DNA of 64,000 nucleotides. Origin: Deltaproteobacteria bacterium HGW-Deltaproteobacteria-18. Its GTDB lineage: Bacteria; Desulfobacterota; Desulfovibrionia; Desulfovibrionales; Desulfomicrobiaceae. Both the position numbers and the translations under genes were made by a program. This document shows, piece after piece, positions 1 to 64,000 of this stretch. Within the stretch, counting starts at the first letter, position 1, and each line of letters starts with the position of its first letter. The notes below the pieces were generated by a model. It searched no databases. It was not told where the DNA came from and was given only the letters and a program-made list of their open reading frames with translations. The stretch covers positions 62,001 through 126,000 of the forward strand of contig PHBE01000009.1 of the NCBI GenBank assembly GCA_002841885.1, in the 5' to 3' direction.

Positions 1-945
1 CACCGGGTCACTGAGGCCCTGCGTCAGCACGTAAGCGCCCCGGTCCAGCGGCAAGAGGCCCAGGGCTTCGTAGGCGGCGAAGCGCACATTGGCGTTGGCG
101 GGGTGGGTGTGCAGCAGTTTGCGGATGGGCGAGATGGCGGCCGGGTCCCCGATGTCGCCCAACACATTTAATGTATGGATGCGCAGATCGGCGTCGTCGA
201 AGAGCAGGTTCTCGGTCAGAATGGGGACGGCTTTGGGGCCGATGCCGACCAGAGTCTTCTTGGCGTAGGAGCGCAGATGGGCGTAGTGTGAGCGCATGGC
301 CTCGTTGAGCTTGTCCAGGGAGATGGAGTCCTGGACCTTGGCGAAGATGTCGAGGATGAGCAGGTCGAGCTGGTTGTCCGTGCCCATGCGTTCTGCCAGC
401 CGCAGCATGGCTGTGGGCGTGCCCAGCTTGCCCAGGGCCTTGGTGGCGGTGATGATCAGGGCGCGGTTGCCGGAGTAGAGGAACTCGCTCACGGGATTGG
501 TGGCCTGCGGATCGCCGATTTCACCCAGGGTGTCGAGGATCTGGTTGATCTCGCTTATGTCCGTGGCTGCGAGCAAGGCTTCGATCAGATTGTCGACCAC
601 TTCCTCCAGGCGCAGCTCTCCGGCCATGGCGATGTACATCTCGCGGCAAGGGGTCTGCGGGTTGCTTATGGCCGTGGCGAGCAATTGGGGTTGGGCCAGG
701 ATCTTGACGGCCAGGATTTCCCGGACCAGCGGCAGGCTCGCGACCATGTCCCGGTGTTCGGAAATGAATCGGCAGAGGACGGGTACGGCAAACTCGGGCG
801 CAGCTTCACGAAACGCGCCAAGTACCTGCTCACGGATGTTTTTGTCCATGTTCTCCAGGTATCCCAGCACCAGACGTGCCTTGATGGTGTCTTTATGATG
901 AATGTTGTCCCGGATCTCGGCGAGCAGATGGGCGTGATCAGCCAT
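1..945 (-). CDS. HEAT-repeat protein (partial, C-terminus outside window)
   Basis: The frame is open from an ATG at 945 to the window edge (315 codons, no stop). The translation is a run of ~30-residue alpha-helical repeats, with phrases such as ALGKLGTPTAMLRLAERMG and NVLGDIGDPAAISPIRKLL, typical of HEAT/PBS-lyase-type scaffolds. No catalytic motif or signal peptide is visible, so a cytoplasmic protein-interaction role is inferred. The start lies 8 bases inside the end of the upstream phosphorylase gene, behind a GGGAGG ribosome-binding site, so the two are probably translated from one message. The partner protein is unknown. Confidence 0.8.
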   Translation of the reverse strand, partial: MADHAHLLAEIRDNIHHKDTIKARLVLGYLENMDKNIREQVLGAFREAAPEFAVPVLCRFISEHRDMVASLPLVREILAVKILAQPQLLATAISNPQTPCREMYIAMAGELRLEEVVDNLIEALLAATDISEINQILDTLGEIGDPQATNPVSEFLYSGNRALIITATKALGKLGTPTAMLRLAERMGTDNQLDLLILDIFAKVQDSISLDKLNEAMRSHYAHLRSYAKKTLVGIGPKAVPILTENLLFDDADLRIHTLNVLGDIGDPAAISPIRKLLHTHPANANVRFAAYEALGLLPLDRGAYVLTQGLSDPV

Positions 946-1774
946 GGCGACCTCCCAGGTTGGGGATGAATGCGGACAGGAGTGAACCCAGGGCATTGGC
1001 GGAGGCATTGGCCTGACTCAGAATCTCTGCATGAGATGTCTGGGCCATGCAATCCGGCAGGTTTTTGTTGGTCAGGCAGGAAATCCCCAGAACCTTGATG
1101 CCCATATGGTGGGCGGTGATGGCTTCGGGTACCGTGGACATGCCGATGGCGTCGGCTCCCATGATGCGGAACATGCGCGTCTCGGCCGGAGTCTCAAGAC
1201 TGGGACCGGCCACGGCCACGTAGACCCCCTGCTCCAGGCGCTGTCCGCAACTCATGGCGGCCAGCATGGCCTGCTCGCGCAGGGCAGGGCAGTACACCTG
1301 GGACATGTCCGGGAACCTTGGTCCCCAGTCGTCGACATTGGGCCCGGTCAGGGGATTGTGTCCGGTCATGTTGATGTGGTCAGTCAGCAGCATGAGCCCG
1401 CCGGTGGCAAACAGGGGATTCAAGGCTCCTGCGGCATTGGTCAGGATCAGGTTTTCGGTCCCGAGCAGGCCAAGGCAGACGATGGGCAGAGTCACTTCCT
1501 GCGGGCGGTAGCCCTCATAAAGGTGAAAGCGTCCGGAAAAGACGAAGACAGGCGTGCCCTTGATCTCGGCCACAAGCAGCGTCCCAGCGTGGCCTTCAAC
1601 GGTGGAGACCGGGAAGCCGGGGATGTCCGCATAGGGGATGCTTTTTTGAATCCACGCGGGTTCGATCCATTTTCCCAGGCCGCTGCCGAGCACAAGGGCG
1701 GTTCTGGGCATGGACAGGCAGTTTTTCTTGATCCAGTCGGCGGCGGTGCGGGCTCTGGTCTGTATATCAGTCAT
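938..1774 (-). CDS. punA: purine nucleoside phosphorylase, trimeric PNP/MTAP family
   Basis: A 278-residue protein, the normal length for trimeric PNPs. It has the phosphate-binding loop VLGSGLGKW near residue 29, a central NAAGALNP, the family signature GPSLETPAETRMFR and the GMSTVPEAITAHHMG block. The base-binding segment near residue 235 reads CLTNKN, with the Asn expected of purine nucleoside phosphorylases rather than the Asp of methylthioadenosine phosphorylase. It cleaves purine ribonucleosides with phosphate to base and ribose-1-phosphate in purine salvage (family knowledge). The ATG at 1774 follows an AAGGA. The HEAT-repeat gene overlaps its 3' end. MTAP activity cannot be excluded from sequence alone. 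Confidence 0.88.
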   Translation of the reverse strand: MTDIQTRARTAADWIKKNCLSMPRTALVLGSGLGKWIEPAWIQKSIPYADIPGFPVSTVEGHAGTLLVAEIKGTPVFVFSGRFHLYEGYRPQEVTLPIVCLGLLGTENLILTNAAGALNPLFATGGLMLLTDHINMTGHNPLTGPNVDDWGPRFPDMSQVYCPALREQAMLAAMSCGQRLEQGVYVAVAGPSLETPAETRMFRIMGADAIGMSTVPEAITAHHMGIKVLGISCLTNKNLPDCMAQTSHAEILSQANASANALGSLLSAFIPNLGGRHG

Positions 1775-2117
1775 GGTCGTTATCCTTGATTATTTTCGTC
1801 CCGGAGCGATTCTGCCCGTTAATCTGGACAGCCCTCCAAACGCTGTTATACTGTTTCTTCAAGACGGTTTCTTTGGACTCCTCAGCTTGTTTGAAGGCGT
1901 CCACGGCGCAAAGAAATCAGACTTATCTTTCATCTTTCTTGCGGATTGTTTTGGTTTTGGCAAGGATTCCGAAGAGTTTATTTCTCTTTTTGACGAGGAC
2001 AGCCCGGCCTGTCGGACTTGCCCCGATGCGATTATGGATATAAGCGGGTCCGGCTTTATGAAGGAATTTATTTTTTTCAACGCCCAACAGTTCATACAAG
2101 GAAAGGCTCTTTTAGAC
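1775..2117. other. intergenic region between divergent punA and biotin carboxylase genes
   Basis: These 343 bases are noticeably more AT-rich than the flanking genes. The frame of the downstream biotin carboxylase stays open back to about 1710, but that extension overlaps the phosphorylase gene, has no family resemblance and differs in composition, so it is treated as non-coding. Promoters for both divergent units should lie here. No convincing -35/-10 pair or hairpin was identified by eye. Confidence 0.5.
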
Positions 2118-3548
2118 ATGAAGAACCCCATCGAATCCAAGAAACATAAAGTTCTCATCGCCAATCGGGGAGAGATCGCCATCCGCATCATGCAGGCCTG
2201 CCGCAAGCTTGGCCTGGCATTCGTGGCGCTTTTCACCGAACCGGACAAGGACAGCGAGCACTGCGTCCTGGCACGCAAGCTTGGCGGGGACGAGTCCCTG
2301 TACCGTGTCAGTTCATATCTCGACGCCAACGAAATCTTTGCTGTGGCGGATCAGGCCGGAGCCACGGCGATTCATCCCGGATATGGCTTTTTTGCCGAGG
2401 ATTACCGTTTTGCCCGCCGCGTGGCCCAGCGCGAGCAAAAACTCATATTCATCGGGCCTTCCTGGCAGGTCATCCGCGAACTCGGCGACAAGATCAACAC
2501 CAAGCGTCTGGCTCGCAAGCTTGGCGTGCCCACGGTTCCCGGATCGGACAAGCCCGTGACGGATGACCTCGAAGCCGAGCACATCGCCAAGTCCCTGTTC
2601 GATTTTCAAAAAGAGCAGGGCATCAACAAACCCGTCATCCTGGTCAAGGCTTCGGCCGGGGGTGGGGGCATGGGTATCGAGGAAGTGGACGATCTGGACA
2701 AGTTCCGCAGCGTCCTGCGACGCATCAAGAGCTACTCCAAGCGCCAGTTTCGCGACGAAGGCGTGCTCATCGAGCAGCGCATCTTTGACTTCAACCATCT
2801 CGAAGTGCAGGTGTTGTCCGACCGCACGGGCCAGAACCCCGTCCATTTCGGCACCCGCAACTGCTCGGTGCAATCACCCGGCCATCAGAAGCGCATCGAG
2901 GTCGCGCCCGGTTTCGATCCCTCATCACTGCGCTACGCCTTTGACGCAAAAAAGGTGCTCGAAGACATCACCGAGTATTCCCTGCGCATGGCCAGGGAGG
3001 CCGGGTACGACAACGTCGGAACCTGGGAATGGATCGTCAGTCCCACCGGGCAGCCGTTTCTGATGGAAGTCAACACCCGCATCCAGGTCGAGAACGGAGT
3101 TTCGGCGCGCATCGCCGCCATCAAGGGCAAGGGCGACGTGGACCTCATCGCGGAGCAGATCCGCGTGGGCCTGGGCGCTCCTCTTGGTTACACCCAGAAA
3201 GACATCACTCTGAACGGCGTCGGCATAGAGTACCGCATCATCGCCGAAGATACGGACAACAAGTTCGCCCCCTGGGTGGGCCGCATCACCGCCTTTGACT
3301 GGCCCAAGCAGGATTGGCTCAAGATGCACAGTCAGGTGCCTACCGATCGCGAGTACGAGATCCCTACGGATTTCGACCCGAACCTGGCCCTGGCCATCAT
3401 CTGGGGCAAGGATCTGGCCCAGGCCAAGGAGCGGGGAGTGGAGTTCCTGGGTTCCCTGACCCTGCAGGGCATCAACGCTTCCGGTGAAGCCATGAAGTCC
3501 AATGTCGAATTCCTCAAACGCAAGACCGAGGGCATCCTGGCTTTCTAG
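2118..3548 (+). CDS. biotin carboxylase-like subunit of an acyl-CoA carboxylase
   Basis: A 476-residue ATP-grasp protein close in length to AccC (~450). The N-terminus KVLIANRGEIAIRIMQACR is the classic biotin carboxylase start, followed by HPGYGFFAED, a glycine-rich lid KASAGGGGMG, GTRNCSVQSPGHQKRIEVAP and EVNTRIQVEN. It should carboxylate biotin using ATP and bicarbonate. Departures from canonical AccC are visible: the lid is GGGGMG rather than GGGGRG, and the residues after the catalytic Glu read NGVS rather than HPVTE. The ATG at 2118 is chosen because family similarity starts there and AAGGAAAGG precedes it. The carboxyltransferase and a biotinyl-like protein follow on the same strand. 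Confidence 0.87.
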   Translation: MKNPIESKKHKVLIANRGEIAIRIMQACRKLGLAFVALFTEPDKDSEHCVLARKLGGDESLYRVSSYLDANEIFAVADQAGATAIHPGYGFFAEDYRFARRVAQREQKLIFIGPSWQVIRELGDKINTKRLARKLGVPTVPGSDKPVTDDLEAEHIAKSLFDFQKEQGINKPVILVKASAGGGGMGIEEVDDLDKFRSVLRRIKSYSKRQFRDEGVLIEQRIFDFNHLEVQVLSDRTGQNPVHFGTRNCSVQSPGHQKRIEVAPGFDPSSLRYAFDAKKVLEDITEYSLRMAREAGYDNVGTWEWIVSPTGQPFLMEVNTRIQVENGVSARIAAIKGKGDVDLIAEQIRVGLGAPLGYTQKDITLNGVGIEYRIIAEDTDNKFAPWVGRITAFDWPKQDWLKMHSQVPTDREYEIPTDFDPNLALAIIWGKDLAQAKERGVEFLGSLTLQGINASGEAMKSNVEFLKRKTEGILAF

Positions 3549-3607
3549 GATTCAAGCCGGCTTCGGGATCACATCCGTGCCGAATACTGATTAAGCGCTC
3601 AAGCTAC

Positions 3608-3623
3608 GCCGGAAAAATCCGGC
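3608..3623 (+). other. short hairpin between carboxylase subunit genes
   Basis: A perfect 6-bp stem GCCGGA/TCCGGC with an AAAA loop sits 35 bases before the carboxyltransferase start. There is no following T-run, so it is more likely an mRNA processing or stabilising element than a terminator. Confidence 0.4.
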
Positions 3624-3657
3624 ATAACCCAAGCATGCGAGGCAATCGCGCACTCTT

Positions 3658-5898
3658 ATGGATATCGAAAAACGCATACAAGAACTTCGGGACCGCCTGA
3701 AATATATTCTGGACATCTTCGGACCCGATGAAAATACCAATGTCATCATGCTGGAAGCCAAGCTTGGCGAGTACGTCGCTCGCGAGCCGGGTCTGTCCAA
3801 GCAGGAAGCCATCCGGCAACTGGAAACCCTGGAAGAGCTGTTTCGCTTCCTGGAGAAGAAGCTCGAACGCGAGCTGACTCCCATGAACAAGGTGCGCATC
3901 GTGCGGCATCCGCAGCGCATCTGCCTCAAGGACATCCTTGAAAACGTGTACGACAACTACACCGAGATCGGCGGTCAGGACGATTACAGCATCGATCCGA
4001 GCATGCTCATCGCCCGGGCCTACATCACCCGCAGGCGCGGCAAGAAGGTCCACAACCAGGCGGTCATGGTCATCGGCCAGGAAAAGGGCCATGGCCAGGA
4101 GTTCCGCAACGGCGGTTCGGTCAAGCCCTGGGGTAACGCCAAGGCCCTGCACTACATGAAGGTCGCGGAGACGGAGAACATTCCGATCCACACCTACATA
4201 TTCACCCCCGGTTCCTATCCCATCGAGGACTATCCGGGAGCGGCCCAGCAGATCGCCAAGAATCTCTACGAGATGGCCGGGCTCAAGGTGCCGATCGTTG
4301 CCGTCATCTCCGAAGGCGGGTCCGGCGGAGCCGAGGCCATCGGCCTTGCCGACACGCGCATCATGATGTCGCACGGCTACTATTCGGTCATCTCGCCCGA
4401 GGGTGCGGCCGCCATCGAGGGTCGGCTGCGCGGCGGACAGCGCGCCGAGCCCAAACTCATCGAGCACTGCGCCAAGCAGCTCAAGATGACGGCCGACGAC
4501 AACCGCGCCATGGGTTTCGTGGACTGGAAAATCAACGAGCCGGAGCTTGGTGCCCGGCCGGAACATTACGACTTCTTCCGCAAGCTGCGCAAATCCGTGG
4601 TCTCTTCGACGGACGAGATAGTCCTGAATATCAGGGGTATGCGCTTTTTCAGGTCCCTCGCGCTACGGCGTCACAAGGGCGCGGACGTGTATGTGCGCTG
4701 GAGCCTCGACAGCCGGGCCAAGGAGCGTCTGCTCTGGACCCGCTACATGAAATTCCGCCGCATGGCGCAGGATGCCTACCTGGACAAACGCCACTGGTTC
4801 AGCCGGAGCAGCGAGTGGACCAGCGAGTTCTTCTCATCCCTGTACTCCTATTTCCGCTACGACCTCTTCGGCAAACAGCACAAGAAGGTCACGGAGCTGG
4901 CCGAGGACGTGCACGCGGAGATGCAAGTCGTGGTCGGGCGCTCTTCGCGGTATTGGAAGAACGTCATGTCCAAACTGTCTTTCGGCAAGGCCAAGAAGGA
5001 CGTGGACAAGGCCGGACTGACCTCCCTGTCCACCTGGGACGACGGAGCGCTGAACAGCGGCAAGTGGCAGTACGTCAGCCCCCAGGCCAAGCTCGACCGG
5101 GCCGTGGTTTGCCCCAACACCGCCGTGCACGGATGCCTTGATCAGTGGGCCCCGGATCTTTTCGGCGAGTGGGCCGGGGTGTGCAGCTTCTGTGGGCACC
5201 ATTTCCCCATGGAATACCAGTGGTACCTGCACAACATCTTCGATCCCGGCTCCATCTACGAGGTCTTCAGCGAGATCGAGTCCACCAATCCCCTCAAATT
5301 CGACGGCTTCGACCTGAAGCTCGATGAGGCCAAACGCAAGACCGGCCACAAGTGCGGGTGCATGACCTTCGAAGCCCGCATCGAGGGCACGTCCGTCATG
5401 GTCGCCATGTTCATGGGCGCTTTCCGTGGCGGCAGCGTGGGCGCTGCCGAGGGCGAAAAGTTCGTGCGTGCCATGGAGCGTGCGCGCAAGAAGCAGCTTC
5501 CATTCCTGTCCTATGTGCACGGCACTGCGGGCATCCGCATCCAGGAAGGCGTCAACGGCGTCATCCAGATGCCGCGCTGCACCATGGCCGTGCGCCGCTA
5601 CACGGAAGCCGGCGGTCTGTATCTGGTGCTCTACGACACCAACTCCTACGCCGGGCCGGTGGCCAGTTTTCTGGGGTGCTCGCCGTACCAGTTCTCGGTG
5701 CGTTCGGCCAATATCGGTTTTGCCGGTCCCGGAGTCATCAAGGAGACCACGGGCATGGATATCCCGCCCAATTACCACAACGCCTATCAGGCGCTGTCTC
5801 GCGGGCATATCCAGGGTATATGGGATCGCCGGGAAATCCGGGGCAACCTGGTCCAGTCCCTGCAGACCATGGGTGGCCGCAACCTTTATTACCGTTAG
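3658..5898 (+). CDS. fused alpha/beta carboxyltransferase of acyl-CoA carboxylase
   Basis: A single 746-residue chain with two crotonase-fold carboxyltransferase halves in the order AccA-like then AccD-like. The N-terminal half has EKGHGQEFRNGGSVKPWGN and SEGGSGGAEAIGLAD, as in AccA. The C-terminal half opens with a four-cysteine zinc-finger-like stretch (CPN...GC...VCSFCGHHFP, about residues 485-520), then GGSVGAAEGEKF and the oxyanion-hole region GPVASFLGCSPYQFSV, as in AccD. A linker of ~150 residues with little similarity joins them. It transfers CO2 from carboxybiotin to an acyl-CoA, presumably acetyl-CoA for fatty acid synthesis. In most bacteria these are two proteins; the fusion is familiar from Desulfovibrio-type genomes. 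The ribosome-binding site is weak. Confidence 0.9.
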   Translation: MDIEKRIQELRDRLKYILDIFGPDENTNVIMLEAKLGEYVAREPGLSKQEAIRQLETLEELFRFLEKKLERELTPMNKVRIVRHPQRICLKDILENVYDNYTEIGGQDDYSIDPSMLIARAYITRRRGKKVHNQAVMVIGQEKGHGQEFRNGGSVKPWGNAKALHYMKVAETENIPIHTYIFTPGSYPIEDYPGAAQQIAKNLYEMAGLKVPIVAVISEGGSGGAEAIGLADTRIMMSHGYYSVISPEGAAAIEGRLRGGQRAEPKLIEHCAKQLKMTADDNRAMGFVDWKINEPELGARPEHYDFFRKLRKSVVSSTDEIVLNIRGMRFFRSLALRRHKGADVYVRWSLDSRAKERLLWTRYMKFRRMAQDAYLDKRHWFSRSSEWTSEFFSSLYSYFRYDLFGKQHKKVTELAEDVHAEMQVVVGRSSRYWKNVMSKLSFGKAKKDVDKAGLTSLSTWDDGALNSGKWQYVSPQAKLDRAVVCPNTAVHGCLDQWAPDLFGEWAGVCSFCGHHFPMEYQWYLHNIFDPGSIYEVFSEIESTNPLKFDGFDLKLDEAKRKTGHKCGCMTFEARIEGTSVMVAMFMGAFRGGSVGAAEGEKFVRAMERARKKQLPFLSYVHGTAGIRIQEGVNGVIQMPRCTMAVRRYTEAGGLYLVLYDTNSYAGPVASFLGCSPYQFSVRSANIGFAGPGVIKETTGMDIPPNYHNAYQALSRGHIQGIWDRREIRGNLVQSLQTMGGRNLYYR

Positions 5899-5900
5899 GA

Positions 5901-6046
5901 GACCGTTGAAAAATGGCGATCTGCCGCGTCAGCGAAAAAATCCAGACCGCTCATGTATGCGCAATACACCGCGCGCCCTGGATTTTTTCGCTTCCTTGCA
6001 TCTCACCATTTTTGAACGGTCTGCGAATTTTGAATTTTTCAGTCAG
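5901..6046. repeat. dispersed palindromic repeat, copy 1
   Basis: Outer arms at 5901-5919 (GACCGTTGAAAAATGGCGA) and 6003-6021 are inverted repeats with two mismatches. Inside them a perfect 14-bp inverted pair, GCGAAAAAATCCAG / CTGGATTTTTTCGC, encloses a 32-bp core (5946-5977). A second copy lies at 43357-43505 in the same outer orientation but with the core inverted, and the tail 6022-6046 is shared too. The element carries no gene and sits inside the carboxylase operon. The inner stem followed by TTTTTT could act as a partial terminator. Confidence 0.8.
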
Positions 6047-6059
6047 TTAGGAGTCACCA

Positions 6060-6710
6060 GTGATCGACGTTAAAGAATTGTTGCGGGAGCTGCGCGAGGA
6101 GCCTTACGAGAAGATCTCCATCAGGGCTCCCCATAGCGGAAAGGTGGAATTCGTGGCCAAGGAGCCCGGAGTGCGGGTCGTCGGCCCCAGCGGCACCTGG
6201 AAGGAGGTCCCCGGGACCCTGCTGGTCCGGATGGAGCGCGAAAATGTCAAGAAACCTCTCTTCGCCCCGCAGAAGGGTGAGGTCATGTCCCTGGGCGAAA
6301 TCGAAAACGGCCAGTTCGTGCAGGCCGGTCAGGAGCTCATGACCATCCGTCATTACCTGACCCGCGAAGAGGTCATCGCTCGCATCCTGCGCCGCTCCCT
6401 GTCCCTGTTTCTGGCTCCGGAGAAGGGCAAGTATTATTTCTTCCCCGACGTGGACATCAAGGTCAAGACCAAGGGCAGCCAGAGCGTGCACATAGAGGAC
6501 GGGCTGGAACTCTTCATCCTCTCGCGCATGAAGCGTGAGACCTCGATCCGCTACAGCGGCCCGGCCGGCATCATCTATGCCGTCTATTTCGAGACCAACG
6601 ACTCCGTGGACCGGGACAGCCCGCTCATCGGCGTCTGCCCCGAAGACCAGCTTGGCCAGATCCAGGAAGTCGTCAGCCGCGTGCAGAGCGACTGGGAGGA
6701 GAGAGACTGA
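6060..6710 (+). CDS. biotinyl/lipoyl-domain-like protein of the carboxylase operon, no biotinyl-lysine motif
   Basis: A 216-residue protein starting at GTG 6060 behind TTAGGAG. Residues ~20-100 resemble a biotinyl/lipoyl hammerhead: RAPHSGKVEFV, a strand LLVRMERENVKKPLFAP, then GEVMSLGEIENGQFVQAGQELMTI written here in two pieces, GEVMSLGEIENG and QFVQAGQELMTI. The position corresponding to the biotinylated lysine of the EAMKM motif appears to be Asn, within MERENVKK. The C-terminal ~100 residues are of unknown type. The context implies a role with the carboxylase, as carrier, scaffold or regulator. Whether it is biotinylated is doubtful. Confidence 0.7.
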   Translation: MIDVKELLRELREEPYEKISIRAPHSGKVEFVAKEPGVRVVGPSGTWKEVPGTLLVRMERENVKKPLFAPQKGEVMSLGEIENGQFVQAGQELMTIRHYLTREEVIARILRRSLSLFLAPEKGKYYFFPDVDIKVKTKGSQSVHIEDGLELFILSRMKRETSIRYSGPAGIIYAVYFETNDSVDRDSPLIGVCPEDQLGQIQEVVSRVQSDWEERD

Positions 6711-7060
6711 TGGGCAAGGTCCTTCAGGTTCGAGTGTACGCCTACACCTACAGCGAGGAAGATGTCCGCAAGGCATGGCCAAGGCTCTGGAGCCTGGCCT
6801 TCGAGGAGACCAAGCCGGGATTTCCTTACGAGATGGCAGGGGTTCTTGAGCTTGTCAGGGCCCTTGATGACCTGTATCAGTTCGGAGTCATTGCCGAGGC
6901 CATCAGCAAGGTTTTGGCCTCGGAGCTTCCCAAGGTCGTGAAGGCGGTGGAGGAGTTGCAGCGGCACCTCGCCGACTGGAATCCGCAGGCCGCCAACCAG
7001 GCCTCCGACCGCATTGAAGAGGGGCTTGGCGAGCTGGAAAAACTGGTGGCCAATCCATGA
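6710..7060 (+). CDS. small conserved-looking protein of unknown function
   Basis: A 116-residue protein whose ATG overlaps the preceding stop by one base (TGATG), implying translational coupling with the biotinyl-like gene. The N-terminus VLQVRVYAYTYSEEDVRKAW looks like a beta-alpha unit. The rest is rich in helices with heptad-like Leu/Val (LPKVVKAVEELQRHLADW, IEEGLGELEKLV). No signal peptide, cysteines or known motif is seen. The tight coupling suggests a carboxylase-associated function, but this is only inference. Confidence 0.7.
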   Translation: MGKVLQVRVYAYTYSEEDVRKAWPRLWSLAFEETKPGFPYEMAGVLELVRALDDLYQFGVIAEAISKVLASELPKVVKAVEELQRHLADWNPQAANQASDRIEEGLGELEKLVANP

Positions 7061-7087
7061 CCGCATCAACATACACGAGGAGACGAC

Positions 7088-7576
7088 ATGGCAGGTAGTC
7101 TGAATAAAGCAATCTTGATCGGCCGTTTGGGCCGTGATCCGGAGATGCGCTACACCCCGTCCGGGCAGCCGGTGGCCAATTTTTCCATTGCCACGGATGA
7201 AACATACACGGGCAAAGACGGGCAGAAGGTCGAAAAGACCGAATGGCACCGCATCGTGGTCTGGGGCAAGCAGGCTGAATTCTGCGGCAACTATCTTGCC
7301 AAGGGCCGTCTGGTCTACATTGAGGGCAAGATCGAAACCCGCAAGTGGACGGACAAGGACGGCGTGGAGAAATACACCACGGAAATCAAGGCCGACCGCG
7401 TGCAGGGACTCGATTCCCGCCAGTCTGAAGGCGGCTACGCCCAGGCCCCGCAGTACCAGCAGCGCCCCCAGGGAGCACCCCAGGGCGGCTCCCAGAACGG
7501 CGGCCGTGGCTACGAAGACGACATGGGCCCGGCCTTCCCTTCCGAAGCCAGCGGGATGGATGACGCACCTTTTTAG
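7088..7576 (+). CDS. ssb: single-stranded DNA-binding protein
   Basis: A 162-residue SSB. The OB-fold begins LNKAILIGRLGRDPEMRYT and includes ATDETYTGKDGQKVEKTEWH, VVWGKQAEFCGNYLAKG and YIEGKIETRKW. A Gln/Gly/Pro-rich flexible tail follows, ending in the acidic tip MDDAPF, which matches the DDxPF partner-docking peptide. It binds ssDNA as a tetramer in replication, repair and recombination. The start has a GAGGAGA upstream. A strong terminator follows the stop. Confidence 0.97.
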   Translation: MAGSLNKAILIGRLGRDPEMRYTPSGQPVANFSIATDETYTGKDGQKVEKTEWHRIVVWGKQAEFCGNYLAKGRLVYIEGKIETRKWTDKDGVEKYTTEIKADRVQGLDSRQSEGGYAQAPQYQQRPQGAPQGGSQNGGRGYEDDMGPAFPSEASGMDDAPF

Positions 7577-7607
7577 CGAATACCTTTTTACAAACTGTAA
7601 ATAATAG

Positions 7608-7640
7608 AAGTGGAGTTACTGAAATGACTCCACTTTTTTT
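7608..7640 (+). terminator. Rho-independent terminator after ssb
   Basis: A 9-bp perfect stem AAGTGGAGT/ACTCCACTT with a 10-base loop is followed by TTTTTT, 32 bases after the ssb stop. Confidence 0.9.
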
Positions 7641-7689
7641 GTTATTGACACTTTTTGGTAAGCTGACTTCCCGGGAAACTTCGGACCAC

Positions 7690-7956
7690 TCAATTTTTGA
7701 GGGTTTCCCCAAGGTTCAGTTTTTTTCCATACTGCCGGCAGAAGTGTTCGGGCGTCATGTTGTTCAGGCTTGAATGCGGGCGAACGGAGTTGTAGTGCCG
7801 CCTCCGTTCATCGATCACAACCTGCGCCTCAGTCCGACACCGGAACCATTCTCTCGACAGGCACTCGTCTCGCAATTTGCCATTAAAACTCTCGTTCAAA
7901 CCGTTCTGCCATGGCTTGCCAGGCTCAATCAACGCCAGGTCCAGTATTCCGTTATT
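7690..7956 (-). pseudogene. IS3-family transposase (OrfB) C-terminal remnant
   Basis: The translation [20 protein letters not shown] continues with [11 protein letters not shown] and [19 protein letters not shown], the end of an IS3-type DDE integrase core with its last catalytic Glu (in NESFNG). The N-terminal part, including the first two catalytic Asp residues, is absent. An in-frame stop lies at 7957-7959 and recognisable similarity begins near 7944, just beside the inverted repeat at 7962-7996. It cannot transpose. No opposite IS end is visible nearby. Confidence 0.85.
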
Positions 7957-7961
7957 TTAAT

Positions 7962-7996
7962 GAATGCCCCGGAGATTCTGATTCTCCGGGGCATTC
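7962..7996. terminator. long perfect hairpin downstream of the minus-strand outer-membrane gene
   Basis: A perfect 14-bp inverted repeat, GAATGCCCCGGAGA and its complement, encloses a 7-base loop. On the minus strand it is followed by ATTAAAATAAC, only a poor U-tract. Its position after the gene ending at 8164 suggests the terminator of that unit. It also marks the edge of the IS3 remnant. Confidence 0.5.
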
Positions 7997-8163
7997 TGAC
8001 GATGCAGCCCCTGTGAAGGAGTTGTGAACAGGGATACTTCACCGCCTCTCATCATGATTCGTGAATCCACGGCTTCGGCATGCGACCGACGTCGGACTGC
8101 AGTTTCTCTGCTTCCGATGCCGCGGCACCGGGTCCATTGTCACACGAACGGCCGGGCTTCCCG

Positions 8164-9048
8164 TCAGAATTCCTTGGCGAGTGTGAAAACGGCCAGATTG
8201 CCCTCGGGCGCGTCCTTGGCCTGCACTTCGTGGAGAAATCGAAACGTCGCGCGGGTTTTCCAGGGTGCTATGATGTAGGAGATTTCGGGTCCAAGTGCCA
8301 GGGAACTGTCATGGACATCCTTGTCCCATGTAACGCCGCTGCCGGAGTCGTCGGTCATCTGTTTCTGCCAGTAGCCAGCCAGGCCGAATTCCCACATGCC
8401 GATCATTTTCCCCAGGCCGGCCTCGACGATGACGTTGTCGCCGTACCTGACGTCGGTTGCACTGTTTTCCGTATTGATCTCGTACCGCAACAAGGCGGAC
8501 AATGACCAAGTCCTGTCCTCGTCGAAAAAGTAGGTCCCCCCGATGTCGAGCATGTGCGTCCAATAATTCTTGCCCGGAGAGGCCGGCCGGTCCTTGTTGT
8601 AATCTCCCACAGGAAGAAAGATCTCGTAACCGAAAGCGATGTCCCACCTGTCCAGATGCCAGGACAGGAGGAGCGGGCATACGTCCACGTCGCCGATGCT
8701 GCTGCGCGTATCCCCGCCATAATTGGAGTACTGCACGTGCGTGTATGTCAGCGGGATGGTCGCGAACATGGCGTAGTCAGCTCCGAAAATCTTGTAGTCG
8801 GTCACCCACAAGGGTCTGATGGCGTCGCAGACCACGTCCAAATCGAAGTTGATGGGGATCTTGTGCCCGTCGCCATCGTTGACGCGGTCCGCATTGTAGG
8901 CCGCGAGATAATTGAGGAGGTAATATCCTGGTCCCGGAACGGACGCGACCTTCACGCCTTCCACGCCGGCCACGTAGTGGCCGTTTGCCGCCAGAGACGG
9001 AAGTGCCGACAGCAGGACGACAAGAAGTGCCAACAATGCTTTTTTCAT
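8164..9048 (-). CDS. outer-membrane beta-barrel protein, MetA-pathway/SphA-like
   Basis: A 294-residue protein with a clear signal peptide (MKKALLALLVVLLSALPSLA) followed by alternating aromatic beta-strands and the terminal motif LAKEF, ending in Phe as outer-membrane barrels do. It resembles the phenol-degradation MetA-pathway (SphA-type) barrels often found beside hydrocarbon or aldehyde oxidation genes. It probably lets a hydrophobic substrate of the neighbouring aldehyde oxidoreductase cross the outer membrane (inference from context). The start is supported by AAGGAAC 6 bases upstream. It is the third gene of the minus-strand unit beginning at 11782. Confidence 0.75.
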   Translation of the reverse strand: MKKALLALLVVLLSALPSLAANGHYVAGVEGVKVASVPGPGYYLLNYLAAYNADRVNDGDGHKIPINFDLDVVCDAIRPLWVTDYKIFGADYAMFATIPLTYTHVQYSNYGGDTRSSIGDVDVCPLLLSWHLDRWDIAFGYEIFLPVGDYNKDRPASPGKNYWTHMLDIGGTYFFDEDRTWSLSALLRYEINTENSATDVRYGDNVIVEAGLGKMIGMWEFGLAGYWQKQMTDDSGSGVTWDKDVHDSSLALGPEISYIIAPWKTRATFRFLHEVQAKDAPEGNLAVFTLAKEF

Positions 9049-9087
9049 GTAAAAGTTCCTTTTGATGGATCTTGTGTTGCGATGACC

Positions 9088-9114
9088 GTCCAGGCGGCTG
9101 GTTGCCGCCTGGAC
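9088..9114. other. intercistronic hairpin
   Basis: A perfect 11-bp stem, GTCCAGGCGGC and its complement, with a TGGTT loop lies between the aldehyde oxidoreductase stop and the barrel gene. It has no U-tract, so it may stabilise or attenuate the message between the two genes. Confidence 0.5.
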
Positions 9115-9121
9115 GTCCGGC

Positions 9122-11095
9122 TTATGCGCCGATGGCGGCGGTCATTTTTGCGGCGACGAAGTCCAGGCCGAGTTTTTTCAGATGCGAAACCTTGGGGATT
9201 CCTGTCTTGATGTCGTATCCACGCAGTTCGTAATAGGCATCCAGCATCTTGTTGAACTTCACCGGGTCGATGGGCGGCAGGGGATTGGGGCCGACGGGGT
9301 GCTCCCCTGGGCAACTCGTATTGAGGCATTTCCAGTTTGGCTGATCGTCCTCGCGGCGCATGCCGCGCATGCAGATCGTCGCGCGTTCAATCTGAACGCA
9401 GCGTTCGTAGATGTTGTCCAGAGCCTCCTTGGTGTATTCGATGCCCGTGGCGTAGTATAACGCTTTGCTGATCATCTTGTGCATGTATTCGAGTTTTTCC
9501 GGAGTATCGTGGAAGTAGGCCAGGTGGCCGAAGTTGAATTTGCAGACGCCCGTGGAGTCGGAGAAAAAGAAGAAGTTCTCATAGAACCTGACCAGCTTTG
9601 CCTTGCCCATGGGATGATAGGAGCGGACATCGCCGGCCTCTTCGGTTCCTCCCAGATAGGCCGCGACCGGGGGGATGTTGACCCACTCGGCCGTGGGCAG
9701 GCCGTTCAGGTGATGCGACCCGCGCGGCGAGACTGCGAACTGCAGCATGGACCCCATGGTGGAGCGGGTCTCGACGCCCGTCGCGCACATCCCTTTCTGA
9801 CAGTAAACCGACTTGAGCGCCTCGTCACCGAGCGTTTTGGCAAAGCGGTACGGCCCTTCGGCCAGCTTGTCGCCACAACCCTCGCGGAAAGTGATCTTGG
9901 GCAGCAGTTGAACGCAGGCGTCGCCATTGGCGAAATCGAGCTTAATGCCATCCGTGAAGTCATCACCGATGAGATTGCGTTCACGCAGTTCCATGATGGT
10001 TGAAAACACCGCGCCCGCTTCCACCGTGTCCATGCCGTAGTCGTTGATCATGGCGTTGAGCTTGAGCACGACGCGGCAGTCGGTGATGTCGCATTTATGG
10101 CCCAGGGCCGTGGTGGTCTCGTACTCGGGCCCGCCACCCCGGGTGGGGTACTTGCCGTCGGGAACGGCATAGGCCGCGTGGCAGTGGACCGGACAGGTGA
10201 AGCATGCCTCACGCCTGGTCCCGTAGGTATCAAACCAGTGGTTTACCAACTCATCGAATTTGGGGTCGATGCCGCAGCGCTGCCAGTTGCGGATCGGGAC
10301 CATTCCCGTCTTTCCGATGAGATTGGTCACGCCGGGCGTTCCGTACGTGGACATGACTTTGTAGGTGAAGCTGTGGGCAGGACCGAAGTTCGGGTCCATG
10401 AGATCGTCGCGCAGCTGTTTGGAGATTTCGAAAAACTCTTTCGGCTTGAACAGATTGATGGTCTTGGTTCCGTTCGCGACGATGGCCTTGAGCTTCTTGG
10501 AACCGAACACGGCGCCCAGGCCGCAACGGCCCATGGAATTGGTGGTCTCGGTACGCACATTGGCGAAGCGGACCAGGTTCTCGCCCGCCTGGCCGATGCA
10601 CAGGAGCTTGGTGCGCTCGCCGTATTTGTGGATCAGCTCCGCCTGCGTATCTATGGTGCCTTTACCCCAGAGGTCGCCGGCAGGCAGTATCTCGATATTG
10701 TCGTCCTCGATGTTGATATAGACCGGCTCTTTCGATGCACCGGTGATCACGAGCATGTCATACCCGCAACGCTTGAGGGCGGGGCCGAAATGTCCGCCGG
10801 AATTGGCGTCACCCCATCCGCTCGTGTTCAAGGGCGCCAGAAACGTCGCATGAGTGCGCCCCGAGCTGGGAAAGGTGGTGCCTGAGAGCGGGCCGGTGCC
10901 GATGTAGATGGGGCTCTCGGGGGCAAGAGGGTCGGTCTTGGCCACATCAACGTCCCGGAAAAGCAGGTAATGGGCCAGAGCTCGCCCTCCAAGCCAATCC
11001 TTGTGGTACTTGGTCGCGTCCTCCCTGACCACCTTCTTGCTCGTCAAATCGACCCGGAGAATCTGTCCCATGTTGCCATATGTTTTCGTACTCAT
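9122..11095 (-). CDS. tungsten/molybdenum aldehyde ferredoxin oxidoreductase
   Basis: A 657-residue AOR-family protein. The N-terminal domain begins GQILRVDLTSKKV with WLGGRALAHYLLF and GTGPLSGTTFPSSGR, residues of the tungstopterin-binding AOR_N domain. The [4Fe-4S] motif CFTCPVHC lies near residue 297, with a distal Cys-rich segment YCQKGMCATG. The family oxidises aldehydes to carboxylates, passing electrons to ferredoxin. No signal peptide is visible, so the protein is cytoplasmic unless carried by a partner. The upstream gene encodes a Tat-type Fe-S protein. The start has AAGGAG 10 bases upstream. The substrate is unknown. Confidence 0.93.
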   Translation of the reverse strand: MSTKTYGNMGQILRVDLTSKKVVREDATKYHKDWLGGRALAHYLLFRDVDVAKTDPLAPESPIYIGTGPLSGTTFPSSGRTHATFLAPLNTSGWGDANSGGHFGPALKRCGYDMLVITGASKEPVYINIEDDNIEILPAGDLWGKGTIDTQAELIHKYGERTKLLCIGQAGENLVRFANVRTETTNSMGRCGLGAVFGSKKLKAIVANGTKTINLFKPKEFFEISKQLRDDLMDPNFGPAHSFTYKVMSTYGTPGVTNLIGKTGMVPIRNWQRCGIDPKFDELVNHWFDTYGTRREACFTCPVHCHAAYAVPDGKYPTRGGGPEYETTTALGHKCDITDCRVVLKLNAMINDYGMDTVEAGAVFSTIMELRERNLIGDDFTDGIKLDFANGDACVQLLPKITFREGCGDKLAEGPYRFAKTLGDEALKSVYCQKGMCATGVETRSTMGSMLQFAVSPRGSHHLNGLPTAEWVNIPPVAAYLGGTEEAGDVRSYHPMGKAKLVRFYENFFFFSDSTGVCKFNFGHLAYFHDTPEKLEYMHKMISKALYYATGIEYTKEALDNIYERCVQIERATICMRGMRREDDQPNWKCLNTSCPGEHPVGPNPLPPIDPVKFNKMLDAYYELRGYDIKTGIPKVSHLKKLGLDFVAAKMTAAIGA

Positions 11096-11122
11096 TGTTT
11101 ATGTACTCCTTGCAATTCCGGG

Positions 11123-11782
11123 TTAGAGCTTCGTGTAAGTGATTGCGCCTGTGGGACACCAGGCCACGCATTGCGGGTTTCCGCCGCAGAAGTCGCATTT
11201 GAAGGCGGTTTCTGCTTCCGGGTGAACGTGAATCATCCCGAATTGGCAGGCCTCAACGCAGGTTCCGCAACCGACGCACTTGGCCTCGTTCACGACTCTC
11301 GCCCCGGTTTTCGGATCGATAAAGATGGCCTTTTCGGGACACGCGTCCAGGCATTCGGGGGATGGACACTGTCGGCAGAACTCATTGGTGCTCATTTCCG
11401 TAAAATTCGCCCAGGACAGATGTTGCGGAATGCCAGGCGCGTTTGCGCTGAGAGCGCTGGCTCCAATGAACGGAAGGACCGGTTTCAGGTCGAAGACATT
11501 GCGCCTGGCCTTGATGTCGGCGTCGCCCGCGTGGAACTGGGCGCAGGCGACTTCGCAGTATGCGCATCCGGCGCATTTGGTGGTGTCGAAGTGCAGTTCG
11601 TACTGGGCTGCGGGCAACTTGCCGCTCTCGGCTTCCGGACTGGCCTGAGCGGCCAGATCGCCGGCGAGGACGCCGGCCAGGACTCCACCGCCGGCCTGCA
11701 GTGTTGTTTTGAAGAACGATCTTCGAGAAGCGTTTACGGACTGTTCTTTTTCCATGTCGTTAAGCTTGCTCCCCTCTTTCAT
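11123..11782 (-). CDS. Tat-exported four-cluster ferredoxin-like subunit (HybA/DmsB type)
   Basis: A 219-residue protein from ATG 11782, chosen because GGAGGAG lies 4 bases upstream; an earlier in-frame start at 11845 lacks this. A twin-arginine signal SRRSFFKTTLQ is followed by a hydrophobic stretch and ASP. Four cysteine groups follow: CAGCAYCEVAC, CRQCPSPECLDACP, CVGCGTCVEAC and CDFCGGNPQCVAWCP. This is the 4x[4Fe-4S] layout of HybA/DmsB-like electron-transfer subunits. It is first in the unit with the aldehyde oxidoreductase and should carry its electrons. The Tat signal places it outside the cytoplasmic membrane, which is odd for a partner of a soluble AOR. Confidence 0.88.
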   Translation of the reverse strand: MKEGSKLNDMEKEQSVNASRRSFFKTTLQAGGGVLAGVLAGDLAAQASPEAESGKLPAAQYELHFDTTKCAGCAYCEVACAQFHAGDADIKARRNVFDLKPVLPFIGASALSANAPGIPQHLSWANFTEMSTNEFCRQCPSPECLDACPEKAIFIDPKTGARVVNEAKCVGCGTCVEACQFGMIHVHPEAETAFKCDFCGGNPQCVAWCPTGAITYTKL

Positions 11783-12410
11783 GTAACTCCTCCGTACGCG
11801 GTATTTTAGTGCCTGAATGGGGTGATCCGCATTCGTCCTCCCCATTGAAAGAATCGGGCCATGTCGTTAATGATGTGTAACATTATGATATATAACGTTT
11901 TAATTGCAAGACGGCGCAGGGGGTGAGTGAAGGGAATATTCCAAAAAGAATATTTTCAGGGGCAAGAACAGCTAACCGTCTGTGTATGCACGACCTTTCA
12001 GTCGTATGACTTTTAGAATATTATAATATATGTCGCGCTTCTGCTGGATGGAAAAATTCATGTGTGATGCAAATTCAGGCGAGACTGGGCTGAAAATTGA
12101 TGCAAAAAAATCAAACTCTGCCTGTAGTCATTGGAAAATCAGATATGAATCTGGATCAGCTCAGAGAGAATCATCTGCATTAGATCAAAGACTTGCATAA
12201 ATCCGGATAAATTGAGAGGGATTGCAGGTTTCGGATTGTTCGGAGTTCGCTCACAAGAGCACGGAGACGTCACGGAGGGTCAGGCGCAAGCGCCTGCCAT
12301 GCGGCGATGGCGCTCCCCAAGTGCCCTCTGAGGGACGGGGAGTTATGGGCGCTGCCGGACAGTTTCTGCAACGGCAATCCACGTGCACTACCACGCAACC
12401 GGAGAGGGCC
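11783..12410. promoter_or_regulatory. divergent control region between the aldehyde oxidoreductase unit and its two-component system
   Basis: This AT-rich region of about 630 bases separates two divergent units. A palindrome GGAATATTCC at 11933-11942 is followed by GAATATTTTC at 11948-11957 and GAATATTATA at 12016-12025, three GAATATT cores that could be activator sites. I searched by eye for a sigma-54 GG-N10-GC element on both strands and found none convincing. Two in-frame starts upstream of the kinase (12222 and 12345) fall here; they are considered less likely than 12411. Confidence 0.45.
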
Positions 12411-14537
12411 ATGCGCCAGATCACGAATTCGGCAGATGCTATTCAGGAACTGGACTCCCTGCGCCAGACGGTCATGGCGCAGCAGAACAAGATCGACGAC
12501 CTCTCCAATGAACTGATAAAATTCAAGGCGATGTTCGAAGGCTCCTCGGATGCCATTTTCCTGATGAACAGCACCCGGATCAGCGACTGCAACGCCCAGG
12601 CATGCCGGATCTGGCGCAGCAGCAGGGAAGATATCATCGGAAAATGTCCTTATGATTTCGCCCCTGACACGCAGCCAAATGGAGGAAATTCCCGAAAGCT
12701 GGCCGAAACCAGAATCCGGGCGGCGCTGAAGGGCATGCCTCAGCGCTTCTACTGGCGGGACCGGCGCAGCGACGGGACGCAGTTCGACACCGAGGTTCAC
12801 TTGCGGGCCATCAACATCTGCGGCGAAGAGTTCATTGTGGGGACGGTGCGCGACATTACCGCCATCCGACGCGACGAGGCCAAACGGGAGGCCCTGTACA
12901 AGCGCATCGCCATGATCATCGAGAAACGGAGCATGGAACTCGAGGCTGCCGAAAACCCCGATGCCGCCGAGACACGCTACCGACAGCACGTGAGAAAAGA
13001 CCTCGCTCTGCTGGACCGGGAACTCAGGCACACCTTCGAGTCCGACAGTGACGGGTTGATCATAACCGATTCCCGACGCAACATTCTCAAAATCAACGCG
13101 AGTTTTTCGCGGATGACCGGCTACGTCCGCAAGCAGGCAGAGGGCGGCAGATGTTATCAGGTCTTCACCTGCAAGGGCTGTTCGGGGGGCGCGTGCATCG
13201 TGGCCCGCATGCTCCTCGGGCAGGACCGGGCCACGTTCGACACCGAATGCTACAACGCCCAGGGCGAGAAGGTGGCCTGTCAGATGGGGGCGACAGCCCT
13301 CCAGGACTCCCGCGGGAGACATATCGGCATGGTGGTCAGTTATCGCAACATCACCGAGTACAAGGAGTGGGTCGAGGCCCTGCGTCATTCCGAGGAATTG
13401 CACAGGATTACCTTGGCCAGTATCTCCGACGCCGTATTCATTACCGATGATGATGGTTTCTTCTACTATGTCAGCCCCAACGTGGAGAACATTCTGGGCT
13501 GCAGCGACGACGAGGCGCTCTGGAGGGGGAATATCGCAAACCTGCTGGGAGATAACCTTTATTCCCGCGAGGAACTGGATCGGCGGGGGGAACTGAGCAA
13601 TATCGAGATCAAGGTGCCTGACGTGCTCGGCCGCGAGCGCATTCTCATCGTCAACGTGAAGAAGGTGGCCATCCAGACCGGTACCGTCCTGGTGACCTGT
13701 CGAGACATCACGGAAAAGCGGCTCATGGAGCGAGAAGGCCAGCGTAAGCAGGAACAACTGGAGCAGGCGGACAAAATGGTCTCCCTGGGCATCCTTGTTT
13801 CGGGCATTGCCCACGAGATCAACAACCCCAACAACTACATCCTCCTCAATTCACAGCTGCTCAACCGGATTTGGGTCGACATCGTCCCCATTCTGGACGC
13901 CTACCACAAGGAGACCGGGGATTTTCTGTTGAACCGCATCAAGTGGAGCATGGCACGCGAAAGGATGCCCCAGCTGCTGGCCAACATGGAGGAAGGGGCC
14001 AAGCGCATCAAGAATATCGTTACGGAGCTCAAGAATTATTCACGGCATGAGCCTACGGACCTTGAGCAGGTCGTGTTCGTCAATGCCGTGGTCAAACACT
14101 CGCTTGCCCTCTTGAACAACCAGATCAAAGGCGCCACGGACCATTTCGACGTCGGCTACTGCCATGACAGGCCCAAGGTGCGAGGCAATCGTCAGAAGAT
14201 AGGGCAGGTGATCATCAATCTCGTCATAAACGCCTGCGAAGCCCTCCCCGACCATAACTCCACCATCGATGTGAAAACGATGGCCGATGTCGATGCCGGC
14301 CGTGTCCTCATCGTGGTGCGCGACACGGGCTTCGGGATCCAGCCGGAGGACATGCCCCATATTACCGATCCGTTTTTCACCACGAAGCGCAGCGTGGGCG
14401 GCACCGGACTGGGGCTGTCGGTAAGCGCCAAGATCGTGCAGGAGCACGGAGGAACCCTCGATTTCTCGACCAAGCCCGGACGCGGAACAACGGCCATATT
14501 GTCACTGCCCATGATTCGCGAGGAGGTTCGCCCATGA
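12411..14537 (+). CDS. PAS-domain sensor histidine kinase
   Basis: A 708-residue soluble kinase: an N-terminal coiled coil (~10-40), three PAS domains (~40-160, ~210-325, ~335-450), then a HisKA domain with SGIAHEINNPNNY (His near 467) and a HATPase domain with N box INLVINACEAL, DTGFGIQPEDM and GTGLGLSVSAKI. No membrane segment is seen, so it should sense an intracellular signal. PAS2 carries a cysteine group (CYQVFTCKGCSGGAC) suited to a metal or redox cofactor. It phosphorylates the overlapping response regulator. The start at 12411 follows GGAGAGGGCC. It is divergent from the aldehyde oxidoreductase genes, its likely targets. Confidence 0.92.
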   Translation: MRQITNSADAIQELDSLRQTVMAQQNKIDDLSNELIKFKAMFEGSSDAIFLMNSTRISDCNAQACRIWRSSREDIIGKCPYDFAPDTQPNGGNSRKLAETRIRAALKGMPQRFYWRDRRSDGTQFDTEVHLRAINICGEEFIVGTVRDITAIRRDEAKREALYKRIAMIIEKRSMELEAAENPDAAETRYRQHVRKDLALLDRELRHTFESDSDGLIITDSRRNILKINASFSRMTGYVRKQAEGGRCYQVFTCKGCSGGACIVARMLLGQDRATFDTECYNAQGEKVACQMGATALQDSRGRHIGMVVSYRNITEYKEWVEALRHSEELHRITLASISDAVFITDDDGFFYYVSPNVENILGCSDDEALWRGNIANLLGDNLYSREELDRRGELSNIEIKVPDVLGRERILIVNVKKVAIQTGTVLVTCRDITEKRLMEREGQRKQEQLEQADKMVSLGILVSGIAHEINNPNNYILLNSQLLNRIWVDIVPILDAYHKETGDFLLNRIKWSMARERMPQLLANMEEGAKRIKNIVTELKNYSRHEPTDLEQVVFVNAVVKHSLALLNNQIKGATDHFDVGYCHDRPKVRGNRQKIGQVIINLVINACEALPDHNSTIDVKTMADVDAGRVLIVVRDTGFGIQPEDMPHITDPFFTTKRSVGGTGLGLSVSAKIVQEHGGTLDFSTKPGRGTTAILSLPMIREEVRP

Positions 14538-15952
14538 CCCCGGCCGCACCCAAGAATGCCCGTATCCTGATGATCGACGACGAAGCCGCGACCCTGGACA
14601 GCTTCGAACTTACCCTGACCGCCGCGGGATTTGATTCCGTCGTGCGCTGCATGGACAGCCGCCGCGCGCTGGAGCAGCTCCGTGCGCTGGCCGCGGATGT
14701 GGTGCTCCTCGACCTCAGCATGCCGCACGTGTCAGGCGAAGAACTGCTGGAAGTCATCAGGAACGACCATCCGGATACCGAGGTTATCATCATAACCGGG
14801 ATCGACACCACGGATTCGGCCGTGCGCTGCATGCGCATGGGCGCCTACGACTATCTGGTCAAGCCGGTCGACGAGAACCGGCTCACGGCCACCGTTGGCC
14901 GGGCCATGGAAACGATACTGTTGAGACAGGAGAACATCTGCCTCAAGGAACGGTTCCTCGAGGGCCGAATCCTCAACCCGCAGGCCTTTGAATCCATTGT
15001 GACCGCCAGCGACAGGATGCGCCATATCTTCCAGTATGTGGAAGCCATTGGGACTTCGCGCCAGTCCGTGCTGGTCACGGGTGAGACAGGTGTGGGCAAG
15101 GAGCTGCTGGCCCGCGCCATTCATGCCACAAGCCGCCCCGGCGGGCCTTTCGTGGCCGTGAATGTGGCGGGGCTGGACGATATTGTCTTCAGCGACACCC
15201 TTTTTGGCCACAGCAAGGGCGCTTTCACCGGTGCCCACACCGCTCGGCTCGGCCTGGTGGAGAAGGCCGCCGGGGGGAGCCTTTTTCTGGACGAGATCGG
15301 GGATCTGAGCCACACCTCGCAAGTCAAACTCCTGCGTCTCATCCAGGAGCGGGAATACATGCCCCTCGGTTCGGATTCGGCCCGCCCCGCCGAAATCAGG
15401 GTCCTGGCTGCAACCCATTGCGACATCGAGAAGGCCGTCGCCGAGGGGCGGTTTCGCAAGGATCTGTATTTCCGTCTCAACACCCACCGCATCCATATCC
15501 CCCCCTTGCGCGATCGTCAGGACGACATCGCCCCGCTGCTGACCCACTTTATGCACAAGGCGGCAAAAGAACTGGGCCGCGAGGCGCCCTGCTTGCCGAA
15601 GGAACTCCCGAAACGGCTCTCCGTCTACAACTTCCCGGGCAATGTCCGCGAGCTTGAGGGGCTGGTCTTCGACGCCCTGAGCAGGAGCGGCAGGCAGACC
15701 CTCGATATCCAGCCCTTTCGCGACAGGCTGGGCATGGCCAGGCTCATCCCGGAGGAACCGGACATGGGCACGTCAAACGGAGGATCCATCGTCTTCCCGG
15801 AGAAACTGCCGACGCTTGCCGAATCGAACGAACTCCTCATCGCCGAAGCCATGCGGCGGGCCGAAGGCAAACAGATCCTGGCCTGCCGCATGCTCGGACT
15901 TTCCCAGCCGGCTTTGAGCAAGCGATTGAAGCGCAGCAAGCTCAAGTTTTGA
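14534..15952 (+). CDS. sigma-54-dependent response regulator, NtrC family
   Basis: 472 residues: a receiver domain with phospho-acceptor Asp60 in VVLLDLSMPH, an AAA+ domain with Walker A GETGVGKE (~183), the sigma-54 contact motif GAFTGA (~228), the Walker B region GGSLFLDEIGDLS and the sensor segment LYFRLN, and a C-terminal Fis-type helix-turn-helix (AEGKQILACRMLGLSQPALS). It should activate RNA polymerase sigma-54 upon phosphorylation by the kinase, whose stop it overlaps by 4 bases (ATGA). The probable target is the divergent aldehyde oxidoreductase unit. Confidence 0.95.
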   Translation: MTPAAPKNARILMIDDEAATLDSFELTLTAAGFDSVVRCMDSRRALEQLRALAADVVLLDLSMPHVSGEELLEVIRNDHPDTEVIIITGIDTTDSAVRCMRMGAYDYLVKPVDENRLTATVGRAMETILLRQENICLKERFLEGRILNPQAFESIVTASDRMRHIFQYVEAIGTSRQSVLVTGETGVGKELLARAIHATSRPGGPFVAVNVAGLDDIVFSDTLFGHSKGAFTGAHTARLGLVEKAAGGSLFLDEIGDLSHTSQVKLLRLIQEREYMPLGSDSARPAEIRVLAATHCDIEKAVAEGRFRKDLYFRLNTHRIHIPPLRDRQDDIAPLLTHFMHKAAKELGREAPCLPKELPKRLSVYNFPGNVRELEGLVFDALSRSGRQTLDIQPFRDRLGMARLIPEEPDMGTSNGGSIVFPEKLPTLAESNELLIAEAMRRAEGKQILACRMLGLSQPALSKRLKRSKLKF

Positions 15953-16363
15953 CCTCGGTCTTTTTGATGGAAGCCCCTGAGAAGTGGCACCCATGGGCGA
16001 TGACTAAGCTAAGCTGCGTTGATTGCTTAGGCAGTTACGGCAGTCCTTGGGCATTTATCTGCTCAGCACTTTTCAGACCAGTCGAGATTGGGTCGATTTT
16101 TCTCAGAGCAGATGGTGGGTATCCTGCGCAAGATGATCGCGGCCAGGTGGCGCAGGTGTCCTCTCGGGAAACTTCAGGCCAAATCATGGCAACAGTCCAT
16201 TTCTCCATCCGCTCTGCCGGTAGACTCATCAAAATGTAAACAAGCGCTGCCCGAAAGACCATTTTGTAGATCCTGAAGGCTGCGGGCAAGCCTGTCGATA
16301 AAGTGGATTCACAAGGTGTTGCCATCATCCATGCGAGAGTGGCTACAAATTGAGTCCTGATCT
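15953..16363. other. intergenic region after the two-component system, no gene recognised
   Basis: These 411 bases separate the convergent response regulator and AraC-type regulator genes. Short open frames exist but lack ribosome-binding sites and family resemblance. No clear terminator hairpin was found. It looks like degraded sequence. Confidence 0.5.
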
Positions 16364-17284
16364 TTAAGATGTTTGCTGTATTTTTTTGATATCACGCAAG
16401 GGTGGTGCTCCAAACAGACGACTGTACTCGCGGCTGAACTGAGACGGGCTTTCATAGCCGACCTGGAATGCCGCGCCAGTAGCGTCCTGATGTTCCGTCA
16501 GCATGAGCCGGCGGGCCTCGTGCAGGCGTATCCATTTCTGGTACTGGAGCGGGCTCATGGCCGTCATGGTCCGGAAATGGTGGTGGAACGTGGATGTGCT
16601 CATGCCGGCGGATGAGGCAAGTTCATCGACTTTGAGGGGCTTGCTGAAATTGTCTCTCAGCCAATCCAGCGTCTTGGCGATCTGGTGGCTGTGGCTGCCG
16701 GCAGTAGCAATCTGCCGCAAGCGCGGTCCCTGATCGCTCATCAGCATGCGGTACAGTATTTCACGCTGTACGAGCGGCGCAAGGACGGGGATGTCGCTCG
16801 GCCCGTCGAGCAGGTCGATGAGGCGTTCGAAGGCATTGAGCAACGGCACGCTCAGCTTGCCGACGGCCATGCCCCGCCCTGCCTGTTGCACGCGGGAGAT
16901 GGGCAGGCTGCTGTCGACCATGAGTTGCGCAAGCTCGCGCAGATCCAGCTTGAGGATGAGGCCCAGATATGGCTTGTCCGGACTTGCCTCGGTGATCTGC
17001 GCTACCACCGGAAGTCCCACCGAAGTGATGAGGAAGTGGTGATCGTCATAGACGTACTCCTCCTCGCCGAGGAAGACGCGCTTGGCACCCTGGGCGACGA
17101 GGCAGATGCTCGGCTCATGCATGTAGCTCGTCGGTTCGCTGGGTGCTGTGAAACGGCGCAGGCCCAGGCCGGGGATGGCTGTCTCCACCGCGTTTTCCTT
17201 TTGTGTCCACCTCGCGATTTTCTCGCCCAGCGCCCCGCGCGCATCAAACAGGTCGTCATTCCAAGCCAGATTTGAAGTAGCCAT
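16364..17284 (-). CDS. AraC-family regulator, YqhC-like
   Basis: 306 residues: an N-terminal AraC_N/cupin-like sensor domain (MHEPSICLVAQGAKRVFLGE) and a C-terminal pair of helix-turn-helices (KVDELASSAGMSTSTFHHHF and GAAFQVGYESPSQFSREYSR). It is divergent from a YqhD-like alcohol dehydrogenase, just as E. coli yqhC is from yqhD, where the regulator responds to reactive aldehydes. A copy of the shared 29-bp motif lies in the divergent gap at 17365. The ATG at 17284 follows AAAAGGGGGG. It is a close paralogue of the regulator at 22624-23553. Confidence 0.9.
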   Translation of the reverse strand: MATSNLAWNDDLFDARGALGEKIARWTQKENAVETAIPGLGLRRFTAPSEPTSYMHEPSICLVAQGAKRVFLGEEEYVYDDHHFLITSVGLPVVAQITEASPDKPYLGLILKLDLRELAQLMVDSSLPISRVQQAGRGMAVGKLSVPLLNAFERLIDLLDGPSDIPVLAPLVQREILYRMLMSDQGPRLRQIATAGSHSHQIAKTLDWLRDNFSKPLKVDELASSAGMSTSTFHHHFRTMTAMSPLQYQKWIRLHEARRLMLTEHQDATGAAFQVGYESPSQFSREYSRLFGAPPLRDIKKIQQTS

Positions 17285-17364
17285 TGTCTTTCCCCCCTTT
17301 TCTTGAGCGCCTAGCAGAACCATCGGTCCAAGAACAATACATTGGTTTGATCTTTCGGATGATC

Positions 17365-17393
17365 AGGCAAGAATTCGAGAGGATCGTTCTACC
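17365..17393 (+). promoter_or_regulatory. putative AraC operator, site 1
   Basis: AGGCAAGAATTCGAGAGGAT followed by CGTTCTACC matches the 29-bp motif also found at 19357, 23630, 28677 and 32619. It lies between the divergent regulator and the YqhD-like gene, 164 bases before the latter's start. Inferred binding site of one or both AraC regulators. Confidence 0.65.
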
Positions 17394-17556
17394 CGCTTCC
17401 GGTTTTTTCACCGTAGGAATTCATTCAAGAATGGGCAAGCGGCCTGGAACAGGCTTTTTTGCGAAAGCTGCCACCCCTGGCGCCACGGCCTGTCAGCCAA
17501 GAATGCTCAAGTAATTGGATCACAGACGCTCCGTAATTTGGAGCAAGGAGAATCAC

Positions 17557-18744
17557 ATGGATTTTACATTTTTCAATCCCACGAAAATCATTTTCGGCGC
17601 CGGCTCTCTCGAAAAACTCGGCGCAACCGTAAGCAGCCTGGGTAAACACGCCCTGCTCGTGACCGGCGGCGGCAGCGTGAAGAGGAGCGGGATATTTGAC
17701 CGCGCCGTGGCCAGCTTGAATGCCGCCGGCGTTGCCGTGACAGAGTGCGCGGGCATCGAGCCCAACCCACGCATCACCTCCGTCATGCGCGGCGCCCAGA
17801 TTGCGAGGCGGGAGGGTTGCGATGTGGTCGTAGCCCTGGGCGGCGGCAGCACCATGGATGCCTCCAAGGTCATCGCCGCAGCGGTTCTGTATGAAGGAGA
17901 TCCCTGGAACCTGATCGCGCATGGTCAGAAGGACTGGCATATCCCGACCGAGGCGCTGCCGGTCGTCACCGTCCCCACGCTGGCCGCCACGGGTTCGGAA
18001 ATGAACAGCGGGGCCGTCATCAGCAATGACGACACCAAAGTGAAATCCTTTGTGCAGACGGATTGCCTCTTTCCGAAGGTGGCAGTGGTCGATCCCGAAT
18101 TGACCCTGACCGTGCCCAAGGATCAAACCGCGTACGGCGTGTGCGACATCATCACCCATGTCATGGAGGGCTATTTCAACGGCGTGGACGGCACGCCCAT
18201 TCAGGATCGCTTCGCCGAAGGCGTTATCATCAATGCGGTGGAATGGGGCCGTAAGGCTGTGGCCGATGGTTCGAACCTCGAAGCACGCGAGCAGGTGCAG
18301 TGGGCTTCCATAGTGGCGCTCAACGGCTGGATTCAGGCCGGGGTGGATATGGTGCCGCCCATGCACATGATCGAGCACGCTCTGTCCGCTCACCACAACA
18401 TCACCCATGGCGCCGGCCTGGCCATTGTCGGCCCGGCCTGGATGCGGTTCGCCGCCAAAGCCCGGCCCGCGCGTTTTGCCCAGTTTGCCGAGCGTGTTTT
18501 CGGCATCTCGCCTGAAGGAAAGGGCGTTCAGATTGTGTCAAGGGAAGGTATCGACGCCTACGTGGCCTTCCTGCGGGAAATCGGTTGTCCCACGCGCTTG
18601 TCGGATGTCGGCATCGGCGATGAACTGGTCGAGCAGTATGCGACGGACGCCGCGCTCGTGGTGCATGATGAGCAAGGCAGACTGCTCGGTCGTCCGCCCA
18701 TGACCAAGGCAGATATTGTGGCGGTGCTGCGAGACGCGCTGTAA
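17557..18744 (+). CDS. yqhD: iron-containing alcohol dehydrogenase, YqhD/BdhA-like aldehyde reductase
   Basis: A 395-residue group III alcohol dehydrogenase. Features are FFNPTKIIFGAGSLEKLG at the N-terminus, the nucleotide-binding GGGSTMDASKVIA, LAATGSEMNSGAVIS, and the metal-binding histidine region MHMIEHALSAHHNITHGAGL. The family reduces short-chain and toxic aldehydes with NADPH in the cytoplasm. The start at 17557 is favoured by AAGGAG 6 bases upstream. It leads a two-gene unit with a cupin gene, downstream of operator site 1 and divergent from the YqhC-like regulator. Confidence 0.92.
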   Translation: MDFTFFNPTKIIFGAGSLEKLGATVSSLGKHALLVTGGGSVKRSGIFDRAVASLNAAGVAVTECAGIEPNPRITSVMRGAQIARREGCDVVVALGGGSTMDASKVIAAAVLYEGDPWNLIAHGQKDWHIPTEALPVVTVPTLAATGSEMNSGAVISNDDTKVKSFVQTDCLFPKVAVVDPELTLTVPKDQTAYGVCDIITHVMEGYFNGVDGTPIQDRFAEGVIINAVEWGRKAVADGSNLEAREQVQWASIVALNGWIQAGVDMVPPMHMIEHALSAHHNITHGAGLAIVGPAWMRFAAKARPARFAQFAERVFGISPEGKGVQIVSREGIDAYVAFLREIGCPTRLSDVGIGDELVEQYATDAALVVHDEQGRLLGRPPMTKADIVAVLRDAL

Positions 18745-18768
18745 AAAAATGTATTCAGGAGCTGAGAT

Positions 18769-19179
18769 ATGGAAATCAAACGGAATGGATCCCAAGCTTC
18801 CATCACCGGCCCGGCGGACTGGTTTGCGGGCAGGGTGCGCATTGCCCCCCTGCTGTTCGAAGCCCAGGCTCCGGCCCGTGTGACCAGCGGGGCCGTGACC
18901 TTCGAGCCGGGCGCGCGAACGGCGTGGCACACGCATCCCCTGGGACAGATGCTCATCGTCACGGCCGGATGCGGCCGCGTGCAACTGGACGGTGCCCCGG
19001 TGCAGGAAATTCGCCCCGGCGACACGGTCTGGATCGCGCCGGACGAGCGCCACTGGCATGGCGCGGCTCCCCGCACTGCCATGACGCACATTGCCATTCA
19101 GGAGATGCTGGATGGATCAAGCGTGACATGGTCCGATCATGTCACGGACGAGGAGTACGGCGCGACCCCCTGCGGGTAG
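18769..19179 (+). CDS. small single-domain cupin
   Basis: A 136-residue cupin with a full metal-binding set: [15 protein letters not shown] in motif 1 and RHWHGAAP in motif 2. No signal peptide. It follows the YqhD-like gene by 24 bases behind AGGAG. It closely resembles the second cupin module of the secreted fusion protein at 24669-26261. Enzymes of this group include dioxygenases and isomerases; the substrate here is unknown and presumably a carbonyl compound. Confidence 0.85.
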
Positions 19180-19356
19180 GTCGGATGCATCCGGAAATGT
19201 TCCGGAGACACTATATCGTAGCATGCGAAATATGCGGCGGTCCGGTTTGCGTGTCGCCGCATGTTTTTCTGAAATGCGTAACAATCGGACGCGGCCTGGC
19301 GGCCGGGTCAGCCTTTGCGCCTTGAGTCGCAGCGGTTGCTCACGTTTCGGAGAATC

Positions 19357-19385
19357 GGGCAAAAATATACGAGGATTGGTCTACT
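19357..19385 (+). promoter_or_regulatory. putative AraC operator, site 2
   Basis: GGGCAAAAATATACGAGGAT followed by TGGTCTACT matches the shared motif and lies 91 bases before the Tat-exported aldo/keto reductase gene. Confidence 0.65.
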
Positions 19386-19406
19386 CTTTCGCGCCATGAC
19401 TGGTAA

Positions 19407-20648
<1,242 letters not shown>

Positions 20649-20656
20649 TCGTTCTC

Positions 20657-20685
20657 GAACAAAAAATTCGCGATAGGGCCTCTGC
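20657..20685 (+). promoter_or_regulatory. possible degenerate AraC operator
   Basis: GAACAAAAAATTCGCGATAG followed by GGCCTCTGC resembles the shared motif with one extra A and several mismatches. It lies 120 bases before the FMN-reductase start. It may be a weak internal site or coincidence. Confidence 0.3.
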
Positions 20686-20803
20686 GCTGAGCTTGACGCT
20701 TGATGCGAAGTGTGGCCGTACGGATTTCGAATGACCAACACTGGCCCATCGCAAAATCCGCGAGTGTCTCCGAATTGGAAAAATGTTATTAAAGGAGTTT
20801 TTC

Positions 20804-21436
20804 ATGCACGTGATTCTTGTCAACGGCAGCCCACATCCACACGGCTGCACTTACACAGCCCTGGAAGCGGTGGCTTCGACACTGCGGGAGGGAGGGATCG
20901 AAACCATTTTTTTCCAGGTCGGCACTAAGCCCTTGGCGGGGTGCATCGACTGCCGCTCCTGCGCTAAGACCGGGCGCTGCGTTTTTGACGACAAGGTTAA
21001 CGAGTTCGTGGAGTTGGCCGAACAGGCCGACGGCTTCGTGTTCGGTTCGCCCGTGCATTATGCCGCCGCCAGCGGGGCCATGACCAGCTTCATGGACCGG
21101 ACGTTCTTTTCATCCATGCTGTCTGGGCGCTCGGTCTTCCGCCTCAAGCCCGGTGCGGCCGTTGTGTCCGCCAGGCGCTCCGGCACAACGGCTGCCCTCG
21201 ATCAACTCAACAAATACATGACCTGGGGCGAGATGCCGGTCGTTTCGTCGCGGTACTGGAACATGGTCCACGGCAATACGCCGGACGAGGTGCGCCAGGA
21301 TCTGGAAGGTTTGCAGGTCATGCGCGCTCTGGGCCGCAACATGGCTTGGCTGCTGCAATGCAAGGAAGCGGGTTTGAAGGCGGGGATTGCCTTGCCCGAT
21401 CCGGAAAAGCGGGTCGCGACCAATTTCATTCGGTAA
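20804..21436 (+). CDS. flavodoxin-fold NAD(P)H-dependent FMN reductase
   Basis: A 210-residue protein starting MHVILVNGSPHPHGCTYTAL, the phosphate-binding loop of the NADPH-dependent FMN reductase/iron-sulfur flavoprotein family. Cysteines in GCIDCRSCAKTGRCVFDD and the flavin loop GSPVHYAAASGAMTSFMDR follow. It should carry FMN and reduce quinones, nitro compounds or other electrophiles. The start at 20804 is set by AAAGGAG. The cysteine set could hold an Fe-S cluster as in Isf proteins, but spacing is atypical. Confidence 0.85.
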   Translation: MHVILVNGSPHPHGCTYTALEAVASTLREGGIETIFFQVGTKPLAGCIDCRSCAKTGRCVFDDKVNEFVELAEQADGFVFGSPVHYAAASGAMTSFMDRTFFSSMLSGRSVFRLKPGAAVVSARRSGTTAALDQLNKYMTWGEMPVVSSRYWNMVHGNTPDEVRQDLEGLQVMRALGRNMAWLLQCKEAGLKAGIALPDPEKRVATNFIR

Positions 21437-21440
21437 ATGC

Positions 21441-22484
21441 ATGTGCCAGCCTATCGGAGTCCGCACCCATGTCCTGATCTCACGGTCGACCATTTGTTGG
21501 ATATTCGCGGTGAGCGCACTGCTTGCAATGTTCTTTTTGGAAAATGGTGTCACCATGGCTGCCGAACCCGATGTCAATCGGCTTGAATTCCAACATTTGA
21601 CGCTACGGGACCGTGTCCGCGACATTGCGCGACATCCGGCCTTTCGCGGATTTGGCCCTCTGCTGCTGCCGTGGGACGACAATTCGGCATACCTGGATAC
21701 GCCGCTGGCTAACGTCGGTTTGCTCATGCCGTACCATGGGCATGTGCGACCGGATGTGGTTGTTCGTGCTCTGAATCGTATGATTGATGATGTCGCCGCA
21801 GGTCTGCCCGTATTTCATGACTTTTATGACGAGCAGCAGAAGCAGGAGGACCCTGGCAAACGGCTGACCGGTCTGTTTTTCTTGCGGGGCAAGCAGGGTG
21901 CGCCTTTTGCCGTGGTCTGTCCGGGCGGCGGATTTTCTTATGTCGGCTCCCTGCATGAGGGTTTTCCCCTCGCCGTGGAACTGAGCGCCAGAGGATACAA
22001 CGCCTTTGTCCTCAGATACCGGGTGGGGAGCGAACTGCTGGCCACGGAAGATCTGGCGGCCGCGCTTGCGTATGTCACGGACCATGCCGGCCCGCTTGGC
22101 GTCGGGGTCGGCGGATATTCGCTGTGGGGCGGATCGGCCGGAGCGCGGATGGTCGGCAATATCGCCCAGCATGGAGCTGCCAGGTTCGGAGGCGTCGGAG
22201 TCCCTGCCCCTGGAACCGTTGTCATCGCCTACACAGGACAGTCCGGCATTTCATCCACCTATCCCCCGACGTTCATGACCGTCAGCAGTGACGATCGGAT
22301 CGTCAGCGAATCGGTCATGGACCGTCGCGCCGAGGGACTCCGAAGGGCCGGGGTTCCGGTCGAGTACAGAAAATACACCACTGCAGGTCACGGATTCGGC
22401 ACTGGTATCGGTACGGATGCCGAGGGCTGGATAGGGCATGCGATCCGGTTCTGGGAGAAGCACATCTCCATCGGCGCTCCCTGA
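21441..22484 (+). CDS. exported alpha/beta hydrolase
   Basis: About 347 residues from ATG 21441; an earlier start at 21387 overlaps the previous gene. The N-terminus has a hydrophobic stretch ICWIFAVSALLAMFFL followed by MAAE, a probable signal peptide. The hydrolase core shows PFAVVCPGGGFSYVGS (oxyanion loop), the nucleophile elbow LWGGSAGARM, DDRIVSE (Asp) and AGHGFG (His). This is the BD-FAE/acetylxylan-esterase-like layout. The substrate is unknown; its place with reductases suggests an ester or lactone product of detoxification. No good ribosome-binding site is seen, so translation may be coupled. Confidence 0.8.
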   Translation: MCQPIGVRTHVLISRSTICWIFAVSALLAMFFLENGVTMAAEPDVNRLEFQHLTLRDRVRDIARHPAFRGFGPLLLPWDDNSAYLDTPLANVGLLMPYHGHVRPDVVVRALNRMIDDVAAGLPVFHDFYDEQQKQEDPGKRLTGLFFLRGKQGAPFAVVCPGGGFSYVGSLHEGFPLAVELSARGYNAFVLRYRVGSELLATEDLAAALAYVTDHAGPLGVGVGGYSLWGGSAGARMVGNIAQHGAARFGGVGVPAPGTVVIAYTGQSGISSTYPPTFMTVSSDDRIVSESVMDRRAEGLRRAGVPVEYRKYTTAGHGFGTGIGTDAEGWIGHAIRFWEKHISIGAP

Positions 22485-22512
22485 CCCGTTTCTTGTTGCA
22501 AACTCCGTACGA

Positions 22513-22550
22513 CAAAGGCCTGACTACCCGAAAGAATAGTCAGGCCTTTG
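22513..22550. terminator. bidirectional terminator between convergent genes
   Basis: A perfect 14-bp stem, CAAAGGCCTGACTA and its complement, with a 10-base loop lies between the hydrolase (plus) and the second AraC gene (minus), with A/T at both outer ends. Confidence 0.8.
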
Positions 22551-22623
22551 TCATTGGAAGCTTGAAGAACGACAAACAATCCGGAGTCGCGTTGGCATAA
22601 TCCACCGAGGATTGCGCGTGCGT

Positions 22624-23553
22624 TCAGGCCTGTCCCATTTGCTGCAAGCTCTTGATGTCGCGCAGGGGCGGGGTTCCGAACTGGCGCTTATACTCGCGAC
22701 TGAACTGCGACAGGCTTTCATAGCCAACAGACAGCGCCGCACGCGTCACATCCTGCTTTTCGGCCAGCATGAGCCGCCGCGCTTCGTGCAGCCGGAGCCA
22801 CTTCTGGAACTGGAGCGGGCTCATCGTCGTCAGGGTCCGGAAATGATGATGAAAGGTCGACACGCTCATGCCCGACTGTCGGGCCAATTTTTCCACCTTG
22901 AGTTGTTGCGAGTAATTGCCCCGGAGCCAGCCGATGGCCTCGGCGATCTGATGGCCGTGGCTGCCTTCCGTGGCGATCTGGCGCAGGCGTGCGCCCTGGT
23001 CGCCGGTCAGCAGGTAATAGAGGATTTCCTTCTGGATCAGCGGCAGCAGAATGGGGATGCCTGCCGGCTGGTCGAGCAGGCTGATCATCCGCTGGAAGGC
23101 GTTCAGGAGCGTCGTGCTGACCGGGCTGATGGCCATGCCCCGATCAACTGGCGGCGCCTGCGGAACAGGCAGGGCGCTGTCGGCCATGAGTTGGGCGGCC
23201 ACGGACAGGTCCAGCCTGTAAACCAGTCCAAGCAGGGGTGCTTCGGGGCTGGCCTCGATGACATTGCCCATCACGGGCACGCCCACGGACGTGATCAGGT
23301 AGTGATTGGCGTCGTACTGATAGGCTTCCTCTCCCAGACAGATGCGCTTGGTGCCCTGGGCAACCAGGCAGATGCTTGGTTCGTGCAGATAGCTCATGGG
23401 TTCCGTGGGCGCTTCGTACCTGCGCAACAGCAAACCCGGTATGCTGGTCTCCAGCCGGTCCTGCTTTTTCGTCCAGCGGGCGATCAGCGCAGCCAGCGCC
23501 GCGCGCGCCGCGTCCAGTTCCATCTCTGATGCCATCTGATTGTGTTCGTTCAT
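22624..23553 (-). CDS. AraC-family regulator, paralogue of the YqhC-like protein
   Basis: 309 residues with the same layout as 16364-17284: a sensor domain (LHEPSICLVAQGTKRICLGE) and two helix-turn-helices (KVEKLARQSGMSVSTFHHHF and RAALSVGYESLSQFSREYKR). The recognition helices are nearly identical to the first regulator, so both probably bind the same operator. The sensor domain is more divergent and may respond to another signal. The ATG at 23553 follows AAGGAG. It is divergent from a DkgA-like reductase with operator site 3 between them. Confidence 0.9.
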   Translation of the reverse strand: MNEHNQMASEMELDAARAALAALIARWTKKQDRLETSIPGLLLRRYEAPTEPMSYLHEPSICLVAQGTKRICLGEEAYQYDANHYLITSVGVPVMGNVIEASPEAPLLGLVYRLDLSVAAQLMADSALPVPQAPPVDRGMAISPVSTTLLNAFQRMISLLDQPAGIPILLPLIQKEILYYLLTGDQGARLRQIATEGSHGHQIAEAIGWLRGNYSQQLKVEKLARQSGMSVSTFHHHFRTLTTMSPLQFQKWLRLHEARRLMLAEKQDVTRAALSVGYESLSQFSREYKRQFGTPPLRDIKSLQQMGQA

Positions 23554-23629
23554 ACGCGACTCCTTGTTGCAGTCCATGTATCAGGGTCGCTCGACAAAAC
23601 AACATGGTCGCCAAGCTTTTCGGAGGATC

Positions 23630-23658
23630 GTGCAAAAAATTGCGAGGATCTGTCTATC
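23630..23658 (+). promoter_or_regulatory. putative AraC operator, site 3
   Basis: GTGCAAAAAATTGCGAGGAT followed by CTGTCTATC matches the shared motif in the gap between the second AraC gene and the DkgA-like gene, 111 bases before the latter's start. Confidence 0.65.
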
Positions 23659-23768
23659 CGAAACGTACCCAGAGAGTAGACCGGACATGAAGGCTTGGTC
23701 TGTCGCTGCGGTGTCGGCGGCAGGACTGAGCCGGAAAAACACCATGCAGCATTTCGCAGGAGAACCAT

Positions 23769-24620
23769 ATGGATACCATTATTCTGAACAACGGCGTGGA
23801 GATGCCCATCCTGGGCTTTGGCGTCTTCCAGATCGCCGATCCGGCCCAATGCGAACAATGCGTCGCCCAGGCACTCGAAACAGGCTACCGCCTCATCGAC
23901 ACGGCCGCGTCCTATCAGAACGAGGAGTCCGTGGGCCGGGCGCTCAGTCAGAGCGGCATTCCACGTCAAGATCTCTTCATCACCACCAAGCTCTGGCTGG
24001 AAGACGCCGGATACGAAAAGACCCAAAAAGCCTTCGACAAATCCTTGGCCAAGCTGCGGCTCGATTATCTGGATCTGTACCTGATCCATCAGCCCTATGG
24101 CGACGTGTACGGCGCGTGGCGGGCCATGGAGGAACTGTACAGGGATGGGCGGGTCCGAGCCATCGGCGTCAGCAATTTTTATCCGGACCGCGTCCTTGAT
24201 CTGATCCTGCACAACGAGATTGCGCCCGCCATCAACCAGATCGAGACGCACCCGTTCTGCCAGCAGGTTGCGACGCAGCGGTTCCTGAAGGACAACAACG
24301 TCCAGATCGAGTCCTGGGGGCCGTTTGCGGAAGGTCGGAACAATCTCTTCGGCAATGAGGTTCTGCAAAACATTGCTGCGAAGCACGGCAGGACCGTGGC
24401 CCAGGTCGTGCTGCGCTGGCTCACCCAGCGCGGAATCATCGCCATTCCCAAATCCGTCCGGCCCGATCGCATGGCCGAAAACTTCGCGATATTCGATTTT
24501 TCGCTGACCCTGGAGGATATGGCGGAAATCGGCAAGCTGGACATGGGCGTCAGCAGTTTCTTCGACCATCGCGATCCCGAAATCGTCAGGTGGCTGGGAA
24601 CGAGAAAGCTTGAGCTCTGA
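23769..24620 (+). CDS. cytoplasmic aldo/keto reductase, DkgA-like
   Basis: A 283-residue AKR5-type enzyme: [32 protein letters not shown] (catalytic Asp, Tyr), FITTKLW (Lys), [10 protein letters not shown] (His), GVSNF and [14 protein letters not shown] (NADPH site). The family reduces 2,5-diketogluconate, methylglyoxal and other dicarbonyls. In E. coli, dkgA belongs to the YqhC regulon beside yqhD, which fits this island. The start follows AGGAGA. It is the first gene of a four-gene unit ending at the terminator at 28561. Confidence 0.92.
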
Positions 24621-24668
24621 TCCACGTGTCGAGTTCGGTGATCTTGACCGCCAATAAGGAGAATATTC

Positions 24669-26261
24669 ATGCACTCTATGCTGACGAAATGTGCGTCCCT
24701 TGCCTCGCTGCTGGTTTTGGTTGTTTTCGCATCCGCTGCGTTCGCCGCCGAATCAGACGGCCAAATCACTATCACGCGAAGGGGCTCTCAAGCCACTAAA
24801 CCCGTAACCGGCCAGCACCATGCCGGTGCGGTACGCATTGAGCAAAGCTTCACGGCAAGCCCACTGGCGCGTCTGGTCGGCGAGCAGTTCACCTTTGAGC
24901 CGGGGGCGCGGTCGGCCTGGCACTCAAGCCCCATGGGGCAGATCCTGCTCATCACTTCCGGAAAAATGATCGTTCAGGAAGAAAACGGCCCCCTCGAAGA
25001 GGCGTTTTCGGGCGACGTGGTGATTTTTCCGCCCAAAGTGAAGGGCTGGTTCGGGGCATCTCCCGATACAGCCGCGTCCGTCTTGGTGATGGCCGAAGCC
25101 GTGGACGGCGGCACCGCGACCTGGTTTGAACACGTGAGTGACAGTCAGTACCAGAGCGGTTCTTCAGACAAAAAATCCATGAATCTGACGATCTCGCGCG
25201 CCGGCTCCTTGCCTTCCGGCAAGGCCGATCCGGCTCATTTTACCGGGATCGCCCGGACGGATTATCTGTTTTCTCCCAAAGACGGTTCACAAGCCTATGG
25301 CGCGGTGGTCACATTTGAGCCGTGCTCGCGGACCGACTGGCACAGCCACCCCATGGGCCAGACTCTGATTGTCACTGCCGGCCGTGGCTATGTGCAGCGC
25401 CTGGGCGGGCCGCTGCATGAACTCAGGCAGGGCGATATCGCCTGGACACCGGCCGATGTCGTGCATTGGCATGGCGCGGCCCCGGATACCGCCATGGCGC
25501 ATATCGCGCTCTCCGAGCGGGTTGAAGGCAAGTCCGTGGCATGGGGCGCGAAAGTAACCGACGAGGAGTATGGGGCGGTCAACCCGAATGAAGTGCCGCA
25601 TAAATTGCAGAAAATCGCGCTAATCGCGGCGTTTACGGCCAGTGGCGACATGGACCGTCTGAAGACGGTGCTGGTCGAAGGGCTGGAGGCGGGCCTCACC
25701 GTGAATCAGGTCAAGGAAGTCCTGATCCATACCTATGCTTATGCGGGCTTTCCCCGCGCCCTGAACGGGATCAACGCCTTCATCGGCGTCATGGAAGAAC
25801 GTGAAAAACAGGGCATCAAGGATGTGCACGGCCCGGAAGCAAGCAAGATTGCCACGGACAAGAGCAGGTATGAATACGGCCACGATGTCCTGGCGAAGCT
25901 GCGCAACCCATCGTTCGTGCCCGGCCCGGCAGGCTCCCTGAAAAGACCGGCATCGCGGCCCGGATACGAGACGTTTACCCCGACCATCGAAGTCTTTCTG
26001 AAAGAGCATCTTTTCGCGGATATCTTCATGCGCGACGTGCTTGATTACCAATGCCGCGAAATAGCGACCGTCGGAGTATTGAGCAATTTGCCGGGCACGA
26101 ACGCCCAGCTCCGCTCCCACATCGGCCTCGCCTTGGTGCAAGGCTTTACCGAGCAGCAAATGAAACATCTTTTTGCTGTCCTGGGAACGTATCTTGGCAA
26201 GGAACGGGAAGATAACGCCCTGTCGGTTCTTCAGCAGGTGACGGAGGAGCGGAAGAAGTAG
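24669..26261 (+). CDS. exported cupin-cupin-carboxymuconolactone decarboxylase fusion
   Basis: 530 residues: a signal peptide (LASLLVLVVFASAAFA), cupin 1 (~30-160), cupin 2 (~175-300) and two carboxymuconolactone-decarboxylase-like modules (~310-390 and ~440-525). Cupin 2 keeps its metal ligands (WHSHPMGQTLIVTAGRG and VHWHGAAPD). Cupin 1 reads WHSSPMGQILLITSG and KGWFGASPD, so most of its histidines are lost. The second CMD module has YQCREIATVGVLSNLPGTN. These parts usually exist as separate proteins in AKR/flavodoxin clusters. The role is probably periplasmic handling of a reactive carbonyl or lactone; the substrate is unknown. AAGGAG precedes the start. Confidence 0.87.
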   Translation: MHSMLTKCASLASLLVLVVFASAAFAAESDGQITITRRGSQATKPVTGQHHAGAVRIEQSFTASPLARLVGEQFTFEPGARSAWHSSPMGQILLITSGKMIVQEENGPLEEAFSGDVVIFPPKVKGWFGASPDTAASVLVMAEAVDGGTATWFEHVSDSQYQSGSSDKKSMNLTISRAGSLPSGKADPAHFTGIARTDYLFSPKDGSQAYGAVVTFEPCSRTDWHSHPMGQTLIVTAGRGYVQRLGGPLHELRQGDIAWTPADVVHWHGAAPDTAMAHIALSERVEGKSVAWGAKVTDEEYGAVNPNEVPHKLQKIALIAAFTASGDMDRLKTVLVEGLEAGLTVNQVKEVLIHTYAYAGFPRALNGINAFIGVMEEREKQGIKDVHGPEASKIATDKSRYEYGHDVLAKLRNPSFVPGPAGSLKRPASRPGYETFTPTIEVFLKEHLFADIFMRDVLDYQCREIATVGVLSNLPGTNAQLRSHIGLALVQGFTEQQMKHLFAVLGTYLGKEREDNALSVLQQVTEERKK

Positions 26262-26356
26262 CGCAAAATGAAGCCTGCAAAAAGTCATGTAAGAGTATCA
26301 AGCTCGAAGCCGAAGTTATAGTAATCAATAAAGTTATTAAAATAAGGAGAATAAGT

Positions 26357-27412
26357 ATGTTTATATTTAAAGTCATGATGGGGTTGGTGGTGGCCATTGT
26401 TGTTTCCGCAGGAGGAGTAATGGCGGCCGACTATAAAAAGAACCCTTTCACTTTGGTCTATGACGGCGCGGTTACGGAAAATGTGAAAGGCGCTGTGAAC
26501 ATGAATCAGGTCACGTATAAACTGAATGGTATCGATATTTCGGCCAACGTGTATACGCCTGCGAGCTATGACCCGAGTAAGACATATCCTGCCGTGGTCG
26601 TGGCTCATCCCAATGGCGGCGTGAAAGAGCAGGTCGCCGGCCTGTATGCCCAGCGTCTGGCGGAAAAAGGCTACATCGCCATTGCCGCCGATGCCGCGTA
26701 TCAAGGCGCGAGCGGCGGCACGCCGCGCAGTGTGGACAAGCCGGCCAATCGTATCGAGGACATTCATGGCATGGCGGATTTCATCAGTCGCTACGCCGGA
26801 GTCGATGCCGATCGTTTGGGCCTGCTGGGCATCTGCGGCGGTGGCGGCTATTCCTTGAAAGCGGCCCAAACCGACAAACGTTTCAAAGCAGTCGCCACTT
26901 TGAGCATGTTCAATTCCGGTCTGGTGAGACGCAACGGCTACATGGACTCGCAAGTGCCCACCATTCAGGAACGTTTACAGCAGGCCTCGGACGCCCGTGC
27001 ACAAGAAGCGGCCGGCGGCGAGATCATCTATGCGGCTGATGCCAAACTGACCGATGAGCAAATCGCCAAGTTGCCGTTCGATCTGTACCGCCAGGGCTTC
27101 GAATACTACGGCAAGACCCACGCCCACCCGAATTCGACGTTCAGGTACACGATGAGCAGCCTGCTGGCGCTGATGAATTTTGACGCCGCCAGCAACATGG
27201 ACCTCATCAACCAGCCTTTTCTGATGATCGCAGGCAGCAAGGCCGACTCGCTGTACATGACCCAGGATGCCTTTCAAAAGGCCGTCAATGCGAAGAATAA
27301 AGAATTGTTTCTGATCGACGGCGCGACTCACATCGAAACCTATTGGAAGCCCCAGTATGTGGACCAGGCCATGGGCAAATTGGCCCAGTTCTTCGGTGAT
27401 ACGCTCAAGTAA
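26357..27412 (+). CDS. exported alpha/beta hydrolase with cysteine nucleophile (dienelactone hydrolase-like)
   Basis: 351 residues with an N-terminal signal (MMGLVVAIVVSAGGVMAA). The core has YPAVVVAHPNGGVKEQ (oxyanion loop) and a nucleophile elbow LLGICGGGGYSLKAA in which Cys replaces Ser, as in dienelactone hydrolases and YcjY-like proteins. Asp in IAGSKADSLY and His in DGATHIETYW complete a plausible triad. It should act on lactones or thioesters in the periplasm (inference). It is the third gene of the operon after the cupin-CMD fusion, and AAGGAG precedes the start. Confidence 0.85.
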   Translation: MFIFKVMMGLVVAIVVSAGGVMAADYKKNPFTLVYDGAVTENVKGAVNMNQVTYKLNGIDISANVYTPASYDPSKTYPAVVVAHPNGGVKEQVAGLYAQRLAEKGYIAIAADAAYQGASGGTPRSVDKPANRIEDIHGMADFISRYAGVDADRLGLLGICGGGGYSLKAAQTDKRFKAVATLSMFNSGLVRRNGYMDSQVPTIQERLQQASDARAQEAAGGEIIYAADAKLTDEQIAKLPFDLYRQGFEYYGKTHAHPNSTFRYTMSSLLALMNFDAASNMDLINQPFLMIAGSKADSLYMTQDAFQKAVNAKNKELFLIDGATHIETYWKPQYVDQAMGKLAQFFGDTLK

Positions 27413-27423
27413 GGAGGCAAACG

Positions 27424-28512
27424 ATGAGTATGAAATTGAAAAAATTGATGCTTGCGCTCACGCTGACTTTCGTCGGCGCGAGCCTCGTGGCCTGCGCAAC
27501 CGCCGAACGCGGCGTCAAGCCCACGCCAATGGCCATCCAGGAGCAGGGGAGTTTTGCGGTAGGCGGGAGCGTCGTCACCGTACCCGGCGCATACGCTCTC
27601 AATTCCCGCGCCCCTGAAGGCCAGACCTATCACGGCGATCATGCCTACGTGTTCTATCAGGTGCCAAAGAACGCCCGCAAACTGCCCCTCGTGCTCTGGC
27701 ACGGCTTCGGGCAGTTCTCCAAGACCTGGGAAAGCACGCCGGACGGACGTGAAGGCTATCAGAACCTGTTCCTGCGCCGGGATTACAGCGTGTACGTCAT
27801 CGACCAGCCTCGACGCGGTAACGCCGGGCGCGGCACGGTGGGGGCGACCATCACTCCGACCCCGGACGAGCAGTTCTGGTTCAACATGTTCCGGGTCGGC
27901 GCATGGCCGGATTTCTATCCCGGCGTGCAGTTCTCCAAGGAACCCGAGGCCCTGAACCAGTATTTCAGACAGATGACGCCCGACAACGGACCCATCGACA
28001 TCGGCGTCAATTCGGCCGCCGTTGTCGCCTTGTTCGACAAGGTCGGCCCCGGCGTCCTCGTCACCCATTCGCACAGCGGCGGCATGGGCTGGGACGCGGT
28101 CATGAAGAGCGACAAGATCAGGGGCGTGGCCTCGTATGAACCGGGCAGCAACTTCGTGTTCCCCGAAGGCGAGGCGCCCGCGCCGGTCACGAGCAAGTTC
28201 GGTGACCTGAAGGCCGTGAGCGTGCCCCTGGCGGATTTCATGAAGCTGACCCGTATTCCGATCATCATCTACTACGGGGACAATATCCCGAGCGAGCCTT
28301 CAGAAGATCTCGGCCGGGACCAGTGGCGGATTCGCCTGGAAATGGCGCGAAAATGGGCCGACGCCGTCAACCGTCATGGCGGCGACGTCACAGTGGTGCA
28401 CCTCCCCGAGGTCGGCGTCCATGGCAACACGCACTTCCCGTTTTCCGATCTGAACAACGTGGCGGTCGCAGACCTGCTGTCAGCCTGGCTGAAGGAAAAA
28501 CGACTCGACTAA
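27424..28512 (+). CDS. alpha/beta hydrolase lipoprotein
   Basis: 362 residues. The signal ends in a lipobox (FVGASLVACAT), so the protein is probably membrane-anchored through Cys24. The hydrolase core shows LPLVLWHGFGQFSKTWE, VIDQPRRGNAG, a nucleophile elbow THSHSGGMGW and a late His in GVHGNTHFPFSD. It resembles the large secreted esterase group often encoded beside AraC/AKR clusters. It is the last gene of its unit, 11 bases after the preceding stop, with AAGGAGG upstream, and is followed by a strong terminator. The substrate is unknown. Confidence 0.85.
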   Translation: MSMKLKKLMLALTLTFVGASLVACATAERGVKPTPMAIQEQGSFAVGGSVVTVPGAYALNSRAPEGQTYHGDHAYVFYQVPKNARKLPLVLWHGFGQFSKTWESTPDGREGYQNLFLRRDYSVYVIDQPRRGNAGRGTVGATITPTPDEQFWFNMFRVGAWPDFYPGVQFSKEPEALNQYFRQMTPDNGPIDIGVNSAAVVALFDKVGPGVLVTHSHSGGMGWDAVMKSDKIRGVASYEPGSNFVFPEGEAPAPVTSKFGDLKAVSVPLADFMKLTRIPIIIYYGDNIPSEPSEDLGRDQWRIRLEMARKWADAVNRHGGDVTVVHLPEVGVHGNTHFPFSDLNNVAVADLLSAWLKEKRLD

Positions 28513-28560
28513 GTTCCAAATATCGAATGGACGATGGCCCAGATGCCTCGTCACATGATG

Positions 28561-28594
28561 AAGGCTTGAGATTCCCCGTCTCAAGCCTTTTTTT
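28561..28594 (+). terminator. Rho-independent terminator
   Basis: An 11-bp stem, AAGGCTTGAGA and its complement, with a 7-base loop and a following T-run. It ends the unit 23769-28512. Confidence 0.9.
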
Positions 28595-28676
28595 ACCCTG
28601 GACCCTCTTCCGGGCTGAATCGACGCTCCTTTTGCACCCTTTGAAATACGGCGATAGTCTTCATTTTCGGACCTTC

Positions 28677-28705
28677 AGGCAAGAATTCGCGAGGATTGGT
28701 CTACC
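28677..28705 (+). promoter_or_regulatory. putative AraC operator, site 4
   Basis: AGGCAAGAATTCGCGAGGAT followed by TGGTCTACC is the best consensus copy of the shared motif. It lies 101 bases before the MFS transporter start and directly after the previous unit's terminator. Confidence 0.68.
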
Positions 28706-28806
28706 GCTTTGGAATCCGGAATGCGTACAGATGTTCAAAACGAAAGGCGGGCGGCCCCGTCCGCTTGAATCTCCATCACCACGGCATCTTCTCTGGAGAA
28801 GGGATC

Positions 28807-30231
28807 ATGAACACTATGTCCGCAACAGCAAAACCATCGAACAAGGCGTATGTCCTGCTGGTCATCGTCTGCAGCTATCTACTGATCGTCCTCGATATAT
28901 CCATCGTCATCGCCGCGCTGCCCAGGATGCAGCTTGACCTCGGTTTCACGGCCACTGGCCTGTCCTGGGTACAGAATGCCTATATTCTGGCCTTTGGGGG
29001 CCTGATGCTTCTCGGAGCTCGCGCCGGAGACATGCTTGGTCGGCGGCGCATGTTCATCATTGGGCTGATTCTTTTCACGCTGGCGTCTCTGGCTATAGGC
29101 CTCGCGCACTCGGCAGAGATGTTGATCGTGTTTCGCGCCATTCAGGGCGTCGGGGCCGCGATTCTGGCGCCCTCCACCTTGGCGTTGCTGACAACCAATT
29201 TCGCGGCAGGTTCTGAGCGGACCCGCGCCGTGGCCATGTACGGAGCCGTGGCCGGCATGGGATCCAGCGTCGGCTTGGTCATGGGCGGTGTCCTCACGGA
29301 CTGGCTGTCCTGGCGAGTCGGTTTTCTGATCAACGTGCCTCTGGGCATCGCCCTGATGATCGGGGCCTGGCGGTGGATCCCCGAGTCCGAACGCAGGTCC
29401 GGCAGCTTCGACATCATCGGCGCCCTGACTTCGACCCTGGGCATGACCGCCCTGGTGTTCGGCATCGTACGTTCGGCCCGTGTCGGCTGGGCCGATTCCC
29501 TGACCCTGGCGATGGTCATGGGCGGCGTGGCGTTCTTGATCGCACTCGTGATCAACGAGACCAAAGTGGCGCAGCCGATTATGCCCCTGCGCCTGTTCGC
29601 ACATCATGAGCGCTTGGGCGCGTATCTGGGCCGGTTCCTGTTTCTCGGCGCCATGGTCGGATTCTGGTTCTTCACCGCCCAGTTCCTGCAGCGCGTGCTT
29701 GGCTTCAGCGCGTCCGAAGCCGGACTTGCCTTTCTGCCGGTGACCGTCCCTAATTTCATCAGCGCCCTGTCCGTTCCCCGCATGACCCGCCGATTCGGCA
29801 ATGCCGGGCTCATGATCGGCGGGCTGCTTGTTTCGCTGCTGGGCATGTTCTGGCTGAGCCGGGTCGGGGTAGGGGGCTCTTACCTGACGGGTGTGGCCCT
29901 GCCCATGGTCCTGATCGGCATAGGTCAGGGATGCACGCTCAGCCCGCTGACCGTTTCCGGTGTGGCCGACGTGTCCGGAGAGGATGCCGGAGCGGCTTCG
30001 GGGCTGGTCAATGTCGCCCATCAGCTGGGAGGCTCCATGGGTCTGGCCGTGCAGGTCGTGCTTTTCGCGGCTGCCGGGGGTGCGGCAGGATCGCCCCAAG
30101 CCCTGGTTCACGGTATTTCTGCTGCGTTGACTGGCAGTTCGGCCATGCTCGCCCTGGCCCTGGCCCTGGTCTGGCTTCTCGTCATTCGTCCACGTTTCAC
30201 GCCGGTCAATGTCCCGATCTGCAATCAATAA
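28807..30231 (+). CDS. MFS drug-efflux transporter, DHA2 (14-TM) type
   Basis: 474 residues, almost entirely hydrophobic helices. The first helix carries IVLDISIVIAALPRMQ (motif D1 of DHA2 proteins), followed by GARAGDMLGRRRMF (motif A) and FRAIQGVGAAILAPS (motif B). It should export toxic organic compounds by proton antiport across the inner membrane. The start at 28807 follows GGAGAAGGG. It is located after operator site 4 and forms a unit with the flavodoxin gene, consistent with efflux as part of the electrophile response. Confidence 0.92.
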   Translation: MNTMSATAKPSNKAYVLLVIVCSYLLIVLDISIVIAALPRMQLDLGFTATGLSWVQNAYILAFGGLMLLGARAGDMLGRRRMFIIGLILFTLASLAIGLAHSAEMLIVFRAIQGVGAAILAPSTLALLTTNFAAGSERTRAVAMYGAVAGMGSSVGLVMGGVLTDWLSWRVGFLINVPLGIALMIGAWRWIPESERRSGSFDIIGALTSTLGMTALVFGIVRSARVGWADSLTLAMVMGGVAFLIALVINETKVAQPIMPLRLFAHHERLGAYLGRFLFLGAMVGFWFFTAQFLQRVLGFSASEAGLAFLPVTVPNFISALSVPRMTRRFGNAGLMIGGLLVSLLGMFWLSRVGVGGSYLTGVALPMVLIGIGQGCTLSPLTVSGVADVSGEDAGAASGLVNVAHQLGGSMGLAVQVVLFAAAGGAAGSPQALVHGISAALTGSSAMLALALALVWLLVIRPRFTPVNVPICNQ

Positions 30232-30249
30232 CCGTAAGGAGATTATGCC

Positions 30250-30879
30250 ATGAAAAAAGACATCGATATATTGGAACGTCCCCTGTCCCGTCGGGAAATG
30301 CTGCGCCGCACCGCAGGGGGACTTGCGGGAGGAATGCTGGCCGGACTGGCCGCCCCGTTGTTCGCGAGCGGGACGCTGTTCGCCGCTCCGGTCGATGCCA
30401 GGAAGTTTTTGACAGTCTTCTATTCTCGCAGCGGCAACACCCAGATCATGGCCGGCTTCGTTCAGAAAGCGGTCGGCGGCGATCTGGTCAGGATCGGGAC
30501 GGTCCACCCCTATCCCGAAGCATACCGGGCCACCACCCGTCAGGCCAGGGAGGAACTGGATTCCGGTTTCAAGCCGCCGATCACGACAAAAATCGCCAAT
30601 CTGGCATCGTATGACGTCGTATTCATCGGGTCGCCGTGCTGGTGGGCAACCATCGCCCCTCCGGTCATCACTTTCCTTACCGAAAACGACCTTGCCGGAA
30701 AGACCGTGGTCCCGTTCATGACCCACAAGGGCAGCGGGCTGGGCCGGACTCAGCCGCATGTGGAATCGCTGTGCCCGAATTCCAAGGTGCTCAAGGGGTT
30801 GGCCATCTGGGGAGACGACATCAGCTCATCAAAAAATGATGTCACGGGCTGGTTGCGGGACATCGCTCTGGTATCCTGA
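30250..30879 (+). CDS. Tat-exported flavodoxin-like protein
   Basis: 209 residues. A twin-arginine signal SRREMLRRTAGGLAGGMLAG is followed by a flavodoxin domain: FLTVFYSRSGNTQIMAGF (FMN phosphate loop), VVFIGSPCWWATIAPPV and FMTHKGSGLGR. This is the Flavodoxin_4 type found in AraC/AKR clusters. It presumably carries FMN and is exported folded. The start follows AAGGAG, 18 bases after the MFS gene. Its stop overlaps the start of the SDR remnant downstream. Confidence 0.88.
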   Translation: MKKDIDILERPLSRREMLRRTAGGLAGGMLAGLAAPLFASGTLFAAPVDARKFLTVFYSRSGNTQIMAGFVQKAVGGDLVRIGTVHPYPEAYRATTRQAREELDSGFKPPITTKIANLASYDVVFIGSPCWWATIAPPVITFLTENDLAGKTVVPFMTHKGSGLGRTQPHVESLCPNSKVLKGLAIWGDDISSSKNDVTGWLRDIALVS

Positions 30880-30985
30880 TACGGTTGCCGCGCTTCGCAT
30901 GGGGCCGGACGGAACGTTCGTCTCCGGGGGATGCTTCCTCATCGATGGCGGAGTGACGGCCCCAACTTTTACGGTGAGCCTGCCC
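30878..30985 (+). pseudogene. C-terminal scrap of a short-chain dehydrogenase/reductase gene
   Basis: The frame starting at the flavodoxin stop reads DTVAALRMGPDGTFVSGGCF then LIDGGVTAP. This resembles the end of SDR enzymes (VAALxxFLASDDSSFVTG...FLIDGGVTA). There is no start and no Rossmann N-terminus. It suggests a former SDR gene that continued this operon and was deleted. Confidence 0.55.
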
Positions 30986-31151
30986 CTAAGTCATCGAACT
31001 CCTTATTTCGACTTGGCTCCCACGGCACAGCGAGTTCAACGCTTGGCTCGAGCTTTCAGATTCTCCCGGATTTGACGAACAGGAATCGCAACGCTCGGTG
31101 CTTCACCGCTGTGACAGGACCATGCGGTCGGATTGTCGAGAGAAAGAACAT

Positions 31152-31175
31152 GGCCGGAGGATAATGCTTCCGGCC
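31152..31175. terminator. hairpin between convergent genes
   Basis: A 7-bp stem GGCCGGA/TCCGGCC with a 10-base loop lies directly before the minus-strand metallophosphoesterase stop. On the plus strand it is followed by TTCTATTTAT, a moderate U-tract. Confidence 0.55.
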
Positions 31176-31177
31176 TT

Positions 31178-32299
31178 CTATTTATCCCGCAGAACAATGC
31201 GCGTTATTTCCGACGGCACGCCGATGCGGCTGGCGAATCCTCCCCAGATTCCTGTGCCGGGACTGACATAGAGCTGCATGCCGTTCACGTCGTACAGGCC
31301 GTTGACCAGCCCGCCATTATAATTTGCGATCAGCTTCTGGATGAAGAACATCGTGCCGCCGTGCGTGTGCCCAGAGAGCTGAACATTGGCCAGAGTGCTG
31401 CCGGCCGTGCCGGGCCGATGATCGAGAAGGATGCGTGTCGTATCCGGAGCGCCGCTAAATGCCTTGTGCACATCCGGCCCTTCTCCGCCGAAACGCTGCT
31501 CCTGGATATCCGGAACGCCTGCGATGACGATCTCCTCTCCATCGACCGACAGCACCCGGTGCTCGTTGTGCAGCATGTCGATGCCAAGTCTTTCGAAGAC
31601 CGGGAGCCACCCGTCGGCCTGGAAATAGTATTCGTGATTTCCGGTCACTCCGAAAACGCCGTACTTTGCCCGCAACTCTCCAAACGGTTGGACCTCGCGC
31701 CCGATCAGGTCCGGCAAGCCGTCGATCATGTCTCCGGTCACGGCGATGACGTCCGGGTGCAAGTTGTTTGTTTTCTCGACCACGCTTTGCAGCCAATCCC
31801 TGCGCACCAGTGGCCAGATATGGAGGTCCGACAATTGGACAATGGAAAATCCGTCCAGCCTGGCAGGCAGTTTCGGCACGGTGATCTCGACCGTGCGCAT
31901 ATCCGGAACCTTCACGGCCTGCCACGTACCCCAGATCGCCATGACCAGCGCGGCTGCGAGCAGGAACGCGCTTCGGAAGGCAGGGGTCAGGGGCAGCCGC
32001 CATGTGGCGCCGGCCTGACGAGCCAGCCATGACACCAGCACCGCCACGTCCTTCACGAGCAGCAGGACGGCCAGGATGACCAGAGCGGCGTACAGCGCCT
32101 CCATGGTCAGAATGACCGGGCGCGGCAGGTCCGGAGCAAAAAAGGAGCCGCCGAGTTGTTCGTACAGAAGGTACTTCATGCTGGCAGCCAAAAGAGCGAC
32201 AGCCGCGGCCGCCTTGCCGGGCAACGGCCAGCGCAGGGGAAGAACGAGGCTCAAGAACGCGTACATGAAGAGAAACAAGGATGGGAGAAAGAGTCGCAT
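31178..32299 (-). CDS. membrane-anchored metallophosphoesterase
   Basis: 373 residues from ATG 32299; a start at 32374 is also possible. Four hydrophobic segments fill the first ~140 residues, then a calcineurin-like phosphoesterase domain follows with all metal motifs: VQLSDLHIW (D-x-H), VTGDMIDG (GD), GVTGNHEYY (GNHE) and LSGHTHGGTMF (GHTH). This is the YkuE/YaeI-type arrangement, where the family acts on lipid-linked phosphoesters, but the substrate here is unknown. It is transcribed alone, convergent with the electrophile island. Confidence 0.88.
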   Translation of the reverse strand: MRLFLPSLFLFMYAFLSLVLPLRWPLPGKAAAAVALLAASMKYLLYEQLGGSFFAPDLPRPVILTMEALYAALVILAVLLLVKDVAVLVSWLARQAGATWRLPLTPAFRSAFLLAAALVMAIWGTWQAVKVPDMRTVEITVPKLPARLDGFSIVQLSDLHIWPLVRRDWLQSVVEKTNNLHPDVIAVTGDMIDGLPDLIGREVQPFGELRAKYGVFGVTGNHEYYFQADGWLPVFERLGIDMLHNEHRVLSVDGEEIVIAGVPDIQEQRFGGEGPDVHKAFSGAPDTTRILLDHRPGTAGSTLANVQLSGHTHGGTMFFIQKLIANYNGGLVNGLYDVNGMQLYVSPGTGIWGGFASRIGVPSEITRIVLRDK

Positions 32300-32618
32300 A
32301 CAGTCCTGATAGGCTACTGAACAGCCTGCTGGTTGAGGGGTTAGGTGCGTCGGTGATGGGAAATAATCAGTCATGATCCCAGGTCCACTAACCGATGTCG
32401 GTTATCTGGTTCGGTATGATGACGCTCGAAATTCCGGGATGTGTCAAGAGATGGTCCCTTCCGTTTCATGATGTCATTTTTGATGTTTAGCTGTGCCTTG
32501 TGAAGGAAACCAGGCACGATCCTCCGGGATTGTTGCCCGATTCTCCGGAAAGATTGTCTCGGTGCAAGAACGCTTGCCGGCAATGGAAGGAGGAGGCCGG
32601 GAGGCGCGCAGGAGAACC

Positions 32619-32647
32619 AGGCAAGAAATCAACAGGATTGTGTCTTC
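32619..32647 (+). promoter_or_regulatory. putative AraC operator, site 5
   Basis: AGGCAAGAAATCAACAGGAT followed by TGTGTCTTC matches the best copy at 28677 in 22 of 29 positions. No recognised gene follows within 370 bases other than small frames. Confidence 0.5.
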
Positions 32648-32800
32648 ATGAGACAGGTCGGGAGTACTACCTACTCATTGATACGTTTGGACGGCCTGGA
32701 CCAGTTGCGCGAGTGGCAGCCGGGTGTGTCCATGATAGTGATGTCAGGACGCCGAAAAGGCGCACGGGGAATCGAGAATTTGACCTTGAGGAGAGTGTGA
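32648..32800 (+). CDS. possible 50-residue peptide downstream of operator site 5
   Basis: The frame starts ATG at the end of the operator-like motif. The peptide begins MRQVGSTTYSLIRLDGLDQL and ends NLTLRRV. There is no good ribosome-binding site and no known family. Its stop overlaps (TGATG) a second 30-residue frame (MLYRKMPKNGDESEAAAVAS...) that has TTGAGGAG upstream but runs through the terminator. Expression is unproven and it may be a gene fragment. Confidence 0.2.
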   Translation: MRQVGSTTYSLIRLDGLDQLREWQPGVSMIVMSGRRKGARGIENLTLRRV

Positions 32801-32833
32801 TGCTGTACAGAAAAATGCCGAAAAACGGTGATG

Positions 32834-32867
32834 AAAGCGAAGCTGCTGCGGTGGCTTCGCTTTTTTT
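32834..32867 (+). terminator. Rho-independent terminator without a recognised upstream gene
   Basis: A perfect 10-bp stem AAAGCGAAGC/GCTTCGCTTT with a 10-base loop runs into seven further T. It implies that something upstream, between the operator-like site and here, is or was transcribed. Confidence 0.85.
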
Positions 32868-33018
32868 ATCATTGACACATTCCGCGCTTTGATTTTGAAA
32901 ATATTACTCTGAAGAGGGCACGTTCGCACGACGAGTGAGGGCGGTCCTGCGGCCTGTTCATGGGATGCGCCGCAACGTCTTGTGCAATCAATACATCGGG
33001 AAGCAAAGGTGAGTGAAC

Positions 33019-34152
33019 ATGGAGAAAGCAAAGGTCTATTTTACCGATTTCCGCACGGTGGCTTTTGGAGACGGACTGCCCACCAAGCTCAAGAAGCTGA
33101 TCAGAAAAGCCGGGGTCGGTGATATTGATATGGACGGGAAGTTCGTCGCCATCAAGCTGCATTTCGGCGAATTGGGCAATATCAGCTATCTTCGTCCCAA
33201 TTACGCCAAGGCCGTGGCCGATCTGGTCAAGGAACTCGGTGGCAAGCCGTTTCTGACCGACTGCAACACCATGTATCCGGGCAAGCGCAAGAACGCTCTC
33301 GAGCATCTTGAATGCGCTTGGGAAAACGGGTTCTCGCCGCTGTCGGTCGGCTGTCCCATCCTTATCGGGGACGGGCTGAAGGGGACCGACGACATTGCGG
33401 TGCCCGTGGTGGGCGGAGAATATGTCAAGGAAGCCAAGATCGGCAGGGCGGTCATGGATGCGGACGTGTTCATCAGCCTGACGCATTTCAAGGGACACGA
33501 GATGACCGGCTTCGGCGGGGCCATCAAGAACATCGGCATGGGCTGCGGCTCACGGGCCGGCAAGACCGAGCAGCACAGCGGCGGCAAGGCGTCCATCGAC
33601 GAGGCCAAATGCCGGGCCTGCATGGCCTGTCTGAAGGAATGCGCCAACGAAGCGCTCCACTTTGACGAGGAAGCGGAAAAGATGCGCGTCAACGAAGACA
33701 ATTGCGTCGGCTGCGGCCGTTGCCTCGGGGCGTGTAACTTCGACGCCATCGCGTTCAGGAATTTCGCGGCCAACGAGCTTCTGAACAAGCGCATGGCGGA
33801 ATACACCAAGGCGGTAGTGGATGGCCGTCCGTGTTTCCACATCTCGCTTGTCGTCGATGTCTCCCCCAACTGCGACTGCCACGGGGAAAACGACGCGCCC
33901 ATCCTGCCCGATCTGGGCATGTTCGCCTCTTTTGATCCGCTCGCCCTGGACCAGGCCTGCGTGGATGCCTGCATGAAGGCGAGGCCCCTTCCGGGCAGCC
34001 AGCTCTACGAGAACCTGTTGAAGTCCGATTTCAACGACCATCACGACCACTTCAGGAACTCCACGCCGCAATCGGAATGGCGCTCCTGTCTGGATCATGC
34101 GGAAAAGATAGGGCTGGGCACCAGGGACTATGAGCTGATTTTCGTCAAATAA
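33019..34152 (+). CDS. DUF362 protein with two [4Fe-4S] ferredoxin motifs
   Basis: 377 residues. The N-terminal DUF362 domain includes IKLHFGELGNISYLRP, FLTDCNTMYPGKR and SLTHFKGHEMTGFGGAIKN. Two clusters follow near residues 195-245: CRACMACLKECANEA and CVGCGRCLGACNFDA, which is a bacterial ferredoxin fold. The C-terminal part returns to DUF362-type sequence. It is common in strict anaerobes; the function is unproven, probably electron transfer or Fe-S chemistry. The ATG at 33019 is preceded by AAAGGTGAG; a GTG six bases earlier is possible. Confidence 0.88.
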   Translation: MEKAKVYFTDFRTVAFGDGLPTKLKKLIRKAGVGDIDMDGKFVAIKLHFGELGNISYLRPNYAKAVADLVKELGGKPFLTDCNTMYPGKRKNALEHLECAWENGFSPLSVGCPILIGDGLKGTDDIAVPVVGGEYVKEAKIGRAVMDADVFISLTHFKGHEMTGFGGAIKNIGMGCGSRAGKTEQHSGGKASIDEAKCRACMACLKECANEALHFDEEAEKMRVNEDNCVGCGRCLGACNFDAIAFRNFAANELLNKRMAEYTKAVVDGRPCFHISLVVDVSPNCDCHGENDAPILPDLGMFASFDPLALDQACVDACMKARPLPGSQLYENLLKSDFNDHHDHFRNSTPQSEWRSCLDHAEKIGLGTRDYELIFVK

Positions 34153-34223
34153 GCCGTGTAGATGAAGGTGGGAAGTCATCGACGCCAGGCAGGCCGAATA
34201 CGAAACACAAAGCCGGAGGGCAG

Positions 34224-35675
34224 ATGAGCAGCGACAGGTTGGCGGACATCGGAGTTGTCGGACTGGCGGTCATGGGGGAGAATCTTGTGCTCAACATGGA
34301 GGGCCAGGGCTTCACCGTGGCCTGCTTCAATCGCACCGTGGCCAGGGTCGATGCGTTCGTAAGCGGGCGCGGCGCGAACAGAAGCATCATCGGCTGTCAT
34401 AGCCTGGAGCAACTGGTCCGGGCGCTGTCCAAACCACGCAAGGTCATGTGCATGGTCAAGGCCGGCGAGGCGGTGGACGCGTTGATGGCATCCCTCATTC
34501 CGTTGCTCGAGCCCGGGGACGTGATCATCGACGGCGGCAATTCCCATTTCCGTGACACCATGCGCCGGATCGACGAAGTCGAAAAGCACGGCCTCCTCTT
34601 TGTCGGGGCCGGAATCTCCGGGGGCGAGGAAGGAGCCCTGCACGGCCCGTCCATCATGCCCGGCGGGTCCGAAGGCGCCTGGGACATCATCCGCCCCGTG
34701 TTCCAGCGTATCTGCGCCGTGACGCCCGACGGGGAGCCGTGCTGCGAGTGGATGGGCGAGGGCGGAGCCGGGCATTTCGTCAAGATGGTGCACAACGGCA
34801 TCGAGTACGGCGACATGCAGCTCATCTGCGAAGTCTACCATCTGATGAAGGCCGGGCTCGGGATGTCCAACGAGGAGATGCGCACCGTCTTCTCCCGCTG
34901 GAACAAGGGCCGCCTCGATTCGTACCTGATCGAGATCACGGCGGACATTCTCGGTTTCCGCGACGACAAGGGCGCATACCCCCTTGATGCCATCCTCGAC
35001 GCAGCCCAGCAGAAGGGCACCGGCAAGTGGACGGTGGGCGCGGCCCTCGACGTCGGCCAACCGCTGACGCTCATCGGTGAGGCCGTCTTCGCCCGCTCCC
35101 TTTCGGCCCTCAAGGACGAGCGCCTTGCCGCCGCGCAGGTTCTCACAGGCCCCTCTCCATCTGATCTCGATGTGCTGTTCGAAGATTTCGAAGAGGCCCT
35201 TTACGCGGCCAAGATCGTTTCCTACGCCCAGGGCTTTCAGCTCCTGCGGGCCCAGGCGCAGGAACAGGGCTGGAAACTCGACTTCGGGAAGATCGCCAGG
35301 ATATGGCGCGGCGGCTGCATCATCCGCTCCGTCTTCCTGAAGAACATCGAGAGCGCCTTTTCGGGAAACCCGGATCTCGTGAATCTTCTGCTCGCCCCTT
35401 TTTTCCGCGATGCGGTCATGCAGGCCCAGACCGGATGGCGGCGCGTCGTGGCGGCGGGGGCCTTGGGCGGCATCCCCGTACCAACCCTCTCGGCCGCACT
35501 GGCCTATTTCGACGGCTATCGCGCGGCCGTGCTGCCCGCCAACCTGTTGCAGGCCCAGCGCGATTATTTCGGGGCCCACACCTACGAGAGGACGGACAGT
35601 CCCCGTGGCGAGCGTTTTCACACCAACTGGACCGGGCAGGGCGGCGCGACCTCCTCGACGTCCTATGAAGTCTAG
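34224..35675 (+). CDS. gnd: 6-phosphogluconate dehydrogenase, decarboxylating
   Basis: 483 residues, full length. NADP-binding IGVVGLAVMGENLVLNMEGQ, IDGGNSHFRDTMRR, GAGISGGEEGALHGPSIMPG and the catalytic MVHNGIEYGDMQLICE are all present. The C-terminal active-site tail reads FHTNWTG. It converts 6-phosphogluconate to ribulose-5-phosphate with NADPH production, a plausible reductant source for the neighbouring aldehyde reductases. GGAGG lies 4 bases before the start. The DUF547 gene follows after 12 bases. Confidence 0.96.
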   Translation: MSSDRLADIGVVGLAVMGENLVLNMEGQGFTVACFNRTVARVDAFVSGRGANRSIIGCHSLEQLVRALSKPRKVMCMVKAGEAVDALMASLIPLLEPGDVIIDGGNSHFRDTMRRIDEVEKHGLLFVGAGISGGEEGALHGPSIMPGGSEGAWDIIRPVFQRICAVTPDGEPCCEWMGEGGAGHFVKMVHNGIEYGDMQLICEVYHLMKAGLGMSNEEMRTVFSRWNKGRLDSYLIEITADILGFRDDKGAYPLDAILDAAQQKGTGKWTVGAALDVGQPLTLIGEAVFARSLSALKDERLAAAQVLTGPSPSDLDVLFEDFEEALYAAKIVSYAQGFQLLRAQAQEQGWKLDFGKIARIWRGGCIIRSVFLKNIESAFSGNPDLVNLLLAPFFRDAVMQAQTGWRRVVAAGALGGIPVPTLSAALAYFDGYRAAVLPANLLQAQRDYFGAHTYERTDSPRGERFHTNWTGQGGATSSTSYEV

Positions 35676-35687
35676 GGAGCAAGAGGA

Positions 35688-36527
35688 ATGATAGTTGCGA
35701 AAAAATGCGCGCGAGGCCTGGTTGTCGCGATAATGGGGGCCGTTCTGCTTTTCTGGGCTGCGAGCGGGCCTGCGGATGCCGCTGAATTCGATCACGGCCA
35801 CGGCATCCTCGGCCAGGTTCTCAGGGAGCGGGTCGTCGACGGCCGGGTCGATTACCGGGGGCTCCTGAAATCTCCGACGCTCCTCGATCGCTATCTGCAA
35901 TCGACGTCCGGCGTCACCGAAGCCCAGTTCAAGGGCTGGAACGAAGGGCAGCAGCTCGCGTTCCTGATCAACCTCTACAACGCGGCCACCCTGCGGCTGA
36001 TCATCGATCACTACCCGCTGGAGGGTATCAGGGACATCGGTAACATTTTCAAGGGGCCCTGGGATCAGAAGGTGGTCAGCCTGTTTGGAGGAATGATCAC
36101 CCTCAACCATCTCGAACACGACATCATCCGCAAGGACTACGCCGAGCCGCGCATTCACATCGCCCTGGTCTGCGCGGCCAGAAGCTGCCCGGCACTTCCG
36201 AGCTACGCTTTCACGGCCGATGCGCTCGACGGGCAACTGGGCGAACGCGCCCGGCTCTATCTGTCAAGCCCGGAGGGCTTGCGTGTGGACCGCGCTGCCG
36301 GGAAGGTCTTTGTTTCGTCCATCTTCAAATGGTATGGGGAGGATTTTGTGCCCGGATTTTCCCGGACGCCGGGTTTCGACGGGTTGAAGGACAAGGAACG
36401 GGCGGTCATGCATTTCATCGCACAAAACGTATCCGATGACATGCGCAGCTATTTTTCAGGAGGCGGATACACATTGGGATACATCGATTACAATTGGTCC
36501 CTGAACGAACAGGAGGTCGGCCCATGA
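35688..36527 (+). CDS. exported DUF547 protein
   Basis: 279 residues with a signal peptide (ARGLVVAIMGAVLLFWAAS...ADAA). The body has the DUF547 signatures LAFLINLYNAATLRLI and ALVCAARSCPALPSYAF, with the conserved Cys pair. The function of the domain is unknown; the Asn/Tyr and Cys/His pattern hints at a protease- or transglutaminase-like fold. It overlaps the next gene by 4 bases. The set DUF547, TVP38 and flavoprotein recurs in other bacteria and suggests a membrane redox or lipid function. Confidence 0.88.
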   Translation: MIVAKKCARGLVVAIMGAVLLFWAASGPADAAEFDHGHGILGQVLRERVVDGRVDYRGLLKSPTLLDRYLQSTSGVTEAQFKGWNEGQQLAFLINLYNAATLRLIIDHYPLEGIRDIGNIFKGPWDQKVVSLFGGMITLNHLEHDIIRKDYAEPRIHIALVCAARSCPALPSYAFTADALDGQLGERARLYLSSPEGLRVDRAAGKVFVSSIFKWYGEDFVPGFSRTPGFDGLKDKERAVMHFIAQNVSDDMRSYFSGGGYTLGYIDYNWSLNEQEVGP

Positions 36528-37237
36528 GCCCCGCCGCACCTTCTCGGCAGGGTAAAGTCGTCAAGATCCTGGCGATTATCGTCGCCGTTGCGCTGTTGCT
36601 GACTGCCATCAGGTACTTCGACGTTCAGACCCTGTTGAGGCAGGCCTTGCAGTGGATTTCGGAACTCGGTCCGGCAGGTCCGATCCTTTTTGTGGCCATC
36701 TACATCGCAGCCTGCGTGCTGCTCCTGCCCGGGGCTATCCTGACCCTCGGCGCCGGTGCCGTCTTCGGGCTCGCCAAAGGCTTCGTCGCCGTCTCCGTGG
36801 GGGCGACCCTGGGCGCGACCTGCGCCTTTCTGGTGGGACGCTACCTGGCCCGTGACTGGGTGGCCGCCAGGATCGCCGGAAGCGAAAAATTCCGGGCCGT
36901 GGACGAGGCCGTGGCCCGCGAAGGCTGGAAGATCGTGTTGCTGACGCGTCTGTCGCCAGTCTTTCCTTTCAATATCCTGAACTACGCCTTCGGCCTGACC
37001 AAGGTCGGTCTGAAGGATTATTTTCTGGCCTCCTGGATCGGCATGATCCCCGGGACCGTCATGTATGTGTACATCGGCTCCCTGGCCGGGGATCTGGCCA
37101 GCCTTGGAGCAGGGGGACGCGAGCGGACAGCCGGGGAGTGGGCTTTGTATGGGGTGGGCTTTCTGGCCACCATCGCCGTGACGGTCGTCGTTACACGTCT
37201 GGCCCGCAAGGCGCTGGCCGGCAAAATCGCAGCGTGA
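36524..37237 (+). CDS. TVP38/TMEM64 (DedA-superfamily-like) membrane protein
   Basis: 237 residues, start at 36524 with AGGAGG upstream and an ATGA overlap with the DUF547 gene. The SNARE-associated/VTT domain is visible: LPGAILTLGAGAVFGLAKGF, ATCAFLVGRYLARDWV, LTRLSPVFPFNILNYAFGLT and SWIGMIPGTVMYVYIGSLAG. About five to six membrane segments. Members are thought to move lipids across membranes. It is placed between DUF547 and a flavoprotein disulfide reductase. Confidence 0.92.
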   Translation: MSPAAPSRQGKVVKILAIIVAVALLLTAIRYFDVQTLLRQALQWISELGPAGPILFVAIYIAACVLLLPGAILTLGAGAVFGLAKGFVAVSVGATLGATCAFLVGRYLARDWVAARIAGSEKFRAVDEAVAREGWKIVLLTRLSPVFPFNILNYAFGLTKVGLKDYFLASWIGMIPGTVMYVYIGSLAGDLASLGAGGRERTAGEWALYGVGFLATIAVTVVVTRLARKALAGKIAA

Positions 37238-37249
37238 AGGAGATTCGTC

Positions 37250-38791
37250 ATGGCGGATTCAAAAGTGCATTCTGTAAAACATGAGCCCCAGGACGAGCAC
37301 AACAGGACCCTGGAGTCTTTCGTGCGCCCTTCGGGATGGACCAATCCCAGGCCAAAACCCATCTATAACCTGGTGGTGATAGGTGCCGGGACGGCCGGGC
37401 TGGTGTGTGCGGCGGGCGCGGCCGGGTTGGGAGCCAAAGTGGCTCTCATCGAGCGGGATTTTCTGGGGGGCGACTGTCTGAATTTCGGTTGCGTGCCGTC
37501 CAAGGCTCTGCTCCGGGCTGCGAGGGCCGCGGCGGCCGTGCGGGACGCTGGGGAGTTCGGCGTGAACGTGCCGGAAGGCATTGAAGTCGATTTCGGCCAA
37601 ATTATGGAGCGCATGCGCAGGCTGCGGGCCGCCATCGCCCCTAACGACTCGGTTCGGCGCTTCCAGGGTCTGGGCGTGGATGTCTTCCTCGGTCCGGGCC
37701 GCTTCACGGATCCGCATACCGTGGAGGTCGGCGGGGAGCGCCTGTCCTTGGTCAAGGCGGTGATCGCCACGGGAGCCCGCGCCGCCGCCCCGCCCATCGA
37801 AGGGCTGGATACGGTGCGTTATCTGACCAACGAAACGGTCTTCTCCCTGACGAAGCTGCCCAAACGCCTGGCCGTCATCGGCACTGGGCCCGTCGGCTGC
37901 GAGCTGGCCCAGGCCTTCGCCCGCTTCGGTTCGGAAGTGCTGCTCATCGAGTCGTCCCGGGGCATCCTGCCCAAGGAGGATCGGGACGCGGCGGAGTTTG
38001 TCCGCCAGGCCCTGATCAAGGACGGCGTGAAGCTCCTGTGCTGCGGGAAGGAGGTCAAGGTCTCCCCGGCCGAAGGCGGGCGGATACGCCTCGTGGCGAA
38101 TGCGGGGGCCGGGAGCTACGACGAGACCGTCGACGAACTGCTCATCGCCGTAGGCCGCAAGCCCAATGTCGAGGGATTGGGCCTGGAAGAGGCCGGGGTT
38201 GCGTATTCGGCCAAGGGCGTGCAGGTCGATGACCATCTGCGCACGACCAATCCCGACATCTTCGCCGCCGGGGACGTCTGCTCCCCGTTCCAGTTCACCC
38301 ACGCCGCGGACTTCATGGCCCGCACGGTCCTGCGCAACGCGCTTTTCAAGGGCCGGGCCAAGGTCAGCGCCCTGACCATCCCCTGGTGTACCTACACGGA
38401 GCCCGAGATCGCGCATGTGGGTCTTGGCGAGAAAGAGGCGGCGGAAAAGGGGATTGCCGTGGACACCTTCACCCGGGAATTGCGTGAGGTCGACCGGGCC
38501 ATCCTCGAAGGGCATACCGACGGTCTGGTGCGGGTGCATGTGCGCAGGGGCACCGACAAGATCGTGGGTGCGACCATCGTCGCCAGCAACGCCGGTGACA
38601 TGATATCGGAGATATCCCTGGCCATGACGAGCGGGCTGGGCCTCGGGAAGATTGCGAACACCATCCACCCCTACCCGACCCTGGGTGAAGCCATCCGGCA
38701 AGTCGGCGACGCCTACAACAGAGGGCGGCTGACGCCGTTGGTCAAGCTCCTGTTTGAAAAGTGGCTGGCCTGGCAGCGAAGGAAGAAGTGA
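37250..38791 (+). CDS. pyridine nucleotide-disulfide oxidoreductase, MerA-like without metal-binding tail
   Basis: 513 residues. FAD loop VVIGAGTAGLVCAAGAAGLG near residue 42, redox-active disulfide GGDCLNFGCVPSKAL, NAD(P) loop LAVIGTGPVGCELAQAFA, second FAD site DIFAAGDVC and a dimerisation domain with the active-site His in HPYPTLGEA. The C-terminus (FEKWLAWQRRKK) lacks the vicinal cysteines of mercuric reductase. The substrate is unknown; membrane association through the adjacent TVP38 protein is a possibility. AAGGAG precedes the start. Confidence 0.9.
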   Translation: MADSKVHSVKHEPQDEHNRTLESFVRPSGWTNPRPKPIYNLVVIGAGTAGLVCAAGAAGLGAKVALIERDFLGGDCLNFGCVPSKALLRAARAAAAVRDAGEFGVNVPEGIEVDFGQIMERMRRLRAAIAPNDSVRRFQGLGVDVFLGPGRFTDPHTVEVGGERLSLVKAVIATGARAAAPPIEGLDTVRYLTNETVFSLTKLPKRLAVIGTGPVGCELAQAFARFGSEVLLIESSRGILPKEDRDAAEFVRQALIKDGVKLLCCGKEVKVSPAEGGRIRLVANAGAGSYDETVDELLIAVGRKPNVEGLGLEEAGVAYSAKGVQVDDHLRTTNPDIFAAGDVCSPFQFTHAADFMARTVLRNALFKGRAKVSALTIPWCTYTEPEIAHVGLGEKEAAEKGIAVDTFTRELREVDRAILEGHTDGLVRVHVRRGTDKIVGATIVASNAGDMISEISLAMTSGLGLGKIANTIHPYPTLGEAIRQVGDAYNRGRLTPLVKLLFEKWLAWQRRKK

Positions 38792-39151
38792 TGCCTGGGA
38801 CCGAACCCTGCTTCAAGCATGAGGGTAACTTCATGGCAAAATAGTAGTTTTCCGATTCATTCCAGCAAATGTCGATACCGTGAATGACTGATGGCCAGGT
38901 TCAGGAGGCCTCGACAGCATTTGATTTCCAGCTTTTCTGATGCCGGCAACGGACTTTTTAACGTAACAGACTGGAATTTCTGTGGCAATTTTGGAAAATT
39001 TATGGCTTTATGAAACATGTACTGAAGCGACGGATTTGCCGGTCTGATCATGTGGGAGCTGTTGCAAGGGATGCACGAAGGAGGCTGGGTTCATGAAGCA
39101 GTCACAGACGGAATGCGGCGCAAGATTGTCCGCAAACATTTCGGGGCAGCA
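38792..39151. other. intergenic region before the solute-binding protein gene
   Basis: 360 AT-richer bases. The downstream reading frame is open back to 39050 but this part lacks signal-peptide or family character. No hairpin or operator motif was recognised. Confidence 0.45.
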
Positions 39152-39895
39152 ATGAAGCGGAGCCTGATAGGCGTGTTGCCGCTCATGGTTCTTCTGGCCG
39201 CGTTTTCCGTCTGCGCGGAGCCGCTCAGGCTGAGCACGCTGGAATGGCCTCCTTTCGTTGGCCAGGATCTTCCGGATCAGGGAACGACCAGCGCCCGCGT
39301 GCGCAGCATCTGCGCCGTCGCGGGGCTGGATCTTGCCGTGTCCTTTCTGCCCTGGAAGCGGGTGCTCATGGAGGCCCGCGCCGGGCTCGCCCAAGGCTAC
39401 TTTCCCGAATACCGCTCGGCGGACCGAGAAAAGGAATTTCATTTCTCGAAGGCGGTCGGGTGCAGCGTGGTGGGGTTGGTGCATCGGCGTGACGTGACGC
39501 TGGACTGGGTCCGCTTGGAGGACCTGGGCTCCTACCGCCTCGGCGTTGTGGATGGGTATGTGAACACCGAGGAGTTCGACCGTCTCGTGAGTGCAGGCGT
39601 CATCAGCCCCGTCAAATGCAACTCCGATGAGATGGCCCTGCGCATGCTCGAGGTTGGGAGGATCGACGCGGTCGTCATGGACCGGGCCGTGTTCAGGCAT
39701 CTTTCAGGCAGGGCGGAAGCGTCGCAAACACCATCCCCCCTGGTCTTTGCCGCTAAAATCCTCACCGTACACTCGCTGCATGTCTGTTTTCCCCGGACTC
39801 CCGCCGGAAAGGCGCTGGTGGAGCGTTTCGACCGCGCGATCGTGTCCGGCGGGCTTGAGCTCATATGTGCCTCCTCGACCGAGGACCGCCACTGA
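39152..39895 (+). CDS. periplasmic solute-binding protein (SBP family 3)
   Basis: 247 residues from ATG 39152 with a signal peptide (SLIGVLPLMVLLAAFSVCA). The mature part follows the family-3 bilobal pattern: LRLSTLEWPPFVGQDLPDQG, LEDLGSYRLGVVDGYVNTEE and MALRMLEVGRIDAVVMDRAV. Such proteins bind amino acids or other small solutes for ABC import, or sense them. No transporter gene is adjacent, so it may work with a distant permease or as an orphan sensor. The ribosome-binding site is modest. Confidence 0.82.
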   Translation: MKRSLIGVLPLMVLLAAFSVCAEPLRLSTLEWPPFVGQDLPDQGTTSARVRSICAVAGLDLAVSFLPWKRVLMEARAGLAQGYFPEYRSADREKEFHFSKAVGCSVVGLVHRRDVTLDWVRLEDLGSYRLGVVDGYVNTEEFDRLVSAGVISPVKCNSDEMALRMLEVGRIDAVVMDRAVFRHLSGRAEASQTPSPLVFAAKILTVHSLHVCFPRTPAGKALVERFDRAIVSGGLELICASSTEDRH

Positions 39896-39985
39896 TTTCC
39901 TGCCGCGCACCTTTCCCTTGTTCGGGTCACCACCTCCCGGAATGTTTTTTTCCGTTGCGCTTTCCCGAGGGAGCCGGGAAACCTG

Positions 39986-40333
39986 CTAGCGCAGTCCCAG
40001 GATGCCGCGCTGTCCGAGCTGGCGGATGAACATGGCCACGGCCTGCTCGGCCTCTGCCGGAAGGCAGGAATAGTGCTTGGCAAGCTGGCGCGCCAGATCG
40101 TCCACCGAGGCCGTGCCGTCGATGCGGTTCCAGACGAAAGTGCCCATGGCGTCAAGCTCCAGGGTGCGCATGGGCAGGGTGACGGAGGGGGGTAGAAGCC
40201 GGGCCAGCCAAGGCTTCAAGGTGGCCGGGTGGCTGATGCGGACCAGACCTTGGTCCGAGACGATGGTCCGGATTCCGGGCATGGGCACGGGTACGGCGGA
40301 GAGGGCGTCAGCCTTGGATTGCGATTGCTGCAT
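39986..40333 (-). CDS. PqqD-like (RRE-fold) protein
   Basis: 115 residues. The second half, RTLELDAMGTFVWNRIDGTA followed by SVDDLARQLAKHYSCLPAEAEQ, has the PqqD signature (acidic, aromatic GTFVWNRIDG and a helical tail). PqqD-type domains bind precursor peptides in peptide-modifying pathways. No radical-SAM enzyme or precursor peptide is visible here. It overlaps the preceding gene by 26 bases and ends a three-gene minus-strand unit. Confidence 0.8.
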   Translation of the reverse strand: MQQSQSKADALSAVPVPMPGIRTIVSDQGLVRISHPATLKPWLARLLPPSVTLPMRTLELDAMGTFVWNRIDGTASVDDLARQLAKHYSCLPAEAEQAVAMFIRQLGQRGILGLR

Positions 40334-41153
40334 ACGCCGCGAATGTCCTTTCGAAGTCCGGTGCCGGGACGAGGCAGCCGTGTTCCGTGAGAATCAGGAT
40401 CTTGTTCCCGGCTTCGTCATGCCGGATGCCGCCCCGGATTTGACCCGGGTTGAAGGGGAGCCTGGCCAGGATGCGCCGCCATGGCGAGGCTGGATCGGCA
40501 AAGCGCGCTTGCGTGGAGTCGTTTGAACTGACGCTCAATTCACGACCGTGTTCGCGCAGGATTTTTTTTTCGAGCCACGCTTCAAGGGCAGTTTCTGCCA
40601 GAAGCACGCTGGCCGGTGCAAGACGCTCAAAGACAAGCCTTGAGCGGGCGATGGAGAACTCCAGCCTGAAAGCGCCGGGGCGAAACGAAGCCTTGTCCAG
40701 GACCGCATGCGGCGGAGTTTCGAGCCGCAGGTCGTAGCAGCGCCAGCTGCGCCATGCATCGGGGGGGGTCCAGTCCAGCGACTCCAATACCGAGCGGAGC
40801 AGGGCCTGCGGCGGGGGAGCGGAAAATAGGGCGGCGACAACCGCCTTTTTTTCCGTCGGATGCAGCACAAAAAGCCTGGGCTCGGCGGAGGGGGCGGCCC
40901 AGACCTCGCCCCTCAACCTGCTGGCCCGCGACGCACGAAAGGGAGTCAGACTTGCGTCGCCGATTCCCGAAGCCTTGAGCAGCCGTGGGCCGTCCTTGTC
41001 CGGACTGAAGATGGACTTTTCCGGGCCGAAGCGCAGATCAAGGACCGGCAGGTCCGTCCCGGCAAGCCGCACAAAGCCGCGATCCAGGATCACGGGTTGC
41101 ATGCCGGCCGGTATCTCCAGTCGCAGGCCGTCCCAGCCGAGCGAACCGGTCAT
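40308..41153 (-). CDS. protein of unknown function encoded between PqqD-like and secreted protein genes
   Basis: 281 residues, not recognised. No signal peptide or membrane segment. The start overlaps the upstream stop (ATGA) and its end overlaps the PqqD-like gene, so all three are translationally coupled. Features are an N-terminal beta-rich region (LRLEIPAGMQPVILDRGFVR), a central RSWRCYDLRLETPP and a helical FERLAPASVLLAETALEAWL. The coupling suggests a complex with the PqqD-like protein. Confidence 0.7.
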   Translation of the reverse strand: MTGSLGWDGLRLEIPAGMQPVILDRGFVRLAGTDLPVLDLRFGPEKSIFSPDKDGPRLLKASGIGDASLTPFRASRASRLRGEVWAAPSAEPRLFVLHPTEKKAVVAALFSAPPPQALLRSVLESLDWTPPDAWRSWRCYDLRLETPPHAVLDKASFRPGAFRLEFSIARSRLVFERLAPASVLLAETALEAWLEKKILREHGRELSVSSNDSTQARFADPASPWRRILARLPFNPGQIRGGIRHDEAGNKILILTEHGCLVPAPDFERTFAAYAAIAIQG

Positions 41154-41752
41154 TGCGGGATGAGCAGCCGGTAGTCGAGCTTGTTCGCGGGGGTCGGATG
41201 GCGACCGTTTCGAGCCTCGGATTCATTCCTGGCGTCCCGGCAGGCGGCTTCGCTGAGCCACAGGGAGCGCAGGGTCATCTTCACGAAATTGCCCGTCTTG
41301 GAGCTTTCGTCCCTGCTGTGGGTCAGTTCGAGATTGACCTGCTCACCTTCGGAGTTGATGAAGCTCCATTTCCAGGACATTACCGTCTGAAAGGGATCGC
41401 CGCGCCATTCGAGAGGCTTGCCGAAACGATCCTGGTAGCGATTCAGCAGGTTGTCGAAGAACCCGCGGGTTGCATCCTCGAATTTTAGCTTGATGCGCAC
41501 GATCCGGCCGACCTGATCGCAGTTGGCGTACGCCACGGTGCCCCCCCTGATGCCGGGAGCGTAGTAGGGACTGAGTTCGACCTCGATCAGGTGCCGCTCC
41601 TGGGAAAGGGGGATCTTTGTATGTATCTCGCAGATGTCGTGGATGCTGGAGACGTCCTCGCCGAGAACGATGCCTCCCAGGGACGTCGGAAAAACTTCGG
41701 CCTGGACAGAGGTGGCCATGAACAGCCAAAGAAGAAGTATGCAGCGTTTCAT
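41150..41752 (-). CDS. exported protein of unknown function
   Basis: 200 residues from ATG 41752 with a signal peptide (MKRCILLLWLFMATSVQA). The mature part, beginning EVFPTSLGGIVLGEDVSSI, contains two lone cysteines and a Trp-rich segment WRGDPFQTVMSWKWSF. Its layout resembles small periplasmic proteins encoded with signalling genes. It is the first gene of the PqqD unit and is divergent from the SpoIIE phosphatase gene, 63 bases away. Function unknown. Confidence 0.75.
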   Translation of the reverse strand: MKRCILLLWLFMATSVQAEVFPTSLGGIVLGEDVSSIHDICEIHTKIPLSQERHLIEVELSPYYAPGIRGGTVAYANCDQVGRIVRIKLKFEDATRGFFDNLLNRYQDRFGKPLEWRGDPFQTVMSWKWSFINSEGEQVNLELTHSRDESSKTGNFVKMTLRSLWLSEAACRDARNESEARNGRHPTPANKLDYRLLIPQ

Positions 41753-41815
41753 GCACACGATCCTATTCCAGTCCCGCGCAGGTTGTCCAGCCGCGAACGG
41801 GGGGAGGAGTTTCTC

Positions 41816-43354
41816 GTGACCAGAGTCCTCGTGTATTACGGCTTAATGCTCTTGGTGCTGACCTTTTACGGCGGCCAGGTCTGACCTTTCGTCGACTCGC
41901 TTCCGGTCTGGAAGTTCTTCATCACCCTGGCCGCGCACCTTGCCGTCGCCCTGGCCCTGCGGCAGCTCCTCATCCCCCGGCTGGTCAAGCCTCTGCCCGT
42001 GCCGCGGCAGTCGACACGCCTGCTGTTCCTGGACTTCGCCCTCTTCGTGGGCGCGGGTCTGGCTGTGGGCGTGTATCATCATCTTTTCTGGGGGTTTCCG
42101 GTCTTCAGCGGCGTGGAGATCATCATAGGTTTCGCCACTATCGGCCTTTTCGCCGCCCTGGATCTGAGTCTGGAGTGGGAGCACCGCGTCATTGCACACA
42201 CGGACATGGCCGAAGTCCACCGTCCCGGCCCAGCCTCCTTCTTTCCCCAGACCCGGCGTTTCGCCTACCTCTCCTCAGGGATCATCATCTTCGTAACCAT
42301 GGTTCTGCTCGCTCTGCTCATGCGCGACATCACTTGGCTCGAGGCCCAGGAAAAGGCCGCTCAGGACCTGTCCACCCTGCTGTGGGCCGTGATCTGGGAA
42401 GTGCTTTTCGTCATGGGCATCCTGCTGGTCATGACCCTGATCCTGGTCTTTTCCTATGCCCGCAATCTGAAGCTCCTCTTCCGCAACCAGACCTCGGTCC
42501 TGGAAATGGTCAGCCGCGGCCGTCTGGATACCAAGGTCCCCGTGGTGACCAACGACGAGTTCGCGGTCATCGCCGGGCACACCAACGTCATGATCGATCG
42601 CCTGGTGGAGCGGGAGCGGATGGTGCATGGCCTGGAGTTGGCCCGGCAGATCCAGGCGAATCTGCTGCCGACCGCCTCGCCCTACCTGCCGGGCCTGCAG
42701 CTCTACGGGGCCAGTGTCTTCTGTGAGGAGACGGGCGGGGATTTCTACGATTTCATGGTCCGCGACGGCGTCGGCGGACCGGAGTTGGTGGCGGTCATCG
42801 GCGACGTGACCGGACACGGCGTGGGCGCGGCCCTGCTCATGGCTTCCATCAGGGCTTACCTGAAAGCCCTGCTCCTGCAGGGACTGGACCTGGCCGAGGT
42901 CATGACGCGCGCCAACTCTCTCATCCACGCGGATGTGGACGACAGCGGCAATTTTGTCACCGCCTTCGTGCTGTCCTACTGTCCGGACACGCGCCGGGCC
43001 GCCTGGGTCGGGGCCGGGCACGACCCTGCCTGGTTCGTCGCCGAGGGTGGCACGGTCAGTCGCAGTCTGGCTGGCCGGGACATTCCCCTCGGGGTCACGC
43101 CGGGCTGGGAGTACACGGAACTTTCGGAGGAGCTGGAAAAGGGCGTGCTCGTCATGGGCACAGACGGAATTTGGGAGGCCGGGATAGAAGGGAAGGGGAT
43201 GTTCGGCAAGGAGCGGCTTTTGAGTGTGGTCAGACGGAACCTGCAGGCGTCGCCTCAGGACCTCGCCTCGCGCATCCTGGACGCCGTGGATGCGTACACC
43301 GAAAACGCCCGCGTCGAGGACGACCGGACAGTGGTCATTGCCCGTCTGGCATAG
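41816..43354 (+). CDS. membrane SpoIIE-type phosphatase with an in-frame TGA at codon 23
   Basis: From GTG 41816, behind GGGGAGGAG, the frame reads VTRVLVYYGLMLLVLTFYGG then QV, meets TGA at 41882-41884, and continues PFVDSLPVWKFFITLAAHLA. If read through, the product is 512 residues with six membrane segments, a HAMP domain (RNQTSVLEMVSRGRLDTKVP) and a PP2C-type SpoIIE domain (GGDFYDF, GDVTGHGVGAALL, GTDGIWEAG, EDDRTVV). A restart at GTG 41999 has no ribosome-binding site and would lose two membrane helices. The TGA could encode selenocysteine (see hairpin 41900-41914) or be a nonsense change from Trp. It should dephosphorylate the STAS protein encoded next door, in a partner-switch cascade. 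Confidence 0.85.
41900..41914 (+). promoter_or_regulatory. SECIS-like hairpin after the in-frame TGA
   Basis: CTTCC-GGTCT-GGAAG forms a 5-bp stem, extendable by one G-U pair, with apical loop GGUCU. This is identical to the apical loop of the E. coli fdhF selenocysteine insertion element. The loop begins 20 bases after the TGA, within the usual bacterial spacing. The hairpin is short, so chance is possible. Confidence 0.45.
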
Positions 43355-43356
43355 CA

Positions 43357-43505
43357 GGCCGCCTCAAAAACGGCGATCTGCTGCGTCAGCGGGAAAAGCC
43401 AGGACGCGCAGTGTATTGCGCATACATAAGCGGTCTGGCTTTTTTCGATTCCTTGCGTCTCACCATTTTTGAACGGCCTGCGAATTTTGATTTTTTCAAC
43501 AGTCA
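43357..43505. repeat. dispersed palindromic repeat, copy 2
   Basis: Same outer arms and tail as 5901-6046, between the convergent SpoIIE and STAS genes. The inner stem (GCCAG/CTGGC) encloses a 32-bp core at 43403-43434 that matches the reverse complement of the copy-1 core in 29 of 32 positions. The arms themselves have not flipped. It may double as a terminator for both flanking genes. Confidence 0.8.
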
Positions 43506-43844
43506 GAGCAGGTCGACCTCCCGCAGGGCCATCGCCATGTCGGGGCACATGGCGAAGATGCGGTCGTAGCCTGAGATGTCGAAGATCTCGGCAATGTAGT
43601 CCCGGACGCCGCAGATCAGGACCTGCCCGCCGCGTGGGTTCAGACGCTGGTAGCTCATGACCAGGATGCGCAGGCCGGCGCTGTTGATATACTCAAGTTC
43701 CGAGAAATCCATGATCAGGTGCCTGACGCCGCGGTCGAGGCTTTGCAGGACCTTTTTCTCGAGTTCGGCAGTGGTCGCTGCGTCGAGGCGCCCCTTGACC
43801 TGAAAGACGGCGGCAGCGGGGTGCTCTATTTCGTGGAGTTGCAT
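43503..43844 (-). CDS. STAS-domain anti-sigma factor antagonist (RsbV/SpoIIAA-like)
   Basis: 113 residues from ATG 43844, chosen because AGGAG precedes it and the domain starts there. The STAS fold is seen in VFQVKGRLDAATTAELEKKV and the phosphorylation loop HLIMDFSELEYINSAGLRIL, with the Ser of NSAG being the conserved kinase target. It should be phosphorylated by the RsbW-like kinase, whose gene it overlaps by 19 bases, and dephosphorylated by the convergent SpoIIE phosphatase. Its output partner is unknown. Confidence 0.92.
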   Translation of the reverse strand: MQLHEIEHPAAAVFQVKGRLDAATTAELEKKVLQSLDRGVRHLIMDFSELEYINSAGLRILVMSYQRLNPRGGQVLICGVRDYIAEIFDISGYDRIFAMCPDMAMALREVDLL

Positions 43845-44269
43845 GCTTTCTCCTGCATGTTCTTGCTGATGGTGAGCCTGGTGCGGTTGCGTCCGCCGCT
43901 GCGGGTGTAGTCCATGCGTGCTGCCAGGTTGCGCACCAGGCACAGGCCCATGCCGCCGATGCGGACGTCCCCATGTTTTGCGCATCTCTCCAGAGTGTGT
44001 GCAGTGGGGTCGAAGGGCGTGCAGGTGTCGACGATTTCCACGATCATGTCCTCCTCGCCGTCCGTCACGACGACGGAAACTTCGCAGTCCTGCCCCCGGC
44101 TCTTGCCGTGGGTCAGGCTGTTGGAAACGATCTCGTCGACGATGAGGCCCAGACGGTAGCGTAACGCGTCGGGCAGAGCCCTGGCCCTGGCGAATTCCTC
44201 CAGGGCTGCGAGCAGGTTCTGCTGGTCGTCCTCCGGACGGTTCAGGGAAAAATCGAATCTGGCGGTCAT
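43826..44269 (-). CDS. RsbW-type anti-sigma factor/serine kinase
   Basis: 147 residues, a GHKL ATPase: N box LIVDEIVSNSLTHGKSRG, then IVEIVDTCTPFDP and G box GGMGLCLVRNLAARMDYTRS. This is the HATPase_c_2 form used by RsbW/SpoIIAB-like switch kinases. The start at 44269 follows AAAAGGA; an upstream start at 44290 is possible. With the STAS protein and the SpoIIE phosphatase it makes a complete partner-switch module. No sigma factor gene is nearby. Confidence 0.9.
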   Translation of the reverse strand: MTARFDFSLNRPEDDQQNLLAALEEFARARALPDALRYRLGLIVDEIVSNSLTHGKSRGQDCEVSVVVTDGEEDMIVEIVDTCTPFDPTAHTLERCAKHGDVRIGGMGLCLVRNLAARMDYTRSGGRNRTRLTISKNMQEKACNSTK

Positions 44270-44345
44270 GGCGTCCTTTTCTCTAGGCATAGAGTAGGGT
44301 ACTCAGGAAATCAAACCACAACTCGACAAGGATTGGCAACAGTTC

Positions 44346-46832
44346 ATGGTGACCAAGCGCAGCCTGAATTCCTGGGTGCTCGAAAAAAACGGACGATGGC
44401 AGCTGCTCATCGTCCTCTTGGTCGTGGGGACCGTGGCCATCCGCGTCGTGCCGCTGGAGATGCAGAAGCGCATCGTCAACCAGGCCATCGGCCGGGGCGA
44501 CATGGAACTGCTCGTCCTCTACTGCCTGCTCTTCGTGGGTTCGACGCTTTTGTCCAGCACCCTCAAGTTCTGCATCAATCTCCTGCAGGCCTACATCGGG
44601 CAGCACACCCTGCTCCGCATGCGCATCACCCTGCACGAGCACATCCTGAGTCTGCCGCTGTCCTTTTTCCGGACCATTCAGCCCGGCCAGGTCATCAACG
44701 CCCTCATCAACGAACTCGCCTCGGTCTCCGGATACATCGGCAGCGCCGTGTCCGTGCCCCTCATCAACGTCTGCACTCTTCTGGCCATGGGAGGCTACCT
44801 CTTCTACCTCAACCCGCTCCTGGCGGGGATGAGCTTCGTCATCTATCCTCTGCAGATCGTGGTGGTGCCCCGTCTGCAGAAGCGCGCCAACGAGGCCAAC
44901 CGTTACCGCGTTCAGATCAGCCGGGCCATTTCCGGCAGCATCGGCGAGGTTATCACCGGCGTGCACGAGGTGCACGGCCACGCCGGCTTCGCCCTGGAGA
45001 ACGAGAAATTCGCCAGCCAGGCCCGGCACCTCCTCAAGGCCAACGTGCGCATGAACGCCTACCGTTACGGCATCAAGTTCGCCAACAACTTCTTCGAGCA
45101 CTTGGGGCCTTTCCTGCTTTTCCTGGTGGGCGGTGCCATGACCATCCGTGGTCACTTCGATCTCGGCGCCCTGGTGGCCTTTCTCTCGGCCTACGCGAGC
45201 CTGAGCGACCCCTGGCGCGAGCTCATGGATTTCTACCAGCTCAGGGAGGACAGCCGGGTGCGGTACTCCAACGTCATGGCCGCCTTCGACCTCACGCCCG
45301 ATCACCTGCTCGTGCCCGTGGGCCGCGACGTGCACCGGCTGCGCGGCGACATCGACCTGGAAGGCGTGGCCTTCAGAACCCCCGAGGGCGCGCGCATCAT
45401 CGAGGGCGTCAACCTCAGCATCCGTGCGGGCGAGATGGTGGCCCTGGTCGGCTTTTCGGGCAGCGGAAAGTCCACCCTGGTCAAGGTCATCGCCCAGCTC
45501 ATGCCGTACACCGGAGGGCGAGCGCGCATCGACGGCCACGAGGTGCACGAACTGACCAAGCTCGACGTAGCCGAGAATCTGGGCATGGTGCCGCAACATC
45601 CCTTCATATTCAGCGGCACGGTCCGGGAGAACCTGCTCTATTCCAGCAGCGCCAGCGCCGCCAACCGCGTCCCAGGCTTCATGCCGCCGGACCTGGACCG
45701 CATCATAGAGGTGGTCCAGCAAGTCGGGTTGTTCCTGGACATCCTCAAGTTCGGCAGCCAGGCCAACATCACACCGGAAGAGCACCCGGAGCTCGTAGAG
45801 CGTGTGCTGCAGATGCGCCGCCTCTTCCGGGAGCGTTACGAGGTGCAGTTCGCCGAGGACATCGAGTTTTTCGACCAGAGGCGTTATCTGAACTACGGCT
45901 CCATCCTCAAGAACATCGTTTTCGGGGATTTCATCGAGCGCAGGGCCCGTCTGGAGGACGCCCTGAGCGACCGGCATTTCATCGAGTTCCTCGAACACAG
46001 CGGCCTGGACAGGATCCTGGTGGACTTCGGCGCCATCGTGGCAGTCGCGACCGTTCCCATCCTGCGTTACGGTGCGCAGACCCCCGAGCTATATGCCGAA
46101 AGCCCCATCTCCAGGGATGACGTGGACAGCTACGCCCAGATCGTGTCGGAAATGGGGGCACGGGGGCAGGGTTCCCTATCGAAAGCCTCCCATAACCTGC
46201 TGCTGCGTCTGGCCTTGAAGTTCGAGTCCGGCCGCCACAAGACCGTGCGCATGCCCGAACAGCTCAAGGACCGCATCCTGGGCGCCAGGTCGGAATTCCG
46301 CGATTTCATCAAGGACATGGAAGACCTGAGGCTGCGCTATCTGGAACCCACCCGTTACCTTGAGTCCTACAGCATCCGCGAGAACATCCTCTTCGGGCAG
46401 CCCAAGTCGGGCCGCTCCGGGACACTGGAGCGCATCAACCAGCACCTGGTACAGCTCCTCATCGAGGAGGGGGTGCTGGAGCGCATCGTGGAACTTGGAC
46501 TCGAATTCCAAGTGGGCAGCATGGGCGAATACCTCTCGGGCGGGCAACGCCAGAAGGTCGCCCTGGCGCGGGTCTTTCTCAAGCAGCCGGCTGTGTACGT
46601 CCTGGACGAGGCCACGGCGGCCCTGGACAACGCGTCTCAGGCTCGGGTTCAGAATTTTCTTCGGACCGTGCGCGGAAAGCACACGGTCATCTCCGTTGTT
46701 CATCGTCTGGACACGGTTTCCCATTACGACCGGATCGTGGTCATGAAAGCCGGAAAGATCGTGGAGAGCGGTCCGTACGACGAACTCATGGCCGCCAAGG
46801 GGGTGCTTCATGGTCTCGTCGGAACAGTCTGA
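44346..46832 (+). CDS. ABC exporter half-transporter with a large insertion in the ATPase domain
   Basis: 828 residues against ~580 for ordinary exporters. The first ~310 residues form a type I exporter membrane domain. Walker A (VGFSGSGKST, ~368) and a normal Q-loop (MVPQHPFIFSGTVRENLLY) follow, but the signature LSGGQRQKVALAR lies at ~729 and Walker B VYVLDEATAALD at ~750. Some 250 extra residues are inserted between Q-loop and signature, containing two further Q-loop-like stretches, LNYGSILKNIVFGD and LESYSIRENILFGQ. The cargo is unknown. The downstream cyclic-nucleotide-binding gene overlaps its end, so the two probably form a complex. Confidence 0.9.
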   Translation: MVTKRSLNSWVLEKNGRWQLLIVLLVVGTVAIRVVPLEMQKRIVNQAIGRGDMELLVLYCLLFVGSTLLSSTLKFCINLLQAYIGQHTLLRMRITLHEHILSLPLSFFRTIQPGQVINALINELASVSGYIGSAVSVPLINVCTLLAMGGYLFYLNPLLAGMSFVIYPLQIVVVPRLQKRANEANRYRVQISRAISGSIGEVITGVHEVHGHAGFALENEKFASQARHLLKANVRMNAYRYGIKFANNFFEHLGPFLLFLVGGAMTIRGHFDLGALVAFLSAYASLSDPWRELMDFYQLREDSRVRYSNVMAAFDLTPDHLLVPVGRDVHRLRGDIDLEGVAFRTPEGARIIEGVNLSIRAGEMVALVGFSGSGKSTLVKVIAQLMPYTGGRARIDGHEVHELTKLDVAENLGMVPQHPFIFSGTVRENLLYSSSASAANRVPGFMPPDLDRIIEVVQQVGLFLDILKFGSQANITPEEHPELVERVLQMRRLFRERYEVQFAEDIEFFDQRRYLNYGSILKNIVFGDFIERRARLEDALSDRHFIEFLEHSGLDRILVDFGAIVAVATVPILRYGAQTPELYAESPISRDDVDSYAQIVSEMGARGQGSLSKASHNLLLRLALKFESGRHKTVRMPEQLKDRILGARSEFRDFIKDMEDLRLRYLEPTRYLESYSIRENILFGQPKSGRSGTLERINQHLVQLLIEEGVLERIVELGLEFQVGSMGEYLSGGQRQKVALARVFLKQPAVYVLDEATAALDNASQARVQNFLRTVRGKHTVISVVHRLDTVSHYDRIVVMKAGKIVESGPYDELMAAKGVLHGLVGTV

Positions 46833-47304
46833 AAACCACCAATGCGAGCTGGAGTGCAACCTGCGCGTCCTGCGCGAGCTGCCCTTCCTGGCCGAACTGC
46901 CGGAGGAACTGCTGCGGGTAATGGCCTATCTGTGCGAACGGGAGACATTTGTCCCGGGACAGGCCGTATTCGAGGAGGGACAGCCGGCAGAAGGGGCGGT
47001 AGCCGTCATCACGGGGTCCATGGTCATTGAGCGGGGGGGGCGCAAGCTGGCCGCATTGAACGAGGGGATGTGCGCGGGCGGGCTCACGCTGCTGGGCCAG
47101 TACCGCTGGCTCTACACCCTGCGGGCCGAAACCGCGGCCGATTGCCTGCTTCTGCACCGACGCAGGCTTCTCCCCCAGCTTGTGGCCCAGCCCGCGTCCC
47201 TGGCCGCTGTGGCCCGGGAGCTTGTGGAGAGCGTGGTTTTCTGGGATTTGCAGCGTCTTGAACGTGGCGCCGACGGGGATGTTGCCGGGCCGGGATTGTT
47301 GTGA
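46810..47304 (+). CDS. cyclic nucleotide-binding (Crp-like sensor) domain protein
   Basis: 164 residues overlapping the ABC gene by 23 bases. A cNMP-binding fold is visible: LRELPFLAELPEELLRVMAY, FVPGQAVFEEGQPAEGAVAV, ITGSMVIERGG and LTLLGQYRWLYTLRAETAAD. There is no helix-turn-helix, so it is not a transcription factor. The phosphate-binding cassette is weakly conserved and ligand binding is uncertain. Coupling to the exporter suggests it regulates transport, as in exporters that carry fused cNMP domains. Confidence 0.82.
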   Translation: MVSSEQSENHQCELECNLRVLRELPFLAELPEELLRVMAYLCERETFVPGQAVFEEGQPAEGAVAVITGSMVIERGGRKLAALNEGMCAGGLTLLGQYRWLYTLRAETAADCLLLHRRRLLPQLVAQPASLAAVARELVESVVFWDLQRLERGADGDVAGPGLL

Positions 47305-47374
47305 GGGTTGCGCCGGGCGCGTGCCGGGGTCAATTCCCGGAGGCCCGTAATTTTTCACGGAGATAAGGCATGGC

Positions 47375-47392
47375 TTCCCGCCTTCGCGGGAA
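47375..47392. repeat. short REP-like palindrome between convergent genes
   Basis: TTCCCGC-CTTC-GCGGGAA, followed by TGAC, is a common proteobacterial intergenic palindrome type. It sits between the cNMP-domain gene and the OPT-like gene and could serve as a weak terminator. Confidence 0.5.
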
Positions 47393-47498
47393 TGACTTCG
47401 TACCGTTGGCGGTGACCGGATGTTCGAAAGATGGAATCCATGCCTGCCATGCCTCGGTTGCACAACGGATCCGGTGCCCTCCGGAAGCGTTCATCCTG

Positions 47499-49457
47499 CT
47501 AGTACGGCAGCCTGTTCAAAGACTTGAGTATCAGCGTGCAGCCCATGGCGAACATTCCCGCCAGACCCATGCCGCAGGAGAACCCCGCCAGCAGGACCGG
47601 GGCGTACTGCCGCCATTTTGTCCCGAACTTCTTCAGGAAATAGTAGCGTCCCAGCAGCGCTCCCGCCAGTTCCAGGATCAGTCCGTGGGGCGTGGACTGG
47701 CCCAGGCCCCGCACCACGCCGTAGATGAGCAGCACGGGCAGGCCCACCACGCTCAGCAGGGCGTAGACGATCACTCCGAAAACCACCCCCGATGAAACAT
47801 AGATCGAATTGAGCGCCTGGAAGAACAGGGAATTACCCTCCAGGGTGGCCGTCTGCAGGAGCAGGGTGTTCAGGGCCTGCAGATGCCACAGTTCCTGAGC
47901 GTAAGGGTAGCTGGCCGAAGGTATGGGCGCCAGTTGCCACAGGAACTGGGAAAAGAGCAGGGAGGCCACGAGCACGATGGGCAGGGTCAGGAATTCGGCC
48001 TTGATGATTCCCCGCAGGCTCGTGCCGGTCAGTTCGATCTGGCGGAAGCTCACCGTGGCTTCGCCGTAGTTGTGCATGGGGATGGGCGCGTACCAGATCT
48101 CGATGCCGTGATATCCGAAGTACTTGGCCCCGGCGATGAAGCTGGCCTCGCGCACCAGCGGCAGGCTGACGTACTGCCCGGCGATGCCCTCCATGCGCGC
48201 CGTGATGTAGGAGATGATGGGCGTGTAGATGAAGCCGTAGAGCAGGAAGAAGATCCAGGGGAAACTCGGCACCAGCCACATGCAGAAAGCCACGTAGGAC
48301 AGGGTCGAGAAGACGTAGATACCCAGGGACAGCCAGATGGAGATGTCCCCGCGGCCCGGGGGCGGGGAGAACAGGGCCGCGAAGTTCAGGCGCTCGCCGG
48401 TCTGCTTCCGGTAGGATTTTCCCACCTGCCAGAAGCCGATGAGACCGATGGCCAGGCCCAGTCCGATGCCGAAGCTCATGTAGAAGTCGAAGCTGTTGGA
48501 GAAGACCGTGTCCACGGTGCCCATGCCCGGGTGCCAGCGGTGCAGGATGCCGTGGGCGTGCAGGATGGGGTTGGCCACAATGGTGATGAGCAGGCCCACG
48601 AAACCGCCGATGACGGCCCAGAAGGGCAGGACCATGCCGATGAAGATGAGGCCCAGATCCAGCTGGATGCCCGTGGCCACGGCCGGCAGGAAGCCTTCGG
48701 TATTGCGGGTCAGGTCCAGCCACGGGATGGGGATGATCCGGATGGGCTCCGTAAAGAACAGGCCGGACAGGGCCGGTAGCAGCACGTAGACGAAGCCGAA
48801 GGCCAGTCCGATCATGGCGCCGATGGAGAACACGCGCCATTTCCAGCTGTCCTTCTTGTCCTCGGTGGACTCGGCCAGGGCCATGGTGCCCAAGGCGGCC
48901 ACGGGGGCCATGGGGAAGGGCAGCTTCTCCACATCCGAGGTCAGGCGGTACAGGGCGTAGCCCAGTCCGAACTGGTCCACACGCTGGATGATCATGGCCC
49001 CGCACATGAGCAGCACGGGCACGAACCAGTCCCGATGCAGGAAGGTGCGTTCGACGTAGGCGGCCGAATTCAGGGCCGGGGCCACCCAATTGGGGATGTA
49101 TTCCGTCAGGCCCAGCATCTGGGCCGCGTCGGACTGGACCAGGTACTGGTTCCAGAGCAGGCCCTGGAAGGGCGAGGCCAGGGCCGCGCCGGCCATGTAA
49201 TAGAGCAGGAAGATCTCCTGCTGCTTGAGTTCCGAATAGGAGCGTTTGGCGATCTCGGCGAAGAGGATGATGGTCACCCAGCGTGCCGCCGGCCCGATGC
49301 CCGTGCCCAGCACCAGTTGCAGGTACATGGAGCCGGGCATCATCAGGAAACCTATGAAGATGGCGCCGACCACGGTCTTCCAGTCAAAGCCCTCCTCGAA
49401 GTGCGTCGGCGGTTTCAGCAGATCCCGGTATTCCTTGAGTTCGCGATCGTCGTACAT
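47499..49457 (-). CDS. OPT-like multi-spanning membrane protein
   Basis: 652 residues with at least 13 hydrophobic segments and a cytoplasmic N-terminus (MYDDRELKEYRDLLKPPTHF). Features reminiscent of oligopeptide-transporter (OPT) and DUF6785/6784 proteins are SMYLQLVLGTGIGPAARWVT, FPMAPVAALGTMALAEST and the C-terminal LAGFSCGMGLAGMFAMGCTL. The function is unproven; a solute or lipid transporter is inferred. It is the last gene of the minus-strand unit, 7 bases after the related 49465-51435 gene, which suggests the two work as a pair. Confidence 0.78.
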   Translation of the reverse strand: MYDDRELKEYRDLLKPPTHFEEGFDWKTVVGAIFIGFLMMPGSMYLQLVLGTGIGPAARWVTIILFAEIAKRSYSELKQQEIFLLYYMAGAALASPFQGLLWNQYLVQSDAAQMLGLTEYIPNWVAPALNSAAYVERTFLHRDWFVPVLLMCGAMIIQRVDQFGLGYALYRLTSDVEKLPFPMAPVAALGTMALAESTEDKKDSWKWRVFSIGAMIGLAFGFVYVLLPALSGLFFTEPIRIIPIPWLDLTRNTEGFLPAVATGIQLDLGLIFIGMVLPFWAVIGGFVGLLITIVANPILHAHGILHRWHPGMGTVDTVFSNSFDFYMSFGIGLGLAIGLIGFWQVGKSYRKQTGERLNFAALFSPPPGRGDISIWLSLGIYVFSTLSYVAFCMWLVPSFPWIFFLLYGFIYTPIISYITARMEGIAGQYVSLPLVREASFIAGAKYFGYHGIEIWYAPIPMHNYGEATVSFRQIELTGTSLRGIIKAEFLTLPIVLVASLLFSQFLWQLAPIPSASYPYAQELWHLQALNTLLLQTATLEGNSLFFQALNSIYVSSGVVFGVIVYALLSVVGLPVLLIYGVVRGLGQSTPHGLILELAGALLGRYYFLKKFGTKWRQYAPVLLAGFSCGMGLAGMFAMGCTLILKSLNRLPY

Positions 49458-49464
49458 GGCACTC

Positions 49465-51435
49465 TCAGGATGGCAGAACCAGGTAGCTGATTCCGGTTTT
49501 AAGGCTGACCAGGGCCCAGAAGGCGCCCATGCAGAAGTCGCCGATGATCAACCCGATGAAGAAAAGGCGGACGCGCCGGTACAGAAACGTTCCTCCGTAG
49601 CGCAGGCACAGGGTGTTGAAGACCCAGCCGATGAGGAAGCTGAACCACAGGATGCGCATGGAGGAGCTGAAGGCCAGGATGTAGCCGATGGGATGGATGG
49701 GCCACCAGGGAAAGAGGTAGTAGCACAGCACCAGCACGAGCATGACCGCGGCACCGATGAGGATGAACGTCAGGATCCAGCCGTCTGGCGTGTGAGCCGT
49801 CTCCAGGAGGCGTTGGGAGTTGGCCCAGACCGTCCTGGTGGTGCGCGTGGCCCAGTCCATGTCCAGCTCCTGGATGCCGTAGCGGTAGCAGACGTAGAGC
49901 ATGCCCATGAAGGAGGCGACCACGGCCAGGACCAGGCTCGCGGCCATGGCCAGACCCATGGTCCGCCGACGGCGCACGTGCTCGGAGACCTTGCCCGCAT
50001 TCATGAGGGACGGCAGCAGGGATTCGCGCACGTCCACAAAAAGCATCTTCTGCAAGCTCATGCCCAGCACCAGGCCCACGCTGCCCAGAGGCTTGGAGCC
50101 GAACAGGGACAGGGCTGCGTCGGACGGGGCCGTGTTCAGGGAGATGTAGGGGATGCCGCCCTGGCAGACGAGCTTGGCGACCACGAGCATGACCGCGAAG
50201 AAGCCGGCGTAGAGCAGGACGGCCGCGCCCAGGCCCATGCCCCACCAGGCCGACCAGGCGCACAGCCCGGCCAATCCCCCCACGGCGCCCAGCAGGGCTG
50301 TGCGCGAAGAGATCCAGCCCGCCTCCTGGAATTCCGGGTCGGGGCGTACGCACTGTCTGATGGTGTTTAGCAGGTATTCGCGCGCCAGCCAGACCATGAA
50401 CCCGAAGAAGACGATGGTCGCGCCGATGACCTGGGTTTCCTCGGGCCTCGAGATGACCGGGCCGAAGAGGGTGCCCAGGGACGAATCCGGGATCTGCAGC
50501 CCCGAGGTCTGCAGGATGCCCGTGACCAGCCCGGCCAAAAGGAAGAACAGCCAGAAGCTGAAGGATATCTGCCGGGTGGTGATGAAGGCGAAGCCGATGA
50601 AGGCCGGGTAGATGAAGATCTTGAGTTTCTGGAAGCCCGAAAGAAAGCCCGCCGATGGGAAATATGACCCGGCCAGGATCTCCGTAGGCATGGACGGGAT
50701 GGACGGGAAATGGGCCGACAGGCCGCCCAGGGTGTGGATGAGCACGGGCACGCACAGCCCGCACAGCAGGAACGGGTCGCCCAGGAAGGCGAACAGGCGC
50801 TGCTCGTCGTAGGCCTCGGCCAGGAGTTTGGGCATCTGCAGCAGGGGGAAGTTGATGCGTTCGTTCACGACCCATTGAGTGGCGAAGAGGCTCGCCAGGC
50901 AGAAGAGCGTGGCGTAGGCCAGCAGGATGAAGACACTCCAGGCGCCCAGTACGGGAAGCCAGAAGGACCACGGGATGCGTTCCAGGGTCTCTATGATCGT
51001 CAGCCCGGTCTTGCCCGGCAGTCCTCCATACACGGCGTTCAGAACGGACGGGTCGCTGGGGTAGAGGGCCTCGGGCAGGTGGGGCAGCAGGCTCTCCCAG
51101 TTGTTGGTGGCGTCGGCGAAGTAGGCCGGGGCCGTGATGTTGATGAAGAAGGTCCGCACCAGCCCCGTGAATCCGATGCCCGAGACCAGGACCATGAGGG
51201 CCCAGGCAGTGAGCAGTTCGTAGCCGCTCAGCAGGGGGGGGCGGCGGCTGATCCTGGACAGGAGCGAGAGGAGCACGGCCGAGGCGAAGAAGACAAAGAA
51301 GGCCGCCAGGGGAAAGTGCCCGCCGGCCAGGGGCGTGGTCCGCAGGTAGGCGTTGGCGAAGGGGGTCACGGCGCAGAAGGCCACGCCCAGGAGCGTGCCG
51401 CCGAGATAGGCCCTTGGTCTGATGACGTGTGTCAT
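49465..51435 (-). CDS. DUF6785/DUF6784-like membrane protein
   Basis: 656 residues, about 14 membrane segments. The C-terminal part (PWWPIHPIGYILAFSSSMRI, GWVFNTLCLRYGGTFLYRRV, FIGLIIGDFCMGAFWALVSL) fits the DUF6784 pattern as I remember it, and the rest the DUF6785 pattern, with GSYFPSAGFLSGFQKLK in the middle. The start overlaps the end of the M28/FtsX gene by 4 bases (ATGA). It is distantly related to its downstream neighbour. Transport function is inferred only from topology and the ABC genes beside it. Confidence 0.78.
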   Translation of the reverse strand: MTHVIRPRAYLGGTLLGVAFCAVTPFANAYLRTTPLAGGHFPLAAFFVFFASAVLLSLLSRISRRPPLLSGYELLTAWALMVLVSGIGFTGLVRTFFINITAPAYFADATNNWESLLPHLPEALYPSDPSVLNAVYGGLPGKTGLTIIETLERIPWSFWLPVLGAWSVFILLAYATLFCLASLFATQWVVNERINFPLLQMPKLLAEAYDEQRLFAFLGDPFLLCGLCVPVLIHTLGGLSAHFPSIPSMPTEILAGSYFPSAGFLSGFQKLKIFIYPAFIGFAFITTRQISFSFWLFFLLAGLVTGILQTSGLQIPDSSLGTLFGPVISRPEETQVIGATIVFFGFMVWLAREYLLNTIRQCVRPDPEFQEAGWISSRTALLGAVGGLAGLCAWSAWWGMGLGAAVLLYAGFFAVMLVVAKLVCQGGIPYISLNTAPSDAALSLFGSKPLGSVGLVLGMSLQKMLFVDVRESLLPSLMNAGKVSEHVRRRRTMGLAMAASLVLAVVASFMGMLYVCYRYGIQELDMDWATRTTRTVWANSQRLLETAHTPDGWILTFILIGAAVMLVLVLCYYLFPWWPIHPIGYILAFSSSMRILWFSFLIGWVFNTLCLRYGGTFLYRRVRLFFIGLIIGDFCMGAFWALVSLKTGISYLVLPS

Positions 51436-54400
51436 GCCGCGCCTCCCTCAGTGTTCATGCGTTCCTGCATGAATCGTTCGAATTTTTCCTTTTCCGGGTC
51501 GCCCAGGGATCGCCAGATGAGCAGCTGCTTGCGCAGGTCGTTCAGAAACGTCCTGCACAGGCGCAGCCAGGCGTTCCGCTCCCCGGCCTCGCGAGTAAGG
51601 GTGGCGCGCATCTCCAGGAATCCCGGGTAGTCGGGCGAGGGGCAGGAGATGATGGACACCCGCTGGCGGATGCCGAAGTCGAAGGGCGCGAGCCAGGCTC
51701 TGAAGGAGATGTCGAAGCACTCCGGATGATCCTCGGCGCGCAGGCCCACGGGGCAGGCGTACTCCACTTCCAGGTCGTCGGTGGAGAAGAGGCCGTGGGA
51801 GATGTCGGCGTGGGCCAGGTAGTATTCGGCCAGGAAGCCTCCGGCGCACTCCTGTTCGTGCAGCTTGATGAGAAAGGGCAGGGTCACGACCAGGGTGGAG
51901 CCTTCGGGAGGAGGCAGTTTCCAGGTCCGGGTCACGTCGGGGATGGCGATGTGCGCGGCCACCCTCGACGGGTAGATGACCGACAGCAGGACCACGGCCA
52001 TGACCGTGATCATGGCCCCCACCCCGGCCAGGGAAGAGTAGTTGGCCGTCATGCCGGCCCAGATGGGCGTGCCGGCCAGGAAATGTGCCGCCACCTGGGC
52101 CGCGAGGTAGCCGGTCACGGCGCTGATGATGCCGAAGGCCAGGGCCTCGGCGATGAACAGCGAGGACACGTGGGGCGGGGCCAGGCCCACGGAGGTGTAG
52201 ACCGCGATCTCGCGTTTGCGCTCCACCACGCTGCCGACCATGGTGTTGAGCACGATGAGGATGGCTATGACCGAGGGGATGAGCACGTTGCCCATGCCGC
52301 CATAGGACAGGGTGCTGGACGAGTAGTGCAGCCAGGTGTTCTCGCCCTCGCCGTGGAAGAGCAGCAACTGGTACCTGTCGGCCAGGCTGGCCGACAGGTT
52401 GTGGTGGTCGAGGCCGGGCGCGGACGGCAGAGCCAGGCTCTTCAGGACGCCGCCAGCGCGCAGCAGGGTGGTGGCCGGTACGATGAGGGTCCGGCTGCCC
52501 GGGACGTGCTGGTACCGGCTGGACATGGTGGCGATGTCCTGGCCCGATTCGGCGGCCTCGGCCTCGGCCTCGCTCATATCCGAAGACACTTCGTTGGGAT
52601 AGATGACGGTCGTCAGGGGTTCGCCGTCCAGGTCCAGGGCCTTGTCGTGGGAATCGCCGTCGAAGATCCCGCGCACGGCAAAGGGGATGCCCCAGATCCG
52701 GACTTCCGTCCCCGCCTCCAGTTCCGTGATGCCGAGTTCGCGGGCCACGCTTTCCGAAAGCAGGACCTGCCGCCCCTCGCTGTCGTCGATCCAGTCGCCC
52801 TGGACCATCACGGTGCGCCCGGCCGCCAGGGTCGCTTCGCCCGGGTCCAGTCCCACCAGACCGGCGGCTTCGGCCTCGCGGTCCCCGAAGGCGACAACGA
52901 TGGCCGGCGGCCGCGTCCTGTCGGCGGTCTCCCACCAGACGCGGCGGGCCGGAACCGCCTCGCCCGGCCGGACGATCTCCCGGTCGAGTTCGTTCGGCAG
53001 GGAACGCCATTCCAGTGCCTTGAGCATGACCCCGTGATAGGGCGACGAGGGCTGGAAACGCACGGCGCCCTGGTCCAGGGAGTGCTTCACCGTGGTGAAA
53101 TTGAGCAGGGTGTAGGTCAGGATGATCAGGGTGGCGCAGGTCAGACCCGTGCGGACCTTGCGCCGCCGCAGATTGGTCACGCCGATGGAGAAGGCCGCCA
53201 CGAAGGCCCCCCACAGGGAAATTGCCTGGTCCCGCGAGACCATGGCCCGGCGCTGGAGGTTCTTCATCTCCTGCTCGAAGCGCGTGAACAGGATCAGCGA
53301 GACCAGGATCGAGAGCCCCAGGATGAAGAAGGCCAGGACCACCACCAGGGGGCTGTAGGTCAGCTCGAAGGCGGGGTGCACGGAGTAGACGATGGCGATG
53401 ACCGCGCACAGGAGCGCCAGGAACGAGGCGATGCGCTTGTTGATGGAGACGTGGGCGAAGAGCAGGCGCTCCAGGCAGTAGGCAAAGGGCACGAACAGGG
53501 CGATGTAGAAGAGCACGCCGCCCAGGACGTCCTTCTGGGTCCCCTCGACGTCGTTGTAGACACGCGAGATGAGGGACAGGCAGGCGCGGGCATTGCGGTC
53601 CGCCACGCTGTGCATGAGGTTGTCCCTGGCCTCCTCGGCCCGTTGCAGATGGTCCCTGGCCTGGCTCAGGAGCAGGCGTACGCGTTGGTTGACGATGGAA
53701 TGGCTTTCCAGGTTCTCCACGCGGGGCTGAACCAGATTGACCATGTCCTGCGCGGCCTGGAGAGACGTGTTCAGGACGGCGGGCGTGGTCGCGGCCGGGA
53801 AGCCCTTGCCGAGCATGTCTTCGGGGCTGTTGTTCAGCAGCAGGAGCTTGCGCTGCAGCACCGTGTCCGAGAGGGTCGCCTTGAAGGGCGTATCGCCGTC
53901 CAGGAAGATGCTGCACAGGGTCGTACGCCGGGTGTCGACCCTGCTGTACCAGTAGCGCAGCGGCTCGGTGTCCGTACGTGCGTCCAGGAGGTTGATGCGC
54001 GTCAGGGGATTCAGGTTGCGCGCCTCCCGCAGGTCGAAAAGGGTGGTCTGGGTGCAGCCGAACATGATCAGGTCCGTCTCGGTCATGCCGCTCCCGAGCT
54101 TGACCCGGTAACGGTCCTTGCCCGTGGCCGCCTTGTCGATGGCCCAGGCGGCCGTGTTGGCGCCGGGTTCGAAGCGGTAGCCTTCGATGATGGCCTTGCC
54201 GAAGGAATGCTTCTTGTCGGCCAGGCCTGCAAGTTTGAAACGTCCCAGGCTGTCCACCCAGGTCAGGGCGTAATGCTGGTCCTGATAGATCTGCAGCAGG
54301 GCGCCCTCGGCCTCCTGTTCCGGGAAGAGTTCGCCCTGACGCAGGAAATTGGCGCGCCCGGACAGGGTGGCGAAGCCCTTTGCGGCCTTCTGGGATGGTT

Positions 54401-56148
54401 CCGGCAGGTCGGCGCCGTCAAGGGCCCGGATCATGGAGACGACCATGTCTGCCTGCTGCTGGGCCCTGACCCTGTCCACGTGCTCCAGGGTGTCGTATGG
54501 GGTGCCCCAGGCCGGGCGCATGTCGTTCAGGGTGGCCAGGGTGAATCCGGGCATACCGGCCAGGGCCAGGACCTCGCCGCCCATGGGCGGCTGGTCTGGA
54601 AAATTGTTGAACCATGTCTTGCGCCCGACGCCGCCGAGAAGATCGCGGTACGCCACGTCGCCATCCCGGGTCGCGTTTTTCAGGACAGGGCGGATGTTGG
54701 CGAAGCTTTTGGTGCGGTTCACCCTCGGGGTCAGTTGGAAGAGCCAGCCGTCATCCACGCTGCCCACGCCGTTGCCGTGGGAGGAAAGGTGCAGGGACAC
54801 GGCCGCGGCCATGCGCCTGCCGTCCACGGCCTCCTTGAGAGCCAGGGCGGAGCGCAGGGCGCCCAGACGGTCCGCGATGTCCGCGGCCATGCGCCGGGAG
54901 CGCTTCAGGGCCGAGGGCACAAAGGCACGCACGGCCTCCAGGCCGTCGTCCCCGAGCCCGGCAAAGGATGCTTCCCAGCCCACCTTGCGCAGCAGGAGCT
55001 TGCGCGCGGCCATCTCCCTGATCCGGACGGCGTTGGCCTCCTGGTCCTTGCGTGCCAGGCGCAGGTCCACGTTCAGTCGTTCGACCTCGTTGCGGATCTC
55101 TGTCTGGATGGCCTTGATGATCAGGTCGTTTTCGCGGGCGTCGTCCGCATGAAGCCTGCCCGCCTCCAGGAGGGCTGACGTGTCCCGCGCGTCCGCATCC
55201 TTTGTCTCCATATCCCCGAGTTCAGCGGCGATGTCCTTGTCCTTGGCAAAGAGGGCCCACACGGCCTCGCGCAGGCCCGTCAGGGCGTTGCCGTGAGCCG
55301 AGGAGGCCATGAGCAGCACGGGGCGGCGGGGAGGAGCCTCCTGAAAGGTTTCGGCCAGGTGCAGCAGGGTGGCCAGGGACACGGCCTCGTCGGCTCCCGG
55401 GGCATGGCCCGGAACGTAGCGGCCGCCGTCGAGGAAAGCCTCCACCATGAGAATTTCGCCATCCATGGACGGGTCCTGCCCGGGCACGAGGCACCACAAG
55501 TTGGCCGAGCGTCCCTTGGCCCACTCGGCGCGGCAGTCCAGCGTCGCCGTCAGGCCGTTGGCTTCTTCCGGGGGGCCGAGCAAAGTCCGGAATTCGTCCG
55601 CGGGAATCCAGAACCGGGGGAAGTCCACGGGCGCGAGCTCCTCCTTGTCCCGGAACCGGAGTCGCGGCGCGATGTCCCCGCCCCGGTCCAGGTAGACGAG
55701 GGCGCGGGCTCCGAGGTTGGCTGCGTGCTGCCAGCCCTGGCCTGAGTCGAGGTTCATGAGCACTATGTTCCCGGCCACATCCTTGCCGTCAAAATCCTCC
55801 AGGCGGCCGTCGCCCACATGCACGAGACCGGCCCGGTGAGGCACGGCCAGACTCTCCGGGGCCATGGCGTTGGCGAAGAGGGGGCGGACGGGCAGCATCC
55901 TGCCGTCCACGGTCAGGGACGCAGAATGGAAGACGCGCACAGGCGTGAGGAATTCCTGTCGGCCCGTGGTCGCGCCCAGTCGCTCTTCCAGAGACTCGAA
56001 GACCTGGCGGACATGTTCGGCCGTCTGCGCCTCGCCGGCCGTGCCCACGGCGCGGTCCGGGATGGACGCCAGGGCGCGAAGATGCTCCTCGACCCCGCCC
56101 AGGGCCGGGCCGCAGGCCAGCACGAGGCAGACCAGGGCAAGGATGAGC

Positions 56149-56162
<14 letters not shown>
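51432..56162 (-). CDS. giant fusion of degenerate M28-peptidase-like ectodomain and FtsX/MacB permease
   Basis: 1576 residues from ATG 56162 behind GGAG. A signal/anchor (ILRRLILALVCLVLACGPAL) leads to a PA-like domain (~110-200) and an M28-like region (~220-560). In the latter VPGHAPGADEAVS keeps the metal-site Asp, but the first ligand position reads EAFLDGG and the Glu-Glu position reads SSAHGN. Membrane helices appear from ~880 (VLFYIALFVPFAYCLERLLF and four more). A large extracytoplasmic MacB-PCD-like domain with VARELGITELEAGTEVRIWG follows, then three C-terminal FtsX helices (~1290-1420, VLIPSVIAILIVLNTMVGSV) and a ~170-residue cytoplasmic tail. It is probably a permease for lipid or lipoprotein work powered by the adjacent ATPase. 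Proteolytic activity is unlikely. Confidence 0.85.
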
Positions 56163-56891
<729 letters not shown>

Positions 56892-56892
<1 letters not shown>

Positions 56893-57578
56893 CAATGTTC
56901 TGCCCTCATGACGATGATGGGTTGAAGCCTGGCGGCGAGATAGGCCGGGTAGAGGACGCCCAGCAGGGACAGCCCCACGCCCGTTGCCCACGCCTTGCCC
57001 GCCTGGGCCAGGAGCGGCGTGAGGCTCATGCCCGCGAAGTCCAGGCCGGGATAGTTCAGCAGAGACACGCCAAGGGACGCGGCGAGGCCAAGCAACGCTC
57101 CGGCCCCGGAACCCAGGACGCCCATGATGAGCGCCTCCAGCATGAAGAGGCGCAGGATGATGCGGTCCAGGGCCCCCAGGCATTTCATGATGCCGATCTC
57201 GCGGAAGCGTTCGGTCACGGACATGAGTTGGGCATTGACGATGCCGACGGTGCAGACCAGCAGGGACAGGGCGATGAGCCAGAGCTCCTTGGGTCCGGTG
57301 GTCAGGCCGCCCCCGGCCGCGTCCACTGTGTAGCCGGCAGCGGTCAGCAGGGTCTCGGCCCCTTTGCCGTGCAGCCGGAAAAGTTCACGGGCAATGGCCG
57401 AACCTGTCAGGGTGTAGCCCAGGAAAGCGATGGCCAGGACCAGGCTGAAGGCCGTGACCAGGGAGCGGAAGAACCGGATTCGCAGGCTGTTCACGGCCAT
57501 GGCCACGGACTTGTTCCAGGGCAGCACGATCTGTCGCGATATGGCCTTGCCGCGCGGGAGGCGCGTGGGTTCGTTCAT
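56892..57578 (-). CDS. FtsX-type ABC permease
   Basis: 228 residues from ATG 57578 (GAGGAAG upstream). Four membrane segments are visible: SLVTAFSLVLAIAFLGYTL, ELWLIALSLLVCTVGIVNAQ, LRLFMLEALIMGVLGSGAGA and WATGVGLSLLGVLYPAYLAA. The sequence LMSVTERFREIGIMKCLGA is the FtsX/MacB coupling-loop signature. The periplasmic domain is only ~40 residues, so the partner at 51432-56162 supplies the large ectodomain. It begins the transport part of the operon, 107 bases after the glycosyltransferase gene. Confidence 0.9.
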
Positions 57579-57685
57579 GGACTTCCTCGTCGTGAGCAGA
57601 GCCTTGTCGTAGTTGATAACTGTTCCTGTCTTGTGAAGATCCCTATCCCGGATGAAGCGCAAAAATCAAGGAATATCGGGAAATT

Positions 57686-58858
57686 TCACCAAGAAGACGC
57701 ACTGCGTTCGGAGGCCAGGCGGCGGATGATGCCAGCGCTCTCCCTGTCGCCGTCCAGGCGCAGCGGTCTTGCCGGAGCGTGCTCCCTGCGCAGGGCGTCT
57801 TCCATGATTCCGGCCAGCCGGTTCGGTTCCAGATCCGCGTCTTCCAGCAACCCCACGTGGCCCAGTGCCGAGAGGGCCGCAAGGCGCATGCGCTGCTCGC
57901 GATCGTGGCCGTACGGATGCATGAGTCCACGCGCGCCGCAGGCCAGGAGGTTCATGGTCGTGTTGTAGCCGCCGCGGCTGACCGAGAGGTCGCAGGCCAG
58001 GACATGGTCGGGAAAACGGGGGGTGAACTCGCGGACCGTGGCGTCGGGATGGGCCCGGCTGCGGTCCTCCAGGCGTTGCCGCTCCTCAATGGGGGCGTTC
58101 GGGCCCGTGAACATGAGGAGTTTGTGGGGGAAATGGGCGCCAAGCTGGATGGAGGCCTCCATGATGGGGTCCAGGAGGTCGCGGATGATGGTCCCGCTAC
58201 CTGCGCTGGCCAGGATGACGGTCCCGTCAGGGGGCAGCCCCAGGGACTCCCGCGCGGCGGCCTTGTCCGGGAGGGACGGCCCTTCGGCCACGTAGCCCGT
58301 GTACCAGACGGGGCAGGTGATGTCGGCCACGCGCGAGAAGGTCCGGTCCAGCCTGATGAGGTCCGGGTCGGAGTGGACCAGGACTCCATCGAACCAGGGA
58401 TTGAGCCAGCCGAGCACCCGTTTTTCGAATTTGGCCTGATCCTTCTTTTCCACGAGAATGTCGCGCACGCTGCACAGGATCTTGGCCGGACGCGGACGGC
58501 GGCGGTTGCATTCGAACAGCGGCAGCAGTTCCCGGGCAAAGACCCGGCGGCCGAAGGGGAACATCTCGACGAGCACCACGTCGGGCTCAAGGTCGCGGAA
58601 AAGGTCCAGGAGCATGGCCTCCCGCTCCCGCCACGTGTCTTCGAGCTCGCCGACCACGGCCAGGACGCTGCCGTAGTTTTCGTCCATGCGGATGGCGGGC
58701 ATGGCATGATGGCGCACGTTGTCCGGCATGGGAATGGGCACGCCCGCCCCGCCCGTGACCAGGTCCACGGTCAGGGGGGCCAGGGCCCGGTCGATGGCCA
58801 TGCTGCGAAAGAGATGGCCGATGCCGAAGACGTATTGCGTGTAGTGCAGGATTTTCAT
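57686..58858 (-). CDS. MurG-like glycosyltransferase family protein
   Basis: 390 residues. MKILHYTQYVFGIGHLFRSM resembles the N-terminus of the MurG-like/Glyco_trans_1_3 group. C-terminal nucleotide-sugar site features are ILASAGSGTIIRDLLD and LSVSRGGYNTTMNLLACGAR with HPYGHDREQ. It should transfer a sugar from a nucleotide donor in the cytoplasm; acceptor unknown. The start overlaps the histidine phosphatase stop by 4 bases. It shares its layout with the first gene of the operon (61797-62972). The family start at 58858 was chosen over a longer frame that is only a shadow. Confidence 0.87.
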   Translation of the reverse strand: MKILHYTQYVFGIGHLFRSMAIDRALAPLTVDLVTGGAGVPIPMPDNVRHHAMPAIRMDENYGSVLAVVGELEDTWREREAMLLDLFRDLEPDVVLVEMFPFGRRVFARELLPLFECNRRRPRPAKILCSVRDILVEKKDQAKFEKRVLGWLNPWFDGVLVHSDPDLIRLDRTFSRVADITCPVWYTGYVAEGPSLPDKAAARESLGLPPDGTVILASAGSGTIIRDLLDPIMEASIQLGAHFPHKLLMFTGPNAPIEERQRLEDRSRAHPDATVREFTPRFPDHVLACDLSVSRGGYNTTMNLLACGARGLMHPYGHDREQRMRLAALSALGHVGLLEDADLEPNRLAGIMEDALRREHAPARPLRLDGDRESAGIIRRLASERSASSW

Positions 58859-59445
58859 GAAAGTCTCACATTGGTGTGGAGGACACGAAGTTCCCCGCCG
58901 TCCAGGAGCAGCAGGTGCAGGGCCCGCTTGGCCACGTTGGCCGAAGCGTTCGGCAGGAAGGGGGAGCCCAGGAGATGGTTCAGGATGATCTTGATGACGC
59001 CAAGGTGGGTGACCATGAGGATGCGCTTCCCGTCGCGGTCGCGGGCAGTTTCCGTGACGGCGGCGAGAGCCCTCTTGAGGACTTCTCGGCGGCTCTCGCC
59101 ACCTGGCGGGGTGAAATCCCATCCCCGGGCCTCCTGAGTCTCGATCAGGCCGGGATGGTCCCGTCGCAGGCCTGCCACGGTGCGGCCCGTCCATGCCCCC
59201 CAGTCCTGCTCGCGCAGGCCCGGGACGATTTCGGAAGTGCACTCCGGAAAGAGAAGCCGTGCCGTTTCCCGGGCTCGCTGCAGGGGGCTGGTCGCGGCGT
59301 AATCCCACGGCCCGTGGGCGGTCAGGGTCTCCCGCCAGGAGCGTGGGTCGAAGCCGGGGTCCAGGGGCGTGTCGGTCATACCCTGGATGCGCTTCTCGCG
59401 GTTCCAGACCGTGGGGCCGTGGCGCAGCAGGCCAATGACGTTCAT
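58855..59445 (-). CDS. histidine phosphatase (phosphoglycerate mutase-like)
   Basis: 196 residues from ATG 59445. The catalytic RHG motif is in IGLLRHGPTVWNREKRIQGM, the second-site SPLQRARETARLLF and Glu in REQDWGAWTGRT follow, and the distal His in MVTHLGVIK completes the pocket. It belongs to the cobC/GpmB-like branch. Being embedded between glycosyltransferase genes with 4-base overlaps on both sides, it likely dephosphorylates a sugar phosphate or phosphorylated glycan intermediate in the same pathway. Confidence 0.9.
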   Translation of the reverse strand: MNVIGLLRHGPTVWNREKRIQGMTDTPLDPGFDPRSWRETLTAHGPWDYAATSPLQRARETARLLFPECTSEIVPGLREQDWGAWTGRTVAGLRRDHPGLIETQEARGWDFTPPGGESRREVLKRALAAVTETARDRDGKRILMVTHLGVIKIILNHLLGSPFLPNASANVAKRALHLLLLDGGELRVLHTNVRLS

Positions 59446-60563
59446 GAGCGCCTCCCGGCGCAGATCTTTTCCATGACGACCAGCATTTCCCGGTAGTTGG
59501 CGGCGATGTCGTGAACACGCAGCACGCGTTTGCGGGCCTGCCTGCCCAGGAGCCTGCGCCGGTCCGCGTCGCGCAGCAGTTCGCCCACCGCAGAGGCAAA
59601 GGCTTCGAGGGAGAAGGGCGGGACGATGATCCCGGCCTCGCCGTCGGCCACGACCTCCGGCGCACCGTCGTGACTGGTGGCCACCACGGGCAGGCCGCAG
59701 CACTGGGCCTCGAGGTAGACCATGCCCAGGGCCTCACCGATGCCGGGAAAGGCGAAGATGTCGCCGGCCTGGTACCAGCCGTGCATGTCTGCAGGTTCCA
59801 CCCGGCCGGAGAAGGTGCAGGCATCGGGCAGGAGCTGCCTGGCCCGCTTCTCCAGACGTTCGCGCCCGGCGCCGTCGCCAAGGATGAGCAGGTGCAGTTC
59901 CGGAAACCGGGGTTTAAGGGCCGCGCAGGCGTCGATGACGAAGGCGACGCCGTCCTCCTTTACGCCGGGGCGGAACATGGCCGCCGTGACGACGACCAGC
60001 TTTCCATTGAGCCCGAGGCGCAAGCGGGTGGCCGCGCCCAGGCCGGGGTTCAGGGGGAAATTTTCCGTGCGGATGCCGGGACGGATGTAAACGATGCGCT
60101 CCGGCGGCAGGATGCGCCCGAGGTTGTCCACGTCGCGCAGTTTGTTGACGAAGACCGCATCGGCCCGCTCCAGGGCCATGCGGTTCAGGTGGAAGCCTGC
60201 CCAGGTTTTCAGGCGCTTGCGGTACTTGGTGGCATAGGAGCCCGCCAGGATGAAATAGGGCAGGCGGTGGCGGGCGGCGATGAATGGCCCGAACGGGTCC
60301 GGGCCGCGATAGTAGGTGTGGTAGGTGAACCAGCAGTCCGGGCGGGCGCGTTTCACGGCCCTGCAGGCCTTCCAAGCATCGACCAGGGCCCCGGGCCATT
60401 CAAGCGGGCGCAGGAAGATCCACTCCGTGGTCTGGCTGAGAGGCACCATGACCTCGTGTCCCCCGGCCTCCATGGCCGCGACAACGTCACGGGCAATGGA
60501 CACCAGGCCCGACGATCGCGGGTGATCCAGGGCGCGGAAGGTCGGGTAATAGGCGATGCGCAT
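59442..60563 (-). CDS. glycosyltransferase family 4 protein
   Basis: 373 residues, GT-B fold. The N-terminal acceptor domain (MRIAYYPTFRALDHPRSSGL) and C-terminal donor domain have KLVVVTAAMFRPGVKEDG, HLLILGDGAGRERLEKRARQ and the EX7E-type motif FPGIGEALGMVYLEAQCCGL. It transfers sugars with retention. It is located 4 bases before the next upstream gene and overlaps the histidine phosphatase start. Acceptor unknown. Confidence 0.92.
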   Translation of the reverse strand: MRIAYYPTFRALDHPRSSGLVSIARDVVAAMEAGGHEVMVPLSQTTEWIFLRPLEWPGALVDAWKACRAVKRARPDCWFTYHTYYRGPDPFGPFIAARHRLPYFILAGSYATKYRKRLKTWAGFHLNRMALERADAVFVNKLRDVDNLGRILPPERIVYIRPGIRTENFPLNPGLGAATRLRLGLNGKLVVVTAAMFRPGVKEDGVAFVIDACAALKPRFPELHLLILGDGAGRERLEKRARQLLPDACTFSGRVEPADMHGWYQAGDIFAFPGIGEALGMVYLEAQCCGLPVVATSHDGAPEVVADGEAGIIVPPFSLEAFASAVGELLRDADRRRLLGRQARKRVLRVHDIAANYREMLVVMEKICAGRRS

Positions 60564-60567
60564 GGGC

Positions 60568-61800
60568 CTAGAGGTTCGTCAGGCTGCGGTACAGGGCCAC
60601 GAGTTCGACAATGAGCTTCTTGTTGTCGAAGACCTCGGTCACTTTCTGCCTGGCCGCCGGAATGATTTTCGCCCGCAGCGCCTGGTCCGTGGCGATGCGT
60701 TTGAGGGCCGCGGCCATTTCTTCGGGCCGCGTGGCGTCGACCAGCAGACCCGTCTCCTCGTGTTCGACCAGTTCGGGGATGCCCGAGACGCGGGTCCCGA
60801 TGACCGGTACCCCCAGTGCCATGCTTTCGGCCAGGACGTTGGGGATGCCGTCGCGGTCGCCGCTGCGGGCGATGCGGCAGCCGAGCACGAAGCAGTCGGC
60901 GCCCTGGAAGTGTTCCAGGACCTGGTCGTGGGCCATGGTGCCCGGCATCTCCACATGCCCTTCCAGTCCCAGTTCCCGCACCCTGGTTTTCACGGCCTCC
61001 TTGTCGTCGCCGCTGCCGATGAGCACGTAGCGGAAGGGGAAACCCTCCCTGGCCAGCAGTGCCAGGGCTTCGAGGATGTCGGGGATGCCCTTCTTTTCGA
61101 CGATGCGGGCGACGGTCAGGAATGTGTAAGGCGGCTCGGGTGTGCGCGTCACCGCGTGGGCGAAGAAGAGTTCGAGGTCGATGCCGTGATACACGCAGTG
61201 CACTTCGTGTCGCCCCTGCACGAGATCTTCCAGGAAGGCCTTGTTGTATTTCGTGCAGGTCACGACGAAGCGGGCCTTGTCGATCTTCTCGGACAGCTGA
61301 GTGGCGTCGGAGGTGTAGATGTCCTTGGCGTGGGCCGTGAAGCTGAAGGGCACGCCGCAGATCTCGGAGGCGAACATGGCAACCGAGGTCGGGCTGTGGG
61401 CGAAGTGGGCGTGCAGGTGGGCCAGGTTCAGACCTTGGGCGTGGTGCACCAGATAGCCGCCCTGGAAAAAATGCTTGAAGGTCATGAAATTGCGGTTGTG
61501 CAGGAAGCGCTTGCAGGCCAGCCGGAAGCTCTTTGCGTATCCTGCGGGGTGGGACAGCAGGGTGCGCAGGTTCGGCCACAGGAAGCGGTGCAGGCTGGTC
61601 CAGAACTCGGACGGCAGATAGGTCACGCGGGCCTTTATGGCCTCCACGGACTTGTGGGTGAAATTCTCGCGGGGCTGGCGCATGGAAAAGATGTGCACCG
61701 TGAGCCCCTGTTCTTCCAGGAGGCGGATCTCGTTGGAGATGAAGGTCTCGGAAATGCGGGGATACCCCTTGAGGACCATGCCGATGACGGGAGTTTTCAT
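60568..61800 (-). CDS. glycosyltransferase family 4 protein
   Basis: 410 residues from ATG 61800, overlapping the previous stop by 4 bases. MVLKGYPRISETFISNEIRL at the N-terminus and AHLHAHFAHSPTSVAMFASE are typical of exopolysaccharide GT4 enzymes. The donor site shows FLTVARIVEKKGIPDILEAL and DGIPNVLAESMALGVPVIGT. It should extend a surface polysaccharide or lipid-linked glycan. This is the second gene of the five-gene operon. Confidence 0.93.
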   Translation of the reverse strand: MKTPVIGMVLKGYPRISETFISNEIRLLEEQGLTVHIFSMRQPRENFTHKSVEAIKARVTYLPSEFWTSLHRFLWPNLRTLLSHPAGYAKSFRLACKRFLHNRNFMTFKHFFQGGYLVHHAQGLNLAHLHAHFAHSPTSVAMFASEICGVPFSFTAHAKDIYTSDATQLSEKIDKARFVVTCTKYNKAFLEDLVQGRHEVHCVYHGIDLELFFAHAVTRTPEPPYTFLTVARIVEKKGIPDILEALALLAREGFPFRYVLIGSGDDKEAVKTRVRELGLEGHVEMPGTMAHDQVLEHFQGADCFVLGCRIARSGDRDGIPNVLAESMALGVPVIGTRVSGIPELVEHEETGLLVDATRPEEMAAALKRIATDQALRAKIIPAARQKVTEVFDNKKLIVELVALYRSLTNL

Positions 61801-62972
61801 GCCTGTGCTCCGAAGCTCTGGATTCGCTGGTTGATGATGTCGAAGGCGGTCATGGGGAAACCGGCCAGGGCCGCTTCGTAGGAGGCCGGTTCGTGCAGGA
61901 GTTTCTCGATGCATGCGAGCATGGGGGCCGGTTCGACGGTCTCCCACGGGATGTATTCCAGCAGTCCCCTGGCGGCGAAGAGTCTGGCCCGGATGAGCTG
62001 CTCTTCCCGCGGGACGCTGCGGGGGATGATGAGGGACGGGCGGGCAGCGCCGACGATCTCGCACATGGTGTTGTAGCCGCCCATGGAGACCACGCAGTCG
62101 GCGGCCAGGATGGCCTTTTCCATCTTGCGGTAGAACTTGCAGATGCGCACCTTGAGCTTACGGGCCCTGGCCGCGAGCTGGTCGTAAAGGTTCTCGGCCA
62201 GCATCGGGCCGGTCACGATCATGGTTTTGAACGGGGCATGGGGCAGGGTCTCGAGCATGGTCAGGTACGTGTCCACGACCTTGTGTCCGTCTCCGCCCCC
62301 GCCGGCCGTCACCAACACGAACTTTTCGCCCGGTGCTATGTTCATGCTGCGGCGGATGCGCGGGCGATGCTGGATACGCGGGATCTGCCGTGGGATGTAT
62401 CCGGTGAAATGCATCTTCGAGGCGATGTGGGCGGGAATTTCGTATTCTCGTACAGAATCGTACACCTCGCGGTTTCCGTAGACCCAGATCTCCGAATAGA
62501 GCGTATCCAGAGCGTCATAGATGTTCTTCCTGCGCCATTCCTCGATAGTGCTCTCGGGGCTGTCCATGATGTCGCGAAGCCCCAGCACGACTTGAGTTTT
62601 CGGGCTCTCTTCCCGCAACCAGCGCAAGGTCGGGACCACCTCGCGCTTGAGGCCCAGCGGGGCCTTGTCGACCAGAAAGAGGGAAGGCTTGAAAGCTTGC
62701 GCGGTGGCCAGGATGATGTTCTGGCGAATGGTCAGTGCCATCTCGGGCTCGACCTTTATCGAATGCGGCACATAGAGATCGTTGTTCTGTTTGATCATGC
62801 CCGGAACGCGCACGAAATCGATGCCTTGCGGGAAGTCGAACCGGCCGACGATGGGTGAACCCGTCAGGATGAGGATGTTGTGTTCCTCGGTCAGGATGTT
62901 TTGCGCCAGAGCCATGCTCCGACGGATATGTCCCAGGCCGTAGGTGTCGTGGGAGTACATGAGAATGTTCAC
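61797..62972 (-). CDS. MurG-like glycosyltransferase family protein
   Basis: 391 residues. MNILMYSHDTYGLGHIRRSM parallels the N-terminus of the protein at 57686-58858. The donor site is KFVLVTAGGGGDGHKVVDTY and CVVSMGGYNTMCEIVGAARP with IPRSVPREEQLIRARLF, as in MurG/UGT-like GT-B enzymes. It is the first gene of the operon. The bracketing of two GT4 enzymes and a phosphatase by two such proteins suggests one glycan pathway; the product is unknown. Confidence 0.9.
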   Translation of the reverse strand: MNILMYSHDTYGLGHIRRSMALAQNILTEEHNILILTGSPIVGRFDFPQGIDFVRVPGMIKQNNDLYVPHSIKVEPEMALTIRQNIILATAQAFKPSLFLVDKAPLGLKREVVPTLRWLREESPKTQVVLGLRDIMDSPESTIEEWRRKNIYDALDTLYSEIWVYGNREVYDSVREYEIPAHIASKMHFTGYIPRQIPRIQHRPRIRRSMNIAPGEKFVLVTAGGGGDGHKVVDTYLTMLETLPHAPFKTMIVTGPMLAENLYDQLAARARKLKVRICKFYRKMEKAILAADCVVSMGGYNTMCEIVGAARPSLIIPRSVPREEQLIRARLFAARGLLEYIPWETVEPAPMLACIEKLLHEPASYEAALAGFPMTAFDIINQRIQSFGAQA

Positions 62973-63291
62973 GGGAGGTCCTGAAGGGGATGATGCGTTT
63001 TAAGAGGGCTGCCCCAAGAAAAGTTGAAAAGGAAAAGGTCCGCTATCATGCATGAAAAATTGCGTTGTTGATCATAAATCCTAATTGATGCTGTGAAAGT
63101 GTGCAATTCAAATAGTTGGCTCTCGAAAGGATCTGCATCAGAAGTCTTGAAGTTTGCCCCGTTCGTCCTGAATTGACAAACATGGCCCCATTGGTTTTGA
63201 TGAGCCTCCTGCGCAGGGATAAATCCCGCAAAACGCAGGTGGCTTTGCCAAACGGTCCCGGGGTGCGGGACAAACATGGGTGGTGCGGGAT
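62973..63291. promoter_or_regulatory. divergent promoter region between the glycosyltransferase operon and acpS
   Basis: 319 AT-richer bases with no gene. A plausible sigma-70 promoter for acpS is TTGACA at 63173-63178 and TTTGAT at 63196-63201 with 17-base spacing. The ~90-base leader then holds a nested hairpin: outer CCTGCG/CGCAGG around inner GGGATAAATCCC near 63208-63240. It does not match a riboswitch class I know. Confidence 0.45.
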
Positions 63292-63663
63292 ATGATTATC
63301 GGAGTGGGTGTCGACATTGCGGAGCTTGAGCGAATCGCGCGTTCGTATGCCCGGTTCGCCGACAAGTTCAGCGCACGAATTCTGACTCCGGCAGAGATCG
63401 CCCTTGTTCCGGCCAATGCGGTTCCGTTTTTGGCCTCCCGTTTCGCGGCCAAGGAGGCGGCGGTAAAGGCGCTGGGCACGGGATTCAGCGGCGGGATCAC
63501 GTTTCAGGATATCGAGGTGCGTTCCGACGCGCTCGGCAAGCCGCAGATCTCTTTTCACAACCAGGCCCAGCTCAGATTTCAGGCCCTGGGGGGCCGCACC
63601 GCGCATATCACCCTGTCCCACAGCCGCGAAAATGCCGTGGCCATGGTCATTCTCGAAGGCTGA
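63292..63663 (+). CDS. acpS: holo-[acyl-carrier-protein] synthase
   Basis: 123 residues from ATG 63292 (a GTG 12 bases earlier is possible). IIGVGVDIAELERI supplies the Mg-binding Asp, and RFAAKEAAVKALGTG is the signature with catalytic Glu/Lys. THITLSHSR-like sequence (HITLSHSRENAVAMV) ends the fold. It moves 4'-phosphopantetheine from CoA to acyl carrier protein, enabling fatty acid synthesis. It is a single gene with its own promoter-like sequence. Confidence 0.96.
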   Translation: MIIGVGVDIAELERIARSYARFADKFSARILTPAEIALVPANAVPFLASRFAAKEAAVKALGTGFSGGITFQDIEVRSDALGKPQISFHNQAQLRFQALGGRTAHITLSHSRENAVAMVILEG

Positions 63664-63693
63664 TTTTTTTGTACCGCACTGACAATGCTTGCG

Positions 63694-63724
63694 GGGCTGC
63701 CGCATCGGGCAGCCCTGCTGTTTT
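63694..63724 (+). terminator. probable terminator of acpS
   Basis: An 8-bp stem GGGCTGCC/GGCAGCCC with loop GCATCG is followed by TGCTGTTTT, between convergent acpS and the gene ending at 63725. Confidence 0.6.
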
Positions 63725-64000
63725 CTACTGCTGAATTTCCACCGTCGCTTCGTGCGCCCCGGACAGGGCCTGCGGGCCGGTCTTGCCCAGAAAGATGCGC
63801 CCGGCATCCACGCCAAGCTCCTGCACGAGATGATTCTTCACAAATTCCGCCCGGGTGGCGGCAAGGCGCACAAGATCGGCGTCAGTGATGTTTATGAGCT
63901 CCCTGAGCTTGTCTTCCTGAACCTCGCGGGAGACGTCCTTGTGCATGCCGAAGGCGCCCTTTTCCTTTTCCACGGGCTCTTCCTTGTAGGCCTCCCAAAG
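63725..64000 (-). CDS. C-terminal end of a large protein (DUF748/AsmA-like or OmpA-like), partial
   Basis: The frame is open to the window edge (91 codons plus stop). The visible end, including TDADLVRLAATRAEFVKNHL and GVDAGRIFLGKTGP, resembles the tail of DUF748/AsmA-like envelope proteins, where a similar LAxxRAxxVxxYLV helix precedes a GVxxxRIF strand. The start and main domains lie outside the window, so the call is tentative. Confidence 0.6.
   Translation of the reverse strand, partial: LWEAYKEEPVEKEKGAFGMHKDVSREVQEDKLRELINITDADLVRLAATRAEFVKNHLVQELGVDAGRIFLGKTGPQALSGAHEATVEIQQ

Follow-up and report, generated by a model that had tools for sequence, protein, structure and literature searches.

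Introduction

Bacterial selenoproteins with the SECIS element inside the gene, such as FdhA, combine an in-frame UGA, a downstream hairpin with a G in the first loop positions, decoding by SelB and tRNA-Sec, and relatives that carry Cys instead of selenocysteine (Sec). The locus described here shows the same combination, and it differs from those systems in that its product is no oxidoreductase by sequence and has the Sec in a membrane sensor domain. The papers cited here by PMC number were available to us only in part, and what we say of them is limited to those parts. According to one of them, a 2026 catalogue, the majority of the prokaryotic selenoproteins described so far either adopt a Trx-like fold or are related to thiol oxidoreductases (PMC13188914). 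If the Sec reading is true, selenium in a cell sensor rather than in an enzyme would be an unusual case, and a receptor phosphatase with Sec would bring selenium chemistry into signal reception.

A few described selenoproteins come close in one respect. A peroxiredoxin fused to a PP2C-type phosphatase is a selenoprotein (PMC2398784) and, like our protein, holds a PP2C-type phosphatase domain; unlike the fusion, our protein contains no peroxiredoxin domain that Pfam could find. A signalling protein has also been suggested to hold Sec, as "a histidine kinase" is named among the putative new selenoproteins of a deltaproteobacterial MAG on the basis of a bSECISearch prediction (PMC8318568). In Table 1 of the 2026 catalogue, an FmdB-family putative regulatory protein and a TonB-dependent receptor (FCYXU type) are similar in their regulatory or receptor names; they are other families by name, and neither is listed with MASE10 or SpoIIE. 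Among the 119 families in that table we found none with either domain and no membrane signal receptor (PMC13188914).

The phosphatase half belongs with the PP2C-type partner-switch phosphatases SpoIIE, RsbU and SiaA, with which it shares the PF07228 domain, nearly invariant Asp residues, a similar model structure and STAS and HATPase neighbours; what sets it apart is a MASE10 sensor with Sec, and matches of the family to the NCBIfam SpoIIE and SiaA models are far below the cut-offs. The sensor half is a clear MASE10 domain (PF20970), and differs from the usual form in that Sec replaces the Cys of its YGGxVCP motif. In the literature that we searched, the word MASE10 was found only among the locus tags of one paper.

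Sets of Sec proteins have been reported for sulfate reducers, with 31 in D. autotrophicum (PMC2702500) and five in Desulfococcus (PMC5109826); a third study counts 34 (PMC8318568). A term search of the main text of three further papers (PMC9312934, PMC12013277, PMC1794560) did not find the present family named. It is likely, though not proven, that the family is absent from print; subscription papers, preprints and supplements, including the tables of PMC2702500 and PMC8318568, in which the gene might already appear, were outside the scope of this search.

Results and discussion

The gene and its product

The gene lies in a window of 64,000 nucleotides, which is the whole stretch of DNA that was analysed (positions 62,001 to 126,000 of contig PHBE01000009.1, assembly GCA_002841885.1, Deltaproteobacteria bacterium HGW-Deltaproteobacteria-18, which we assign to the genus Desulfomicrobium); all coordinates below are window positions. 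An earlier, sequence-only reading had described a strong ribosome-binding site before a GTG codon, 22 codons, a TGA, and then an unbroken frame into HAMP and SpoIIE domains. Direct reading bears out the first part: the sequence gggggaggag stands upstream of the GTG, and after the single in-frame TGA the frame stays open up to a TAG that ends at 43354 (Table 1). As to the domains, SpoIIE holds (154.6 bits, Pfam cut-off 25), and HAMP (PF00672) does not, since the window protein reaches only 19.2 bits against a cut-off of 25; only 6 of 77 relatives match it at 1e-5. The MASE10 sensor, which had not been named, is found at 121.9 bits (cut-off 27). Gene finders that halt at TGA would shorten this gene or label it broken, and the program-made list of open reading frames for the window does cut it at the TGA.

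Table 1. Features of the selenoprotein locus and its surroundings (window coordinates).
Feature	Position	Strand	Basis or remark
Selenoprotein gene, 512 residues with the TGA read as Sec: MASE10 sensor, HAMP-like linker, SpoIIE (PP2C-type) phosphatase	41816-43354	+	frame, Pfam, model
Shine-Dalgarno-like gggggaggag ahead of GTG 41816	41800-41809	+	direct reading
In-frame TGA as putative selenocysteine, residue 23, end of helix 1	41882-41884	+	relatives, model
SECIS-type hairpin, six pairs (one G-U), loop GGUCU	41899-41915	+	folding, conservation
MASE10 membrane sensor domain (PF20970), residues 8-198	41837-42409	+	Pfam, model
SpoIIE phosphatase domain (PF07228), residues 324-511 by Pfam	42785-43348	+	Pfam, model, conserved Asp
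STAS-domain protein, likely anti-sigma-factor antagonist, likely phosphatase target	43503-43844	-	inferred
HATPase_c_2 protein, likely RsbW/SpoIIAB-like kinase	43826-44290	-	inferred from domain and place
ABC exporter, 828 residues, separated ATPase pieces	44346-46832	+	link to Sec system unproven
cNMP-binding protein, after the ABC exporter	46810-47304	+	
202-residue protein, signal-peptide-like start, divergent from the Sec gene	41150-41758	-	start by eye; no Pfam match

Among 77 relatives with the TGA, all match MASE10 and 75 match SpoIIE at 1e-5 in Pfam; two TGA copies are short, L006 with 200 residues and L067 with 232. We used these Pfam counts because counting SpoIIE by regular expression (31/45 and 30/32) proved too strict. 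Asp 309, 312, 330, 450 and 502 are nearly invariant in the 77 relatives, and we take the conserved Asp of PF07228 to be metal-binding. None of the 77 Sec proteins has a cyclase or HD domain at 1e-5, and among 73 mixed members 58 SpoIIE, 8 cyclase and 5 HD domains were found; cyclase and HD outputs are thus seen only with Cys or Ser. No NCBIfam model exceeds its cut-off for the window protein, and the three models that the 77 TGA copies match are not specific to the family.

AlphaFold models were made for the whole protein (mean pLDDT 85.3, pTM 0.57) and for the sensor alone (81.7 and 0.80), and in them six long helices precede the phosphatase. Residue 23 comes directly after helix 1, in a stretch (residues 21-30) where confidence is low (pLDDT 57 and 62). 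In a fold search the phosphatase part of the model resembled RssB, the RsbU domain of Rv1364c, SpoIIE and SiaA; for the sensor alone the best match among PDB folds reached only E 0.43.

Codon 23 in relatives

The sequence-only reading had asked what homologues carry at codon 23, and the answer is consistent: among 114 distinct copies in which the codon could be read, 78 have TGA, 33 Cys, 3 Ser and none Trp. An in-frame TGA that is conserved in some relatives and is Cys in others is what is expected of a bacterial selenoprotein. The common motif at the site is YGGxV-U/C-P, and in 77 TGA copies Y18, residue 23 and P24 are invariant. MASE10 thereby probably gains a functional Cys/Sec. The Ser found in three copies (L011, L081 and L153) indicates that the Sec/Cys group can also be lost altogether.

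These numbers were assembled from several searches. In 61 related genomes, the nine best homologues, which include that of the window and have identities of 43-100%, each contain exactly one in-frame TGA, at the same codon; matches of lower rank have none, and where they extend to the site they carry Cys or Ser. Across 247 genomes of the class, Pfam detected 74 MASE10 matches, spread over 68 genomes, and with one more from the search of 61 genomes the 75 distinct copies divide into 45 TGA, 27 Cys (TGC 20, TGT 7), 2 Ser and 1 unreadable; this first codon count left out eight second copies (L044, L045, L047, L051 and L095-L098). The unreadable MASE10 copy, L089 (G133:C16), is a fragment that appears broken or frame-shifted. 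A scan of named genomes added 45 loci, of which 43 were readable (39 TGA, 4 Cys; L138 and L142 were not); they include Desulfobacterales, Desulfobulbaceae, Desulfofustis, Desulfopila, Desulfatibacillum alkenivorans, Salidesulfovibrio brasiliensis and a Syntrophobacterales record, and a Latescibacterota record with Cys. TGA copies are thus spread over many genera and orders. After removal of repeats, including eight loci that repeat contigs (L099, L100, L101, L105, L108, L135, L137 and L143), 77 TGA, 30 Cys and 2 Ser copies remained. A phylum sample (395 genomes, 10 with MASE10) contributed five more, of which one has TGA, three have Cys and one has Ser. Some analyses used further subsets, namely one protein set without L006 and L089, and two others of 37 and 17 sequences. 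Among plasmid records, 181 had a match and none of these covered 80% of the query; in viral contigs no relative was found using a typed consensus as query.

The hairpin downstream of the TGA

The hairpin CTTCC-GGTCT-GGAAG occupies positions 41900-41914, and a G-U pair between 41899 and 41915 extends it by a sixth pair. It had been placed twenty bases after the TGA, which is right for the loop; the stem itself starts after 15 bases. We take GGUCU to be the loop of the E. coli fdhF SECIS. The published bSECIS model asks for a stem of 4-16 bp, a loop of 3-9 nt, a G in the first two loop positions, a spacing of 16-37 nt and a minimum free energy of at most -7.5 kcal/mol (PMC13188914, as far as available). 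The window hairpin meets the shape requirements with 6 bp, a loop of 5 that starts with GG, and a spacing of 20. On its own it is weak, at -6.5 kcal/mol; a 47-base stretch reaches -7.5 kcal/mol, at the limit of the published model.

A hairpin within these shape limits can be found in all 77 TGA copies and also, at scattered places, in 16 of 30 Cys copies, so that pairing at a fixed place is the stronger test. Two main forms exist at a fixed distance from the TGA: type A (36 TGA copies) has six pairs and a loop that is mostly GGUCU, and type B (41 copies) has up to seven pairs and a loop that is mostly CGUGnnnYU. All six pairs of one stem type are present in 75 of the 77 TGA copies, and five in the other two; of 32 Cys/Ser copies, only two have six pairs and five have five. 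When codons for the same residues were drawn at random with each gene's own usage, 5.0 +- 2.1 of 77 sequences were expected to keep six pairs, vs the 75 observed. This control treats the 77 as independent, and it is stronger than the shuffles described below. The proposal that the hairpin is SECIS-like is well supported by this pattern, in which TGA copies keep it and most copies with Cys or Ser lack it. L147, L148 and L152-L154 were left out of the hairpin scan, the pair counts and the codon control.

Covariation points to pairing less decisively. In type A, 99.5% of cells are paired with 9 changed on both sides, in type B 96.4% with 21 changed on both sides, and for neither type did any of 500 shuffles give as many cells changed on both sides. 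These changes are confined to one pair in type A and two pairs in type B, and the number of pairs with such a change was matched by 488 and 498 of 500 shuffles, respectively; further pair types were matched by 16 (type A) and 498 (type B). Because the sequences are related these shuffle counts are no probabilities, and common descent can by itself outdo shuffled data. In Cys/Ser copies, 54.7% (type A) and 43.8% (type B) of cells at these columns are paired. The type A value was reached by only 5 of 500 shuffles, so that a remnant of the type A stem persists in Cys/Ser copies.

One distant, lone TGA copy (L152, about 464-520) fits neither stem type by eye; it has a palindrome GGCCT...AGGCC, likewise seen by eye, which is perhaps a third hairpin form.

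Selenocysteine machinery and decoding of the TGA

The search for sel genes that the sequence-only reading had called for was successful. The genome encodes selA (623.8 bits), selB (366.5 bits) and selD (327.1 bits, itself with one in-frame TGA), as well as a tRNA-Sec (86.3 bits, ARAGORN) with anticodon TCA, and thus has the complete set of these four genes expected where a bacterial selenoprotein is made. The presence of selB discriminates little, since 213 of 247 genomes of the class have it. It is above cut-off in 47 of 49 genomes that hold a TGA copy (genomes of the named-genome scan not counted), and was not found above cut-off in the other two, G003 and G094, which consist of about 500 contigs each and both have selA.

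Two genomes that belong to one genus have selB close to the Sec gene, at a distance of about 4-5 kb or less (L157, G141, 3096-9068; G193:C1:666681-673728); in the first of these it is about 4 kb upstream, and NapC/NirT and cytochrome c552 genes lie in the interval.

We propose that SelB and tRNA-Sec would decode the TGA as Sec23, with the hairpin just downstream acting as the SECIS. The exchange of TGA and Cys at one codon, the kept hairpin and the machinery in the genome are the reasons to place Sec at residue 23, and on these comparisons we regard its insertion as close to certain, in the absence of any protein or 75Se evidence. That it is inserted into a working receptor phosphatase is very likely, again by comparison and without support at the protein level.

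A possible role for Sec23

From the positive-inside rule, helix 1 is inferred to start in the cytoplasm, which would place Sec23 at the periplasmic face. The protein likely senses redox state or a chalcogen and adjusts the activity of its phosphatase accordingly, where the sensed signal is itself inferred; the earlier suggestion of a redox sensor fits the data, and there are no functional data. Whether the Sec is the sensing group is, in our estimate, an even question. In the most specific form of this idea, Sec23 would be a dedicated selenium switch: a lone periplasmic selenol would react with an oxidant, sulfide/polysulfide or NO, or pair with the Sec23 of its partner in a dimer; the change would reach the SpoIIE phosphatase by way of the last helix and the HAMP-like linker; and the latter would dephosphorylate the STAS protein encoded next to it and thereby reset the HATPase kinase in a partner switch. 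We offer this only tentatively, as a scheme that may well turn out wrong. If true, it would describe a signal receptor with selenocysteine as the sensing group.

The distribution of Cys bears on how such a selenol could react. The window sensor has no Cys elsewhere by reading, and of 77 Sec forms 25 lack any other Cys in the sensor, whereas between one and five are present in the remaining 52. There is no conserved partner Cys: besides residue 23, the best column for Cys has it in 22 of 41 sequences and the best for His in 20 of 41 (L022 and L089 left out). A bond within one chain is thus unlikely as a general rule, and the data agree better with a bond across a dimer or with a selenol that reacts directly with a small molecule.

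The same lack of a second well-conserved Cys or His column can also be read to mean that Sec23 is real and is not the sensing group, being instead a metal or cofactor ligand at the periplasmic face or a structural or electron-accepting residue, in a receptor that senses something else. Tyr18, Trp174 and Met200, which are nearly invariant or invariant, would be in line with this, as would the three relatives with Ser and the L157 gene, which is preceded by NapC/NirT-type and cytochrome c552 genes. Against it, no cofactor-binding motif was recognised, and the sensor has no PDB fold match. Missing motifs and folds neither support nor exclude a non-sensing Sec23, and we consider it possible, at somewhat less than even chances.

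For the selenium-switch proposal, the genes next door would provide the output. STAS and HATPase_c_2 genes, which make up a partner-switch module, lie adjacent to one another downstream of the Sec gene and convergent with it. At 1e-4, 8 of 43 loci have relatives of both next to the gene, and in 35 of 43 no STAS relative was found near it at this threshold. At 1e-8, STAS relatives are found in 8 and HATPase relatives in 9 of the 43 loci, two of them (L126 and L136) far upstream. Some of the 43 loci repeat genomes that were used in other counts, and downstream sequence of at least 2.5 kb was available for 37. We lean moderately towards this pair being the direct targets in Desulfomicrobium, the action on the STAS protein being inferred.

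Relatives of the ABC exporter occur near the gene in 18 of 43 loci, Desulfobacterales included (13 over at least 540 residues), and those of the cNMP-binding protein in 7 of 43; some of these relatives are only short pieces. Both proteins may belong to the same system as the Sec gene, a link which is unproven. The divergent 202-residue protein has relatives in 12 of the 43 loci.

Other readings of the in-frame TGA

Three explanations do without Sec. In the first, the TGA ends a 22-codon leader peptide and the phosphatase starts later by reinitiation, an idea that draws some support from an in-frame start codon three codons past the TGA in 45 of 77 TGA copies. In the window, however, the next in-frame start is GTG 41999, which is 39 codons on and past helix 2; Cys relatives start at about the same place and are open through the same codon; and a leader peptide does not account for the invariant Y18, residue 23 and P24. 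We therefore reject reinitiation as very unlikely.

Some bacteria read TGA as Trp or Gly, and the codon could accordingly be translated as another amino acid, by a code change or by near-cognate readthrough. This is extremely unlikely here: 26 of the 44 TGA-bearing family genes for which the fetched sequence includes a stop (among them one short copy) end in TGA, so that TGA is not reassigned; the exchange partners at codon 23 are Cys or Ser and never Trp or Gly; and the genome has a tRNA-Sec whose anticodon is TCA.

A recent TGG-to-TGA nonsense mutation or a sequencing error in one genome, which the sequence-only reading had kept as the simple alternative given that a single base separates the two codons, is practically ruled out by the homologues, as TGA recurs in many genera and assemblies with only Cys or Ser and no Trp in the rest, and as the frame 3' of the TGA aligns to the protein end in 41 sequences.

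Exchange between Sec and Cys

With these readings set aside, the family as we interpret it, with Sec at the TGA, appears to have gone through several exchanges between Sec and Cys in its history. A tree with 114 rows requires the Sec label to change 10 times, and at least 8 of these changes fall on starred branches. This tree is a quick build in which long rows are unsure and the direction of change is not given; it leaves out the eight loci that repeat contigs (L099 to L143 in the list above), L089 and seven further repeats, and includes L147, L148 and L152-L154 in addition. The natural Sec, Cys and Ser variants are ready material for testing what Sec adds to the sensor. Two Cys copies, L035 and L043, still hold 6 and 5 of the 6 pairs of the type A stem; such a remnant is what a recent loss of Sec would leave, and both are likely recent changes from Sec to Cys.
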